The position numbers and the translations under genes are program-made. DNA of 64,000 nucleotides, taken from positions 62,001-126,000 of the forward strand of contig JABLUY010000031.1 in assembly GCA_013306675.1 (NCBI GenBank). The letters run 5' to 3'. Positions within the stretch are counted from its first letter, which is position 1; the number at the start of each line of letters is the position of its first letter. Below, piece after piece: positions 1 to 64,000 of the stretch. The stretch comes from Thraustochytrium sp. TN22. Its lineage: Eukaryota > Sar > Bigyra > Thraustochytrida > Thraustochytriidae. The notes under the pieces were generated by a model. The model had not been told where the DNA came from and ran no database searches. It saw nothing but the letters and a program-made list of their open reading frames with translations.

Positions 1-1057
1 GCCTCGTGGTGCTCTGCGTGGATCTCTGCGAGATGCTCAAGGTGCTGGCCGCCAATGAGGAAAACGGCGACCTCGTGGACGCCCTCTGCGTGGTGGTTAA
101 AAAGGTCTGCGCGGCGCTCAACGCGAGCGACGCCATGCTCCCCAGTGGAATGCTCAAGCTCATCCGGTGCGACTGGCTTCCCATGCGGGTTGACCTGGAG
201 TGGAGCGACCAGGATTCGGCGAAGAACCTGTTTCCGGCCAAGTGGGTGCGCTGCGCCGACACGGAGCGCGTGCGCAAGGGCCTCCTTCAGGAGCGTCAGC
301 TCTTTGGCTGCTTCTGCCTCCTCCACCGCGAAGCGCGCGTCGTGACACTGCGGCAGAGGGTGAGGCAGCTCGTCGACCTGCGCTCGCAGATTTCGCGCCG
401 GCTCGATGCCGCTGTGCGCCCCTTTGGACTCAGCCAGATCGACGAGGAGGTCCGTAAGTCAACCATGCTTCGCGCCTTGCGCGAGCGGGACAGCGAGGCG
501 CGCCGCCAATGGAAGGGCATCTTGCGCCCCGCCGCGGTGAGCCCGCTGCCGCTCTTCCAAGCGCCGCTTGCTTCGGCGCGCCTGCAGCGCAACCAGTACT
601 GGAAGCTGGACCGGCGCGAGAACGACCTGCGCATGCGTTTGCGCCTGCGTCGCGCCTTTGGGACGGCGCCCACGACTGGCTCGCCCGCGCTTTCGGCCGC
701 CAGCGGATCGGCGCCCGGCTCCACCAAGTCGCGCCCGGGCAGCGCTGCGCCGCCCGAGGACGCCATGCAGTCTCTGGCGCGCCGCCTGTCGCTGGTCAAG
801 AGCCCAGGCCCGGGCGCCTCGCACTCTGGTGGCAGCTCGCCCCGTCATCAACATCAGCAGCACCAGCCGCAGCACCAGCAGCAACAACAACAGCAACGAC
901 AGCAACAGGAGGAGGAGCAGGAGGAGGAGGAGGAGGAGACAAACCGTCTTCAGCAGGACGAGCCAGAGGCTGAGACGGTGAAGCGGCAATCTCAGTCCAC
1001 GTCTCCAACTCTGTCGCATTCGCAGACGCCGCCTCTACGCCTTCAGGACAGCGTCGT

Positions 1058-1091
<34 letters not shown>

Positions 1092-4000
1092 GGCAGCAAC
1101 AGCGACTCGGACGCGATGATGGCAATGGCGTCCAACGAATGGGACGTCGTGGAGTTCAAGTCGGTGCCCTACGCGGCGCGCAACGAGCAGGTGGTGCACT
1201 CGGTGGAGTGCGAGCTGATCTTGCCCATTTGCGTGGTGCGGGGCCGTATCGATGTGACTGCGCAACACATCTACTTCTACGGAGACGTCGTGGACCTTGA
1301 GGGGGGCTTTACGGAGGCGACCGACGCGACGCCCGGCGTCAACGGGCCCGCAAGTGACCGACGCGATCAGCGCCGGCGGTCGTCCGGTGCACTGCGTCCC
1401 ACCGACTCGCGCTGGTGGCTCGACGATGACAGCGACGAGCAGGCGAGCCGCCTCCGGCCGCGCCGCTGGGCGCTGGCGGACCTGGTCGACATCAGCCTGC
1501 GGCGGTACCTGCTGCGACCGACGGCCGTGGAGCTTTTCTTCGCGAATCGCAAGAACTTCATGATCAACTTCCGCGGGCCCAATGAGACGCGGCAGGCGTT
1601 CGAGCACATCTTGCGCCAGCAGCCGCCGCGGCTGGCGCAGGGCGGCGCCGGGGCCTCGCACGGCATGCTGCCGCGGAAGCTGACTGCGCCGGATCGACTG
1701 GTGCAACAGCGCCAGGAGCAGTGGACCGACAAGTGGATGAACTGGGAGATGTCCACCTTCGAGTACTTGATGCATCTCAACACGGCGGCGGGCCGCACGT
1801 ACAACGACCTGACGCAGTACCCGGTCTTTCCCTGGGTGATTGCCGACTACGCCTCGGACGAGCTGGACCTAGGTGATCCCTCGGTCTACCGCGACCTCTC
1901 GCGGCCCGTGGGCGCGCTGGGCGAAGCTCGTCTTAAGCGACTCGTGGAACGTCGCAGGGAGCACGCCTTCTTTGCGTCGGGCGAGGACACCTACCTTTAC
2001 TCGACGCATTATTCGTCATCGGCGATCGTGCTGTACTACATGATCCGCGTGGAGCCCTTCGCCTCGCAAGCCAAGGAATTTCAGGACGGCACCTTCGACC
2101 ACGCCGACCGCCTCTTCCACTCGGTCTCCGAGACCTGGGCCAACTGCCTGACCTCTGACACGGACGTCAAGGAGCTCATCCCGGAGTGGTTTTACTTCTC
2201 GGAGCTCTTCGAGAACCGCAACAGGCTAGACCTGGGCGTGCGCCAAAACGGCGTCGCCCTCGACGACGTTGTGCTGCCGCCCTGGGCCAAGGGCTCCCCA
2301 GAGCTCTTCGTGCGGCTGAATCGGGACGCGCTGGAGGGTGAATATGTGAGTGAGCACATTCACGAGTGGATCGACCTCATCTTCGGCCACAAGCAGCGCG
2401 GTGCCGAGGCGGAGCGCGCGCATAACGTCTTTCAGCCATTCAGCTACGAGAACGCCGTGGACCTGGACACCATCACGGACCCGGTCACTATGGCCTCGAT
2501 CAAGTCCGCCATCTCCCTCTTCGGTCAGACTCCCTCGCAGCTTTTCCGCAAGCCACACCCGCGCCGGCGACCGCGGCCTCTACCCAAGTGCACCAAGCGC
2601 TCCGTCGTGCTTCAGGCTGCGGTGCACGGGCCGGCGTCCTGGCCCTCGGCCAGCCCGCCCACGGCTGTCTTCCTCTCGCCGCCTGCCAAGCAGGTGGCTT
2701 CGCGTCTCAAGGCGGCGCAGATCGCCACGCTCGCCACCAAGCTGCGTCATCAGCACCAGCAGGGTCTGGACCCGCTCTCGCCGCAGGGCCGCGCGGAGGG
2801 GCCCAGTCTGATGCGGTCCTCCTCCTGCCCGCCGCCCGTCAGCTCGAGCGAGTGGCCGGGTCCGATCGAGCCTATGGCGAACGGCTTCGCCTGGGCGGCA
2901 AGGCCGGCGCCGAGCGCCAAGGCCTCGCCCTCTGCTTCGGCTACGCCGAGCCCTGGCGGCTCTCTGGCTGGTGCCGGGTCCGGCGAGACACCACAGACCG
3001 GCGGTGCGGGCACCCACGGCGGGAACACGGTCCCCAACAGCGGGGTGGCCTCGCCCACCGCCGTTGCCAGCGCGGACGGGTCGGTCGGCAGCAATGGGTC
3101 GCCTATGCAGGAGGCCCGCAAGACCGGCGTGGGCCCGCTCATGCTGTCGCTGGGTAACAAGGTGAAAGAGACGACCGACTCCCTCACGTCGCAGTCGTAC
3201 GTGGAGAGCATGCAGGTGCTCTTCGCGCCTCAGGGCCGTCTTGACAGCGCCGAGGTGACGCTGGCTCAGCAGCTGCGCGTGGAGGTGGGCGCGCCTATCA
3301 TGCTGCGCGCGCCGCGCCCCGACTACGACGCCTCGAGCGTGCTGCGAATCTACGATGCGTCGCTATCGGACCGCTTCCTGCGCAGCGCAACGGCCGTCGC
3401 CCTGGCGCACGGCACGGCACTGGCCTGCTGCGGGTACGCGGACAACGCGGTGAAGCTGCACTCGTCGCTCGACGGTCGCCTCCTGCAAAGCGTGCGCCCG
3501 CACGCCGGAAGCGGGCTCGTCATGTGTGTCGGCACGGACTCCAGCCAGCAATGGCTCGCGGCGGGCGCGCAGGATGGTTCCGTCATTATTTGGCGACTTG
3601 CCGACCCCAAGTGCGCCGAGGAGACGGTGCGTGAGCTGGCGAATGAGGGCGTGCCACGGGACGAGGGCGCCGCCTCGAGTGGGTCCTCCTCGCACGAGGC
3701 CGGGGGCTCGTCCACGCCCCATTCGGGCGCTGATACGCCCCATTCACCGCCGAACGAGGCTGCCGTGCCGGCCCGCGCAGGCGTGAGCGAGCCGGCCCCG
3801 CGGACGCGCAGCACCGCGCGAGAGAGTGGCGCGCCCGAGCAGGTGCTGGCGCCTGCGGGCGGGGTCGCAAACGGTGGCGGCCTGGCCCCTTCCATCTCGG
3901 CAGCTCCAGCCTTGGGTGCTGTCAGCGGGCCGGCCACGCCGGCGGCGGACAGCCAGAATGGCGGCGCGGGCGCTGGCGGTTCCGTGACGAGCTTCATGAG

Positions 4001-4625
4001 CCGCCTCATCTCCGCCTTTTATGGTAAGAAGCGCGAGCACGCGCCCATTGTAGACGACGTGCATGGTCCCGCGCACTGGATCGTGGGATTTTTCGCCACC
4101 CCCGTGACGGGTCTGGCGCTCGACGCCGATCTGGACGTCGTGGTGTCCAGCGCCGTCTTTAGCAGAAGCGTCATGGTCCACACCCTGAGTGACGGCCGCT
4201 TTCTGCGCGCCATCCAGGTGACCGGCTCAGAGCGTACCATGATCGCGCAGCTCTGCGTGTCGCGCCTGGGCCACATCCTGTGTCAGGTCTCGGATTATGC
4301 CGCTGGCGGCCTCTGGCTGCAGCTCATGCACGTCAACGGCAAGCTGCTGCGGCGCGTCGATTTGGACGACCCTGTCCTGGACCTCCGTCTGCTCTCTTCG
4401 GGCCGTCACTGCATGGTGGTGCACCCTCGCAGGCTGCGCATCGTCGACATGGAGAATCTGGAAACGGCGCTGGTTGTCGTGGAGCTCAGTGGCAATGAAG
4501 CGGCCAGCATCGTGGGCGCCACGCTGTCCACGGACGAGCTTAGCATCGGCGTGGTCCTCAGCGACGGGCGTTCCTCCTGGTACTGCATCGGTGACAACTT
4601 CCGCCAGTGCTGCCATGCCATTTGA
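1..4625 (+). CDS. BEACH/WD40 protein, neurobeachin/LRBA-like, 5' partial
   Basis: The frame is open from the left edge (first full codon at 3) and has no ATG near it, so the N-terminus lies outside the window. The visible 1,540 residues hold, in order: a helical segment; a low-complexity linker of poly-Gln, poly-Glu and poly-Ser (about 850-1100); a PH-BEACH domain (about 1135-1620, with VARGRID-like and RRYLLRPTAVELFF signatures); a BEACH domain (about 1720-2570, containing EYLMHLNTAAGRTYNDLTQY and the VKELIPEWFY, LPPWAKG and HEWIDLIFGHKQRG motifs); a disordered Ser/Pro/Gly region; and C-terminal WD40-type beta-propeller repeats (from about 3340), interrupted by a long Gly/Ser/Ala insert at about 3620-4000. 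The family acts as scaffolds in vesicle trafficking and receptor recycling. The PH-BEACH-WD40 order and sequence resemble NBEA/LRBA more than the lysosomal LYST type. It converges on the downstream transacylase gene. Confidence 0.93.
856..1095 (+). repeat. Trinucleotide runs in the BEACH gene linker
   Basis: CAG/CAA-rich (856-905), GAG-rich (906-942) and AGC-rich (1057-1090) runs encode poly-Gln, poly-Glu and poly-Ser in the linker before the PH-BEACH domain. They keep the reading frame open and look like length-variable low-complexity sequence. Confidence 0.8.
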
Positions 4626-4980
4626 AGTGGCAAATTTCTCTCTCATCTTCGGCTCGCTCTCATTTCGCGTTGAACGCTCTCCTGATTATTGTAGACTATA
4701 TTCTCTCCCCCTTTTATCTTCTTTCTCTCGCTCACTCCAAGTCCGGGGCTCTGCGCTGCCGAGATTTTGATGAAGATCATCGGTTGAAACTCGATTCTTG
4801 AGAAATTCTCGAGGTTCGTGTGTGGTAACCGTGTGACCGTGCGCCAGGCCTCTAGCTAGACGTCTTCACTTTGCATCAACGCACGCTCCTCCTCTCCCTC
4901 ACAGGACTAGCCCGTCCAATTGCACAGTCGATAGATTGCTTCTGCTCTACAATCACGTCAATCGGTCTCGTTGTATTCCG
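4626..4980. other. Intergenic, convergent gene ends
   Basis: This is the space between the stop of the BEACH gene and the stop of the transacylase gene. Pyrimidine-rich stretches (about 4635-4740) fit a 3' UTR. I see no ORF, RNA gene or strong terminator-like structure. Confidence 0.6.
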
Positions 4981-6099
4981 TCAGGCGGCCTGAGTCGACG
5001 AAGCGAGGCGCAGGTTCGTGCCAGGCTGGGACACCAAAGCCGGAGACGGGATGCGGATCTTGTGCAACGATTTGCGCCAAGGCTTCGTCGCGCTCGCGAG
5101 CGGCGTCGGCGGCGCTTCTCTCTCCGCGGCGGGCAGGGTCCCAGGAGCGGCATAAAGGAGCGCTGCCTCAAACTCTGCGCTCGGTCCGAACCGCTTGAGC
5201 ATCGATCCAATCTGCCTGCCAGGCCCGAGTTCCACCACCACGTCGCCAGCACGGAAATCGGCCACAATGTTGCGCAGCGAGGTCTCCCAGTGCACGGGCG
5301 ACACGAGCTGGTCCGCGAGCGCGGTTCGGATGCGCGCCGGCTCATAGGACTCGTACTCCAGACCCGAGACGTTGGCGAGCGCGTGAACGCCCGGCCCCGG
5401 CGCGCGCATGACGCAACGCGAGAGTGCATCCTCGAGCCGAGCGCGTGCGGGCGCCATGGCCGCCGTGTGGAAGGCACCGGCCACGGGCAGGCGGCGGAAG
5501 AGCTTGGCGCCCGCCGCCTTGGCATCGGCCTCGAGCGCCTCGAGCGCGCGCTCGGAGCCTGACGCCACGGCGCATTGCGGGAAGAGGAAGTTCGCAACGT
5601 CCAGCACTTGGCCAGCCTCGAGGCGCGCCCTGGTCTTGGCACAGACCTGCACCAGGCGGTCGGCATCGAGACCCACGACGGTGGCCATGCCGCCCTGCTG
5701 CGCCGTGGCGGCCTCGTGCATGGCCAACGCCCGGTCGCGGACGCAGCGCAGGCCATCTTCGAAGGAGAAGATGCCGGCCGCCGCGAGCGCCGTGTACTCG
5801 CCCAGGCTCAGGCCAGCCACCGTCAGAGAGTATATGCTCGAGTCGAAAAGCTCCGGGCGAGTCTCCTTGAGCTCCAAGAGCGCGATCCACGCCCCTACAT
5901 AGATGGCAGGCTGGCTGAAGCGCGTTTCGTTGAGGCGCTCGGCCGGGCCTTGCGCGCACAGCGAGCTCAGACTGTAGCCGAGCACTGCCTCGGCGCGCGC
6001 CAGCGCGCGGCGGCCCACCACGGACTTTGTGTCGAGCATGCCGAGCGTCTGAGCACCTTGGCCCGGGAAAAGCACGGTGACCTTTGCGAGGGGCGCCAT
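4981..6099 (-). CDS. MCAT: Malonyl-CoA:acyl carrier protein transacylase
   Basis: A 372-residue FabD/MCAT-family enzyme that moves malonyl from CoA to the phosphopantetheine arm of an acyl carrier protein for type II fatty acid synthesis. The N-terminal VTVLFPGQGAQTLGM strand-loop, the FSQPAIYVG segment, the GLSLGEYTAL nucleophile elbow (active Ser) and the GAFHTAAM segment carrying the active His are all visible. Length matches stand-alone organellar MCAT. I placed the start at the Met directly before the conserved domain. The frame stays open upstream, and a Met at 6363 would add an 88-residue Arg/Ala-rich leader that looks like a mitochondrial presequence, so the true start may be there. 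A free-standing MCAT suggests an organellar type II pathway separate from any large fatty acid or PUFA synthase. Confidence 0.92.
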   Translation of the reverse strand: MAPLAKVTVLFPGQGAQTLGMLDTKSVVGRRALARAEAVLGYSLSSLCAQGPAERLNETRFSQPAIYVGAWIALLELKETRPELFDSSIYSLTVAGLSLGEYTALAAAGIFSFEDGLRCVRDRALAMHEAATAQQGGMATVVGLDADRLVQVCAKTRARLEAGQVLDVANFLFPQCAVASGSERALEALEADAKAAGAKLFRRLPVAGAFHTAAMAPARARLEDALSRCVMRAPGPGVHALANVSGLEYESYEPARIRTALADQLVSPVHWETSLRNIVADFRAGDVVVELGPGRQIGSMLKRFGPSAEFEAALLYAAPGTLPAAEREAPPTPLASATKPWRKSLHKIRIPSPALVSQPGTNLRLASSTQAA

Positions 6100-6273
6100 T
6101 TCTCCTACTTTGGAGTAAATCGGGCGCCAAGCTGAGAGCTGGGCTAAACACGAGTTGCAGATTTGCTTTGCGCTTTGCGATAGCGCAGCAGCGCTGCGCT
6201 CGCCGGCATGCGGAGCGGCCACCAGCCAGCCAGCCACACAAGGCAAGGAGGCAGACAGGCTGCGTGCTGCATG

Positions 6274-6336
6274 GCGCCGCGTCGCGCCGCGCGCCGCGTC
6301 GCGCCGCGTCGCGCCGCGTTGCGCCGCGTCGCGCAG
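6274..6336. repeat. 10-bp GC tandem repeat
   Basis: About six units of gcgccgcgtc with small variants, inside the possible MCAT leader region. Antisense they encode Arg/Ala/Thr runs. Confidence 0.7.
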
Positions 6337-6550
6337 CGATCTCGTCTCCCTTACCCCGGGCATCCCAGCAAGACACGCAGAACCGCGGCGGTCCGTCCCG
6401 GGGTCACTGGGCGCCACGCCTGCCTGCCACTGGCAGAGTGCAGTGACTGCAGTGGTCGGCGGAAAGGGCGCCGCGAAGAGTCGAGCGGCCCGGAGTCGCG
6501 CGGCGTCAGGGCGAGACCCTGCGGCGGGGTCGCGGCGCGGCAGCGGCGCC

Positions 6551-6662
6551 CGCGTCGTGCCGCGCGCAGGACGTCGTGCCGCGCACAGGGCGTCGTGCCG
6601 CGCGCAGGGCATCGTGCCGCGCGCAGGGCATCGTGCTGCGCGCAGGGCGTCGTGTCGCGCGC
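6551..6662. repeat. 19-bp tandem repeat array
   Basis: About six units of the pattern cgtcgtgccgcgcgcaggg, each differing by 1-2 bases. It sits between VPS18 and MCAT, ending 14 bp from the VPS18 stop codon. Confidence 0.8.
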
Positions 6663-6675
6663 ATGCGCTCCGGAA

Positions 6676-9600
6676 TTAGATGGCCCAGCTGTCGGCGTCG
6701 CGCTGCTCATCGGCGGAGATGAACGGCTCGGAGATAGACTGGATCATGAGGTCGCCGCAGAAAGGGCAGGCCGCCGCGACGAAGTTGTCGAGCTGCGCGA
6801 GCTTGTCGCGGTCGGCCTTGGAGAGCGCAGCGTCGGCAGGGCGGCCGGGCACGCCGCCAGAAGCGCCAGAGGCGGCGAGGGCGCCCTCGTCGAGCGCGGA
6901 GTGCGCGAGAGGGTCGGCCGCTACCTGGAGCTCCTCCTGCAGGTCGATGAAAGTACGCAGGCGGTCGATTTTGGCCTGTTGGTCTTTGGAGACGTGGCGC
7001 GCGACCTCGTCAAGCAGACAGCTGGAGTGGAAGGCGTGCGTGCACGGAAAGACGTAGAAGGCTCGCTCAAGGACCGGGTGGCCGCAAAGGTCGCAGGAGT
7101 ATTCCGGGTTGACGACCATGAGGGAGTCGCCCTGCGCGTGGATCTCGTCGCGGATCGACTCGGCGGCGGTGGTGAACTCGTTCATCTCGACCTTGAGCGC
7201 GTCGATCTGCTGGCCGTACTGCTCAAGCGTGCGGCAAATCTCGTCCTTGAGCTCGCCGATGGCGACCACGTCCGGGAGGAACTGCAGGACGTCCTCGATG
7301 GTGAGGGCGTCGGACTCGCTGAGGATGAGGAGAGCGCGCTGAATCGGGCCCTCGGAGGATTGCTCGGCGCGGCCGGCTTGGTCCTGCATGGCGACAGCGG
7401 CCTTAATCTCATGCTCGGCGATCATGAGCCAGAGCTTGCGGCGCATGGCGGCGTCCTGCGAGAGGTCGGCGTTGAGCTTGGCGAGCTCGAGGTCGACCTG
7501 GAGCGCGAGTTCGACGGCCTCAGCGTACAGGCCCATGATGGAGTAGATGTCGACGGCCGCGATGGTCTGGTTGTGCTCGCTGCAGACACGCAACGCGTAC
7601 TTGAGATCGAAGCAGCGGTTGGGCGACTGCAGAAAATCGCGAAGGGCCGAGTCGTCCTCGCGCGCGGCGTAGAGCGCGAGCAGGAGGTTGTGGATGGCCT
7701 CGCTCTGGTTGCCCTGCACGTTGACGCAGTGCTCCAGGTAGCGCACGGCCTCGGCCGGGTCGCCGCCGGCGCCACTCCGCGTGTAGCGCACGATGGCTGG
7801 AATGAGTTTGCACGGGTCGAGAAAAGTGGCGTCGATCCAGGTATCCACGAGCAGCTCGGCGCAGTGCTCGATTAGGTCGGGCGAGTACTTGTAGAACAAG
7901 CTGACAAAGGCGGCGGGCGGGTCGGCGTCCTTGGCGGCGAAGGCCGCGCCCTGGGAGGCGAGCGCGCGCACGGCAAGGTCGTGGCGGCCGCGCAGCATGT
8001 GGCGCACCACGACGCGCTCGTAGTCGCCGTTGATTCTCGCGTAGGCCAAAAAGTCTGCGTCGCGGCCGTGTGCGGCGATGAGCTTGTAGACGGCGTCCTT
8101 GGCCGGTCGCAGCGCTGGCGCGTATTCGTGCAGAAAGGCGTGGAACTCCTGCTGGAGCGGGGGCATGGGCGCAAGCTCGCCTCTGGTGACGTCCGCCGGG
8201 TCAGGGTCGACCGCGGCCTCGGTCGCGGACTCCTCGAAGGCGGTCGTGACGGCCTCAAGGTAGACCTCGGCAAGCCAGACGCTGAGCATGGTGCGCTGCG
8301 TGTTTTGCGAGGGCGCGAGCTTGGCGAGCTTGAGGCGCAGGTAGACGCGGAGAGCGTCCTTGAGACCGCGGTCGATGAAGAGGAGTGCGACCTCCTCGAA
8401 AGAGCGGTCGCAGGACGCGTAGGCACGCGCAGCCTCGTCAAAGAGGCCCTGCGCGAAGTGGTGGTCGCCGCGGCGCGAGAGCACCTGGTCCCGCTGCGCT
8501 GCAGTTTTGCAGTGGCGCAAGGCCGCATCGAATTTGGCCTCGTCGCCGGCCAGCGCCTGGTCCAGGAGCAGGCGCCAAACGCTTCCGTCCTCGTCCTGCA
8601 AGCGCAGCTGCTGGACGGCGCGCTCGCTGCAGAGCACAATGCCGTGACGCGAGGGGTCCCAGACGAGCGAAAGCGAGGTACCCAGGCGAGCGGTATCGAC
8701 GCGCTGCTCGTGCACAACGGCCTCGTTCAGCTTGCTGATGGCCACCAGCCAGGTCGGGTACAGCAGCACGTAGTGGAATTCGGTCTCTACTGCGGAGAGC
8801 GGAGGCCCGGAGAGCTCTTCGCCGGTGCCGGCAGTGCGCGCAGGGAAGTAAACCATGTTGTGGCGGCTGGTCACCTTGTCCTCCGGCGCGTGCTTGTCCG
8901 GCGAGAACTGCAGCGAGCCAATGTAGAGGCCAGCCTCGGAGAGCAGCATGAAGGAGGTCGGAAGCGCGGTCCACGTGGGCGAGAAGCAGCGCAGCTCCGA
9001 GTACGCCATATCGCCGGGCAGCTCGCGGAAGGACTGGCGCTCGGGCGCCTCATGCGCCTTGAAGAGCGCCTCGATCGTGGGTCCGCCCGTGAACTCGTAG
9101 AAGCGGGTGGGCCGCGTCGTGACCGCCATCACGTACCAGGTGGGACTCTGCGTGCGGCCGGCGGCCGGCAGTCGCACGGCTTCCAGACCGCAGATGGGGA
9201 TGGCCATGCTGAGCTGGTACACCTTCTGGATGGTCTTCTTCTCCTTGCCGCGCGACACGTCGATGATAACCTCCCATATGGAGCCACGCGCGCTGCCGAG
9301 GAGGATCGTGCCGGTGGCCTCGTGTGCGCGGTTGTCCCGATCCCAGGCCACGCTATCAACCACCACCTCCTTAAGTCGCTGGATCGGGCCGCGGCCCTTG
9401 ACTGCGGCGCCCGCCGAGGCGCCCGCCGGCGCGTTCATTACGTAGTAGTTGTCGCCGTTCACTAGCGACACCACCACGTGGAGCCCGAGCGGGCAGATGA
9501 AGCACTTGTGGACTCGGTTGTGACGGCCGTCGTGCGTCGACAGCTGCAGCTGCACCTTGGTGCTGCCGCGCTGCGCAAGCCACAGGTACACGGTCTCGCT

Positions 9601-10044
9601 GGCGCCGTCCGCCGAGGCCACCACGAACACGCTGTTGCCGCCTCCCGAGGCCATGGCTCGCACGTGTGCTCCCCCGCTTGCATCGATGCCTTGGCGCCAG
9701 TTTAGCGGCTCGAGGTCGAACCGGGGCTGCGAGAGCGTCTGCTCGCTTTCTGCGAGCAGCGCATCGTCCTCGTTCACGTCCTCGAGGGCGTCCTTGGACG
9801 AAGCAGCGCGCAAAAAGGACGACGACGACAACGACGACGACGACGACGAGGGGTGCTCCTGGAGCTGCTGTTGTTCTAGCGGCGCGCCGACCGCTTCCTT
9901 GGGCGGCGCAGGCGGCTCGGGCGGGTCGTCGAACGGGTTGCGGGCCGCCGCGCCGCCGCCCGCGCGCGCTGTCGGCCGCGTAGGTCGCCGTGACCCGGGG
10001 GCTGCATTCCAGTCGTCAAAGAGCGACATCCCCGCTGCCAGCAA
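6676..10044 (-). CDS. VPS18: Vacuolar protein sorting protein 18 (HOPS/CORVET core)
   Basis: A 1,122-residue VPS18/Pep3/Deep-orange homologue, a shared core subunit of the HOPS and CORVET tethering complexes that drive endosome and lysosome/vacuole fusion. A Ser/Asp-rich N-terminal extension is followed by the beta-propeller Pep3/Vps18 domain (about 9550-8500), a helical clathrin-heavy-chain-like solenoid (about 8450-7200) and a C-terminal RING-H2-like zinc domain. The RING begins CDLCGHPVLERAFYVFPC, continues HAFHSSCL and ends at AACPFCGDLMI. An acidic or loop insert of about 60 residues separates the two halves of the RING. Length is slightly above the usual ~970-1,000 because of the extension and insert. 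A second Met 15 bases downstream (10029, MSLFDDWN) is an equally good start. Confidence 0.95.
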   Translation of the reverse strand: MLAAGMSLFDDWNAAPGSRRPTRPTARAGGGAAARNPFDDPPEPPAPPKEAVGAPLEQQQLQEHPSSSSSSLSSSSFLRAASSKDALEDVNEDDALLAESEQTLSQPRFDLEPLNWRQGIDASGGAHVRAMASGGGNSVFVVASADGASETVYLWLAQRGSTKVQLQLSTHDGRHNRVHKCFICPLGLHVVVSLVNGDNYYVMNAPAGASAGAAVKGRGPIQRLKEVVVDSVAWDRDNRAHEATGTILLGSARGSIWEVIIDVSRGKEKKTIQKVYQLSMAIPICGLEAVRLPAAGRTQSPTWYVMAVTTRPTRFYEFTGGPTIEALFKAHEAPERQSFRELPGDMAYSELRCFSPTWTALPTSFMLLSEAGLYIGSLQFSPDKHAPEDKVTSRHNMVYFPARTAGTGEELSGPPLSAVETEFHYVLLYPTWLVAISKLNEAVVHEQRVDTARLGTSLSLVWDPSRHGIVLCSERAVQQLRLQDEDGSVWRLLLDQALAGDEAKFDAALRHCKTAAQRDQVLSRRGDHHFAQGLFDEAARAYASCDRSFEEVALLFIDRGLKDALRVYLRLKLAKLAPSQNTQRTMLSVWLAEVYLEAVTTAFEESATEAAVDPDPADVTRGELAPMPPLQQEFHAFLHEYAPALRPAKDAVYKLIAAHGRDADFLAYARINGDYERVVVRHMLRGRHDLAVRALASQGAAFAAKDADPPAAFVSLFYKYSPDLIEHCAELLVDTWIDATFLDPCKLIPAIVRYTRSGAGGDPAEAVRYLEHCVNVQGNQSEAIHNLLLALYAAREDDSALRDFLQSPNRCFDLKYALRVCSEHNQTIAAVDIYSIMGLYAEAVELALQVDLELAKLNADLSQDAAMRRKLWLMIAEHEIKAAVAMQDQAGRAEQSSEGPIQRALLILSESDALTIEDVLQFLPDVVAIGELKDEICRTLEQYGQQIDALKVEMNEFTTAAESIRDEIHAQGDSLMVVNPEYSCDLCGHPVLERAFYVFPCTHAFHSSCLLDEVARHVSKDQQAKIDRLRTFIDLQEELQVAADPLAHSALDEGALAASGASGGVPGRPADAALSKADRDKLAQLDNFVAAACPFCGDLMIQSISEPFISADEQRDADSWAI
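9815..9855. repeat. GAC-type trinucleotide run in VPS18
   Basis: A short gac/acg microsatellite that on the coding (minus) strand encodes the poly-Ser part of the VPS18 N-terminal extension. Confidence 0.6.
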
Positions 10045-10103
10045 CCGCTGCGACCGCTGCAGTCGCAGTCGCAGTCGCTGTCTCTGTCTCTGTCTCTGTC
10101 GCT

Positions 10104-10134
<31 letters not shown>

Positions 10135-11316
10135 CCGCGCTGTCGCTCAGAGCAGCGCGACGTAGCCCGGCCCAGCCTGCCTGCGGCGCCGGAATCCTGA
10201 CTGTGAGCATGTGGAGGGTGATCCAATGAACTTCGAAGATCACCATCATGTATGACTCGGACATGGCACCAAAGGACTGGCACGGAGGCAAAGTAGACCG
10301 CGTTTGCCGCGGCGCCGCGCATGAGCTTCGGCCAGCTTCGGCCAGCGGAGCATGACTTGAATTGCTGCAGTGCGCAGTTGACGGATAGAACTCTTTCGAC
10401 TTCTTGCAAGTTCGACTTCTTGCAAGCTCGACTTCTTGCAAGTCCTTCATCTAAGTTATCGCACAGAGTCAGAGCCTGGAGCCTTGTCCGAGCGCAAGCG
10501 CAGACACGAGGCGCCGAGTCAACACAGCACTAGCTAGCAAGACCTTCGCTTCGCCCTCGTCTGCACTCGACACAATGGCCAGTCCTCGCACCGCCGCGCG
10601 CCGTTCCCTGTCTGCATCTGCCCGCCGCCAGCCTGAGATCGTGTCGTGGCCAGGCGAGCTCTCGCATCGCAGACAATGAATTCGATGAATGCTCGCCATC
10701 GCGATGGGCTCGCAGTTCGAATTCGAATCCAAATTCGAATTCAAATGTTCAAAAATTCCAGACCTGGCAGATGCCGCCTCCTTCACATGCGCAGCAGACC
10801 CGAAGGCGAGTCGGCGGCGCTGCGATGCGCTCGCGGGCCGCGCGGGCGCCTCCCGTGCGCTCTCCGCGGCCGCGCTGTCCCGTGCGCAGCCGCTTGCGCC
10901 CGCGCGCTGGGCGCGCCGCGCTCCCGGACTGGACGCCGCGCGGACCGGCTGGCACGAGCCGCGAACTTTGCCGTGCCCGAAGCGGCCCAAGCGCGCGCCG
11001 ACTCGGCCTCGGGCTGATGCTGCGCCCATGGCGCGGGGGGCGGCGCGGCGCGGCGCGGGGTCGCGCCCGCGCGCGCGCCCGCGCCGCCGCCAGCCCGCGG
11101 CGACGGCGCGCGCAGGCGCAGGATCGGGCGGAGGCAGGAGCAGGCGCAGGCAGGCAGCCTGAGGCAGGCTCAGGCTGGCGGCGCGGCGATAGGCCGGTTG
11201 TTTGAACTCGTCTGGATCGGCATGCCATGGACGTGAGGCGGGAGGCGGGCGCACCCGGCCGCGCGGCAGAGCGCGAACGGGCAGTGGAGGGCGAGAGCGG
11301 CGCGCGCGCGAGCAGG
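10045..11316. other. Divergent promoter region, VPS18 / GlyRS
   Basis: About 1.27 kb between two divergent starts. Next to VPS18 are gcagtc and tgtctc hexamer runs and a (gcc)n run (about 10058-10140). An AT-rich island of repeated ttcgaatt/caaattcg (10715-10758) stands out in otherwise extremely GC-rich DNA. The segment at 10840-11210 is almost pure G/C. Several open frames exist here but none has recognisable protein features. Confidence 0.6.
10058..10140. repeat. Compound microsatellite upstream of VPS18
   Basis: Consecutive runs of gcagtc, tgtctc and gcc units about 15-110 bp upstream of the VPS18 start, probably in its 5' UTR or core promoter. Confidence 0.75.
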
Positions 11317-13605
11317 ATGGCGGACGAGCAGGAGGCCGCGCTGCAGGAGCAGCTGGCGGCGGCCGGCGCGAAGCTGGTGGCGCAGGTGCGTTGGTGGCGC
11401 GGTGGGCGGCGCGGTTGGCTGGCGCGCTCTTCGCTTTCCTTTCTTTCCTTCCTTGCCGTCTCTAGCTCGCTAGCTAGCTAGCTAGCGGCTTGTGTGGGCG
11501 AGCGAGGCTGCGCGGCGCGGGGAGGCGGGCGGGCGGGCAGAAGCCCCTGGCTTGGTGATGGACCGAATGACTGACGGCTGCATGGCGGCACGCGAGCGCA
11601 GAAGAGCCTGATCCGCAAGCTCAAGGCGGATGGCGCGCCGGGCGAGCAGGTTGCGGGCGAGGTGACCAAGATGAAGGATATCCAGGCGGAGGTGGACAAG
11701 CTGCAGAGCCAGATCACCGGGCCGGTGTTCGACCGCGAGGGCTTTGACGACGTGGTGCTGCGGCGCATGATTGTGGTCCCCTCGTTCGAGATCCACGGCG
11801 GCACGAGCGGGTTCTTCGACTACGGCCCGGTCGGTTGCGCGCTCAAGGACAACATCGTGGACGTGTGGAAGAAGCACTTTGTGCTGCGCGAGCGCATGCT
11901 GCAGCTGGAGGCGACGTGCCTGACGGCGGAGCCGGTGCTCAAGACGTCGGGCCACGTGGACCGCTTTGTGGACCTCATGGTCAAGGACGAGAAGACCGGC
12001 GTGTGCTACCGCGCGGACAAGATGCTGGAGGACCACATTGAGAACCTGATCGCGGCGGACCCGGGCATGGAGACGGCCAAGAAGGAGGAGCTGGAGCTCA
12101 TCTACCGCCAGGCGGACGCGTACTCGCCGGAGGAGCTGGGCGAGCTCATCTCGACGCGCTTCGGCATCAAGGCGCCGGACACGGGCAACGAGCTGAGCAA
12201 GCCGTTCCCGTTCAACCTCATGTTCGAGACGACCATCGGCCCGGAGGGCAACACGCGCGGCTTTCTGCGGCCCGAGACGGCGCAGGGCATTTTTGTGAAC
12301 TTCCGCCGCCTGCTCGAGTACAACAACGGCCGCACGCCCTTCGCGTCGGCGCAGGTGGGCCTGGGCTTCCGCAACGAGATCAACCCGCGCAACGGCCTGC
12401 TGCGCGTGCGCGAGTTCACCATGGCGGAGATTGAGCACTTTGTGCACCCGGATGAGAAGGACCACCCGCGCTTCGACGAGGTCAAGGACGTCGAGCTGAC
12501 GCTCTTCCCGCAGGACAACCAGCTCACCACGGGCCGCCTCGTCAAGATGACGGCCGGTAAGGCCGTGGCGGACGGCATCATCGACAACCAGACGCTGGCC
12601 TACTTTATGGTGCGCACGCACCTCTTCTTCGAGAAGATCGGCGTGGACCTGTCCAAGCTGCGCTTTCGCCAGCACCTCAAGACCGAGATGGCGCACTACG
12701 CCTGCGACTGCTGGGACGCCGAGATCAAGCTGTCCTACGGCTGGACCGAGTGCGTCGGCCACGCCGACCGCGCCTGCTACGACCTCAAGGTGCACGCCGA
12801 GGCCACCAAGGTGGACCTGCGCGCCTCGCGGCCGCTCAACCCGCCGCGCGAGGTCGAGTACGCCGACGTCCAGGCCAACAAGAAGATCATGGGCAAGGCC
12901 TTCCAGCGCAACTCGCAGCTCATCATCCAGCACATTGGCGAGACCCTCTCCGTGGACGAGGCCTGCGCGCTCGGCGACAAGCTTGCGGCCGGCGAGACCG
13001 TCGAGGTCGAACTGCCGGACGGCCAGAAGTTCTCCATCACCCCGGAGATGATGAAGGTCGTGCGCGCCACGCGCACCGAGCACGAGGAGCGCTTCTACTG
13101 CTCGGTCATCGAGCCGTCCTTTGGCATCGGCCGCATCGTGCACGCCGTGCTGGAGAGCACGTACTCGATGCGCGGCGAGGAGCAGATCAAGGAGAAAGGC
13201 AAGGTGGCGCGCAACTACTTCAAGTTCCCGCCGCTCGTCGCGCCCATCAAGTGCGCCGTCCTCCCGCTGCTCGGCAACGATGCGCAGAACTCCATTGCCG
13301 AGGCCATCTCCTTCCAGCTCATCGACGCCGGCGTTTACGCCAACGCCGACACTTCCGGCGCGCTTCTGGGCCGCAAGTACGCCCGCATGGACGAGATTGG
13401 CGTGCCTTTTGCCATCACTGTCGACGTGCAGACCACGGAGGACGGCTCGCTCACGCTCCGCGAGCGCGACACGCAGGACCAGGTCCGTCTCCCGGACGCC
13501 GAGACCGCCGTGCGCACCGTGCGCGCGCTCTGCGACCCGCTCTCCGGCCTTGTCTGGAGCGCCGTTGTCGACAAGTATGGCCTCGTCAAGAGCAGCAGCA
13601 GCTGA
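11317..13605 (+). CDS. GARS1: Glycyl-tRNA synthetase with WHEP domain, two exons
   Basis: Class II glycyl-tRNA synthetase of the eukaryotic alpha2 type; it charges tRNA-Gly. Exon 1 is 11317-11385 (23 residues, MADEQEAALQEQLAAAGAKL...) and exon 2 is 11602-13605 (667 residues), giving 690 residues, close to the human cytosolic enzyme. Joining them at phase 0 restores an N-terminal WHEP helix-turn-helix (about residues 7-55, ...LVAQ|KSLIRKLKADGA...). The catalytic core has SFEIHGGTSGFFDYGPVG, motif 2 (GFRNEINPRNGLLRVREF) and motif 3 (EPSFGIGRIVHAVLE). The C-terminal anticodon-binding domain begins near PLVAPIKCAVLPLLGND. The frame also opens 30 codons upstream (ATG at 11227) with an Arg-rich leader, so an alternative mitochondrial start is possible, as in other eukaryotes. 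It converges with CPOX. Confidence 0.95.
11386..11601 (+). other. Intron in glycyl-tRNA synthetase gene
   Basis: A 216-bp phase-0 intron with donor CAG|GTGCGT and acceptor GAGCGCAG|AAG. It contains a pyrimidine-rich stretch (11425-11460) and a run of tagc tetranucleotides (11461-11486). It is supported because exon joining rebuilds a WHEP domain that neither open frame has alone. Confidence 0.85.
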
Positions 13606-13963
13606 TGATGTCTTTTTCCTTTCTTTTCGCCGCGAGCCAAAGCAAGACCAGCAAGAGCCGCCGCCCGCGGACGGCCCTTTACCCCATCATTCACATTCTT
13701 TCTCTTCTTCTTTTTCTTTTCCTCTCTTCGTCGTCGCGAACACTCACGGACGGTGTTGCAATGAATGACACACACGGCGCCTAAGTCCGTGCAGTCATCC
13801 GAGATGGTGGCCCTCGTTCGCCCGCTCGCTCGCTCGCTCCACCTTGTCGTCGCTCTACACCAGAAACTACAAACTCAGAGCCAGTCGCACACAGGCTTCC
13901 AAGGCAAAAGTGCCTGCCTGGGCTTTTTCGCTCGCGACGCGAGGCTGCAGCCCAGCCAGGCCT
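13606..13963. other. Intergenic, convergent gene ends
   Basis: 3' flanks of GlyRS (+) and CPOX (-). A pyrimidine-rich tract (about 13690-13735) fits a 3' UTR. I see no gene. Confidence 0.6.
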
Positions 13964-15435
13964 TTACTTCTTCTGGGCGTCCTCCTGACTACGGCGCGCC
14001 ACCTCCGCCATGATCTCCTCAAAGGAGGCAGACTTGAGCTCGGTGAGGTCCTTGGCCCACTCGCGCGGGTTCTTGAGGATCTCTACAAGCCGGGCCTCCT
14101 CCGAGCCCTCCTCCGGCTCGTGCATGTACTGCCAGCGCGCGGTGAGCGGCATCGAGATGAGAATTGACTCGACGCGTGCGTTGTCCGGCGTGCTCAGGCC
14201 AAACTTCTGTGTGCGCGCAGCGAGGGCGAGCGCAAGCGGTCAACAAGCGGGGTTGGTTAGTCCATCATGACAAAGGTGTGCGCGTTCGCCATGTCTGGCA
14301 ACAAGAGTGCGTCGTGAAGACTTACCGTGCCGCGGTCCAACACGAGGTTGAATTCGACGTAGCGGCCGCGCCGGAGCTGCTGCCACTGCTTCTGCTCGTC
14401 CGTAAAAGGCATGTCCTTGCGGCGCTTCATAATGGTGACGTAGGTGGGCACGAAGGACTTGAGGCAGTCGCGCGAGAAGGCCATGATGGCCTGCTGGTCC
14501 GTGAGGTCGGTGTTGTCCTTGGTGTTGGCGGGGCGCTCGTCGAGGTCGTCGAAGAAGATGCCGCCGATACCGCGCGACTCCTTGCGGTGCTTGATGAAGA
14601 AGTACTCGTCGCACCACTTCTTGAAGCGGCCGTAGTAGGACGGGTCGTGCTTGTCGCAGGCCGCTTTGAGCGCCGAGTGGAATTCAATGGCGTCCTCCTC
14701 GAAGAGGTAGCTGGGCGTCAGATCCGCGCCACCGCCGAACCACCAGGTCTTCTCCCCAGTCTCCGGGTCCTCGGTCTGGAACATGCGGTAGTTCAGGTGG
14801 ACGGTGGGCGCCATCGGGTTGTGCGGATGCATGACCAGGCTGATCCCGGCCGCGTAGAACTGCGGCTTGGACCCCTCGCGCATCGGCTTGCCGCGGCTGC
14901 GCATCTGCGCCACAGCGGCCGCAGGCAGCGGGCCCTTGACGATGGACACGTTCACGCCCGCCTTCTCGAAGACGTTGCCGTCCTGCAGCAGCGCCGACCG
15001 CCCGATGCCGCGGTTGTTCTCGCGCTCCCACTCGTCCACGCGGAAGGCCTTGCCGTCCAGCTCCGAGATGGCGTCCATGATCTCCTGCTGCGCGTTCAGC
15101 ACCATGGCCTCGAACTCCGGCCGCACGTCCACGGCCGCGGCCGCCGCGCCGCCCGCCTCCGCCGTCACCGGCTTGGGCGTCGCATCCTCGCTCGGCGCCG
15201 CGTCCGCGCGCGCCACCTGCGCGTACGCCACCGCGCCGCAGCCCGCGAGGCCCAGGCCGAGCCCCAGGCCCAGCGTCGCCGGGCTCGCGCGCGCCGCGCC
15301 CGCGCCCGCCTCCGCGCCCGCGCGCGAGCTCGCCAGCCGCGCGCAGCCGCCCGCCGTCCCGGACGCCGGTCGCCGCCACGCAGCGCCGCCGGCCACCGCC
15401 GGCAGCCGCCGCGCCGCGCCCCAGGCCGCGCGCAT
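13964..15435 (-). CDS. CPOX: Coproporphyrinogen III oxidase (oxygen-dependent), two exons
   Basis: HemF-family enzyme that decarboxylates coproporphyrinogen III to protoporphyrinogen IX in haem synthesis. Exon 1 is 15435-14326 (370 residues) and exon 2 is 14206-13964 (80 residues), joined at phase 0 across ...[22 protein letters not shown]..., for 450 residues in total. The N-terminus ([17 protein letters not shown]...) is Arg/Ala-rich with a following hydrophobic segment, consistent with import into mitochondrion or plastid-derived organelle. Conserved blocks visible: [20 protein letters not shown], the [18 protein letters not shown] and [12 protein letters not shown] segments, and [13 protein letters not shown] near the end. 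The frame is open upstream of the chosen Met, which I chose because it begins a plausible targeting peptide. Without the splice the protein would lose its conserved C-terminus. Confidence 0.95.
14207..14325 (-). other. Intron in coproporphyrinogen oxidase gene
   Basis: A 119-bp phase-0 intron with donor ACG|GTAAGT and acceptor CGCACACAG|AAG on the minus strand. Joining the flanking exons gives the continuous conserved CPOX core, whereas reading through gives an unrelated tail and early stop. Confidence 0.9.
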
Positions 15436-17081
15436 GCTGCCTGCCCGCTCGCTCGCCCGCCCGCCCGCCGCCCGCTCGCCTCCGCCGCTGCTCGCCGCGC
15501 CCGCCCGCCGCCGCGCCGCGCTCGCTTGGGTTTTGAATTTGAATTCTGATCTTCTCGTGCCGGTGCGGTGCGGTGGCGGCGGGGCCGGCCGGGCACGACG
15601 AGCTTGCGTCATGCGCTGCATTCGTGCCTTGGTTCACGCGTCAGTAGCTGGCTAGCTAGAGGCCGGCACGGGCGGGGCGGGCGGGACGCCGCGCGGACCA
15701 CGCGTGGAGGCGTCCCGAGGCGAGGCGTGCTTGAGTGCTGCACAGCCGAGCATCGAGGCAGGCAGCAAGGCAGCGAGGCTGCCAAGGCAGGCGGGCAGAC
15801 AGGCAGGCGAGGCGAGCAGGTGCGTGCGCAGACGTGTGGGAGGATTTGATTGCTGCGGGACTACGCACGTGCGAGCCAATGTGGAGAGCAAGACGTACTG
15901 CAAGCAGAGGATTGCTGCCAAGGAGAGTCATTGCAAGCAAGGACCCGCACAGCTTGAAAGGCACGGACGAGTTGAGTCACGATTTGGCGTTTTGCAAGAT
16001 GCGCAGCATGGATGAGTGTGGAGATATCAAGCAGCGCTCCAACTCCTTCTCGCGCCAGATGCCATTTGCCGCCTCTCCTCCTTCTTGCGCTACATTCCAA
16101 GTGCCACAGCTCCTCCTCCTTGCGTACAAAATGGCGCAATTAAAGTCTCCTGACCTCTGCGCGCACGACCTAAACCAGTGCCCATTCTGCATCATGGCAT
16201 CGACAGCGTCTCAGCGCTGGATTTCCGCGGAAACTTCTTGGGCGCTCGCTCCAAGGCGCTCCGAGCACTCCAAGTCTTCCGACCGCTCCGGTTCCAAGCC
16301 CATTCCTGCTCGGATCCCTCCGCCCTCGTCGCAACTCCCGTGATCTCGCGTCCGTTGCAGCGCACGAGGCCTTGCGGTCATCGTTCCAGCACCGTCGCCT
16401 TGCGATACCCTGCCTCTCCATCTCCAGCTCTCCACTCCGCTTCGCTTCGGGACATTCCAGCCCGTTCTCCCCCCGTTCGCTCCCTCCCCGCGCCTCCTCC
16501 CCGTCCCCGCCCGCGATGCAAACCCGCAACCGCTGGCCCCTGGCACCCCACGCGACGCAGCCTGAGTCTCCCAGCCCGCTCGACCTCGGCTCCTCCTCCT
16601 CCCCGCCCGCCTCGTCGCCCAGGCCCTCCTCCTCCTCCTCCTCCTCCTCCTCCTCCTCCTCCTCCTCCTCCGTCGCGCTCCTCCTCCTCCTCCTCGCCCT
16701 TGCGCGCGGCGGTCCGCGCGCGGCGGCCACCCGGGTGGCCTCAGATCCGCGCGCGTTCCGCGCCCGATCCTTTGCGGCCTCGCGGCGGAGTCCGTCGCGC
16801 GCGGCGCCTTTTGCGCGGCGCTTGGCGCGGCGCCTTGCGCTTGCGCGCTCGCGCGGCGCTTGCGCGCTCGCGCGGCGCGGCGCCTCGCGCGGCGGCGCCC
16901 CGCGCGGCGCGGCCCGGGCGCGGCGCGGCGCGTGCGGCGGCGCGTGCGGGCGCGGGTGGCTGCTGGCAAGCCGCGGCGGGCAGTCGGTGGCGCGCAGGCA
17001 AGCGAGCGAGCGAGCAAGCAAGCAGGCGAGCAGTCCCGCAAGGCGAGGCGCGGCGGAGGCGGGCGCGCGGCGCGCGGGAGG
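15436..17081. other. Divergent intergenic region, CPOX / small unknown gene
   Basis: About 1.65 kb without a supportable gene. An AT-rich island (tttgaatttgaattc, 15531-15546) lies about 100 bp upstream of the CPOX start. The middle (15850-16200) has ordinary composition with no recognisable protein. A (cct)n tract occupies 16625-16671, followed by about 350 bp of nearly pure G/C. Long open frames here are compositional: they encode runs of Ser/Pro/Arg/Glu. Confidence 0.6.
16625..16671. repeat. (CCT)n microsatellite
   Basis: About 15 uninterrupted cct units in intergenic DNA, with further tcc/ctc runs to 16695. Antisense it reads as poly-Glu, which inflates a spurious open frame. Confidence 0.9.
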
Positions 17082-17474
17082 ATGACGGCGGTGCTGCGGC
17101 GCGAGCGCGAGGCCGGCGTGGGCGGGCCCGCGCGGCTGGAGGCCCGCGACGAGGCGGCGACGCTGACGGACGTGGTGCGCGCGCGCGCGGAGTCGCTGTG
17201 CGCGCTGTGCCCCGACTTTCTGCTGGCCGCCGTGCTGGAGGGCGTGCTGGGCGAGGTGGTGATGGACGCGACGCGCGAGGAGCTGGCCGAGGCAGTGCGG
17301 CGCCTGCGCGGCCACAAGCCGCGCGGCGAGCACAAGGCCGGCTTCCGCCTCGGCATGATGGCGCTCCAGGCCTGTGTGGACGAGGGCGCGCGCGAGTTCT
17401 TCGCGCGCCTCGCGGCCATGCCGCCCGCCGACGTGGCGCTCTGGCGCGCGGACCTGGAGCAGCTCTCCCTGTAA
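17082..17474 (+). CDS. Small uncharacterised protein, 130 residues
   Basis: I do not recognise this protein. The sequence from MTAVLRREREAGVGG is predicted alpha-helical throughout, with regular hydrophobic spacing (segments ESLCALCPDFLLAAVLEGVL and AGFRLGMMALQACVDEG), one basic patch (RRLRGHKPRGEHK) and no signal peptide or membrane span. Codon use has the strong G/C third-position bias of neighbouring genes, supporting that it is coding. The frame is open further upstream, but that part is Arg/Ala low complexity from GC repeats, so I start at the ATG where composition becomes protein-like. Convergent with the tepsin-like gene. Confidence 0.6.
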   Translation: MTAVLRREREAGVGGPARLEARDEAATLTDVVRARAESLCALCPDFLLAAVLEGVLGEVVMDATREELAEAVRRLRGHKPRGEHKAGFRLGMMALQACVDEGAREFFARLAAMPPADVALWRADLEQLSL

Positions 17475-18082
17475 ATTGCGCCACGCTGCGCTCGCCGCGC
17501 GTGCGCGGTGGGCGCCGCCGACCCAAGTGAGGCCTCTCGAGCGACCTGGACCTGGGCGGCCACCGTACCGTGGAGGTCGGTGGACCGGTCAGTTCAGGGG
17601 CTCTCTCGCGCAGACAGGGCGGCCATCGTACCGTGGAGGTCGGTGGCTCCGGCCTGTCGGCGCTCCCAGCCGGGTCTGATTCGCGGCGCCCGCCCGCTTA
17701 CGCCGGCGGACCTGCGCGCAGCGTGAATGGCAAATCACAACACACAAGTGGTCCTCGCAGGGGCGCAGGAGCGGCTCCCCCTGCCAGTGACGACGGCAAG
17801 CAGGGCTTCGTCTGATTTGCGGCGGGTCCCCCAACCACTGGCGATCCGCTGCGCTATTCTCGTCTCCCGCTCTAGTCACGCGGCGTTGGCATGCGCAAAC
17901 CACGCATGGCCGGCGGCTGAATTAGCTCTCACAAGATAAATTCGTCTTCTTTCTTTCACACACCCGTGGATGCGACCGAGGCCAGGCCAGGCCAGGCCAG
18001 GCCTTGTCGGCCGTCTCGTTCACGCTGCCACGCAAGTGAGAGCAAGACGCACACAGGCTTCAGAGCGAGCATTCAAAGTTGT
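17475..18082. other. Intergenic with a 30-bp direct repeat
   Basis: Between two convergent genes. It contains a near-perfect direct repeat (17554-17583 and 17617-17646) and a short ggcca run (about 17980-18002). No gene seen. Confidence 0.6.
17554..17646. repeat. 30-bp direct repeat pair
   Basis: Copies at 17554-17583 and 17617-17646 begin gggcggcc and end gaggtcggtgg, with one mismatch; start-to-start offset is 63 bp. The copies contain ggtac/gtacc-type near-palindromes (gtaccgtgg). Confidence 0.85.
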
Positions 18083-20575
18083 TTACTTCATCTGCGCCAT
18101 GGTGGACGACACAAAGTCGAACTTGTCTGGCTGCGACTTGGTCCCGCTCGTCTGGCGCTTGACTCCACCCGGCGGATGCATGGGCTGTTGCTGCATGTGC
18201 ATCTGCATAGGCTGCTGCATAGGCTGCGACATCTGCATCTGAGGTTGCTGTGCCTGCAGCTGTGGCTGCTGCTGCTGCTGCTGAAGCATGGCAAAGACCT
18301 GCTGCTGCTGCTGCTGCGGAGTCATGCCGCCCATCTGCTGCTGCATCTGCAACATCTGCTGGAACTGCTGGAACTGCTGGAACTGCTGCGGAGTCAACTG
18401 AGGCATTGCCATACCTCCGTTGCCTCCGTTGCTAGCGCCGCCCATGTTCATGCCCACACCGCTGCCATTTGCCTGCACAGGCGCCGCGGGCGCGCTCATG
18501 AGCCCGTCAAAGGGGCTCGCGCCACTCCCAGCACCATTCCCAGCGCCGTGCTTTTGGACATTACTCGCGCCGCCGCCGTTGCTGCCAATGAAGGAGAACC
18601 CTGTACTACCGACGCTGCCGCTCCCCTGGGCGGTCGGCGCTGCTGAAGACGACGGCAACGAGGAGGAGGAGGGGCCCATCGAAAGCCCCTGGAGCTGGCT
18701 CGCGAGCGCCTCCGCCTTGGACGGGACCGCCGCGCTCAGGAGCGACTCCAGGTCTGACGAGGCGCTCGGTGTCACCTTGGACTCCGTCTCGGAGGCCGCC
18801 AGGCCGCCCTGATCGCTCGCCGTCGAGGAGGAGCTGCCGCCGCCGAAGATGAGGTCCTCAGGTTCCTCGCGCGCGCCGACGCCGTTGCCCGCCGCCTTGA
18901 CCTGCAGACTACCAAAGAGGTCCGAACTCCCAGGCGCTGAGACTGGCGCTGAGGCGGGCGCTGAGGCAGGCGCAGAGACAGGCGCAGGCGCAGGCGCGCT
19001 CATATGGTCCGCTGCAGCGGACTCCTCGTAGCCATAGGCGTCGAAGCCGCCTTCGTCCGGGTATTCGTCGTAGCCGGCGGCACTAGCGTCGGCGTCCGCG
19101 CCAACCGGGCCGCCAAAGTTGAGGAGGTCCTCCTCCGGCGCGTTGGCGCCAGCGGCAGCCCGAACGGTCGAGGATGCAGTCCTGCCGTCCGCGCTGTCAC
19201 CAGCGGCGCCGGCGTCAGGGTCTTCGTTGTAAAGCAACACCCAGACCTTCTTGGTCCGCGCGCGCACCATGGGCTGCGTGGATTGCCTCAGCTCCTCGAG
19301 GATGTCCGCGTGCTCGTCCAGATAGTCTACAAAGGCCTCATATTCCTGCTGTGACTGGGCCAGCGCCTCGCACACGCAGAGAGCCTTGTGCTGCACCTTC
19401 CAGTCCGCTGCGCGCAACTTCTCGTACACGATGGACATGACCACTTGTGCGTCGAGCGTCTTGCACGCCGTCAAGAAGCCGTTCAGCTTCTCGCGCGACG
19501 GCACTGGCCGCACGCCGCCCCGACTGCACAAGTCGTCCAGAAGTCCGCGCTCGTACCGACCGTCCGAGCTCGTCGGTGCGCCGCTGGCCGCCGCCGGCGC
19601 ACTGCTGCTGCTGTACGAGGCTTGCCCCCCGACCCGCGGGCTGCGTGGGTCGCCGGTGCCGCTGCTGCGAGCGGCTCCCCAAGGGCCGGAGGCGCCCATG
19701 CCCGAGGCGGCCGCGGCCGGTCCCGCGTATGAGCCTGAGCTGGATGGCGGCGCGCCCGAGTACCCTGGGCCGGCGTACGATCCAGAGTCGTGCCGCTGCG
19801 GCCCGTCCCTGCGCTTCTCGGTGCCGAGCCACTGCTGAATGCTCGTGGATGCGGACGACTTGGACGCCTTGTCTGTGTACTCATCGAGGCGGTCCTTGAC
19901 ACGGTCCATGAATCCCTTGGGCTGATTGCGCGGGTCCTTGAAGTTTGGGTTGCCGATGCCCTGCATGCGGCTCCCGGACGAGCCCGCGCCGTGAGGCGCA
20001 TATCCGCCACCGCCGCCGCCGCTACTGCTGCTGGACGCGTAGCGCGCCGCGGGGACCTCCTGGTGCGCGTAACCCTGGCGCGCCGCGGCGTCGTAGTGCG
20101 AGGAGTCCATGCCGCCGCTGCCGCCGGCGCCGGGCCCGCCCGCCGCGGACGCGCCGTAGCCCTGGATGCGCCTCGCGAGCGCGCTGTTGCTCGAGGTGAC
20201 CTCGGTCGTGTTGTCAAAGACCGCCTCGAGCGCATCCTTTGCTGCCTCGCGCACCGCGCGGTACGGCTGATCTCCCTTGAGCTCGTCGGGCGGGCCCGTG
20301 AATTGCAGGCACGCCTTGATTTCGCCCACGTGCTGGCCGGCCTGGATGCACCTCCGGAAGGACGGGTCGCCGCGCCGGCACACGTGCTTCACAATGAGCA
20401 GCACCTTTTGCTTCACCACGGGCTCCTTGCGCTTCAGCCTGTCCATCAGGTACTTGACCACGCGCTGCGTCACGTCAAAGCCCTCCTGCGTCATCTTGGC
20501 CACCTCCGCGTACAGGTACCCGGGCGTCGGCGCCTCCTCCGCCGACGTCGCCTTGGCCAGCGCCGTGCGGTTCAT
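18083..20575 (-). CDS. TEPSIN: Tepsin-like ENTH/VHS protein (AP-4 accessory)
   Basis: An 830-residue protein resembling tepsin (ENTHD2) and plant MTV1, accessory proteins of AP-4-coated vesicles at the trans-Golgi. Residues about 5-140 form an ENTH-type helical domain (TPGYLYAEVAKMT, then KQKVLLIVKHVCRRGDPSFR and FTGPPDELKGD). A second helical domain at about residues 345-465 (RYERGLLDDLCSRGG to TKKVWVLLYNEDP) matches the VHS-like domain of tepsin in position and style. The rest is disordered, Gly/Ser/Ala-rich, with acidic short motifs (for example EDLLNFGG and DLIFGGG, which could bind clathrin or adaptor ears) and a Met/Gln-rich tail. Assignment to tepsin rather than epsin rests on the two-domain layout. 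Divergent from C2CD3. Confidence 0.82.
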   Translation of the reverse strand: MNRTALAKATSAEEAPTPGYLYAEVAKMTQEGFDVTQRVVKYLMDRLKRKEPVVKQKVLLIVKHVCRRGDPSFRRCIQAGQHVGEIKACLQFTGPPDELKGDQPYRAVREAAKDALEAVFDNTTEVTSSNSALARRIQGYGASAAGGPGAGGSGGMDSSHYDAAARQGYAHQEVPAARYASSSSSGGGGGGYAPHGAGSSGSRMQGIGNPNFKDPRNQPKGFMDRVKDRLDEYTDKASKSSASTSIQQWLGTEKRRDGPQRHDSGSYAGPGYSGAPPSSSGSYAGPAAAASGMGASGPWGAARSSGTGDPRSPRVGGQASYSSSSAPAAASGAPTSSDGRYERGLLDDLCSRGGVRPVPSREKLNGFLTACKTLDAQVVMSIVYEKLRAADWKVQHKALCVCEALAQSQQEYEAFVDYLDEHADILEELRQSTQPMVRARTKKVWVLLYNEDPDAGAAGDSADGRTASSTVRAAAGANAPEEDLLNFGGPVGADADASAAGYDEYPDEGGFDAYGYEESAAADHMSAPAPAPVSAPASAPASAPVSAPGSSDLFGSLQVKAAGNGVGAREEPEDLIFGGGSSSSTASDQGGLAASETESKVTPSASSDLESLLSAAVPSKAEALASQLQGLSMGPSSSSLPSSSAAPTAQGSGSVGSTGFSFIGSNGGGASNVQKHGAGNGAGSGASPFDGLMSAPAAPVQANGSGVGMNMGGASNGGNGGMAMPQLTPQQFQQFQQFQQMLQMQQQMGGMTPQQQQQQVFAMLQQQQQQPQLQAQQPQMQMSQPMQQPMQMHMQQQPMHPPGGVKRQTSGTKSQPDKFDFVSSTMAQMK
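18180..18400. repeat. Gln/Met-coding microsatellite in tepsin-like gene
   Basis: Runs of ctg/tgc units encode poly-Gln and Gln-Met tracts in the C-terminal tail of the tepsin-like protein. Confidence 0.7.
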
Positions 20576-22254
20576 CTTGGCCGGCTCGCTCGCTCGCTCC
20601 TCCCGCCGCCCGCCGCCGCGCCGCGCGTCGCCACGTCGCGCCGCGCCGCGCCGCGTCGCGTCGCGTCGCGCCGAGCCGCGTCGGCGGCCCGCGCGCGCCC
20701 CGCGCCGCTCGCGCCTGCGCCCGCGGAGGGAGCGAGGTGGAGATGGATGGATGGATGGATGGATGGATGTGCAGCGGGCGGAGGGATTTCAAATTCGCCA
20801 GTGGAGGTCTGCGAGACGCCGCGCCGCGCCGCGCCCCGCCCCGGCAGCCGCGCCGCGCCGAGATGCCGCCGCCGCCGCCGCGCAGGCCCGCGCACGCGGG
20901 CTCGGGAGCGAGCGAGACTGCGCGCGCGGGCGGCGCGCAGGCGGCGGCGAGCGAGCGTCGGCCGACGCGTGCATTCGCCGGCCTAAAGCACACGGCGCGG
21001 GCATTAGGCCCTTTCCAGGCGCGCGCGCGGGACCGACCGCGCCGCGGTCGACTTGGAGGCCGAGACCTACTGGTACGAGCCGGGCCCGGGCGCGACTCGG
21101 ACTCGGACTCGGAGCCGCGGCGGCTGGACGCGAGCCCGACGCGACCGAGTCCGCGGTGGACGGCGAGCGGAGGCGGGCGAGGCCCGCCAGCTCGTCGTCC
21201 CGTGGACGGAGGGCACGGCGCAGAGCTCGTGTGGACGCTCGTGTCACTTGACAAGAATCGCAATCGCACTGGCAGGCGCGGCGAGACGGGTGTGAAGAGA
21301 CGTCGAGCCAAGCGTTGGCTTTGGCAACGGTGAGCTAGAGCTACTGGCTAGAGCTAGCTTTGGTAGCGCAAGCGAGCTTGTACGGTGAGCGACTCGGCGC
21401 TCGGACTCGGAGGAGCAAGAACGCATCTTCACGCTGGCGCGCGCGTCGTCCACCGGCCCGCCGGCCCGACGCGCGCGACTTGGAGAGCGGACCCCCGGCA
21501 AACCAAAGGCGCGGAGCAGAGTCGAGATGGCGACCATGGAGGTACCACCGTAGCACCGTGGTACCGGTGTGGTAATACTAACATTTACGTCGCCGGTGGG
21601 GGGTGCCGAGCCGTGTCCGAGTCCAATTCGCCTTGGGCCGGTCGTGACTAGCCGCTAGAGCTGCATTCATTCGCTTGAGAACTTGACTCGCGCACGGCTA
21701 CGCCGCTTGCTACGCCATGACCCCAGCGCCAGCGGTTGCAAGTTCAAGTTGGCGGGTGCAGTGGTATCCGGGCAATCTCGATGGTCTTTGGCGAGCGGGT
21801 GGCCAACCTTTCCTGTCTATTTTCAACCAAGTGCCACCCTACTTTGGCTTTAGCTAAGTAAGAGAAAACAGCGTTGCGGACTCGCAGCACCGAGGCCAAC
21901 ACGCCATGACCGGAGATGAAGGGATGATGCCGCGGGCAGCCTTTGATTTTTCCATGCTCAATGTGCGCGAACTTCCAAAGCACCCCTGCTGCGCGGAGAT
22001 TCTGGTGGGCACTGAGAAGCGAAAGGCAAACCAGAGGGGTGTATGGCGCAAGTATGCAACCTAACGGCGACGATGCCGCACAATCAAAACGAGAGCGCCT
22101 CGCCGGTCGCGGCGCCTCGCGTGGAGCGGCGCCTCGCCCCGCGCGCGGCAAGCGCGCGCGGCGGCGGCGGCGGCGGCGGCGACTGTGCGGCGCAACCGGA
22201 CGCGACCGGAGGCAACCGGAGGCAACCGGAGGCAGCCGGAGGCGACCTGACGCG
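20576..22254. other. Divergent intergenic region, tepsin-like / C2CD3-like
   Basis: About 1.68 kb. Next to the tepsin start is gcgccgcg/gtcgc low-complexity DNA (20620-20700), then a (ggat)n tract (20742-20769) and a short AT-rich motif (atttcaaattcgcc, 20786-20799). At 21320-21660 there are ctagagctag motifs. The last 310 bp before the C2CD3-like ATG are open in frame and may be coding if an earlier Met is used. Four caaccggagg-type 10-bp units lie at about 22206-22241. Confidence 0.6.
20742..20769. repeat. (GGAT)n microsatellite
   Basis: About seven gatg/ggat units in the region upstream of the tepsin-like gene. Confidence 0.9.
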
Positions 22255-25200
22255 ATGGCCAGCGCGCCTGCACTAGGCGACGAGCGCGATGCAGGAGCGG
22301 AGGCGCTGCTCGGCGCGCTCGACACGGCCGTCGGGCCGGAGGTGCCGCCCCAGGTGCTGGGCGCGCTGCAGGGCGAGGTGCAGCTGCGCGTGGCACGGCT
22401 CACCGCATCGCGAGGCGCCCTGGCAAGGGAGGCCCGGAGCGCCGGACTTCAGGTCGTCTTCGCGTGGTGGGGCCAGCGGGCAAGCGCCGGCGCGACCGCC
22501 TTCCGCCCGCTCGTACGCAGGCCGGATGGCTCCAAGGCAGGCCCGCCCGGTGGCGCGCCGCTTGCGTGCGAAGTCCTCTTCCCTGTGCGCTCCTCGCCGG
22601 CGAAGCTCGCCGCATACCTGCGGGACTGCGCCACGCTCTCCTTCCGTGTGCTGCGCGCGGACGAGCCGCCCAGCGCCGACGGCCCGTGCCTCGGTGTCGG
22701 CACGCTCACGCTCGACGTGAGCCCGGACGCCGACCCGGAGCGCCTGCTTATCGAGGGCGCCATCCCCGTGCTCGACCCGGCCGCAGGCACCGAGGTGGGC
22801 TCGCTCGACGTTCACCTGAGGGTCGGCCTGGGAGACCGCCACAGCACCCTGCTCGCCCTCCTCGCGGCCAACCGCGCTGCGCGCGACAATCCGCCGCTAC
22901 GCCTCGGCCGCCGCGTGCCCCGCGTCGAGGACGGCAATAGTGACCAAGACCAAGACCAGGACGACGAACAGGAGGACGATCTTGGCGCGGAGAATCCGAT
23001 GTCTGCCTCGGCGCTTTCCTTTGAGATGAACGAGGTCCGCGCGAGCCTCGACGCTGGGGCTGCCGCGCTGCCGCACCAGGACCAAGGGGACTCCGCCCCA
23101 GCGATTCGCAGGCCGTCACGCCGTCGGCCTCGGCCACGCCGTCGAGGCACCGGGGACGACGAGGGCGACCAGGACAGTGAGGCCGACGGCCTGAGCCAGC
23201 AGCACGGCGATAAAGGTGCTGCCGCGAGGGAACGCGCGCTCCGCGTCATCAAGACACTGCGTGGCCGCCGGGCTGAGTTGCCCGCCACAGTCCAACCCAT
23301 CTTGCCCTTTCAACCCGCTCAGCCTCCTGCGCCTCCTGCGCCTGCTGCGCCAGCTGCGCAAGTCCGCCGACACAGACCCCGCTCTCCACCACCGCCACCG
23401 CCGCCGGCATCGCCGCCCCAGCCCGCTGTGCAGGTGCGCGTGCAGGCCGGCCAGCAGCAGCCCCTGCCGCCGCGGCGCCAGCCGGCGGCGCCCGGCACTG
23501 CCAGCGACCGCATTGCGGAGGTCGTCGCGCGAGCGGAGCAGCTGCGCGCCGAGATGGACCGCGCGCTGAGCGCGCCGGCGCCCAGCCCAAGTCTCCCGTT
23601 GCTGGCCGACAGCTCGCACAAGCACGAGTTCGAGCATTCGACTGGCTTCACCGTGGATGACCGCCTATTGCAGTCTGCCTACGCTCCGGGTGTGGGCGTG
23701 GTCGGCGTGGACCAGGACCGCTTCGCGCTCGACTCGTGGATCCCCGACCTGCTACATGGCATTGGCGAGACCGTCGGGCTCCCGCACGACCCGCTTGTGG
23801 CGGCCATGCAGCCGGTGGCCGCCTCGCTGGCCGTGGCGCTGCGTTACGTCACAGGCGTCACGCTGCACATCGAGACGCTCGACCTGGCCGCGCCCCTCAG
23901 GGGCGCTCCGTTGCGACTCTCGTGCGCCCTCGTGCTGGGTCCAGGCGCGGCCCCAGAGACGCTTCTGAAGGCGCAGGTCGACAGCACCGCGCCCGATGCG
24001 CGCAAGCCTGCACGCGCGCGCCCGGGGGGCAGCAGCGGCCAGCGCCGCGAACAGACGCTCGCGCGCGCTCTCGAGCTCGACCTGGAGGCCACACGGCCCG
24101 TCGCCTTCGATCCGGCGACGCTCCAGCAGTGGCTCTCGGGTCACCTCGAGATCTCGCTGCTGCGCGACGCCGTGCAGGTCGCGAACGGCGCCGTTGCACT
24201 GCGCCAGTTGCTCACTGCGGACGACCTGCGCAGCACTGTGGCGGTTCGCCTCGTGCTACCTCGCGCGCGCACGTCGCAGGAGAAGGCGGCGGCCTCGCAG
24301 GCCGCGCGGATTCAGGACGTCCTGGCCACCGTCACGCTCGCCTTGGAGCTGGAGTCCTCGCTCGACGCGGCGCAGCAGCGCGCCGCGATGCGCTCGGCCC
24401 GCGCGCAGTCTCAGGCGCTCTTGACGCCACCCGCGCACGGGGCCGCGCGATCCTCGTCACAAGCGCCAACGGGCCGGGAGGCTCGCGTACGGCTCGTGCT
24501 GGACCGGCTCGAGCCCGCAGACGACCTCGCGTTTGCCGCCGCCCGCCCGGTCCGCCTGCAGCACCAAACGGGGGACCACCAGGATTACGTGGCGCTCTCC
24601 GAGGCCCATCGCTCGGTTGACTTTTTCGTTCCGGAGGAAGGCAGCCTGCGTCGCCCATTCATCCTCGAGGCCTATGACGCGGAAGACTCCATGCTTGGCC
24701 TCGCCAAACTCCCGGAGAATTTCGTCCTGCCCTTTGGCGGCTGGGTCGCCGTGCGCGACCCCTTTTCGGGCGAAGAGCGCATGCACGCCTACCTTCGCGT
24801 GGAGGCGGTCACGGGTTCGGGCACGGGCGAACCTGCCAACGCGCCGGCCGACGAGGAGGCCGTGAAGAACGATGCCGAGGCCGAGGCCGAGGATTCCGCT
24901 GACTTGCCAGACGAGACGCACGCAAAAGAGCCAGATGACAAGCCCGCGGAACAGGAGCTGGCAGAGGCGTCAGACGCGGCGCCAATCGGGATGGCCCCGG
25001 CGGAGGAGCTCTCTCCCGAGACGCGGTTGGAGGCGCCGATAGCGGCGCCAGATGCAGCGACTTCTGAAGACGGCGCGGAGGGAGAGGATGCGCATGATGA
25101 GGAGCTCCAGAATGCCCATGAAGAGGAGGTCCAGGATGCGCGCGATGCGGAGGTCCACGAGTCTCCTGCCTCAGTGCAAGCCGTCACGGTGCAACATGTC

Positions 25201-28200
25201 TTCGTCTTTGAGTTCGCGACACTCTGCTTCCGCCAGGATCTCGCTGGCGCTCTGGTGACGTACGAGTTTCCGCTAGCCTCTGGCCCGGGTCGCGGTCAGA
25301 CGGCGGTGGATGCAGAGGAGGCGCGGCTCTTGCACCACCACGAACTGTGGTGGGACAGCGTCGTGGCGGAGAACCACACCATCGGTCGGCACCTGATCGA
25401 GACGGCGCGGGCGGAGGATATAATGGAATGGCTCCCGGACTCCCGCGAGCTTGTCTTTCGCATGATCGCGCCCGCGGAAGGCGACGAAAATGCCGAGGCG
25501 CGCGAGGACGCCGAGGCGCGGCTCTCGCTGATGGACCTCGCCGCGCTCGTGCGGAGCGCCACGCCCGTGGAGGGCTCCTTGGACGCGCTCTCCTCGCAGC
25601 AGACCGCGCGAGCCTCGCGCACTTTTCGGCTGCCGCTCAAGCCGTCTCGTCTCGGCCGCGCAGCGGCCCGCCGTGGCGTGACCTACATGCAGCTCACTGT
25701 ACGCTACCTGCAGTACGAGGCGTGGTCTTGGGTGGCGCCAGACCAGGCTGCGCCGCGGAGCGAGGGGGCGGCGGCAGACGAGGGAGGCGCAGGCGGCGGC
25801 GCGGGAGAGCCCCAGCCCGTGGCTGTGCGACGCATGCGCGTTCGCGAAGAGCGCCTGCGCGAGGCTCGCGCACAACTCTGCGTCCAGCTCGTGCACGCGA
25901 CGGGTCTCGAGTCCCTCGTGCGCCTCGCGGCCAAACAGGAGAGCAGCGCGTCGCACCTGCATCTCGCGGCGGTGGTCGGCGCGAATGTCTTCGCCGAGGT
26001 TTCCATTGAAATGGCCTCGTACCAGCTGCATCATCGCACGGCCGTGCACACGAGGACCTTCGCGCCCGAGTTTCTCGAGGAAGCTCGACTCGAGTTCGCC
26101 ATGGACAAGAGCGTCCTGGATGCGCTTGGCAAGGCCGTCGCAGTCCTCCGTGTCTGGCACCAGGCGCCGCAGACCGGCGCCGGCGCGCCGCAGGCAGGGG
26201 CGGTCCTGCTCGGCACAGCGCGCGTCCCGTTGCGCGATCTCCTGCTCTCTCAGGCCGGGGCACGGGGCGATTTCGCCCTGCAGGCGCCCGCCGACGCCTG
26301 GAAGCTCGACCGGGAGGACAAGCACCCGTCCGTGGCCCATTTGCGCGCCGCCATCTTCTTCGACCACCATCGCCAGTCGGCGCAGTACTTCGCGGGCGAC
26401 TCCGCGCGCAGGGTAGTGCACGACGAGCTTGAGCGGGATGCCGTGGGCGACACGCACAGCACTAGGGGCGCGCGCCGTGGCGTTGGCGGCGGCGTTGGCG
26501 TTGGCGGCGGCGACGACGACGACAACGACGATCACGGCGGCGACGACGACGACAACGACGATCACGGCGGCGACGACGACGATGACAACGACGATCACGG
26601 CGACGCGCGTGTCGGCCAAGAGGACCAAGTCGTCGACGACCACGGTGCAAGAGTCAACGAGACAGCGCCTCTCGACAATCTTCTTGAGGTGGATGTGATG
26701 GCGCCGGCGGTGGAGCCGCTCGGTAGGCCGAGGACTCCAATAACCCCCGAGGAGGATGAGGACAAGGAGCTGGACAACGAATTGGTTGATGTCGAGAAGG
26801 TGGACGAGGATGCGGACGACCGGGCGGACCTCGCCTCCGTGGGCGAGCTCAGGGATCCGACGCCGCTCGTGCTCTCGTCGATCCTGCCACCTGGCGGGCG
26901 GCGCGGGACTGGAACGCTCCATGTGACCGTGGAGGAGGCCATGCATCTTCCCATGATTGTTATTCAGGGCGCGCTGCGCCCTCCACTGGTCTACGTGGCC
27001 TACTCGCTCAAGGGCCCGCGCTTCACGGACGCGCGTCACACACAGCCCTGCCTGAGCGGGCCCTCCTGCTCGCCACGCTGGATGGAGGCGGCGGACCTGC
27101 ACGTGGACGCACTCGAGAGACTGCGCGAGGGCGTGCTGCGCTTCCACGTCTGGCACCGCGCGAGCTGGGCGCCCGCTTCCGCCGCTGAGGAAGAGGGTGG
27201 GGGGGTGCCAGGCATTGGCGACGCGCAAGGCGACCGCCACCCGCCGCCCGGGCTCGACTTTGACCCGTACGCGGTCGGCAACGTCTCTGCGGCGGCTTTC
27301 CAGCCCCAAGATGGCGGCGCCGTCTTTGGCGAGCACGACCTCTACCTCGGAACGGCCGTGGTTGACCTGTCTGCGCTCGATGTGGGGATCGGGCGCATTC
27401 ATGGCTGGTACCACGTCATTGACTCGGAGCAGCGTCGCATTGGTCAGCTCAAGGTCAAGGTGGCCACGGATCGGGAACTTGATGTGGCGCAGTCTTTGCT
27501 GGCGACGTCCGAAGCGGTCTCTGCCGGCGGCGACGCTGCAGCCGAGGCCGAGGCTGCGCGCGAGGACCCTGGCAGCGTGCCGGACACCGAGAAGCATACT
27601 CGCCAGCCTACTGCAGGCGCTGGTGTTGACAATGACGACGGCCCTCGCTTCTCTGAGCTAGTCGGGGCACTACGCGAGCTCGAACAGATTGCCACCAACC
27701 TGCAGGCGCGCATTCGGGATGATGCCGTCGTGAACGATGCAGATGGGAGCCTTGCGGAGCAGGTGGCACGAGATGAGGGAGAAGTTGAAGACTCGAGCGA
27801 GCAAGCGTTCGACGCTGCTTGGAGTGAGGCCAAGGACACTCTCGACGCTGCGGACCTCGTCCTGGGCTCAATCTCGAAGACCGAGGAGAAACTGGAATCG
27901 GAGGAGAAGTGTGGAAACGAGCAGAAACGTGGAGGTGAGGAGAAGCTCGGGGATGAGGAGAAACTGTGTGAGGAGAAGCAAGGAAGTGAGGAGAAGAACC
28001 CGGAGAGCGACGAGACGGAAACTTTCGAGAGCTCGACGACGGCAGCCATCCTGATGCAAACGACGGAGGTGCAGACCGTGGCGGCGGCGATGCTCGCTTC
28101 AGAGACAACGCAGACGTTGGAGTCTTTTGCGGCAGAGACGCAGACGCATGAGTATCTGGCGGAGACGCTCACGGCCGAGACGCAGACGATCGGAGAGTCT

Positions 28201-28872
28201 CGGACGGCAGAGACGCAGACGATCGGAGAGTCTCGGACGGCAGAGTCGCAGACGATCGGAGAGTCTCTGACGGCAGAGACGCAGACGATTGAGCATCGAA
28301 CGGAGTCTGCACTGGAGACTGCAACGGCCGAGACCCAGACGCAAGTCATGGCGGACTGCACAACGACTACCGAGACGCAGAGCCCGATGACCACTGAGGC
28401 GCAACCCTGCACGAGCGCTGATGCTCAGAGCGCTGATGCTCAGAGCGCTGATGCTCAGAGCGCTGATGCACAGAGCGCTTCGAGCGTACTGACAGCGGAG
28501 ACGTCGACCATCCCCATGGCACCCGACCACCCTACCGCAGACACAGCAACGTCGCAGACGGCCGAGAACAAGGCGGTCGAGTGCCTGGAAGAGCCCATGA
28601 GTCAGCTCCATGTCTCCTCCCCGGGTTCGATGTCAGATCAAGAGCAGGAGGAAGAGGACGAGGTACCTGTCTCGCCGGCGGCCGACCCCGCGGAAGAGGG
28701 GCCGTCGCCGCTGCGGGGCACTTTCTATAACCAGCTCGCGCACGTGGGGCCAGGCCTGCCTGCGGCCCACGCGTGCAGCTCAGAGGCAGCAGCGAGTCCG
28801 AAGAAGAGGGCGGAGAAGGCGTGGATGGACCCGGAGACCGCGCGCATCGCGCGCATCCTCCGTGGCGGATGA
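22255..28872 (+). CDS. C2CD3: C2CD3-like centriolar multi-C2-domain protein
   Basis: A 2,205-residue protein (from the chosen Met) with about five or six C2-type domains. The N-terminal domain (about 22440-22830) has the C2CD3 signature layout: LQVVFAWWGQ, then a LACEVLFPVRSSPAKLAAYL block and a GSLDVHLRVGL closing strand. Further C2-like regions lie at about 23640-24420, 24480-24820, 25190-25730, 25860-26260 and 26905-27480 (GTGTLHVTVEEAMHLPMI to IGQLKVKVA). C2CD3 controls centriole elongation and distal appendage assembly, so this implies centrioles. Linkers are disordered and acidic. The region at 26505-26605 encodes Asp/Asn/His repeats, and the C-terminal third is a Glu/Thr-rich tail with tandem repeats. 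The frame is open to 21943 and a Met at 22054 is an alternative start, but that leader is Arg-rich low complexity. It ends 32 bp from the convergent EF-hand gene. Confidence 0.85.
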   Translation: MASAPALGDERDAGAEALLGALDTAVGPEVPPQVLGALQGEVQLRVARLTASRGALAREARSAGLQVVFAWWGQRASAGATAFRPLVRRPDGSKAGPPGGAPLACEVLFPVRSSPAKLAAYLRDCATLSFRVLRADEPPSADGPCLGVGTLTLDVSPDADPERLLIEGAIPVLDPAAGTEVGSLDVHLRVGLGDRHSTLLALLAANRAARDNPPLRLGRRVPRVEDGNSDQDQDQDDEQEDDLGAENPMSASALSFEMNEVRASLDAGAAALPHQDQGDSAPAIRRPSRRRPRPRRRGTGDDEGDQDSEADGLSQQHGDKGAAARERALRVIKTLRGRRAELPATVQPILPFQPAQPPAPPAPAAPAAQVRRHRPRSPPPPPPPASPPQPAVQVRVQAGQQQPLPPRRQPAAPGTASDRIAEVVARAEQLRAEMDRALSAPAPSPSLPLLADSSHKHEFEHSTGFTVDDRLLQSAYAPGVGVVGVDQDRFALDSWIPDLLHGIGETVGLPHDPLVAAMQPVAASLAVALRYVTGVTLHIETLDLAAPLRGAPLRLSCALVLGPGAAPETLLKAQVDSTAPDARKPARARPGGSSGQRREQTLARALELDLEATRPVAFDPATLQQWLSGHLEISLLRDAVQVANGAVALRQLLTADDLRSTVAVRLVLPRARTSQEKAAASQAARIQDVLATVTLALELESSLDAAQQRAAMRSARAQSQALLTPPAHGAARSSSQAPTGREARVRLVLDRLEPADDLAFAAARPVRLQHQTGDHQDYVALSEAHRSVDFFVPEEGSLRRPFILEAYDAEDSMLGLAKLPENFVLPFGGWVAVRDPFSGEERMHAYLRVEAVTGSGTGEPANAPADEEAVKNDAEAEAEDSADLPDETHAKEPDDKPAEQELAEASDAAPIGMAPAEELSPETRLEAPIAAPDAATSEDGAEGEDAHDEELQNAHEEEVQDARDAEVHESPASVQAVTVQHVFVFEFATLCFRQDLAGALVTYEFPLASGPGRGQTAVDAEEARLLHHHELWWDSVVAENHTIGRHLIETARAEDIMEWLPDSRELVFRMIAPAEGDENAEAREDAEARLSLMDLAALVRSATPVEGSLDALSSQQTARASRTFRLPLKPSRLGRAAARRGVTYMQLTVRYLQYEAWSWVAPDQAAPRSEGAAADEGGAGGGAGEPQPVAVRRMRVREERLREARAQLCVQLVHATGLESLVRLAAKQESSASHLHLAAVVGANVFAEVSIEMASYQLHHRTAVHTRTFAPEFLEEARLEFAMDKSVLDALGKAVAVLRVWHQAPQTGAGAPQAGAVLLGTARVPLRDLLLSQAGARGDFALQAPADAWKLDREDKHPSVAHLRAAIFFDHHRQSAQYFAGDSARRVVHDELERDAVGDTHSTRGARRGVGGGVGVGGGDDDDNDDHGGDDDDNDDHGGDDDDDNDDHGDARVGQEDQVVDDHGARVNETAPLDNLLEVDVMAPAVEPLGRPRTPITPEEDEDKELDNELVDVEKVDEDADDRADLASVGELRDPTPLVLSSILPPGGRRGTGTLHVTVEEAMHLPMIVIQGALRPPLVYVAYSLKGPRFTDARHTQPCLSGPSCSPRWMEAADLHVDALERLREGVLRFHVWHRASWAPASAAEEEGGGVPGIGDAQGDRHPPPGLDFDPYAVGNVSAAAFQPQDGGAVFGEHDLYLGTAVVDLSALDVGIGRIHGWYHVIDSEQRRIGQLKVKVATDRELDVAQSLLATSEAVSAGGDAAAEAEAAREDPGSVPDTEKHTRQPTAGAGVDNDDGPRFSELVGALRELEQIATNLQARIRDDAVVNDADGSLAEQVARDEGEVEDSSEQAFDAAWSEAKDTLDAADLVLGSISKTEEKLESEEKCGNEQKRGGEEKLGDEEKLCEEKQGSEEKNPESDETETFESSTTAAILMQTTEVQTVAAAMLASETTQTLESFAAETQTHEYLAETLTAETQTIGESRTAETQTIGESRTAESQTIGESLTAETQTIEHRTESALETATAETQTQVMADCTTTTETQSPMTTEAQPCTSADAQSADAQSADAQSADAQSASSVLTAETSTIPMAPDHPTADTATSQTAENKAVECLEEPMSQLHVSSPGSMSDQEQEEEDEVPVSPAADPAEEGPSPLRGTFYNQLAHVGPGLPAAHACSSEAAASPKKRAEKAWMDPETARIARILRGG
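26505..26605. repeat. Tandem repeat coding for Asp/Asn/His units
   Basis: Three units of roughly 30 bp encode GGDDDDNDDH-type decapeptides in the C2CD3-like protein, between its fifth and last C2 domain. Confidence 0.85.
28120..28480. repeat. Tandem peptide repeats in C2CD3-like C-terminus
   Basis: Four consecutive TAETQTIGES-like decapeptide units (30-bp period, about 28170-28300) with related ETQT units on both sides, then four ADAQS units (15-bp period, 28418-28478). DNA copies are nearly identical, indicating recent slippage or unequal exchange. Confidence 0.85.
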
Positions 28873-28904
28873 GGACGCAGAGCATAATCATCATCAAATC
28901 GATT

Positions 28905-29822
28905 TCAGACGAGGCTATTATGTGCAACGGAGACGCGGAAGCGCTGGCCGCGCGTGATGAGCCCGGGCGTCATGTCGGTGGCGACCTTGGTGCCGCCCTT
29001 GGGCCGCGCCTGGTAGGTCTGCGTCTCGGGGCCGCGCACCTGGTGCGTGACGGCATTGGCAGGCGCCGACGCGCGTGCCTGCACGAGGGCTTCGAGCGTC
29101 GCGACGCCGTGGCGGTGCGCGAGTGAGCCAGGCGTAGAGCAGTTGGCGTTCATGAGGACTTGCCTTCGGTGCATGGCAATGACGATGGGCACGGAGAGCG
29201 AGCAACGCCCGGCCGCGCCGCCGGAGAGCATGGCGAGAAGCGAGGCCATGCGCGCGTGCGCGTCCTTGCCCGGGGCGACCGCGTCGACCCCGCCGCTGCG
29301 CTGGCTGCCGCTGGGCTGCGGCGAGCGGTCGCCCTGGAGGATGTTGAGAAAGTCGTCAAAGGTGATGGCAGGGTCGGCGTCGTCCGACTCGTCGCTCTCT
29401 GCCAGCATGCCCAGCAGGTCCATGACCTCCCGGCGGTTGGTGGCGAGGCCGGCGGAGATGAGCGGGTCGAGCAGATCGTCGACGCCGACCTCGCCGTCGG
29501 CCTCGCGGTCCAGCGAGACAAACCAGTGGCGCATCTTGCGCAGGTGGCGGCGCTGCTTGTGCGGCGGCTCGGCGCGGCCGTGGCGGTGCAGCCAGCGCGC
29601 CTCCCAGTAGGCGGCCTCGCTGTCGACGCGCTCGACCCGGTCGGGCGGCCGCGGCCGGATGGCCTCCTTGGGCGGCCGCGGCTCGTCCGCGGCCATCTCG
29701 CGGCGTAGCCGGTGCGCGTAGACCTCGAGCCGCGCGGCGCGCGCGAGCCGCCGCTGCGTCTCGCCCGCCGGCGTCCACGCGGGCGCGTCTCCTGTTTTCG
29801 CGCGCTGCGCAGCTCTGGCCAT
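28905..29822 (-). CDS. EF-hand protein of unknown role
   Basis: A 305-residue protein beginning MARAAQRAKTG; a Met 23 codons upstream (29891) is an alternative. The first ~100 residues are basic and helical. An EF-hand pair follows: FVSLDREADGEVGVDDLLDP (loop with Asp/Glu ligands at the usual positions but Asp rather than Glu at position 12), then a helix and a weaker second loop ending ITFDDFLNIL. The C-terminal ~130 residues (AARMASLLAMLSGG-like helix, HRRQVLMNA, then an Arg/Gly/Thr-rich tail) match nothing I know. It is probably a calcium sensor. The C2CD3 neighbour makes a flagellar role tempting, but adjacency alone is weak evidence in this genome. Confidence 0.72.
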   Translation of the reverse strand: MARAAQRAKTGDAPAWTPAGETQRRLARAARLEVYAHRLRREMAADEPRPPKEAIRPRPPDRVERVDSEAAYWEARWLHRHGRAEPPHKQRRHLRKMRHWFVSLDREADGEVGVDDLLDPLISAGLATNRREVMDLLGMLAESDESDDADPAITFDDFLNILQGDRSPQPSGSQRSGGVDAVAPGKDAHARMASLLAMLSGGAAGRCSLSVPIVIAMHRRQVLMNANCSTPGSLAHRHGVATLEALVQARASAPANAVTHQVRGPETQTYQARPKGGTKVATDMTPGLITRGQRFRVSVAHNSLV

Positions 29823-30114
29823 GGCATCGGGTCTCGGTCGCCGCCGTAGCGTGTGTAGGCCGAGGCGGCGCGGCGGCGCAGGCGAGGCCATGGCGCGAGG
29901 CGCGCGGCTGCCCGCGCGTCTCTCTCCGCGCCCCGACGGGCCTTGCTTCCCTGTGCCGGGCGTGGGCGCGGGCGCGGCCAAGACCGCGCGACTGGCACAG
30001 CCGGGGGGCGGCCGTAGCCTCCTTCCTTCCAGTGAGGCGAGGCGGCGGCGGCCTCCGCGCTGCGCACACCGGGTTCCGGGTTCCGGGTTCTGCGGCGCCA
30101 TGGGGCCACTGCCA

Positions 30115-31110
30115 TCAAAGCACGAAGGGCAGAAGGGCCTTGCGCTCGGGCGGGTAGTCCTCGAACTTGGCGCGGTACCAGGCGTGCGTGCGCACGGCCG
30201 TGAGCCCGAGGTTGGCGGCGACGAAGGCCAGCGCGAGCCAGAGCAGCGGGTTCTCTGGGTCCAGCAGGACGAAGGAGGCATAAATGAGGATCTCGGCCAG
30301 GTAGTGCGGGCAGGACACGAAGCGGAAGCCACGGCCCTGCGGGATGCGGTAGACGCGGCGCGCGGGGGGGTCGGCGCCCTCGGCATCGTCCGCGCGCAGT
30401 GCGGCGAGCAGGCGGTGCGACTGGTGCTGCTCGAAGGAGGCCGCGGCGAAGAGCAGCAGCGCGGGCCAGAGCAGGTCCGGCAGGCCGTCGCGTCGCGCCG
30501 CGAGGTCCTGCGTCGGCCTGTACAGCTGCGACTCGACCACGATGCTCCAGCCAAAGGCCAGATAGAAGGTGACGCCCACGATGTAGCCAAAGACGTGCAT
30601 GCGCGCTGCCGGGTTTGGCTTGAGCACGCGAACCTCTTCTTGCGAGCGGCGGACGCCCTGCACCGCGAGCAACAGCAGCATGGTGGTGGAACGCTGCCAG
30701 CCAGTCACCACGGGCGGGTGCCAGTCGGGGCTGCAGACCGAAAGGCCCGTGTATGTTGGGAGCAGGCCGCCCTCTGCGACAAAGCCTTCCACCCACTGCA
30801 GCACGACAGCGTCCCAGCGCGAGTAGGTGGCCACCATGAGCACGAGCGCCCAGCGCCAACAGACCGAGTAAAAGTGATGGAACCAGCGCTTCGGCACCGT
30901 CCACTCCTGCACGTGCGCCAAGAGTCCCTTGCGAGACTTGGCCTCCTCCCGCTCCGCCCCAGCCCCCGCCTGCTTGGTCGGCACGAGGAGCTTGCCATAC
31001 CTGCTCAGCGAGGCGGCCGACGGCAAGACCGCGGCGCCGAGGCACGACGCGAGCGCCAAGGCCCAGTACACCCTGGCGAGCGCCACGCCCAGCTGCGCGC
31101 AGCCGATCAT
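30115..31110 (-). CDS. SRD5A3: Polyprenol reductase, SRD5A3/DFG10 family
   Basis: A 331-residue multi-pass membrane protein of the steroid 5-alpha-reductase family. SRD5A3/DFG10 members act in the conversion of polyprenol to dolichol, the lipid carrier for N-glycosylation, in the ER. Around six hydrophobic segments are visible, starting with the N-terminal one (ALALASCLGAAVLPSAA). The family C-terminus is clear: RGFRFVSCPHYLAEILIYAS, then WYRAKFEDYP and a terminal ERKALLPFVL, with the NADPH-associated SCPHYLAE block. The VPKRWFHHFYSV segment near residue 70 distinguishes the SRD5A3 subgroup from the steroid enzymes. Length matches the human protein (318). Divergent from the myotubularin gene. 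Confidence 0.9.
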   Translation of the reverse strand: MIGCAQLGVALARVYWALALASCLGAAVLPSAASLSRYGKLLVPTKQAGAGAEREEAKSRKGLLAHVQEWTVPKRWFHHFYSVCWRWALVLMVATYSRWDAVVLQWVEGFVAEGGLLPTYTGLSVCSPDWHPPVVTGWQRSTTMLLLLAVQGVRRSQEEVRVLKPNPAARMHVFGYIVGVTFYLAFGWSIVVESQLYRPTQDLAARRDGLPDLLWPALLLFAAASFEQHQSHRLLAALRADDAEGADPPARRVYRIPQGRGFRFVSCPHYLAEILIYASFVLLDPENPLLWLALAFVAANLGLTAVRTHAWYRAKFEDYPPERKALLPFVL

Positions 31111-31618
31111 GTCTCCTGCCTTGGGTTCTCCCGAAATCCGCTCACGCGCTCCGGGGCGTCAGCGACGTCGCACAGGGCCTCTCGGGCCGCGCGCGGCCGG
31201 CCTCGACCTGCCGCCGCGGCGTCCGAGTCGTCGCCGGCGGCCTCGGTCTGGTCGCGCTCCTCGCCCGCGGGCGCGGCCTGCTCGGGTGGGTACCGTCCCG
31301 CCTCGCGGCGGCCGCCGGCCGCAGCGCCGCCTCGCGCGGGGGCAGCGCGCGCGCAGCGGGCTCGGGGGCTCGCGCGGGGCCCGCTCGCATCGCCCGCCCG
31401 GCACCCGAGCGCGCGCGCGGCGGTCGCGGGTCTGTTCTCTCCGCGGCGGGCAGGCGGGCAGGCGGGCAGGCCATCCATCCATGCCTCCATCCCTTCAAGC
31501 GCAGATCCGCAACGCAACGCAACGCGGCGGCGCGGCGCGGCGCAGCGACGCTCGCGCGCGCGCGTCCCGGGCGGCGGCGGCGCGGCGCGGCGGCGCGGCG
31601 GCTCCCCGCGCGCGGGCC

Positions 31619-31650
<32 letters not shown>

Positions 31651-31724
31651 CGCGCGTCTCGCGTCGCGGGATCGGCGAGGCCCGCGGCGGCGACGACGCT
31701 CACGGCGAGCGCCGGGCGGAGAAC
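31111..31724. other. Divergent intergenic region, SRD5A3 / myotubularin
   Basis: 614 bp of almost pure G/C with gcaggcgg and cggcgg runs, the densest at 31560-31650. Several open frames are compositional. No gene or clear promoter motif is seen. Confidence 0.55.
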
Positions 31725-34307
31725 ATGAGCCAGAAGCGGGCGGGCGCGGCGCGCGGCGCGCAGCGCGAGTCCGCGCGGTCAGAGGTGGACTGGGACCCGC
31801 TGTCGGGCCTGGGCAGCGCGCCGGCGCCCGATGAGGGCCAGGAGTTCAACCCGTTCGCCAGCCCGCCGCCCTCCGTGGCCGAGGCGCCCACGCTTCAGGA
31901 GGAGGAGGATGCGCAGCAGCGGCAGCAGCGGCAGCGGCAGCTAGGCATAGGTGGTGGTAACCTGCAGCTGCATGAGCCATCGTGGATGTCAGAAGATGCC
32001 CTCGTGCCGCCGCTGGATCCCATGCCGGGGAGCCTGGGCGAGGGACTGCCTGAGGCGCCGCGGCGCGCGCATCAGCCGCGGCGCGCGCCCGCGGCACGAC
32101 GCGGCGGCGCTTCGGACATGCATTTTATGAAGGCCACTGGGTCGCGTCCTTCGCGGCCTGCTCAGCTGCAGCAGGAGGCGGCGGCGCATTCGCCGCTGAC
32201 GACACTGCTGACCAGCTCGTCATCGTCGCCGTCCGCAGCGGCGCTCCCTCGCAAGGGGAGCCTCCACGATGAGTCGGGCATGCCGACGCCTCCCACCGAG
32301 GCGACGCCTGCGGTGTTGCCTGCGCAGCCGCGCGAGAACGGGCATGCGGCGGCGACCGAGGTGGGAGCCAAGGTGTCGTCCGGCCCCGGAGCGAACCTCG
32401 GTCCAGTGTCAGACCCGGAGAAGGTCACGGTCAACATCGAGCGCGTGGCGTACTTGTCTGCCTACGGGGAGGTTCTGCATGGCACGCTGCTCGTGACCAA
32501 CTTCCGCGTGCGCTTCGAGCCGATCGAGCAGAGCAAGAGCGAGAGCGGGCAGTGGCTCTTCCAGGAAGACAGCCTCTTCGACGTGCCGCTGGGCTGCATC
32601 GACCGGGTGAACCGGGCCACGAAGGACAACCAGATGGTGATTTTGGTGTGCAAGGACTTTCGCAAGCTCCAGTTCCGCTTCGCGTCGATCCAGGACGCCT
32701 CCAGGGTGCACGACTTGGTGCGTGCGTCGGCCTTCCCTTTGAGCGAACGCCAAGGCCTGCGGTGGCTCTTCGCGCTCGAGTATGGCAAGTGGGTTCTCGC
32801 CAAGGGCAGCGAGCAGCGTGGGTGGCTTCTGTATGAGCCACGGCGCGAGTTCACCCGTCAGGGCCTCTTCGGGCCGGCAGGCGACGACTACAAGTACTGG
32901 CGCTTGAGCGAGGTCAACATCCGCTACCAAATGTGCGCGAGCTATCCGTCCCTCCTGGCGGTGCCGTCAACTTTTACGGACGACGAGCTACGCGCAGTCG
33001 CCGGCTTCCGCAGCAAGGGCCGCATTCCGGTGCTCACCTGGTACAACCGCGACAACAAGGGCTCCATCTGGCGCAGCAGCCAGCCCAAAGTCGGCCTTGG
33101 CAACAACGTGTGCCGACCCGACGAGCACCTATGGGCGAGCATCTTAGGCCGCGCCGACAGCGTCGCGGCGCGTATTGTGGACTGCCGACCGTTCAAGAAC
33201 GCGCTGGGCAACAAGGCCAAGGGCCTCGGCTACGAGGACGAGGTGCGCTACCCGCACACATCGGTGTCCTTTCAAAACATCCAGAACATCCACCAGGTGC
33301 GCGGGTCGATGGAGAAGCTGCTCTCGCTCATTACAAATCCGCCGTCCTCCAGCGGCGGTAGCAGTAGCGTGTCAAGCCAGGGCCAGAGCTGGCTGGCGCA
33401 CGTCGAGAACACCAACTGGCTCAGCTATCTACGGTCCGTGCTGAACGCGAGCATCGTGGTAGCCCGCTACGTCGCCTGCAACGGATTTCCCGTGCTCGTG
33501 CACTGCTCGGACGGTTGGGACCGCACGTCCCAGGTGTGCGCCTTGGCGCAGCTCCTCCTGGACCCGTACTTTCGCACGCTGGACGGCTTCCCTGTGCTTG
33601 TCGAGAAGGAGTGGCTTTCCTTCGGCTACCATTTTATGACGCGCACCGGGCTCGGCATGGAGGGCGGCTCCGAGGAACGCTCGCCCTGCTTCTTGCAGTT
33701 TATCGACTGCGTCTGGCAGCTCCTGCACCAATTCCCCACGTGCTTCGAGTTCAACGAGGCGTACCTGCACCGCATCCTGGAGCACTTATACTCCTGCAAG
33801 TACGGCACCTTTTTGTGCGATAGCGAAGCGGAGCGCGCGCGCGAGGCCATCCAGCTCAAAACCGTCTCGCTTTGGGACCACCTGGCCGAGTGCCGCGCCG
33901 ACTTCGTCAATATCCTCTATGCGCCCGTGCCTCGCGAGCTCGAGGAAAAGATCCCTTTGTTGCCGCACCCGGCCGTCGTGGCCCGCAAGGTCGTCCTTTG
34001 GGAAGACTACTACCTGCGCTATGCGAGCGTGCCCTCGCTGCACGCCCACGCCTTTTGCTACTTGGGCCGCGCCAAATTCCGCCGCCACGTGCAGGACCCA
34101 TGCGTGGAGCTCCGCGAGCAGCTCCTCGCTGCGCGTAGCAAGTGCGAGGCGCTCGAACGCATGGTCGTTTCCCTGCGCAGCTCCGTCACGGACCTCTCTC
34201 TAGGTGAAGGCCGAGGCGAGAAGGACGATGCCGCCGACGGCACCGAGACGCAGTTGCCTGCGAACGGCGCCGAGGCAAGTCTCGTCGCCGGTATCGTGGA
34301 AGAGTAA
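31725..34307 (+). CDS. Myotubularin-family phosphoinositide 3-phosphatase
   Basis: An 860-residue myotubularin. The family removes the 3-phosphate from PI3P and PI(3,5)P2 on endosomes. Residues 1-220 are a disordered, Pro/Ser-rich extension. A PH-GRAM domain covers about 225-345 (AYLSAYGEVLHGTLLVTNFR). The phosphatase domain follows, with the active CX5R loop HCSDGWDRTSQ (Cys594, Arg600) intact, so it should be catalytically active rather than a pseudophosphatase. The post-loop sequence (LLLDPYFRTLDGFPVLVEKEW) and FPTCFEFNEAYL segment are closest to the MTMR6/7/8 group. A short coiled coil near residues 790-830 (ELREQLLAARSKCEALERMV) could mediate dimerisation. No FYVE domain is present. Confidence 0.94.
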   Translation: MSQKRAGAARGAQRESARSEVDWDPLSGLGSAPAPDEGQEFNPFASPPPSVAEAPTLQEEEDAQQRQQRQRQLGIGGGNLQLHEPSWMSEDALVPPLDPMPGSLGEGLPEAPRRAHQPRRAPAARRGGASDMHFMKATGSRPSRPAQLQQEAAAHSPLTTLLTSSSSSPSAAALPRKGSLHDESGMPTPPTEATPAVLPAQPRENGHAAATEVGAKVSSGPGANLGPVSDPEKVTVNIERVAYLSAYGEVLHGTLLVTNFRVRFEPIEQSKSESGQWLFQEDSLFDVPLGCIDRVNRATKDNQMVILVCKDFRKLQFRFASIQDASRVHDLVRASAFPLSERQGLRWLFALEYGKWVLAKGSEQRGWLLYEPRREFTRQGLFGPAGDDYKYWRLSEVNIRYQMCASYPSLLAVPSTFTDDELRAVAGFRSKGRIPVLTWYNRDNKGSIWRSSQPKVGLGNNVCRPDEHLWASILGRADSVAARIVDCRPFKNALGNKAKGLGYEDEVRYPHTSVSFQNIQNIHQVRGSMEKLLSLITNPPSSSGGSSSVSSQGQSWLAHVENTNWLSYLRSVLNASIVVARYVACNGFPVLVHCSDGWDRTSQVCALAQLLLDPYFRTLDGFPVLVEKEWLSFGYHFMTRTGLGMEGGSEERSPCFLQFIDCVWQLLHQFPTCFEFNEAYLHRILEHLYSCKYGTFLCDSEAERAREAIQLKTVSLWDHLAECRADFVNILYAPVPRELEEKIPLLPHPAVVARKVVLWEDYYLRYASVPSLHAHAFCYLGRAKFRRHVQDPCVELREQLLAARSKCEALERMVVSLRSSVTDLSLGEGRGEKDDAADGTETQLPANGAEASLVAGIVEE

Positions 34308-34542
34308 ACAATCAATGCCATTTCTGTATTCTTTGTTCTTAAGAATGGGCAGCGCCAAGACCGGCAGGGCGAAAGCTAGCCTGGTGAGCTTCTGTATCCT
34401 ATCTGGCAAGACAAGTAGATGGCGCCTGCGGGAAGCGTGTCGAGGTGAGCCTGAGCATAGAGACCATACCAATCAATCATCGCCGGGCCGAGAGGAAGCA
34501 CGATCTGACTCACAGTCAGCTTAAGGTTTCACCTCACAGCAG

Positions 34543-36339
34543 TCACTTCAGCTCTACGTGCGGTACACGAGGGGCACGGACATGGATCTTACACGACCTC
34601 GCCTGGTTGGCGACCTCGTCGAGTCCAAGCACGCGCAAGGAGAGGCGGTAGCCGCGAGGCAGAGAAAGTGCAGTGCGGTCGAGCCAGAGGCGGCGCTGGC
34701 CGCGCAGGGCAATCTCATGGTCGAGGTGCGTCGGGTGCTGCGCGCCGGTGCGGGCGATGAAGACGTCAAAGTCACAGTCAACCGACGAGAGACTGAGCGC
34801 CTGCGCGTCCACGAGCAAGCCGTACCAATGCGTGCCCAGGGAGTGGAGCTCATCCTCCAAACCTGCTGGCACGCGAAGCACCGGAAGCGAGCAGTCTTCG
34901 AGCGCAAAGCCCGTCTCGCACGTGCAGCGGCCCGCATGGCAGGTGCCATGGCCCGAGCAGTCGTGCATGGCGCTACAGAGCTTCTCCGCAAGTGAGCAGC
35001 CGCCCTTGCTCTCGGCGCGATGGCACTGCAGCGCACCGTGCTCCAGGTAATCAGCGAGCATGGCATACGACGCCTCGAAATTGTTGTGCGGCACATAGTG
35101 GCCAGCCTTGGGCACCACCAGCACGGTGAGATTGGCGGCCGCCCGCATATAGCCGCCAACGTGGCCGGTCCCCGGCAGGTAGTAGATTTCGCGCGCGCCG
35201 GCCCAGAGCGCCTCGGCACCCGGGAAGCGCAGCGTACGCAGCCAGTGCTCCTGGCCCACCGGGCCGTCCTTGGTGTCGAATTCTCCCGCGTAGACGAGGA
35301 GCGGGCGCCCCAGCTTGAGTAGCTCCTCGTACACGCTTACGTAGGAGCGCACATTGTCCGCAGAGAGCGCATGGTCCACGCGCTCGCTGCTCAGCTCGAA
35401 CACCGGCGACTTGGTGCTGTGCGCCACGTGCAGCTGCTCCTGCACGGCGGCCTGCGACAGGTAGGCCAGGACCTGTGCGTCGAGTGGCGCGAAGTCATAT
35501 GAGAATTCGCGTGCGTCATACTCGTGCACGCCCGCACTAGCGGCCTCGATGTAGCTCGTGATGTTCTTGCATGCGATTTCGCTGCGCGCGGCATCCGTGC
35601 CGATCGCCTCTTCGCAACGGCGCTCCAGGCTCGCCACCTGCGCCAGTTGCTGGCTGTCCAGGAGCCCAAGCGCCTGCGGCACCACGTGCATGAGCGTGCG
35701 CTGGGTGCGCGGCGCCACGAGCGGGTTGCCGATCAACGTGGCCTCCACCTCGATGCCCGCCTCCAGCAAAGTCTGCGTGAAGCGCGGCAGGTACTTGCCG
35801 CCGTAGGATTCACCCGTCAGGAAGAGCCGCAGTTCGCGCGTCCACGGGTGCAGCGCGTACAAACCTCGCACAAATGTAAGGAACTCCGCCGCCACCTCGT
35901 CCATTGTCGTGAGTAGAGGCTCACCGAAGGAGAATCCGGTGCCCACGGGCTGGTCCAGGTATACAACATGCGCGAGGCGCGCCCAGGTTTCCTTTGTGCG
36001 CGCCACCGTCCCGTTCGGGCCCACGCGCAGCGGCCCGTGGAAGAGAAAGTTCGCCAGCTGCGAGGACGCGCCGGGACCGCCATTGAGCCAGATCACCAGC
36101 GGCACCTCCTCCTGCAGCTGCTCCTCCTGCAGCTGCTCCTCGCGTCGCACTAACCAGTAGAACAGCTCGTGCGTCTCGGACGTCGCCACCGTGCCCGCGT
36201 ACATGCACGGCAGCTCATCGCCCTGGAAGCCTTCCAGCTCTCGTACGCGGTGCTGGTGCTCCGTGCAGGCGTCGCCCGACGCGCTCTGCGCCAGCGTCAG
36301 CGCCGCTGCCGCCGCCAGCACCCGCCACGACGCGACCAT
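34543..36339 (-). CDS. Secreted serine carboxypeptidase (S10) with EGF-like module
   Basis: A 598-residue preprotein with an N-terminal signal peptide (MVASWRVLAAAAALTLAQSA). It is a peptidase family S10 member; these are serine carboxypeptidases or related acyltransferases in vacuole, lysosome or outside the cell. The catalytic triad is visible: Ser178 in TGESYGGKYLP, Asp355 in VYAGEFDTKDG and His414 in PKAGHYVPHNN. The oxyanion region LNGGPGASSQ is present, with Ala in place of the usual Cys/Ser after Gly. After the peptidase domain comes an EGF-like module (CSGHGTCHAGRCTCETGFAL) and a roughly 105-residue C-terminal beta-rich segment of unknown identity. The extra C-terminal modules are not part of the typical S10 protein and suggest surface or matrix attachment. 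Confidence 0.92.
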   Translation of the reverse strand: MVASWRVLAAAAALTLAQSASGDACTEHQHRVRELEGFQGDELPCMYAGTVATSETHELFYWLVRREEQLQEEQLQEEVPLVIWLNGGPGASSQLANFLFHGPLRVGPNGTVARTKETWARLAHVVYLDQPVGTGFSFGEPLLTTMDEVAAEFLTFVRGLYALHPWTRELRLFLTGESYGGKYLPRFTQTLLEAGIEVEATLIGNPLVAPRTQRTLMHVVPQALGLLDSQQLAQVASLERRCEEAIGTDAARSEIACKNITSYIEAASAGVHEYDAREFSYDFAPLDAQVLAYLSQAAVQEQLHVAHSTKSPVFELSSERVDHALSADNVRSYVSVYEELLKLGRPLLVYAGEFDTKDGPVGQEHWLRTLRFPGAEALWAGAREIYYLPGTGHVGGYMRAAANLTVLVVPKAGHYVPHNNFEASYAMLADYLEHGALQCHRAESKGGCSLAEKLCSAMHDCSGHGTCHAGRCTCETGFALEDCSLPVLRVPAGLEDELHSLGTHWYGLLVDAQALSLSSVDCDFDVFIARTGAQHPTHLDHEIALRGQRRLWLDRTALSLPRGYRLSLRVLGLDEVANQARSCKIHVRAPRVPHVELK

Positions 36340-37582
36340 CGTCCCGCCGCCGCGCTACTAGGTGACTGACCGTGTCGCCTCCGCCGGGTCAGACATCTCG
36401 AAGATACTCCGCCGCAGGTAGGAGGACCCCTCTGCAAAGCTCCTCCGAATCGAGCTTCGCGGTAGGTCGCTAGCTAGCTAGAATCGGCTAGGTCTTGCCT
36501 GCAGCGCCGTACCCAAAGCCCAGCAGTCAAACGCTGACCTTCGAAATGCTCTCTGCAGTGCCAACCACAAGCGGCAGCTGCAGGCTGCCTGCGACGAACG
36601 GTGAGCGCGAAAACCATCATGTTGAGCCTGGAGTTGGGCTTGGACATGGAGACGACAGACGCACTGCGACTTGCATTGCAGCCCCAGTCAAAGATCGGCG
36701 GACTTGCTCGACGAGTTACGCGGCCGGTTCGACGTGCGAGTTGATTACGAATGATGACTGACTGGAGCGCGCGAGACTTGAAGTGTCGGCCCAGCGGCCT
36801 GCGTGCGCGAGTAAATTGCCAACAAAACGCGTCGAATTAGGCAATCGAATGCGCTGGAGCGATCTGGAGCTGGCACTTTTGCACGTCCTTTTCAAGAGAA
36901 CAGGGGGCATGGCTCTCCTCGCAGCGCCAGCCAATCTTCTTTGCTTCGCGCTTCTCTGACCCGTGCAGGAGCAACGCTTACACTGCCACCAAGTCGTCTC
37001 TTTAAGACCAAGAGTTTCGCAAGCTTGCCAACTGCTCAAAGATGGCTTGTGCCAGACGATCTTCGAGAAGCTGGACGTGGACAACTCGGATGATGTGAGC
37101 CTGTTCGAGTTCGTGCGCGTCTTCTTGCTCTTGTTGAACGAGACCTCCACAGATCGCATGCGGCGCACGAACCTCCTTCCTTGCCGCGCCTCCAAATCGC
37201 CAGAATCCCCCCCCCAATCCGAACGTAGTAGGTTGCTCGCGCTCTCAGCACGCACTCCTCCTCTCCAAGTCGCCAAGCCCTCCTCTTCACTCCGACTCGT
37301 CCCAGTCCTTCTGACCTTTGCGAATCCACGACGTCGCGCGACCAATCGCTGCGCGGGCTCGAGACTGACGATTGCCGGGCCGCCGAGCGGGCTCGAGCTC
37401 GACGCCTCGCGGCCTGGCCCGGGTGACTTGAACGCTCCTTGGTGGTCGGCGGCAGCCTGATGAGCGATCGGATCAGGCTAACGGCGGTGGTGGTTAGGTC
37501 GCGCCGGCGGGGCGCGGGCGTGAAGCGCGGCAGGCGATCAAACAACTAACTGGCGGCAGACCGAAGCGGCTGCGCGGCGCGG
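36340..37582. other. Divergent intergenic region, carboxypeptidase / POLD1
   Basis: About 1.24 kb. It holds a tagc run (36469-36481) near the carboxypeptidase start, an AT-richer stretch at 36800-36850 and the possible EF-hand remnant at 36849-37140 described separately. No complete gene is supported. Confidence 0.55.
36849..37140 (+). pseudogene. Possible EF-hand gene remnant
   Basis: A peptide with an EF-hand-like loop is encoded here: IFEKLDVDNSDDVSLFEFVR followed by a hydrophobic VFLLLLNE. The upstream piece of the same frame starts at an ATG (36849, MRWSDLELALLHVLFKR) and hits a TGA at 36957 before the EF-hand part; the frame then stays open to 37460. A plausible acceptor (pyrimidine tract then GTGCAG at about 36965-36970) could instead mark an exon edge. 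The similarity is short and I cannot name the parent. It could be a decayed gene, a missed exon or chance. Confidence 0.25.
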
Positions 37583-40500
37583 ATGAAGCGCGTGAGCGCG
37601 GCGCCGGCGGGGGCGGCGGCGGCGGTGGTGGAGCCGGCGTCGCCCGAAACGAAGCGCGCGCGCGTGTCGGAGGCGGCGCTGAAGAAGCAGGCGCTGGCGA
37701 CGACGGGCACGCCCACGGAGGGCGAGGCCAAGATGGAGGTGGACGAGGAGCTGCGGCTGGAGCGGCCGCCGCTGGACGGGACGGAGATGGAGAAGGACAT
37801 CGTGATGCAGTGGGTGGACATGGACATGTACTCGGGGCAGCCGCTGGCGGAGCACCCGGCGGCCGGCGAGGTGGTGCCCGGGCTGCGCACGGGGGAGGTG
37901 CCCATCATCCGCATCTTCGGCGTGACGGATGCAGGACGCAGCGTGATGGCGCACGTGTACGGCGTGACACCGTACTTTTACACGGACGTGCCGGGGCCGA
38001 CGTTCGCGGAGGCGGACCTGAGCCGGTTCCGCGAGGCGCTGGACGAGCGACTCAAGTCGGCGGCGCGCGTGCAGACGTCGTGCGTTGTGGCGGTGGTGAT
38101 CCGCGAGAAGATGAGCATCATGGGCTACTGCGGCGGGCAAAAGTCCAAGTACCTGCAGGTGATGGTGAGCCTGCCGAACCTGGTGCCCAAGGCGCGCACG
38201 ATCCTGCAGGGTGGCTTCCGTTGCCCCGGCTTTACGGAGAAGACGTACATGACATACGAGAGCAACGTGCCTTTTGTGCTGCGGTACATGGTGGACAACA
38301 GCATCGTGGGCAGCAACTGGCTGACGATTCCGCGCGGCCGTTTCCGCGCGGCGCGGTCGCGGCAGTCGCGGTGCCAGCTGGAGGTGGACGTGGTCTTCGA
38401 GGACATCGTGTCGCACGACCCGGCGCTGCCGGACTGGGCCGGCATCGCGCCGCTGCGCATCCTGTCATTTGACATTGAGTGCATGGGCCGCCGTGGTGTC
38501 TTTCCGGACCCGGAGGTGGACCCGGTGATTCAGATCGCGAGCTACGTCAAGGTGCAGGGCGAGTCAGAGCCGCGCGCCAAGGTGGTGTTGGTGCTGGACA
38601 CCTGCCTGCCGATCGTGGGCGCGCAGGTGCGGTCGTTCCAGGACGAGCGTGACCTGCTGCTGGCCTGGACGCAGCTGGTGCAGGACGCGGACCCGGACAT
38701 CGTGACTGGGTACAACGTGGAGTCTTTCGACTTCGACTACCTGCTGAACCGCGCCAAGGCGCTCAAGATCGAGTCGCGCTTTGCGCAGCTGAGCAAATTG
38801 CGTAACAAGGTGGCGCGCATCAACAAGAAGGTTTTCTCTTCGGCCGCGTACGGGTCCCGCGAGAACTCGGAGATCGAGATGGAGGGCCGCGTGGTGATGG
38901 ACATGATCCAGTACATGTTCCGCAACCACAAGCTGTCGTCATACTCGCTGAACGCGGTGTCGAGCGAGTTTTTGGGGCAGCAGAAGGAGGACGTGCACCA
39001 CTCCATCATCAGCGACCTGCAGCGCGGCACGGACGAGGACCGCCGCCGCCTGGCCGTGTACTGCCTCAAGGACGCTTTCCTGCCGCTGCAGCTGCTGGAG
39101 AAGCTCATGGTGGTCATCAACTACCTGGAGATGGCGCGCGTGACGGGCGTCCCCGTGCCCTTTCTCTTCTCGCGCGGCCAGCAGATCAAGGTGCTCAGCA
39201 TGCTCTACCGCAAGTGCCTGCAGCTGGACATCATCGTGCCGGTGCTGCCGCGTGCGGCGGGCGCTGGCGGCGACGGCGACGTCACCTACGAGGGTGCGAC
39301 GGTAATCGAGCCCAAGCGGGGCTTCTACGACGAGCCCGTGGCAACGCTGGATTTCGCATCCCTGTACCCGTCCATCATGATGGCGCACAACCTTTGCTAC
39401 ACGACGCTCATGACGGAGGAACAGGCGCGCGGGCTCGAGGAGAACAAGGACTACAAGAAGACGCCGACCGGGCACATGTTCGCCACGAGCGAGCACCAGC
39501 GCGGCATCTTGCCCACGATCCTAGAGGAGCTGCTCTCGGCACGTAAGCGCGCCAAGAAGGACATGAAGGCGGCCAAGGACCCGCTGCGCAAGGCTGTCAT
39601 GAACGGCCGCCAGCTCGCGCTCAAGGTCTCGGCCAACTCCGTGTACGGTTTCACCGGCGCCACCATCGGCTCGCTGCCCTGCATCCCGATCTCGTCCTCC
39701 GTCACGGGCTACGGCCGCGACATGATCAACGCCACCAAGGAGGCCGTGGAGAAGAACTACGAGGGCTCCGAGGTGGTTTACGGTGACACGGACTCGGTGA
39801 TGATCCGCTTCGGCAAGGCCACCGTCAAGGAGACCATGGAGCTCGGTCTCAAGGCCGCGGACGAGCTCACCAAGGAGCTCTTCATCAAGCCCATCGCGCT
39901 CGAGTTTGAAAAGGTCTACTTTCCGTTCCTACTTCTCGCCAAGAAGCGCTACGCCGGCATGTACTACTCAAGCTCGCCGGACAAGCCGGACAAGATGGAC
40001 ATGAAGGGCCTTGAGACAGTGCGCCGCGACAACTGCGGCCTCGTGCGCACCGTCATTGGCACCTGCCTGCACAAGATCCTGGTCGACCGCTCCGTGGACG
40101 AGGCCGTCGACTACGCCAAGGAGGTCATCGCGGCCCTCTTGCAAAACAAGGTCGACATCTCGCTCCTCATCGTCACCCGCTCGCTCACGAGCAAGTTCGA
40201 GGACACCGAGTCGAAGATGCCTCACACCGAGCTGGCGCGCCGCATGCGCGAGCGCGACCCGGGCTCTGCCCCGGTCATGGGCGACCGCGTGCCCTATGTC
40301 ATCGTTGAGGGTGCCAAGAACGCGCCGGCATACCAAAAGTCCGAAGACCCGCTCTACGTGCTGCAGCACAACCTCCCCATTGACTTCGACTACTACCTCA
40401 AGAACCAGCTCGAGAAGCCGCTCCGCCGTATCTTTGCGCCCATTCTCCCTAACGCCGACGTCATCCTCAAGGGCGACCACACGCGCAAGCGCTACAAGGC

Positions 40501-40831
40501 CATGTCCGGCTCGGTTGGCATCGCACGCTTCGCCGTCAAGAAGCTGCAATGCATCGGCTGCCGCGCGCCCATCGACCGCAAGGGCGGCTTGTGCAACAAC
40601 TGCGAGAAGAAGCGCGAATCCATCTACCTCGACCGCCTCGCCGAGTCCAACGACCTCGAGGACCGCTTCGCGCGCCTCTGGACCGAGTGCCAGCGCTGCC
40701 AGGGCAGCTTGCACCAGGACGTGCTCTGCACCTCCCGCGATTGTCCCATCTTTTACATGCGCAAAAAGGTCCAAAAGGACCTCGAGCAGGTCCAGGAGAA
40801 GCTCGACCGCTTCGCCGAGATTGACTTTTGA
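37583..40831 (+). CDS. POLD1: DNA polymerase delta catalytic subunit
   Basis: A 1,082-residue B-family replicative polymerase that synthesises the lagging strand with PCNA and proofreads. The 3'-5' exonuclease motifs are intact: Exo I SFDIECMG (Asp297, Glu299), Exo II within GYNVESFDFDYLLNRA, and Exo III YCLKDAFLP. Polymerase motif A (DFASLYPSIM), motif B (KVSANSVYGFTGA) and motif C (YGDTDSVM, Asp735 and Asp737) are intact. The C-terminus has the zinc CysA module (CIGCRAPIDRKGGLCNNC) and the iron-sulphur CysB module (CQRC, then CTSRDC). Length matches human POLD1 (1,107). The chosen ATG precedes a basic Lys/Arg patch (ETKRARVSEA) suited to nuclear import. No PIP box is obvious at the C-terminal end. 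Confidence 0.97.
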   Translation: MKRVSAAPAGAAAAVVEPASPETKRARVSEAALKKQALATTGTPTEGEAKMEVDEELRLERPPLDGTEMEKDIVMQWVDMDMYSGQPLAEHPAAGEVVPGLRTGEVPIIRIFGVTDAGRSVMAHVYGVTPYFYTDVPGPTFAEADLSRFREALDERLKSAARVQTSCVVAVVIREKMSIMGYCGGQKSKYLQVMVSLPNLVPKARTILQGGFRCPGFTEKTYMTYESNVPFVLRYMVDNSIVGSNWLTIPRGRFRAARSRQSRCQLEVDVVFEDIVSHDPALPDWAGIAPLRILSFDIECMGRRGVFPDPEVDPVIQIASYVKVQGESEPRAKVVLVLDTCLPIVGAQVRSFQDERDLLLAWTQLVQDADPDIVTGYNVESFDFDYLLNRAKALKIESRFAQLSKLRNKVARINKKVFSSAAYGSRENSEIEMEGRVVMDMIQYMFRNHKLSSYSLNAVSSEFLGQQKEDVHHSIISDLQRGTDEDRRRLAVYCLKDAFLPLQLLEKLMVVINYLEMARVTGVPVPFLFSRGQQIKVLSMLYRKCLQLDIIVPVLPRAAGAGGDGDVTYEGATVIEPKRGFYDEPVATLDFASLYPSIMMAHNLCYTTLMTEEQARGLEENKDYKKTPTGHMFATSEHQRGILPTILEELLSARKRAKKDMKAAKDPLRKAVMNGRQLALKVSANSVYGFTGATIGSLPCIPISSSVTGYGRDMINATKEAVEKNYEGSEVVYGDTDSVMIRFGKATVKETMELGLKAADELTKELFIKPIALEFEKVYFPFLLLAKKRYAGMYYSSSPDKPDKMDMKGLETVRRDNCGLVRTVIGTCLHKILVDRSVDEAVDYAKEVIAALLQNKVDISLLIVTRSLTSKFEDTESKMPHTELARRMRERDPGSAPVMGDRVPYVIVEGAKNAPAYQKSEDPLYVLQHNLPIDFDYYLKNQLEKPLRRIFAPILPNADVILKGDHTRKRYKAMSGSVGIARFAVKKLQCIGCRAPIDRKGGLCNNCEKKRESIYLDRLAESNDLEDRFARLWTECQRCQGSLHQDVLCTSRDCPIFYMRKKVQKDLEQVQEKLDRFAEIDF

Positions 40832-40926
40832 TGATGTGCACACAACCAATACAACAAGAACAAGAACAACAACAAGAACAACAGCAGAAGTAGCAACAGA
40901 AACAACGACAACAACAACATAATACT

Positions 40927-41232
40927 TCAAAACGTGATGGATGCGCCGGCTACCTCGATGCGGTCCACTTGGTTCGCCTTGACGTGCTGCACGCGTCCGT
41001 CCTGGTAGTAGTACGCCACCGCCTCCGAGTCCGGCCGCTTCGCCTCGGCGCACGTCGAGCAGCCCGCGCAGCATTCGCCGCAACCCGGTCCAACCTGCGA
41101 GAGGGGAACCACAACCACCTGCACCGCCTCGGAATGGATGTCTCGCCTCCCGAACTTGCGAATGTACTGGACGAGGTTGGTCTCGGCCTCCAGGTCCAGC
41201 GGGATGAGCGTAGGGGCCGGCTCGTCCCCAGC

Positions 41233-41271
<39 letters not shown>

Positions 41272-41598
41272 CACCGCGTCGTCCTTGGGCACGTAGGCGA
41301 GGCGGTACGAGGAGCGGCGCACGCGGTCGGTCCAGCGGTGCGGGTTCTTGGTTGCCTCGCACTCGAAGAGAATTTCGCGGAAGAGCGTCGAGCGACGGCC
41401 GCCTGAGGCGCCGGCCTCGGCCGTGCCGGCGTCCAGCTCCACCAGGCCCCGGAAGCGCTCCACCGTGCACGTGCGGTCGTCCACATGCACGATACCCAGC
41501 ACGTCGGAGAGGCCGCCCTGGGCGCTACCAACCAAGTACGCGTGCTCCTCGTGCACCTTGGCCGGCAGCGTGTACAGCCGCACCTGCACTGCCACCAT
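40927..41598 (-). CDS. Uncharacterised 223-residue protein with Cys cluster
   Basis: I do not recognise this protein. It begins MVAVQVRLYTLPAKVHEEHA, has beta-rich segments (GIVHVDDRTCTVERF; SYRLAYVPKD), a poly-Ala tract (about 41233-41280) and a Cys-rich motif CGECCAGCSTC (about 41050-41090) that could bind metal. No signal peptide or membrane span. Third-position G/C bias and domain-like structure on both sides of the poly-Ala insert support coding. It ends 95 bp from the convergent POLD1 stop, and its start is only 19 bp from the stop of the upstream gene on the same strand, which leaves almost no room for a separate promoter. Confidence 0.65.
41233..41280. repeat. GCG/GGC run coding poly-Ala
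   Basis: A cgg/gcg trinucleotide tract inside the 223-residue protein gene; in the coding frame it gives an uninterrupted alanine run. Confidence 0.8.
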
Positions 41599-41617
41599 GG
41601 CGACCTGGCTATGCCGG

Positions 41618-43708
41618 CTAGCGCGGCTCGAGATCTGGCAGCGCCGCGTCGCGCGCGGCCGTGCTCGTGCCTGGCGCCCCGCTCCGGCGGCGGCTCGGCC
41701 TCGGAGTCGACGCCGAGCCTATCGAACTTCTTAACTGTGACCTTGAACTTGAAGCCGTTGATGGCCGGGTCGGGCGCGACCAGCGGCGGCGGGTCGCTGC
41801 GACAGCCACTCGGGCCGCGCGCGTCGCGTGGCGGCCGCCGCGCGCCGAGGCGCGGCGCAGCGCGGCGAAGGGAAAGGTGGCGGCCGGCGCAGCGTCGGCG
41901 TCCGTGGCCTGCGTGCGCAGGTGCTTGCCCTGGGCCGGGCCGGCCTCGAGCAGCACGTCGACCTCGGCGCGAGACATGGTGGAGAGCAGCTCCTGCTCGT
42001 CCTCGCCGACCAGGGCGCGCACGCGGTCGAGGTCGTGCAGCACATGGATGTCGCGCACGAGGCGCAAGTCGAGGATGATGAGCGCGGCCTCCTTTTGCAC
42101 GAGCTCGCTGGCGGCGGCGGAGTCCAGCACGCGACGCAAAAAGTTGCCGATCTCATTCGCCGCCTGGTCCGAGAAGGCGCCGTGCAGCACGAGCGCGAGG
42201 ATCCACTCCAACCCGAGCATCATGGTCTTTTCGTCCCCGAGGTGCGCCTCCAGGTACACGAGCATCACGCGCGTTGGGCTGTACTCGCGCGAGTGCAGCG
42301 GCACCGCGCGGCACAGCAGCTCGAACGCCAGCCGCCGCAACCCGGCCGGCCCGTCAGGCCGGTCCTCCTCACTCGCCTGCGGTGCCGCTTCGGCCGCCCT
42401 GCGAAGTGCCTCCTCGTCCGCGTTGCGATGCGCCTCCACCATGTCCTGGAATACCTGCTCCCCCACGGCCGCCGGCGAGGGCCGCAGGCCGTACAGCGTG
42501 CGCGAGATCGCCATGACGGTGCAGCAAAGGTCCAGCGCGGTCTTGGTCAGCCCGTTACGGCTCAGGTGGAGCGCTCCAGCAGCCCAGACCCGGCAGAGCG
42601 ATTCGTCGTCCAGGAGGTCTTCCGCAAGGAGGCGCTCCACTGCGCGCGTGGCGAGCGTGAAGGCCCTCCCTCCGCCGTCGTCAGCCCCGGCCGAAACCTC
42701 AAAGACGCTCAGCAGCGGGTCCAGGGATCCGGGCGCGTCAGAGAGCAGCGCCGGCGAGACCGCCAAGACGCAGACTTGGGCGGCCACCACCATGCAGTCC
42801 TGGTCACAGCTGCCGTCACTCTTCCGCAGCGCGCGCGCGGCGACGCTGGCGCAGATCTCTTGCGCGCTGAGGCGCAGGTCGCGCACCGGCGCGGCCGAGC
42901 ACCGGCCCAGGTCGGAGCTAAAGAAGGCCTGGAGCCCGCGGCAGACCTCCTGCACGGGCACCGGGAGGCTGTCGCTTCGCAGCCAGACGAGCGCGAGGTC
43001 GGCCCACCGCAAGATCGTGTTGGCAAGACGGACGGTGTCCTCCTCGTCGTCCTCGTCGTCGTCGTCCTCGAAGTCAAGGTCCAGGCAGGCGGCCTGGCGT
43101 GTGAGCGCTGCGAAGACCGGGATCCCATGCAGCGCGCGCGGGGCGGCACGCGCCACGCGCCAGATGGCCTCCAGCACGCCCGCCGTCGCGCCGCGCAGGA
43201 GCTCCTCGGTGCCCGCCGTATCCACGAGGTGCGCGGCGGCCACGCAGACGGCGGCACCGGCCTCCTCGGGCTGCGCGTCCGCGATCCGCACGAGAATGGC
43301 CGCCACGGGCTGCGGGTCGCGCAGCGCCACGGCCGTGGCCAGCAGCGTGGCTGCGGCTCGGTGCTGCTGCCAGTCGTCGCTCAGGACAGCCTCGCGCGCG
43401 TAGGCCAGCGCCTGCGCCTCGAGCGCGGCCTCGAGGCGCGGGACATCGCGCAGCGCCAGCAGCACCTCCTCCGCTGCCGCGCGTGCCTCGCCACCGCTGG
43501 TCTCGCTGGCCAGCACGGCGGCCAGCGCCTCGACCGCCGGCCTGGCCCCCGGCGGCAAGCCGTCCAGGTCGCTGCTGGCGTGGAGCGCCCTGCAGCGCTC
43601 CGTGGCGCCCTTGAGCGCCGCTGTCAGCTGCCGCTGCGCCGCAGCGCCGTCCTCCGCGCAGCACTCCAGGAGCGCCACGACGCGCTCCACGTCCAGGACG
43701 GCCTCCAT
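41618..43708 (-). CDS. ARM/HEAT-like helical protein, unknown role
   Basis: A 696-residue protein from MEAVLDVERVVALLECC, made mostly of regularly spaced amphipathic helices typical of an armadillo/HEAT solenoid (for example AVEALAAVLASETSGGEARA, EEVLLALRDVPRLEAALEAQ and EAALIILDLRLVRDIHVLHD). It has one acidic insert (LDFEDDDDEDDEEDT). No other domain, signal or membrane segment is seen and I cannot assign a function. The last ~80 residues become Arg/Ser/Thr-rich and lose the strong G/C third-position bias, which moves to another frame over about 41640-41760. The annotated C-terminus may therefore be wrong (missed intron or frame change). Confidence 0.7.
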   Translation of the reverse strand: MEAVLDVERVVALLECCAEDGAAAQRQLTAALKGATERCRALHASSDLDGLPPGARPAVEALAAVLASETSGGEARAAAEEVLLALRDVPRLEAALEAQALAYAREAVLSDDWQQHRAAATLLATAVALRDPQPVAAILVRIADAQPEEAGAAVCVAAAHLVDTAGTEELLRGATAGVLEAIWRVARAAPRALHGIPVFAALTRQAACLDLDFEDDDDEDDEEDTVRLANTILRWADLALVWLRSDSLPVPVQEVCRGLQAFFSSDLGRCSAAPVRDLRLSAQEICASVAARALRKSDGSCDQDCMVVAAQVCVLAVSPALLSDAPGSLDPLLSVFEVSAGADDGGGRAFTLATRAVERLLAEDLLDDESLCRVWAAGALHLSRNGLTKTALDLCCTVMAISRTLYGLRPSPAAVGEQVFQDMVEAHRNADEEALRRAAEAAPQASEEDRPDGPAGLRRLAFELLCRAVPLHSREYSPTRVMLVYLEAHLGDEKTMMLGLEWILALVLHGAFSDQAANEIGNFLRRVLDSAAASELVQKEAALIILDLRLVRDIHVLHDLDRVRALVGEDEQELLSTMSRAEVDVLLEAGPAQGKHLRTQATDADAAPAATFPFAALRRASARGGRHATRAARVAVAATRRRWSRPTRPSTASSSRSQLRSSIGSASTPRPSRRRSGAPGTSTAARDAALPDLEPR

Positions 43709-44862
43709 GCTCGCCCGCTCGCCTGCGTTTGCTGCGCACGAAGCCGGGGCGCGCGCCCGCTCTAGCCCTCGCCCTCGCTCGCTCACGACAGCACGACGCG
43801 CCAAGGCCCGTGCACGAGCGCGCGCGCGTCCCGTGCCAGAACCGCAAGTGCCGTGAGTCCGCACGACGAGTCCCGTGCCGGCCCACTCGGCTCGGGCATC
43901 GGGTACGCGGCGGCCTGGGCACTGTCCACTGAGAGTGACCCCGTCACCCTGGCAGCTACTGCTGTACTTGCAGTGCTGCTCAGGCTTCCAGTGCCACTGC
44001 CGGGCAGCCTGACAGAGAGTGCAACTACTTTGGGGCTGGCTGTACATGCGCGCAAGTTCCAGGGTTCTGCAGCAGGCCCGCTCGCCTTGCGCTCATCATG
44101 CTTGCGCGCGCTGCGAAGCTGCGGAAGCTCGTTGAATCGCGCTTACCTTGCGCTGGCCGGGAGCGACACCACCAAGACATTTCTCGCCCATGCCCATCGT
44201 GAGAAGTCCAGAGGCGATGCCCTGCCTGAGAAGAAAGCTCAACGCTTCGAAAGAGGGTTACTCCGAAGACTTTGAACCACGCAGTCGCAGAGGTCAAGAC
44301 CCTTGCCAGACAAGACGGCTCCGAGTCCGATGCAAACCTCTTACCTTACCAGCAATCAGACCACATGCGATCATCTCTGTTACGGTCAAGCCTTCTTCGC
44401 AGGCCTGTCAGAGCAGGCAGAGGCTCTCACAGTCAGATCACGGCACTGCACGGTCTCTCAGGCCTTCTTCGCAGAGACGGTAAAAGCGCCGCGTCGCAGC
44501 GGACAAACGGGGCAAATTGCTGGGCCAAAGAGGCTGAGGATTTGCGATCAAATCGCTGGCGGGGCTCGCGCTCGCGGCTGCGCTCAAGGCGGCGCGAGGC
44601 GGCGGCGGCGGCGGCGCAGCGCGGAAGCGGAGGCGACCGAGCGGTCGGCCCGCGGCGGCGGCGCGGCGCGGCCTGCACGGCGGCGGCGGCGCGAGTTGCA
44701 ACTGGCGGCCGCGGCGGCGGGTGGCGGCGCGGCGACGCTCTCGCCGGCGGCCTCCCTCCCGTTAGCGCGGCCTGCGCGGCGACGCTCGCGCGGCGCGGCG
44801 CGGCGCGAGCGGGGCGGGGCGGGGCGGGCGGTGGAGGCCGGAGCCCTCTCTTGGCGCGCGTC
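43709..44862. other. Divergent intergenic region, ARM-like / SAP protein
   Basis: About 1.15 kb. 43860-44540 has near-average composition, with a short direct repeat around aggcctgtcag/aggccttcttcgcag (44385-44475). 44560-44860 is dense G/C. The frame of the SAP gene is open through here from 44272, but that leader is Arg/Ala low complexity. No separate gene is supported. Confidence 0.55.
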
Positions 44863-47800
44863 ATGACGGCGCGCACGCCGGCGGCGAGCCGCGGCAAAAA
44901 GGCCGCGGCGACGCCAGCCGCGGCGAGCCACCGCACGCCCAAGCCCGGGGCAACACCCAAGCGCGTGGAGGAGAGCAGCGTGCAGTACAAGGAGCAGCGC
45001 ATCGCGGAAATGACCGTCAAGGCGCTGCAGGACGCGCTGCGCGACCTGGACGCCACCGTGTCGGGTCGCAAGGCCGAGCTGCAGGAGCGCTTGCTGGACG
45101 TTCTGGAGGGGGGCGCCTCGGCCTCGGCCTCGGCGTCGACGCCTGCGCCTGCCGGTGCCAAGTCGGGCGTCAAGGCCAAGCCCCCCAAGTCGAGCGCCAA
45201 GGCCAAGGCCGCGCGCATCGCCACGCCGCGCCGTGCGCGGCCTGCGTCTGCCAAGACCCCGGCTGCGCCGACCTCGCAGGCGGCGCCCGCCAATGCGTCG
45301 GGGGGCGCGGTCTTCCGCGAGCCTGATGGCTCGTGCACATGGCGGGGGCGGGATGTGACCACCTTGAAGGTCATGGAGCTCAAGGAGGCCTTGCGTGAGC
45401 TTGGGCTTGATCACTCAGGTATCCGTCTCAAGGCTGACCTGCAAAACATTCTCATGGAGAGCGCGGTGGACCGATCTGATGCGCCCGCCCCAGCGCCGGC
45501 GCCGGCGCCGTCAAGCAAGCAAGACGAGCATGATGACGACGATGCGAAAGACGAAGAGGAGTCGTCGATCGCAGACAAGCGCGAGAGCGTGGAGGCCACC
45601 GCGCGGACACACGAGCCTGGCCTCACGCCCTTCAAGCCGCCGCCACCACGGCGAACGGGCCCGCGCTCGAGTCTTGAGGGTGGCACCTCCTCATCCCCCG
45701 TCGCTCGCGAAGAGGAGGCCGAGAACGCGTCTGCTGTGTCGGAGGAAGACAACGACGACGACGACGACAAGCCGAATGCGGCGCATGCTGTATCGGAGGA
45801 CGATAAATCCAAGCCGGACAAGGCCAAGCTGGACGAGGCCAAGCCGGACGAGGTCAAGCCGAACGAGGCTACTTCGGCGGGTTTGCACGGACCGACGCCG
45901 GTCGGTGTGCGTACCTCGCCTCAGTCGGCGCGACGCACCGGTCCGCGCCGGTCCTTCGGGAGCGACGGCGGCGACGACGGCGGCAGTAGTAGCCCGGTCG
46001 CGACGTCGCCTCCACCGCGGGTCGCCTCTCGAGCGACTAAGAAGACGCCGCGCCGCACGGGTCCGCGCTCTGTGAAGAAGCTGCGCCGTGCGGTCCCTGA
46101 GCCGGCCAAACCGGCGCAAATCACGGATTCTGCGGCCGCAACGATCGAGGCACCGCCAAGCGGTAGTGCCTTGCCCATGGATCAAGAGCAGATGCAAACC
46201 AAGGACAATGACAATGGCGCCGCGGAAGCTGCCGCAACACCGGAGGCGCAGCCGGAAGATGAGGTTGCTGCACCGCCGGCAGCCGAGCCTGCACCGCCAG
46301 CGGTGGAACCTGCATCGCCGGTGTCCAAGCCTACACCGCCAACAGCCAAGCCTACACCGCCGACAACCGAGACTGCACCGCCAGCGGCCCAGGTACCGAT
46401 GGTCCTCCACGAGCTTCTGCGCGTGTCGCCCATGCAGACGCTCCAGGCGGCGGCGCATGAGCTCAAGCTTCCCGTGCACGCGCACGAGAAAAAGCCGGAG
46501 CTAGTGGACAAGCTCGGGGTTCATCTGGTGACCAAGCTCGACTCGCTCACGATACCAAACCTCAAGGTTTACCTTGAGCTGATCGGCGCCAAGGTGTCGG
46601 GGCGCAAGGCGGAGCTGGTGGAGCGTATCTCCGTTTTCCTGCAACGCGCTCCCAGTATGAGCAGCAAGAGCGCGCCGAACCCCGCTCCGATCGCGCAGGT
46701 GGAGGACAATGCCGCCAGGGCGGCAAACGAAGACGAGGACATGAGTGACGGACAGGAGGATGAGACTCTGGAGCAGGCCAACCATGAGGAAGAGGCCAAG
46801 GCCGTCATGGACGTGGATGAGACGCCAGAGCAGATGCCGGACCAGGACGGCATGCGACAGCAGGACGCGGAGGACGCGGAGGACGTGGCGACGAGCGAGG
46901 GCGGCAAGTCGCCTTCGCCCGAGGTGAATGATGCCTCTACTTCTTCTTCTGCGTACGTGCAGGAGCAGCAGCAGCTTCCTCCCGCCGGCGGCGCGCAATG
47001 GACGCGCGACCACTCGGAGGAGGAGGAGGAGGAGGAGGCGGCCGTGCCCTCGGCGGAGCCCATGCGCAGCGCCTCGGCGCTGCCACCGCACCTCCGGTCG
47101 CGGCCGTCGACCGGCCGCGACGAGGTCGCGCAGACGCCGCCCAGGGTGGGCGACGGTGTCGACGGCGGCGCCGCAGAGGCCTTTTTCACGCCAGAGGAGG
47201 ACGAGGCTTCTGCGCGGCGGCGGCAGCGCCAGGCAGTCTCCGACGAGACGCACGCGGCGGCCGCGCAGGGCGACGGGGTCGACGACAACTCCTCGCAGGA
47301 GGAGGCGCTGCCGAGCCCGCAGCAGGTCGAAGACGAGGACACGAACGGCGGCGGCGGCGGCGGCGGCGAAAACGGCGGCGAGAGCGGCGGCGAGAGCGGC
47401 GCGGAGCACCATCAGGCGCCGCCGGCGCAGGTGGGGCCGCCCCAGATCCGGAGCGAGATCATCCCCGCGACGCCGGCGGGGCCCGTGGACGGCCCCGGGT
47501 CCGGGAACTGGAGCGACGCCGCCGTGCCCGGGTCGCCCGCCATCCTCCCGACAGAGCGCGAGGCGAGCGGCATGAACGGGAGCGCGGTCGTGCCGGAGAC
47601 GCCGGGCGGCGCGCAAAGCAGCAGCGCCGCGGACCCGGGCGCGGAGATCGAGCGGCTCATGGACGAGCTGCAGCAGGACGGCATCACGGCTGACGATTTC
47701 AAAAAGTTCCACGGGCTGCTGGCGCAGTTGGTGGGCGAGCGGCCCAAGAGCGCCAAGAAGCGCAAGTCCAAGAGCGCGTCCAAGTCGAGCAGCAAGAAGC

Positions 47801-48879
47801 GCCGGCTGACGGGCGAGGGGAGCGCCAAGAAGCTCAAGCGCAAGTCCGGCATGCTCACGGACGGCGAGGAGGACGAGGGCGCCGCGAGCAGCGGCGACGA
47901 GGCGAAGCTGGAGAAGAAGAAGGAGAAGAAGAAGAAGAAGAGCCTGTCGGCCAAGAAGAAGAAGAAGAAGGAGAAGTCCACGGACGGCAAGGTGAAGAAG
48001 AGCGCCAAGAAGAAGCAGCAGCAGCGCGTTGCGGACTGGAGGGCGCTCGAGGACGACGGCGACGGCGTCATTGGCATTGGCACCATGAGCGCGACGGCCA
48101 AGAAGCTGCAGCGCTCGCAGGCGCGCGAGCCGCGCGAGCCGGTCCGTCTTGTGGACGACTCGCTGCACTCGCTGTCCACGCCGGCGGTGCGCGCGACGCC
48201 GTATGGCGGCGGCGGCGGCGAGCCGGCCATCTTTTCGGGCAAGCCCAAGTGGCGCGAGTCGCTGCTGTCGAACCAGAGCTTCGATCAGCAGCTGCAGTCC
48301 AGCGGAACCTCGCTGCTCGCGCCCTCGCCCGCGCCCTTTTACGAGCGCACGCCCAGCCGGCACGCCGCTCAGGCGCAGGCTGGCCGCAGCACGCCGCTCT
48401 TCCCCCGGTTTGGCAGCGCCGTGCCGATGCAGAGCCCTGCGCCGGCGCGCGGCTCTGCGCAGCACCTGGGGCGGGCGGGCGGTGCGCCTGCGAGCGCGCG
48501 CGACCCGTCCGTGGTGGCACAGCACGTCCTGCAGTCTATCGACCAAGAGACGCGCACCATGCAGGAGTACGAGTACGGCTTTGATGCGCCCAAGCAAACG
48601 GCGGCGCCCTCGCGCCTTGCACAGCAGCAGCCTCAGCAGCAGCACCCGCGGTTTACCACCTCTTGGGCCGCCCCAGCTGCTCCGTCCTCCGCTGCTGCGA
48701 CGCCTGCCTTTGCCGTTCCGGAGACGCCGCCCATTAAGCAGCTCCACGTGAAGCGGCCCGGGACCGTGGAGCCCAAGTTCGAGTTCTCCCCGGCGCGCGT
48801 CGAGCGCAACGCCAGCGCCGCGCCCATGGGCTCGGTTCCGTATGACGCTGCTCTTGAGGAGAGCTTCAAGTTCCCGTGA
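44863..48879 (+). CDS. Four-SAP-domain, chromatin-type protein
   Basis: A 1,338-residue, largely disordered protein. Four SAP-like helix-turn-helix motifs are visible: MTVKALQDALRDLDATVSGR (residue ~48), LKVMELKEALRELGLDHSGI (~168), a third at MQTLQAAAHELKLPVHAHEK (~523) and a fourth at LTIPNLKVYLELIGAKVSGR (~560). SAP motifs bind AT-rich or structured DNA and occur in chromatin, DNA repair and RNA processing proteins. Three copies of an RRTGPRS motif (near 45650, 45932 and 46050) sit between the second and third SAP. The middle is acidic. A Lys-rich block (47740-48020, KKRKSKSASKSSSKKRRL) is a likely nuclear localisation signal. The C-terminus has Pro/Ser-rich short motifs. I cannot name an orthologue. 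The start is the ATG at the onset of protein-like sequence; the frame is open upstream. Confidence 0.8.
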   Translation: MTARTPAASRGKKAAATPAAASHRTPKPGATPKRVEESSVQYKEQRIAEMTVKALQDALRDLDATVSGRKAELQERLLDVLEGGASASASASTPAPAGAKSGVKAKPPKSSAKAKAARIATPRRARPASAKTPAAPTSQAAPANASGGAVFREPDGSCTWRGRDVTTLKVMELKEALRELGLDHSGIRLKADLQNILMESAVDRSDAPAPAPAPAPSSKQDEHDDDDAKDEEESSIADKRESVEATARTHEPGLTPFKPPPPRRTGPRSSLEGGTSSSPVAREEEAENASAVSEEDNDDDDDKPNAAHAVSEDDKSKPDKAKLDEAKPDEVKPNEATSAGLHGPTPVGVRTSPQSARRTGPRRSFGSDGGDDGGSSSPVATSPPPRVASRATKKTPRRTGPRSVKKLRRAVPEPAKPAQITDSAAATIEAPPSGSALPMDQEQMQTKDNDNGAAEAAATPEAQPEDEVAAPPAAEPAPPAVEPASPVSKPTPPTAKPTPPTTETAPPAAQVPMVLHELLRVSPMQTLQAAAHELKLPVHAHEKKPELVDKLGVHLVTKLDSLTIPNLKVYLELIGAKVSGRKAELVERISVFLQRAPSMSSKSAPNPAPIAQVEDNAARAANEDEDMSDGQEDETLEQANHEEEAKAVMDVDETPEQMPDQDGMRQQDAEDAEDVATSEGGKSPSPEVNDASTSSSAYVQEQQQLPPAGGAQWTRDHSEEEEEEEAAVPSAEPMRSASALPPHLRSRPSTGRDEVAQTPPRVGDGVDGGAAEAFFTPEEDEASARRRQRQAVSDETHAAAAQGDGVDDNSSQEEALPSPQQVEDEDTNGGGGGGGENGGESGGESGAEHHQAPPAQVGPPQIRSEIIPATPAGPVDGPGSGNWSDAAVPGSPAILPTEREASGMNGSAVVPETPGGAQSSSAADPGAEIERLMDELQQDGITADDFKKFHGLLAQLVGERPKSAKKRKSKSASKSSSKKRRLTGEGSAKKLKRKSGMLTDGEEDEGAASSGDEAKLEKKKEKKKKKSLSAKKKKKKEKSTDGKVKKSAKKKQQQRVADWRALEDDGDGVIGIGTMSATAKKLQRSQAREPREPVRLVDDSLHSLSTPAVRATPYGGGGGEPAIFSGKPKWRESLLSNQSFDQQLQSSGTSLLAPSPAPFYERTPSRHAAQAQAGRSTPLFPRFGSAVPMQSPAPARGSAQHLGRAGGAPASARDPSVVAQHVLQSIDQETRTMQEYEYGFDAPKQTAAPSRLAQQQPQQQHPRFTTSWAAPAAPSSAAATPAFAVPETPPIKQLHVKRPGTVEPKFEFSPARVERNASAAPMGSVPYDAALEESFKFP

Positions 48880-49030
48880 GACCCTACGAGCTCTCTGTTT
48901 CATTTGACAGCTACCAGTAAAAGACATTTACCAAAGCACACGACGCACCAGTAACCTCGTGCTCTCTGATTGGAGAGAGACACAACTTCACAGCGCGGGT
49001 GATTGGGCTCCAGACGCAGCAGGCCTAGAC

Positions 49031-52000
49031 TTAGAGCGCAGGATGCGCGATGGCGATGCGGTAGTGCTTGGCGTGCGTATCAACAGGCTCCGCGGCGAGC
49101 CGTCGGCGGTCGGTCCGCGTGTCGATGGCCTCCAGGTAGGCAACGAGGTCGGAGACCTTGCTCATCTTTGCGAGCATGGCGGGCCGCAGCTTGCGCGCCT
49201 CGGCGGGCAGCACGGCGTGCAGTTCGCCGACGAGCGCAGAGGCACCAAAGGAATCGAGGCCCACGTGCGTCAAATCGGAGTCCATGGTGACCACGGCGCC
49301 AGTGAGGTGACGGATTTGCAGCTTGACCACCTCGAAGATTGTGTGCGCGCCGCGTTCGTCCTCGTCCTCCGGGAGCTGCGGGCAGCAGCAGCAGCAGACG
49401 CTGAGGATGACAAGGCGCCAGAAGATGACGGCCACCGGCATGAGCTTGGGGTTGATGCGGTCGCTGAAAAGCTTGCTGATGGCCAGCGAGAGCGCGAAGA
49501 TGACAAAGACCTCCCACCACTGCATGGGGAAGGGCGTGTCGCCAGCGTCCTGCAGAAAGACATCGTCGGTGCCCCGCGTAAGGAACCAGTAATAGTAGGC
49601 GACGGGGATGTGCAGGAGATAGACGCCGTAGGAGAGCGGGGAGAACTTGACGAACGGGCGGAAGCTGAAGATCTTGGACGTGTAGCCATGGCCCTTGGCA
49701 AGACCGGCGATCCAAATGGCGAGGGCGGGCGTGGCGAGGCGCTGGAAGCCCAGGCGCTCGCTGAGGCTCGTACTCCAGCGGCCCGTGGTAGAATACAAGT
49801 CACTTTGGAGCCAGTCGTCATAGGTGCAGATGTCGTCTTCGCAGACGAGCACGACAGCGATGACCATGCCGACGAAGGCGCAGCTAAGTCCATCGGTGAC
49901 GACGGTCCAGACGAGGCGGCGGATGCGGCCCGGGTTGTCGGTGTGGCGCAGCACGTTGAAGCGCCACATGAAGATGCCGAGCGCGAAGGCTGGAATCCAC
50001 GTGATGAAGTGGTACGAGAGGTTGGCGCCGTCCGGAATGAGATAGGCAATGGGCATGGCGCTTGTGGCGCACGCGGTGAGCGCGAGGCAGCAAGCGATGG
50101 CAGTGCGTAGGCTGGAGCGGCGCGCGGCCGCGTCGACAAAGGGAAAGATGAGCACGAGCATGTAGTACGTGGAGGTAAACCAGGTCGGGTCAAGAAAAGA
50201 GACGACCGGGCTGAAAGGGATGGCGTACTGGAAACCGGTCAGGTAAAAGACCAGGCTGGGGATGACACTGCCCCAGTAGGTCTGGTCGGACTCCTGTGCC
50301 AGCTCGCACGTGGCGGAGGTTGGCCCGCAGTAGATGAAAAAGGTAGGGATGGCGACGAGCACCGCGAAGAGGTAGGTTGCGTACGGCGCGCTGAGACGCG
50401 AGACGTAAAAGGCCCGGCGCTCGTCGTTCTCGAGCGGCTTGTGGGTGGCCGCTGCGAGCAAAAAGCCGGCGAGGATGACGAAGATGGACATGTTGAGCGA
50501 GAAAGACTGCATCTTGGCCCACGACTTGTATGGCATGAGTCCGATGTCGTACTGCACGACAAAGTACGAGGTGCAGAGGCGCAGGCCGTAGAGCGCGTCA
50601 TTGGGGCGCAGGTCGCCCTGCGGCTTGTCTTCGCCGGCAGGGGCTGAATTCGGGTTCACCGGGAGGGCCACATGCGAGAGGTCGACCGGCACGACTTCGA
50701 GCGCCTCCGCCGCGCCGCGCCGGTCGAACCTGCCGCTCGGGTTCCTGAGGCGGTCCAGGGCCTCCTGGTCCACCACCACGACCTGGCTTGGGCCATTGGC
50801 GCGGCCAAGCTCGCGGTGCGTGCGGGACAAGACGGACAACGGGTCGACGGTGTCGAGGCCGGGCCGCGGCACGACGGCGACTGCGACCTCCTCGCCCCAG
50901 ACTGGGTTGGGCACGACGAAGCTGAGTGCCGCGCCAACGTCCGGGTGCATGCGCGCGGCGCGCTCCACCTCGTGCAGGGAGACCTGCGCGCCGCCCCGCT
51001 TGGCCATTTCCTTGAGGCGGCCGCGCAGCGTGATCCAGCCGTCCGCGTCCATGAAGCCCAGGTCGCCCGTTTTGAGCCAGCCGCCCGGCAGAAACTCGCT
51101 CCCGTCGCTGCCCTGGTAGCTGCGCATGACACCGGGCCCGCGCAGCACAATCTCGCCGACCTCGCCGATGCTGAGCGGAATCGCATTGTCGTGTGTGCCC
51201 TTGGCCACGATGCGCACGTCGGGGCCGATGGGCGGGCCGACGCTGTCGGGCCTGTCAAGCGTGTAGCCGAGCGGCGCGGAACTGATCGGCATGGATTCGT
51301 TCATGGAGTAGCTGGGCAGCACGTCGCAGCCGAAGGCGCGGCGCAGGCCCTCGGCCACGTCGCGCGGCAGGTGCGCAGCGCCAGACCGCACGAAGCGGAG
51401 TGAGGTGCGCAGAAGCGGGGCTTGCGCCGCATCCGCGCTGTCGCCCTCTTCCACGTCCTCGTCGTCAATGTCAATGTCAACTCGCGCGCTGCTGCCATCC
51501 TCCTCGTCCTGGTCGTCGCTTAGCTCGAAGCTCGTGGCCGCGGCCACGCCGGCCCCGTTCCGGCGCGCTCTGCTGCGTTTCTCTTCAACGTGGCGCAGCA
51601 AGGCGCGGTGGACGGCGGGCATGGCGTAAAACCAGGTGATGTCATTGTCCTGGATCCAGTCAAGGAAGTCGCTGGGGTCAAAGTAGGGTGAGATGGCGAT
51701 GCTGCCGCCGCTGACCAGGACCGCGAGCAGATTGAGAGTGATGCCGCCAATGTGGAAGAGCGGGCCGGCGGCGAGCCCGCGATCGTTGGGATCGAGGCGC
51801 AGCGAGTCGACCAGGGTCTGTGCATTGTACATGAGATTGCCGACCGTGAGCGAGACGACCTTGGGCTCGGCCATGGTGCCCGCCGTGCGCACCACAAGCA
51901 TCTCGCGATCCGCCGGGTCGGTGACGCCCACGGCCCCGCGGTCGCGCCATTCGCGCCAGGCGATGGGCGACCCGCTGGCGAGGCGCACGAGCGAGAGGCG

Positions 52001-52537
52001 GCGCGCACTGGCGCGGCGCTCCCTGGCATTGACAGGCTCGTCCGGGAGCGAGGCGGCGCGCGCGGGCCAGGCGATGGCGCCCATGGGCGCGTTGCGCTTC
52101 TGGCTGATCTCGATGACGCGCGAGAAGGCGCGCGACTGTCTGGCGGCGAGCACGCCCGCGCCGCAGGCCACCGCCACCTTGCACCCTAGCTGGTGCGCCG
52201 CGCGCGCGAGCGCCCTGGGCGGCAGTTCCGTATCCAGCGGGCACGCCGCCCCCTTGGACATGACGCAGAGCAGCGCCGTCGCGCACAGCACGCCTTCATC
52301 GCTCGGCACCAGCACCGCCACCCTCTTCCCCCTCAGGTGCGCCGGCGTGGCGGCCAGTTCCTTGATGAGCATCCCGTACGTGATGGCGCCCTCCACGGCC
52401 ACGCCCAGGTCCTCCTCGCCCACGTTCACCAGCGCTGGCTTGGCGCGCACGTGCCGCCGCAGCGCCTCCTCCAGCGACCCGGGCGTCGCCGTGCGCTCCC
52501 CGCCCACGGACGCCGCGCGCTCCGCCACGCCTGACAT
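49031..52537 (-). CDS. Adenylation - acyltransferase-3 - carrier protein fusion
   Basis: An 1,168-residue three-part protein (from Met 52537; the frame is open to a Met at 52891 with a low-complexity leader). First comes an acyl-AMP ligase/AMP-binding domain (about 52480-50700), with VRTAGTMAEPKVVSLT (A3-like), YSMNESMPI (A5), WLKTGDLGFMDADGW (A7) and GRLKEMAKRGG (A8). Next is a multi-pass acyltransferase-3 (OatA/NolX-like) membrane domain (about 50620-49420), with roughly ten hydrophobic helices including SIFVILAGFLLAAATH and SPLSYGVYLLHIPVAYYYWF. Last is a phosphopantetheine carrier domain (about 49340-49120) with the attachment Ser in THVGLDSFGASALV (codon 49250-49252). The order implies that an activated acyl group is loaded on the carrier and moved across or within a membrane by the AT3 domain. 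Two expected catalytic residues differ (see findings). The substrate is unknown. Convergent with the SAP gene. Confidence 0.88.
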   Translation of the reverse strand: MSGVAERAASVGGERTATPGSLEEALRRHVRAKPALVNVGEEDLGVAVEGAITYGMLIKELAATPAHLRGKRVAVLVPSDEGVLCATALLCVMSKGAACPLDTELPPRALARAAHQLGCKVAVACGAGVLAARQSRAFSRVIEISQKRNAPMGAIAWPARAASLPDEPVNARERRASARRLSLVRLASGSPIAWREWRDRGAVGVTDPADREMLVVRTAGTMAEPKVVSLTVGNLMYNAQTLVDSLRLDPNDRGLAAGPLFHIGGITLNLLAVLVSGGSIAISPYFDPSDFLDWIQDNDITWFYAMPAVHRALLRHVEEKRSRARRNGAGVAAATSFELSDDQDEEDGSSARVDIDIDDEDVEEGDSADAAQAPLLRTSLRFVRSGAAHLPRDVAEGLRRAFGCDVLPSYSMNESMPISSAPLGYTLDRPDSVGPPIGPDVRIVAKGTHDNAIPLSIGEVGEIVLRGPGVMRSYQGSDGSEFLPGGWLKTGDLGFMDADGWITLRGRLKEMAKRGGAQVSLHEVERAARMHPDVGAALSFVVPNPVWGEEVAVAVVPRPGLDTVDPLSVLSRTHRELGRANGPSQVVVVDQEALDRLRNPSGRFDRRGAAEALEVVPVDLSHVALPVNPNSAPAGEDKPQGDLRPNDALYGLRLCTSYFVVQYDIGLMPYKSWAKMQSFSLNMSIFVILAGFLLAAATHKPLENDERRAFYVSRLSAPYATYLFAVLVAIPTFFIYCGPTSATCELAQESDQTYWGSVIPSLVFYLTGFQYAIPFSPVVSFLDPTWFTSTYYMLVLIFPFVDAAARRSSLRTAIACCLALTACATSAMPIAYLIPDGANLSYHFITWIPAFALGIFMWRFNVLRHTDNPGRIRRLVWTVVTDGLSCAFVGMVIAVVLVCEDDICTYDDWLQSDLYSTTGRWSTSLSERLGFQRLATPALAIWIAGLAKGHGYTSKIFSFRPFVKFSPLSYGVYLLHIPVAYYYWFLTRGTDDVFLQDAGDTPFPMQWWEVFVIFALSLAISKLFSDRINPKLMPVAVIFWRLVILSVCCCCCPQLPEDEDERGAHTIFEVVKLQIRHLTGAVVTMDSDLTHVGLDSFGASALVGELHAVLPAEARKLRPAMLAKMSKVSDLVAYLEAIDTRTDRRRLAAEPVDTHAKHYRIAIAHPAL

Positions 52538-54057
52538 CTCGCCGGCGCCGGGGCCCGCGTGGGCTCCGGCCTCTTCCTCGCCCGGGCTTTCCGGCTTTGC
52601 TGGCTGGCTGGAGCCTCGCTCGCCGCCCTCCGGCTTCGCAGCCAGCTCCTTCCTCTCGCGCTGCGCTGCACTGACACCTGCGCCGCCGCCTGACTGACTG
52701 TGAGCGAGAGAGCTCAGAGAGGCGAGGCGGCACGTCCAAGACGGCGCCTCTGCACTGCCGGCGCCCGCCAGACTCGGCCGCTGCTCCGCTTCTTGCTGCT
52801 CGCCCGCTCGCTCGCTCGCTCGTCGCCGACCTCGCCTCCCTCTCGAGCCGCCGCGCGCGGCGCGATGCTCCTGGCGACTTGGAGAAGGCAATGAATGCGT
52901 GCGCGCTCGCCGCCTGCGCCTGCGCTTTCTGCGCGCGTGCGCGGGACGGCACGCGCCGGTCCCCCGCGGACTGCGGTGTGGTGGCGGTGATTTACATTAG
53001 TGCGGTAAGGCAGGGCAGGAGCTGAGGCTGTACCAGCGGCGCAAGTTGAAGTCGAAGGGGGCGGCGCGCGGCCACAAGTTGAAGCTCGAGTTGGAGGCGC
53101 GCTGCCAGGAGGCCGGGCCAGGTGGGAACTCGCCGGCACGCCGCGGGACGCGGGAGGAGGAGGCCTGCGAGCGAGGGAGCGCGCGCAGAGCGGCGCTTCA
53201 GTCAGGGCGGCGCTGGAGGCGAGGATCCGCGAGCCGCCAGCCGAGGGCGAGGTCGGCGAGGCGAGCGAGGTGCTCCGTCCGGTACAGCACTCGAAGGAGA
53301 GCACTGGGCTACATGATGCCCAGAAATGCGCAGCGCGGGGCGTGCTTCACAGCTGGCCAGCTTGCGCGGCGCTGGGGGCGACGAGCTAGCTGCCAGTGGA
53401 GGGCGCTCGGCGGGGAAGCGCGCGAGGGCTTGTTGCAGGGCGAGGATTCCGGGCTCGGAGGCCTCGTGGACTGCTCGTCATACGGTCATCGTGCTTGTGC
53501 TTGGTTGGGTGGAGGCGGCGAGCGAGCGAACGAACGGCAGGGCGCCAAGGGAACCAGCTGGCACCAGCTGGCTCGAGCTAGGAGGCGCTAGCCAGAGGAA
53601 GAGAGCGGGCTAGCGGCCAGCGGCCACTCGAGCAAGCTCTGCGAGCCTGGCTGGCTTAGCTTGAGGCTTGAGCTACGGAGCTCGGAAAGGGAATTTGTGG
53701 TCGCTCGTTTGGCCAGCAAAGAGGCAAGTAGCGCGGCGTCTGATGAGACGCGTCACAATAGGCATCGATGAGTCATGGATTGTTCGGAGAATCTTATTCT
53801 CGTATGGCAATGAGGTTAGGTAAAGCCCGAAGATGCCACGCTTAGCGGCTCGTGGCGGCGCTGCAAGTAAAGGCCCAGGGCACAGTACGGGACCGCGGAG
53901 AAGTCATACTCAGGGGTTTCGCCGTTGCACAGCTCGGAATTGCCCGACGCGCCATGATGCGTGTCGCAGTAGGCATCGATGAGTCATGGATCGTTCGGAG
54001 AATCTTATTCTTAAAACGTATGGCAATGAGGTTAGGTAAAGCCCGAAGAAGCCACGC
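52538..54057. other. Intergenic region with duplicated gene end
   Basis: About 1.5 kb. 52538-52900 is the low-complexity possible leader of the fusion gene. 52975-53040 is a small AT-richer patch (tgatttacattagtgcgg) that may hold its promoter. 53040-53700 has gcgag and gctagc motifs and no convincing gene. 53742-53955 is a tandem copy of the 3' end of the next gene. Confidence 0.6.
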
Positions 54058-54212
54058 TTAGCGGCTCGTGGCGGCGCTGCAAGTAAAGGCCCAGGGGGTA
54101 TTGTAGAGTGGGGTGAGGCCATCCTCGCAGTACGGGGCGGCGGAGAAGTCGTACTCAGGGGTGTTGCCGTCGCACAGGCTGGAACCCGGGGAGATGCCGA
54201 CGACGCCATCCT
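53742..54212. repeat. Tandem partial duplication of a gene 3' end
   Basis: Copy A (53742-53955) and copy B (53955-54212) lie head to tail. Copy B is the true 3' end and flank of the secreted-protein gene ending at 54058; copy A repeats it, including the in-frame stop and last ~12 codons, and lacks about 30 bp present in B (the stretch at 54098-54127). Over the ~80 bp around the stop the copies differ at one or two positions, so the duplication looks recent. Confidence 0.9.
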
Positions 54213-55197
54213 TGGAGCGCGTCCAGCGGTGCTTGATCGAGATGCTGTTGGTGTCCCTGTGCAGCACGATTTGCAACTGCACGCGGTTCTGGCCATCACT
54301 GTAGCCCGGGAAGTTGGAAATATCCTGAAAGTTGGTGTAGCCGATGGAAACGTAGTCGGCCTCGCCGTCGGTGATGTGCTGGATGACGCGAGCACAGGCC
54401 CAGCCGACGAGGACCTTCTCGCCGGTGGCGGGGTTGACGTAGTCCTCGCTGTCGGGGTCGTCCGGATCGACCTTGAGGTAGACCGCCTCCTTACCCGCCT
54501 CCTCGTCCGCTTTGCCCTGGCCAGCAGAGCAGTCGCCGGCCAGGTAGTTATCAAAGTTGGCGCTGATGCCCTTCGTGAGGTAGTGCGTCTCGAGCGTGAT
54601 GACGGCGTCATTCATCTGCTGGGAGACAGTCTTGGTCGCGTCTTCCTGGCCGAGGGGTACGGCGCAGCCCGAGAAGTGCTCAATGAGGTCGTTAAACTCC
54701 TCCTCGGTGGCATCGTCATCGATGGAAAAGGCAGACTCGTCGTCCGGAAAGACAAGATGACCTTGGCGGCTCACGCAGATGTAGTTGTACGCGGTGCCGT
54801 AGAAGGTGAAGGGCCACGGCAGCTTCATGATCTGGAAGTTGCCGTCGATGTTGCTGGCCATCATGGCTGCCCCGGACCAGGTGACAGGGAAGTTGGTCTG
54901 GGGAGCGAAGCTCCGCGTCACGGCGTAGGCGCCCGCGCTGATCGGCGTAAAGTGGACGAATGAGTTCCCCGAGAGGTCCTGCGCATCGGAATCCGTGACG
55001 ACCCACTTAGCCGTGGTTTCATCGTACGTCGTGCTGTAGGAGAAGAACTCCGACGGGCACGTCTCCATGGTGGAGCACTGCGGCCCACTCGCGTAGCCGC
55101 AGGCGGCGTTGCCCTCCAAGCAGAGGGCATTGGTCTGCGCCACCAGGACGCAGGCCGCGGCCGCGGCCACAGCCAGGCACGAGGTGCTGGTATGCAT
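54058..55197 (-). CDS. Secreted protein with shared 'QGH-RWTRS' domain
   Basis: A 379-residue protein with a signal peptide (MHTSTSCLAVAAAAACVLVA, cleaved near NALC). A short Cys-containing segment (CLEGNAACGYASGPQC) precedes a domain also found in the protein at 59204-61003. Shared blocks are PWPFTFYGTAYNYICVSRQG followed by HLVFPDDE, then GQNRVQLQIVLH and KHRWTRSKDGVVGISPG, ending in a Cys-containing tail. An acidic insert (about 54440-54540) separates the halves. The domain is beta-rich and extracellular, vaguely NIDO-like in the 'FPFYG..Y....S..G.I.F' strand pattern, but I cannot assign it. The start is placed at the signal-peptide Met; the frame is open 62 codons upstream. A fresh partial duplicate of its 3' end lies just downstream. 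Confidence 0.82.
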   Translation of the reverse strand: MHTSTSCLAVAAAAACVLVAQTNALCLEGNAACGYASGPQCSTMETCPSEFFSYSTTYDETTAKWVVTDSDAQDLSGNSFVHFTPISAGAYAVTRSFAPQTNFPVTWSGAAMMASNIDGNFQIMKLPWPFTFYGTAYNYICVSRQGHLVFPDDESAFSIDDDATEEEFNDLIEHFSGCAVPLGQEDATKTVSQQMNDAVITLETHYLTKGISANFDNYLAGDCSAGQGKADEEAGKEAVYLKVDPDDPDSEDYVNPATGEKVLVGWACARVIQHITDGEADYVSIGYTNFQDISNFPGYSDGQNRVQLQIVLHRDTNSISIKHRWTRSKDGVVGISPGSSLCDGNTPEYDFSAAPYCEDGLTPLYNTPWAFTCSAATSR

Positions 55198-55254
55198 CTT
55201 GTCAGCCAGCCGCTCAGATTTCGCTTTTCTTCTTCTCTCCGAAAGTTGCAGGTT

Positions 55255-55980
55255 TGCTGCAAGGGGCGGGGCGGCTCGAGCCGCGCGAGCCTCGCCCCGG
55301 GCCGGCTGACTGCATACACACAGACCAGGTTCCTGTCCTGCCAGTTCAGTGAGCCCGGCCGGCTCAAGCTTCTTCCAACTCACTTGATTGTCCCGGCGAG
55401 TGTGGTGGTGGCCTGCTGAAGGACTTAGCGATAGGCACGCGGCCCAAATTTCCTGCGCTCCTTCCGACTGCTCCCCCTGTCCCGCAAGCGGGTTGGGTCC
55501 TCGCCTTCGAGCGCCGGCGGAAGAGGCGGCGAAAGCGATTGCATGCGAGGCGCTCGATCTTCAACCGAGCAGCCCGCTCGTCCGCGAGAACGCTGCAGTG
55601 CCCTGCAGGCAGGCCATTCCCTGCCCAATTTCGAGTTGCAGCCTAACTTGCGACAAAACTCTCCTCAAATTCCTCGACCGACCGTGACGAGCCGCGCGGG
55701 CCTCGCCCCGGCTGACTCTGACTGGACACGTTCCTGAGCCCCGCGAGCCGCCGCGGCTCAAGTTTCTTCCTACCCGCCCGGCTGGCCCCGCCGGCTGGTG
55801 GCCAGCCTGCAGGCGCCTGCAGCGACGGTACGTCCCCATAATGGCAGGCCCTCTCGGTGACCAGTTTCCTGCTCTCCTTCCAAGGCCCGCAAGCGCATTG
55901 GGTCTCGATCAGACTGGCGCTGCAGGCGGCGAGCCGCTGCCTGCAAAGTTTTCGAGTTGCAGGGCGTGCCACCACTGTGT
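55255..55980. repeat. Diverged tandem duplication (~412-bp offset)
   Basis: Segment 55255-55560, including the likely promoter and 5' UTR of the secreted-protein gene, recurs with many differences at about 55665-55980. Landmarks are gagccgcgcg(a/g)gcctcgcccc, ggctcaag(c/t)ttcttcc, cctgc(g/t)ctccttcc and cccgcaagcg followed by ttgggtc. Confidence 0.7.
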
Positions 55981-57009
55981 TTCTGGTCAAGGGACGTCCT
56001 GACCTTTGCGAAGAGTCCCTGGCGGCAAGCACCGCAGTGGCTGCACGCGCCGCGTTGCCGCAATCAAGTCAGGAGGCAGGCGCATTGCACTCGCCGCGCA
56101 ACTCGTCCTCGGCTGGCGCATCGCGACGCGGCCGCAAGTCGCACTCATCTCATCAGCATCTAACAAACATCGGAGGCACCGGCGCCCGTGACAGCCGTGA
56201 CGGTTGTTGCGGTCGACATCGCTTCCACTGGCAGCGCTGCCGCGCCGCGCGCTGCCATCGCCCAGCCCCGGGGGACCCGTAGTAGACGCCCGAGACCCAG
56301 GAATCCTGGCACTGGCCGTAACCCCAGGCTCTTCAACTTACTTAACTGTAAGTTAGGATCAACTTCATCGTTGGATCTCCCTGCACTGCAGAGTACTGCG
56401 TTCCCTTGTACGGGTACCCTTGCCGCCTTGCGCGAGCCGCGAGCGAGGCCACGGGCCCACGGCGCACGCGACCGGCGGGAGCCAGCCGGGGCGGCCCGGC
56501 CGCCCGTAGCCGCCCGGGGCCGGCGACGACGACGTTCCGGGGTCGTTGCACCACGCAGCACACCTCTTCTGACAGGCGTCGGAGCTCCGCGGCACGCAAA
56601 CCGCAAGCACAGGGCAGGCTCGACTCTCGAGCGCCTACACCGCCGTCCGCATCTCCGCCGCTCCGCGGCTTCTTCTTCTGCGCGAGTGGCGGCGTGTAGT
56701 TTGGAATCTTGCGATGGTGGCGGACACGACGGCCCTGCTTCGCCGACACGGCACGTCAGCCGTGTCCGGTGGCGTTCGCCCCCGAAGCCCAGGCATTGAA
56801 GCGCGGACGATGAGCCGTTGCACTCTTGCACAGAGATGAACTTCGAAGGGAGAGCTGCTTCGAGCCGTCACAGCAGGGCCGGGCACTGCAGGCCTGGGAC
56901 CCAGCGTGGCCCCCTTTGACTTGATTGATGCCCCGATGTCGATCCTGTCCCAGGGGCGCATCTAGCGGTCTTGGGCGCAGTCTTGTCCCTGCATCGGCAC
57001 GCTGCGCTC

Positions 57010-58440
57010 GGGAGGCCCAGTTTTAGCCAGACGCAGATGAACGTGCGATGCCGCGCAGCTCTCAGACTTGGGCGGGGCTAGCAAAGCACGTACGCTCGGC
57101 AGCCCTGGTCCCATGCTCAGTTTAGCCAGGCGCAGTGGCGTGGCGCGCTGGCTGACGTGCGCCGCGCAGCTCTGGCACTTGGAGCTGTCCGACGGGTGCT
57201 AGGCTCCCTGGTCGTTGTCGACAGGCACTCTATTCGTCGGCAAAAGCCTCGTCCCACGTCCCTGCTTCGGCATGCTGCACTCGGCAGCGCTCGTCCCACG
57301 CCCCAACTTTAGCCAGGCGCAGTGGCGTGACGCTCTGGCCGACGTGCTCCGCGCAGCTCTGGCAGTGGACTTGGAGCTGGCCTTCGTCCTGGACGGGACC
57401 GGCGCTCGGCGCTCGGCGCTTAGAAGGACCACCATTCGCAAAGATCGAGGGGCGCGCCGCTCCCGTTCGAGATTTCGCATCAATTATGCTCGCAGTGTCG
57501 TGGGACGGGGCTGGCAAAGCGTCCGACGGGAACGGCGCTCCGTGCTCGGCGCTTGGAGGACCACCTCCGCAAAAATCGAGGGGCGCGCCGCTCCCTTTCG
57601 AGATGTCGCATTTTAAAACTCAATTATGCTCGCTGTAAAAAATGGAATCGTCCTTCTCCGAAGCGCCGATCGTATCCCTGGTCGTTGTCAACACGCACTC
57701 CATTCGTCGGAGGTGAGGTGGGACGGGGCTGGCAAAGTCTCGTCCCACGTCCCTGCTTTGGCATGCTGCGTTCGGCAGCGCTCGTCCCACGCCCCCATTT
57801 TAGCCAGGCGCAGTGGCGTGACGCTCTGGCTGACGTGCTCCGCGCAGCTCTGGCAGTGGACTGGGAGCTGGCCTTCGTCCTGGACGGGACCGGCGCTCGG
57901 CGCTCGGCGCTTAGAAGGACCACCATTCGCAAAAATCGAGGGGCGCGCCGCTCCCGTTCGAGATCTCGCATCAACCATGCTCGCTGTAAACGATGGAATC
58001 GTCCTTCTCCGAAGAGCCAAGGCTGCCGCGCGCTCGTGTCCCTGGTCGTTGTCGACAGGCACTCCATTCGTCGGAGGTCCACGTCCCTGCTTCGGCATGC
58101 TGCCGAGCGCCCAGTTTTACCCAGCGCGCCGCGCTGCCGAGCGCAGCATGGGGCTTTACCAGCCTCGTCTCACGATTGATTGATTGATACGAAATCTCGA
58201 ACGGGAATGGGGTCCTTCTAGCCGAGCGCGGAGCTCAGGACGAAGGCCAGCTCCGAGTCCACTGCCAGAGCTGCGTCAGCCACTGCGCCTGGCTGCCGTG
58301 CGCCGCGCAGCTTCCCGGCACTTGGAGCAGTCCGACGGGAACAGCGCTATGTGCTCGGCGCTTAGCCACCATTCGCAAAAGTCGTGGGGCGCGCCGCTCC
58401 CGTTCGAGATTTCGCTTCATCATGCTCGCTGTAAGCTCAG
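57010..58440. repeat. Degenerate tandem repeat array
   Basis: Units of unequal length share blocks in the same order. Block a, tccctggtcgttgtc..caggcactc, is at 57205, 57675 and 58039 (offsets 470 and 364). Block b, ttagccaggcgcagtggcgt, is near 57122, 57310 and 57801. Block c includes cagctctggca and ggccttcgtcctggacggg. Block d includes accattcgcaaa, ggggcgcgccgctcccgttc and gagat. Blocks b-c-d are over 95% identical between 57300-57480 and 57795-57975. One fragment (58236-58279) is an inverted copy of block c. No ORF, terminal repeats or target-site duplications that would name a transposon. Confidence 0.85.
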
Positions 58441-59203
58441 GCGTCCGCGCGCTCTTATCCCTCGCGCTTGCTTCTCAGAGCTGGAATTTGGTCCTTTGTC
58501 GACAGGCAGGCAGGCCGAATTGGACTCCATTCGCCCGGGTCGGAGGACGTGGGACGGGGCTGGCAACCTTGGACAAGTGGCTCGTGCGCGCGAAAATGGA
58601 CTCCATCTCTGAGCCTGGGCCGGTCTGCCTTCTAGAGCCACGCGCCGCGCCTCACGCGTCGCGCCTCAATCGCATCGGCCGTCTCATGCACGCGCATCCT
58701 CTGGGCTGCGCGACCCGGCCGGCGGGCGAACAAGGTGGACATATGCTCGAGCATGCGTGGCCGCACATATGCGCCCGCGGAGGGCGTGGTCGCTGCAACT
58801 CACTGCAATCTCGCAGAGCTTGGGTCTCATCGGCCGCCCTCGGGCGCGAAACCGCGCGTCCCCCGCGCGTCCCTGCCCGCGGCGCGCAAGCCGCAGCTAG
58901 CCGGCCGGCCGGCCGGCTGTGCAGCGCGCTGCAGCCAGGGTCCATCGATCAAGGTCCCAGCGGCGCATCGGGCGCGGGCCGTCCGTTCCAGGGACAGAAA
59001 CGACGCTCCTGTGGGGACAAAATTTCTCTTCTCCAATTTCGGCTTCACTTCATCAGTGGCTTGCTGCGCGAGCCAGTTGCCGCCTGCCAGCGGCGTGGCG
59101 GCAGGCGGCAGGCGGCGAGGCGGCAGCAGACCCGAAAAGAGAAGAGAGCCAACCCAAGCGTAGAGAACAACTTTGAAAGCGAGTGCCGCGTGAGCGCGAG
59201 AAA

Positions 59204-61003
59204 ATGCTCCAGCAGCGCATGTTCAGGGCGGCTGCAGCCGTGCTGGCTGTAGCTGCGCTGGCCGCGGTGGCGCAGGGCGCCGAGGAGGAGACGTGCGGCG
59301 CCAAGAACCAGGCGCCGTGCACGAGCGGCGATGCTTGCGAGGAGGGCCTCGTGGTGTACACGTACACCAGGAGCGGCGTTGAAACGAGCATCTGCACACC
59401 GTGCGGCACGAACTGGCGCGCGCCGTGCACGGACGACAACGGGGAGCCGACGTGCGCGGCCGGGCCGTCCGAACTGGTCCTTTACGAGTACACCAAGGAC
59501 GATGAGGTCGTGCAGGTGTGCAACACGTGCGGCACGAACCTGCGCGCGCCATGCCAGGCCGAGGACGGCACGCTCTCGTGCAAGGCCACGTATGCGCTGA
59601 CCACGGAGCAGGACATGTGTGTCCCGTGCGGCTACCACGGCCGGCCTGTGTGCACGGGCGCCAACACGCGGCGCTGCGACCTGGGTACCGTGGAGGGCGA
59701 CGATGAGCACTGCTACATGTGCGGCGGTCAGGACCAGGCGCTGTGCCCTGGCACCGAGGCGAACTGCTTGCCGGGCTTCACGCCAAGCACGGAGGATCCA
59801 ACCAAGTGCACGCGCTGTGGCCTGAATGGCAAGCCGCGTTGCACGAATGCCAATGAGTCGCCGTGCTTCTCGAACCTCGGTGTGGACGCCGATGGCCTGT
59901 GCACCACCTGCGGCACGAAGGACAAGCCGGTGTGCGAGAATTCGTGCGAGCCGTGCAAGACGGGCTATACGCCGAGTCTGGAGGATGGCGGCGTGACCTG
60001 CGTCCGCTGCGGCTGGAGCAAGCAGCCCTGGTGCACCAATATGGGCGAGGAAAAGTGCGCCTACGGCCTGACGCCTGCGGACGACCACACGTGCCAGGCG
60101 TGCGGCAGCAGGAACCAGATGCAGTGCGGCATCGTCGGTGCGCACATTGCCGAGCGCTGGTCCTTCACCCCGGCGGCCTACGAGGACGACGAGGACGACA
60201 GCGAGCTTGATGTCTTCGACATGGCCTACCAGATGCTTTCCTTTGTGCCGGTGGGCGGTGACGAGTACCGCGTGTCCAAGATGCCGCAAAGCAACTACGA
60301 AAGCGTGAACTGGAGTAAGGTCGCCTTCTCGGGTCTCTCCGAGAAACGCATCCATGAGTTCGGTTTTTCGTTCCCCTTCTTTGGCAAGACCTACACCAAG
60401 GCCTGCCTCAGCACGCAGGGCCACATCGTCTTTCCCGAGGACGATGCCGAGACCGTTTTCCCCAACTGTGACGCCGTGGATGTCGACACGCCCATCACCC
60501 TGAGCACGCATTACAACGCCAAGCGCATCAGCTACATGTACGACCACTGGGACGCCGCCAGCATGGCCGCCGTCAAGGGCTTCCAGGCCACTGCGGAGGA
60601 CGGCCGCCAGTACTTCTCCATGGTCATGACGAACGTCAAGGACGAGAGCAACGCCATCTCATCGTACGAGGGCCAGAACTACGCGCAGATGGAGGTGGTT
60701 CTCTTCGATGACGGCGAGATCCACACCTTTTACCGCTGGACGCGCTCTCGCGACGGCGTCGTCGGCATTTCACCGGGCTATGCGCCGGCGTCCTACGAGG
60801 ATGTCAACTTTTCCGCCGAGTTCTGCCGCACGGCATACACGCCCGCCGACGACGGCCTCTGCGTCTCCTGCGGTGGCAACAACCAGCCCATCTGCCGCAA
60901 CTCGGCCGGCCAGGAACCCTGCCGCAACCACCACACTCGCGAGTTCGGCGACGACGGCAAGCCTACCGGCTTGTGCGTGCGCTGCACCGGTGGCTCCTGC
61001 TGA
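59204..61003 (+). CDS. Secreted Cys-rich repeat protein with shared 'QGH-RWTRS' domain
   Basis: A 599-residue secreted protein. The signal peptide (MLQQRMFRAAAAVLAVAALA, cleaved near QGAEE) is followed by nine ~30-residue Cys modules, each starting CG-x4-x-x-C (CGAKNQAPC, CGTNWRAPC, CGTNLRAPC, CGYHGRPVC, CGGQDQALC, CGLNGKPRC, CGTKDKPVC, CGWSKQPWC, CGSRNQMQC). After an acidic spacer comes the same domain as in the gene at 54058-55197 (FGFSFPFFGKTYTKACLSTQ, GHIVFPEDD, then YRWTRSRDGVVGISPG), and a tenth Cys module (CGGNNQPIC) near the end. Even Cys spacing suggests disulphide-linked modules, fitting a cell-wall, scale or adhesive protein. No membrane anchor is seen. The start is the first ATG; the earlier in-frame GTG is not used. 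Confidence 0.85.
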   Translation: MLQQRMFRAAAAVLAVAALAAVAQGAEEETCGAKNQAPCTSGDACEEGLVVYTYTRSGVETSICTPCGTNWRAPCTDDNGEPTCAAGPSELVLYEYTKDDEVVQVCNTCGTNLRAPCQAEDGTLSCKATYALTTEQDMCVPCGYHGRPVCTGANTRRCDLGTVEGDDEHCYMCGGQDQALCPGTEANCLPGFTPSTEDPTKCTRCGLNGKPRCTNANESPCFSNLGVDADGLCTTCGTKDKPVCENSCEPCKTGYTPSLEDGGVTCVRCGWSKQPWCTNMGEEKCAYGLTPADDHTCQACGSRNQMQCGIVGAHIAERWSFTPAAYEDDEDDSELDVFDMAYQMLSFVPVGGDEYRVSKMPQSNYESVNWSKVAFSGLSEKRIHEFGFSFPFFGKTYTKACLSTQGHIVFPEDDAETVFPNCDAVDVDTPITLSTHYNAKRISYMYDHWDAASMAAVKGFQATAEDGRQYFSMVMTNVKDESNAISSYEGQNYAQMEVVLFDDGEIHTFYRWTRSRDGVVGISPGYAPASYEDVNFSAEFCRTAYTPADDGLCVSCGGNNQPICRNSAGQEPCRNHHTREFGDDGKPTGLCVRCTGGSC

Positions 61004-61551
61004 CGATATGTTTCTAGCTACCACTGCAAAGATCATTGTGATGTGATGTGATGTGATGTGATGTGATGTGATGACAATGCAGATCACGGGCAGGGTCTGC
61101 GTCTAAATGCACCAGCTCTTCGCAACACTCACAGGAGAGAAAGAGACAGGGAGTGGACAAGTGTTCGGGCCAAGCTTTTCTCTGCCCCGTCCCTGACGTC
61201 CCTGACGTCCTTGTTGCTTGTCCGCACGCAGCAAGCCCTTCTTCCCGACCTTGGTTGAACTCGAAGATCGAAGAGAGCGAGCGAGCGAGCGAGCGAGAGA
61301 TAGAGAACGAGCGAGCGAGCGAGGTAAGCTTGCTGTGAAAAGGGCAAAGTCGAGCTCCTTCTTGCCGTCCTTGCGGCGCGTGCAGGGGCGCACCGCCCGC
61401 GTCGAAGGCGCGCTGCCCGCATCCCGCCTCTCGGCAGGCCATCCCGACCCTCGAGCACGACGACGAAGAAGAAGCTCGAGCGAGCAAAGTAGGAAAGCGA
61501 GGCGAGCGCGGCGAGGCGAGGCGAGGCGAGGCGAGCGGAGGAGCGCGGCGA
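61004..61551. other. Intergenic / 5' UTR of PTPA-TIP41 gene
   Basis: Contains a (gtgat)n tract just after the upstream stop (61037-61073), gagc runs (61272-61323), ggcga runs (61500-61538), and a possible small 5' UTR intron (61324-61385, donor GAG|GTAAGCT, acceptor GCGTGCAG). No coding frame continues across that junction into the main ORF. Confidence 0.5.
61037..61073. repeat. (GTGAT)n pentanucleotide repeat
   Basis: Seven or so gtgat units about 35 bp downstream of the Cys-rich protein stop, probably in its 3' UTR. Confidence 0.92.
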
Positions 61552-63621
61552 ATGGCGGAGGAGGACGCGGCGCCGGTGCGGCGCATCGCGCGGCCCGAGC
61601 ACGTGGACGCGTTCCTGGCGTCGCCAACGTGCGCGGCGCTGGAGCGCTTCGTGGGGCAGCTCAATGCGGCGGCGTCCGGCGGCAAGGCGTCCACGGCGGG
61701 CGGGTACGAGGGCTCGTGCGAGGGCGTGGAGGGCGCGCTGGCGGCGCTGGACCGCGCCGACGAGCTGCTGGAGAGTCATCCGCCGCAGCAGCAGAACGCG
61801 CGCTTCGGCAACGCGGCCTTCCGCACGTGGCTCGCCGCGGTGACGGAGCTCGCCGAGGAGGACATGAGGGAGCTGGTGAAGGCGCCGCGGCCGCGCGAAC
61901 TGGCGGGCTATTGGTGCGCGAGCTTCGGCAACGCGCGCCGCCTGGACTATGGCACAGGCCACGAGGCGAGCTTTCTGGTCTGGATGCACGCATGCCACGA
62001 GATGGGGTGCGTGGCGGACCTCGAGGGACTCGTGCTGCACGTGTTTCCGCGGTACCTGGAGCTGGCCTACGCCGTGCAGTCGCGCTACCGGCTGGAGCCT
62101 GCCGGCTCGCACGGCGTGTGGTCGCTGGACGACTACCACATTCTACCTTTTGTGTTTGGGTCGGCGCAGTTGAGCCCGGCCGAGGAGGGCTCAGGCGGCT
62201 CGGGCGCGGGCGCGCTGCTGGGCACGAGGCCCAAGGCGTCGCGCGACCGCCTCATGGTGGAGGACATGGCGGCCTCGAGCATGTACATGCGGGCGATCCA
62301 GCGCATCAACGAACTCAAGTCGGGCCCGTTCGAGGAGCACTCGCCGCTGCTGCACGACATCGCGCAAATCTCCTCGTGGACCAAGGTGAACCGCGGGCTG
62401 CTGGCCATGTTCCGCGGCGAGGTGCTGGCAAAGTTCCCGGTCGCGCAGCACTTCCTCTTCGGCGCGACCTTCCCGAGCACCTGGGAGCTCGATTCCAGCG
62501 ACGAGGCATCGCTCGCGGCGTCCGAGAGCAGCGGCGGCGGTGGCAGCGGCGCGCGCGGGGGCGGTGCGACGGGCAGCCCGTTCGGGCCGGGCGGCCTGGG
62601 TGGCGCCACGGCGCGCCCGGGTGGCGGCGGTCCCGCTGGCGGCGATGCGCTGACCAAGTACTTTGGCATCTCGCGGCGGCCGCTCGTCGGGCCCGGGTCC
62701 ATGGGCGGGCCGAGCGGCGCGGCCGGGCCAGCGTGCGGGCTCAAGCGCGGCGGTCTCGCAGCTCGGGATGAGATCGCCGCCGCGGAGACCGCCGCCGTGC
62801 CGCACACGCTGCTGGACGGTGAGCGAGGCGTGGAGGTGGCGGGCTTTCGCATCGAGACCGACAAGGCGCGTATCTCGGGCGAGGCGGACCTGGAGGGCGT
62901 GCGCGACCAGCACACCTTCGAGGGTCACTGCCTGGACTTCCCCCTGCCCGAGATGCTCTTCGGCAGCAACGCTGTGCGCTTCACGCACCTGGACTCCAAC
63001 ACCGTGCTGGAGTTCAACGCGGCGGACGCTCTCTGTGGTTGCAAGATCGAGCGCGACGAGGACGGCACGCCAGACCGCACCCTCTTCAAGCTGCCGAGCG
63101 CAGCGCAGTGGGAGAACCGGCAGACGCTGAACGGCGAGACCATCAAGGCGTGGCGCGACGACTTCGACTGGACGTTTACGACACGCTACCGCGGCTCGCT
63201 GCTCATTGACGGCCAGCCGCAGCCGCTGCCGACCGAGCCGAGCGACGCGGAGATTGACTACCAGCTCTTGCGGCAGCGCGAGCCCTTCCTCTTCTTTGAC
63301 ACCGTGCCGCTCTTCGAGGACGATCTCTTCGACAACGGCGAGAGCAAGCTCACCGTGCGCCTGCGCGTCATGGCCTCGTGCTTCTTTGCGCTCTCGCGCT
63401 TTTGGCTGCGCGTCGACAACACCTTCGTGCGCTGCTTCGACACGCGCGTCTTTCATCGCTTCGGCACAGACCACATTCTCATCGAGCACACGCGCAAGGA
63501 GATGTCCGCCAAGGCACTTAGCGACAAGGGCTTTGGTGATTTGCGCATCATGATGGACGAAGAGCGTGTGGAGAAGCTCCTTCGCCAGATCTCGAGCGAG
63601 ACCGTCAAGGTACCACTGTAG
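61552..63621 (+). CDS. PTPA-TIP41 fusion, two PP2A regulators in one protein
   Basis: A 689-residue fusion. Residues ~10-315 are a complete PTPA domain (PP2A phosphatase activator): RRIARPEHVDAFL, FGNAAFRTWL, LDYGTGHEASFLVW, SHGVWSLDDYHILPFVFGSA, SWTKVNRGLLAMFRGEVLAK and FPVAQHFLFGATFPSTWEL. A Gly/Ala-rich linker covers ~316-425. Residues ~428-689 are a complete TIP41/TIPRL domain: VAGFRIETDKARISG, LDFPLPEMLFGSN, FTTRYRGSLL, LRQREPFLFFDTVPLFEDDL, FWLRVDNTFVRCFDTRVFHR. PTPA helps fold and metal-load the PP2A catalytic subunit; TIP41 binds PP2A-like catalytic subunits and modulates TOR signalling. Both partners act on the same enzyme, so the fusion is functionally coherent. There is one uninterrupted frame with uniform codon bias, so it does not look like an assembly artefact. 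The ATG is preceded by GC-rich ggcga repeats. Confidence 0.93.
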   Translation: MAEEDAAPVRRIARPEHVDAFLASPTCAALERFVGQLNAAASGGKASTAGGYEGSCEGVEGALAALDRADELLESHPPQQQNARFGNAAFRTWLAAVTELAEEDMRELVKAPRPRELAGYWCASFGNARRLDYGTGHEASFLVWMHACHEMGCVADLEGLVLHVFPRYLELAYAVQSRYRLEPAGSHGVWSLDDYHILPFVFGSAQLSPAEEGSGGSGAGALLGTRPKASRDRLMVEDMAASSMYMRAIQRINELKSGPFEEHSPLLHDIAQISSWTKVNRGLLAMFRGEVLAKFPVAQHFLFGATFPSTWELDSSDEASLAASESSGGGGSGARGGGATGSPFGPGGLGGATARPGGGGPAGGDALTKYFGISRRPLVGPGSMGGPSGAAGPACGLKRGGLAARDEIAAAETAAVPHTLLDGERGVEVAGFRIETDKARISGEADLEGVRDQHTFEGHCLDFPLPEMLFGSNAVRFTHLDSNTVLEFNAADALCGCKIERDEDGTPDRTLFKLPSAAQWENRQTLNGETIKAWRDDFDWTFTTRYRGSLLIDGQPQPLPTEPSDAEIDYQLLRQREPFLFFDTVPLFEDDLFDNGESKLTVRLRVMASCFFALSRFWLRVDNTFVRCFDTRVFHRFGTDHILIEHTRKEMSAKALSDKGFGDLRIMMDEERVEKLLRQISSETVKVPL

Positions 63622-64000
63622 AAGGAAGGGCCGGGTCGAAACGAAGTTGCCATTTTGCTATCTTGGGTTGGGTTGGAACGCCTGTCGAGAACTTGAAAAG
63701 CACAGAAGGCGGTGATTTGGGTGAGCTAAGATCTTAGTGGCTAGAGCTACAAAAGCCTTGACCATACCGTCAAGGTCCCGCTGCATGAAACGAAGACCAG
63801 GAATGACACGTAGACACATCTTGCCAGCGTGCTGCACGGCTGGCGCAATAAAGCACGATGGCCTGAGAGGAGAGCTCTCAAGGAAAATCGACAAGGTGGC
63901 ACTGGCAGAGAGGGCAAGGGCCCGACTCAAGCCGTAAGAAATCTATTTGCCCTGGAACACCTTGGCTCGGTGGCGAATCGCATGAGTTACTTCTGACTGT
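63622..64000. other. 3' flank of PTPA-TIP41 gene
   Basis: Average-composition DNA to the window edge with short open frames only. No gene recognised; any feature would need sequence beyond the right edge. Confidence 0.5.

Follow-up and report, generated by a model that had tools for sequence, protein, structure and literature searches.

Human PTPA has been reported to stabilize the active fold of the PP2A catalytic subunit (PP2Ac) and to help load its metals, and human TIPRL to bind unmethylated PP2Ac, perturb its active site, and dismantle holoenzymes with alpha4 (PMC5741625). The two proteins bracket the life of the catalytic subunit, and each is normally a stand-alone protein. Does a thraustochytrid make them as one, and what would it gain by doing so? 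We considered this question for a 64,000-nucleotide stretch of the genome of Thraustochytrium sp. TN22 (here called the window), in which a first-pass annotation made from the sequence alone had reported PTPA and TIP41 complete and in frame within a single 689-residue open reading frame (ORF). A lineage that joins these proteins suggests that the steps they carry out are coupled.

The fusion gene and its relatives

Pfam searches bore out the reported architecture, with near-full profiles and scores above the cutoffs for both domains. PTPA (PF03095) was matched at residues 8 to 308, covering profile positions 1 to 292 of 293 (E = 2.5e-91; 306.6 bits against a gathering threshold of 27), and TIP41 (PF04176) at residues 468 to 656, covering positions 1 to 173 of 174 (E = 1.3e-49; 168.5 bits against 25). 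Alignment and structure comparison placed the onset of the TIP41 fold at approximately residue 418 to 426, N-terminal to the start of the Pfam match. The predicted halves matched solved PTPA and TIPRL structures in fold. The features of the locus are as follows.

61552..63621, + strand: PTPA-TIP41 fusion ORF, 689 aa plus stop, ATG start, 74.7 kDa (ORF list, Pfam, fused orthologs)
61573..62484, + strand: PTPA domain, residues 8-311
62485..62802, + strand: linker, residues 312-417, mostly low-complexity Gly/Ala/Ser/Pro (alignment, AlphaFold)
62644..62676, + strand: conserved linker motif DALTKYFGISR, residues 365-375 (conservation, AlphaFold)
62803..63618, + strand: TIP41/TIPRL domain, residues 418-689

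The window is GC-rich (64 to 72%) and long chance frames are common in it; one frame of 517 aa and one of 432 aa on the minus strand overlap the fusion ORF. An open frame alone is therefore no proof of the fusion, and it is homology that provides it. A search of approximately 5.8 billion protein sequences returned 904 matches, and among the best 120, which we inspected, at least 35 other proteins (ranks 1 to 35) carried both Pfam domains. A profile search from 29 fusions recovered, among the matches listed, the same 35 together with P0121, a fragment that retains the end of PTPA, the linker motif, and TIP41. Those 29 fusions (alignment A1) comprised the window protein and 28 of the 35, with five excluded as partial (P0002, P0031, P0032, P0034, and P0035) and two as near others (P0015 and P0026, near P0014 and P0025); every member matched both Pfam families. 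A second alignment of 36 rows held all 35 listed fusions and the window protein.

Fused orthologs were present in Hondaea fermentalgiana (68% identity to the window protein) and Mucochytrium quahogii (47%), which belong to the Thraustochytrida (Labyrinthulomycetes). Their proteins share the architecture and the linker motif and differ in linker length and composition. Because identity to the window protein falls to 31 to 39% in P0008 to P0035, the fusion looks old, and by these comparisons it is not peculiar to this genome. One fused protein, P0030, is filed as Batrachochytrium salamandrivorans BASA81 (contig of 268,979 bases); it is a single member sequence that nests among the other fusion rows, and its contig may reflect contamination or a mislabel.

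That two neighboring genes were joined by the gene model or the assembly is extremely improbable: although the window is GC-rich with many long chance frames, the linker has no stop codon, the same fusion occurs in Hondaea and in at least 35 proteins among the matches listed, and these include P0027, which has both domains and whose name marks it as an assembled transcript (ORF complete), and P0006, from the MMETSP set. These independent fused orthologs rule out the assembly error that had been named as a possible undoing of the claim, and an annotation artifact with it. On the strength of homology, the fusion is genuine.

The union of PTPA and TIP41 is already in sequence databases, where fused proteins bear the label "Serine/threonine-protein phosphatase 2A activator," which names one half only, and the component families are known. 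The first-pass annotation knew of no description of the fusion. We likewise found no paper describing it in the open-access literature, judged mostly from the openings of abstracts, so that a mention in a subscription article or far inside an open-access one could escape; the main text of PMC2705460 mentions neither PTPA nor TIP41.

The distribution of the fusion on trees is compatible with a single origin. On a PTPA tree of 67 rows (29 fusions and 38 PTPA-only proteins chosen among the matches listed), the fusion needed five changes under the original labels, and starred branches forced five. Four PTPA-only rows (P0036, P0037, P0085, and P0123) nested among the fusions. When these were recounted as fusion-type, the resulting 33 rows made up one side of a branch with support of 71/76, which was not starred. 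Unfused PTPAs formed a branch of 31 rows with support of 100/99, and the unfused P0137, P0140, and P0145 lay on the unfused side but outside that branch. As for the four nested rows, P0037 is a truncated fusion that retains the motif and an initial part of TIP41, P0123 and P0036 by eye resemble truncated gene models, and P0085, with a long tail that lacks TIP41, could be a real split. The TIP41 tree (42 rows) needed two changes and was weak, with long branches meeting; on it the TIP41-only short frames P0173 to P0176 sat within the fusions. The PTPA and TIP41 halves diverge in step (Mantel r = 0.88).

A conserved motif in the linker

The first-pass annotation had described the two domains as joined by a Gly/Ala linker. 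The composition was as described, being rich in Gly, Ala, Ser, and Pro, but the linker is not mere filler, as it contains a conserved motif, D-x-L-x-[KR]-Y-F, at residues 365 to 371. Linker length ranged from 42 to 161 residues across the 29 fusions. AlphaFold gave pLDDT values below 50 at residues 326 to 363 and 376 to 414, and between these stretches a short predicted helix (residues 366 to 371) lies in an island. Counts in the 36-row alignment were 27 for D365, 26 for L367 (plus 5 with Phe), 32 for K or R at 369, 32 for Y370, and 35 for F371. The hxx[YF]F core occurred in 27 of the 29 linkers, whereas in 2,000 shuffles of those linkers the count averaged 0.6 and never exceeded 4, a test that excludes composition as the source of the motif and, given the kinship of the rows, does not yield a number of independent retentions. 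The two linkers without the core were those of P0030, which retains KYF, and P0033, a full-length fusion from which the motif is absent. [KR]YF was also found in the fragments P0002, P0015, P0026, P0031, P0032, and P0121, and the partial fusions P0034 and P0035 have KHF.

The motif was absent after the domain in 84 of 85 PTPA-only proteins (P0036 to P0120, from the best 120 of 904 matches), the exception being the truncated fusion P0037; two of the 84, P0036 and P0085, are among the rows that nest with the fusions. Derivation from an ordinary PTPA C-terminal tail was thus not supported by the 85 tails checked. Nor did we see the motif by eye at the N terminus of P0177, P0178, P0179, or P0183, the few TIP41-only sequences with an N-terminal extension that we compared. 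Recognition of the linker motif is new here.

When residues 312 to 689 were predicted without PTPA, block means over the island were 54 and 50, versus 67 and 58 in the full protein, in a comparison limited to pLDDT values, with block boundaries shifted by one residue. The short helix was still predicted (H55-60), and TIP41 was predicted equally well or better. Since confidence in the island drops when PTPA is removed, the models hint, indirectly, that the motif packs on PTPA.

Two other linker features lie upstream of the motif. A weaker element, [SNT]PF (residues 342 to 344; window positions 62575-62583, + strand), was present in 11 of the 29 linkers, versus 1.5 on average and at most 7 in shuffled linkers. 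A near-invariant Pro was P356 in one alignment and P343 in another, so its invariance is partly an alignment effect.

Contact residues and phosphatase partners

Residues named by mutation for the binding of PP2A by human PTPA include V209, E270, V281, G290, M294, and K302 (PMC3958860). Four of these, E270, G290, M294, and K302, correspond to E262, G282, M286, and K294 in the fusion ORF, and their equivalents were present in 27 to 28 of the 29 fusions. By manual count, V209 corresponds to V189. The equivalent of V281 is Ile in the fusion ORF and varies among the fusions. In human TIPRL, the PP2Ac tail (D306-Y307-F308-L309) has been described as held in a groove by R144, K171, R173, R184, R200, L141, I147, F180, and T138 (PMC5741625), and F150 is another named contact residue (PMC4973239). 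The equivalents of L141, R173, F180, R184, and R200 are L573, R605, F612, R616, and R632. All 29 fusions retained those of L141, R173, R184, and R200, and 28 retained that of F180. Substitutions at the other groove sites were restricted: the K171 site was K or R in 29/29, the I147 site I or F in 29/29, and the R144 site R or K in 27/29. The T138 site was Tyr in 27 of the 29 fusions (Y570 in the fusion ORF), and the F150 site was variable.

Each half of the fusion therefore resembles its stand-alone counterpart, PTPA (PPP2R4; Rrd1-Rrd2 in yeast) or TIPRL/Tip41, in having the whole domain, the fold, and most of the residues that contact PP2A or its tail. What differs is the setting, in which PTPA is followed by a linker and TIP41, and TIP41 forms a C-terminal half. 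Because the contact residues are mostly kept or conservatively changed, both halves look functional. Certain residues were typical of the fusions. In PTPA these were S191 and W311, compared with unfused proteins, yet the S191 position is also Ser in 16 of the 132 unfused PTPAs; by manual count, this position is two away from the equivalent of V209. In TIP41 they were R509, R523, Y570, and S609, in a comparison with only 8 unfused TIP41s, one of which has Tyr.

In a six-frame search of the 38-Mb genome, PTPA and TIP41 each gave one match, and both were the fusion ORF, although such a search could miss a copy split into small exons or sitting in an assembly gap. The separate copies that the first-pass annotation had proposed to look for were thus not found, and the fusion is apparently the sole supplier of PTPA and TIP41 functions in this protist. 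The same kind of search recovered TAP42/alpha4 on contig C161 as three adjacent pieces, and we rejected loss of TAP42/alpha4 as the cause of the fusion. The genome also held four matches to the LCM family, at the level of the family and with no implication of LCMT-1 orthology, and two matches to FRB.

The PP2Ac ortholog (locus L020; G000:C453, Metallophos match at 162300-162881) scored 573 bits against the solved PP2A catalytic subunit alpha and aligned to its end. Its C terminus reads ...GEPHVTRRTPSFLL, that is, RRTPSFLL versus RRTPDYFL in the solved PP2Ac chain. Three of the four tail residues are changed (SFLL versus DYFL), and the codons are open up to the stop. Besides this locus, four of the ten best metallophosphatase loci with ends read have a terminal YFL or YFM: L018 (PAYFL), L019 (VDYFL), L023 (PSYFM), and L024 (PDYFM). 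We called these four PP2A-like catalytic subunits from sequence; L019, the sole one compared with PP2Ac, scored 377 bits.

Proposed coupling of activation and decommissioning

The first-pass annotation proposed that chaperoning and inhibition of the phosphatase are coupled in one molecule. Human TIPRL and PTPA have been reported to compete for PP2Ac through overlapping footprints, both contacting the DYFL tail (PMC5741625). Because the human proteins compete for one site, it is unlikely that one chain would use both domains at once on a single catalytic subunit. We hypothesize instead a relay on type-2A catalytic subunits, with the YF motif of the linker docking on the protein itself, and we regard the chances of this as about even. 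The PTPA half would fold and activate a catalytic subunit, and the TIP41 half would inactivate it after demethylation of the tail. A covalent link would hold the rivals at 1:1 and at high local concentration, such that a subunit freed by one half would immediately be met by the other. The linker of 42 to 161 residues, mostly predicted to be disordered in this ORF, would allow exchange between the halves. Methylation of the tail and alpha4 would set the direction of the relay, toward activation or decommissioning. The YF motif, docked on the protein itself and more probably in the tail pocket of PTPA than in the groove of TIP41, would help to decide which half is free. Several observations run against the relay or its gating: the PTPA V281 and TIPRL F150 sites vary among the fusions, P0033 lacks the motif, and P0034 and P0035 have KHF.

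A more specific version, which we hold only tentatively and consider rather unlikely, is that the motif is a built-in pseudo-ligand in the tail pocket of PTPA (or of TIP41), making the protein self-gated until the PP2Ac tail displaces it. There are precedents for peptides in these pockets. A tag peptide ending in LYFQ was reported to occupy the tail groove of TIPRL, and a TEV-linker peptide in the PTPA pocket of 4NY3 was related by its authors to the PP2Ac tail (PMC4973239); by analogy, a pocket of this kind could accommodate the YF motif of the fusion. As a mimic of DYFL the motif is imperfect. The YF pair is present (Y370 in 32 and F371 in 35 of the 36 rows), whereas the acidic residue that precedes it in the PP2Ac tail is absent, with K or R in 32 of the 36 rows. 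The PP2Ac tail is C-terminal, and its terminal carboxylate is reportedly gripped by R200 of TIPRL; the motif is internal, predicted to be helical, and lacks a free carboxylate. With its basic residue, predicted helix, and absent carboxylate, the motif fits the basic TIPRL groove poorly. These charge and carboxylate considerations, together with the half-protein prediction, make the TIPRL groove less likely as the sole docking site. The SFLL tail of the PP2Ac ortholog could reflect co-adaptation with a linker pseudo-ligand. If the pseudo-ligand reading is true, the fusion would be a tail-operated switch between activation and shutdown of PP2A.

Alternatively, the fusion may do nothing more than enforce co-expression and 1:1 dosage, with the halves acting on separate phosphatases, the linker passive, and the motif serving some other purpose. 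The wide range of linker lengths, by which a fixed domain geometry is unneeded, and the ordinary look of both domains would fit this explanation. We consider it improbable, though a serious contender, because a short motif is conserved amid a drifting linker and both domains carry fusion-typical residues (S191, W311, R509, R523, Y570, and S609).

The main rival for the role of the motif is that it docks an external partner and brings a PP2A regulator there. Candidate short motif types include the PIP box, a PCNA ligand with the consensus Q-x-x-h-x-x-a-a, and the MLH1-type motif. The hxx[YF]F core with its short predicted helix is in keeping with such a role, as are basic residues clustered shortly after an aromatic pair in 15 of the 29 linkers. 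However, no linker (0/29) matches the complete PIP consensus, in which position 1 is Q, and so a strict PIP box was rejected, the core alone being present in 27. Moreover, the lower predicted confidence of the motif without PTPA hints at an internal partner. Overall, we judge docking of an external partner, PIP-box-like, MLH1-type, or other, to be unlikely. Processing of the chain within the linker, or internal initiation of TIP41 alone, is very improbable: the linker is flexible and holds one in-frame Met (residue 384), but conservation around it is low, only 15 of the 36 rows having a residue at that site, and it is Met in this ORF only.

The fusion is a natural single-chain reagent for studying the hand-over from activation to decommissioning, with the linker motif as one short, testable element of it.

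Elsewhere in the window, the adjacent ORF (59183-61003, + strand, 606 aa) has repeated short Cys motifs, CG..N.P.C, recognized by eye, with no Pfam match at an E value of 0.001. The ORF at 49031-52891 (− strand) encodes a single protein with an AMP-binding (adenylation) domain and, at its C terminus, an Acyl_transf_3 acyltransferase domain, and that at 37583-40831 (+ strand, 1,082 aa) resembles the catalytic subunit of DNA polymerase delta.
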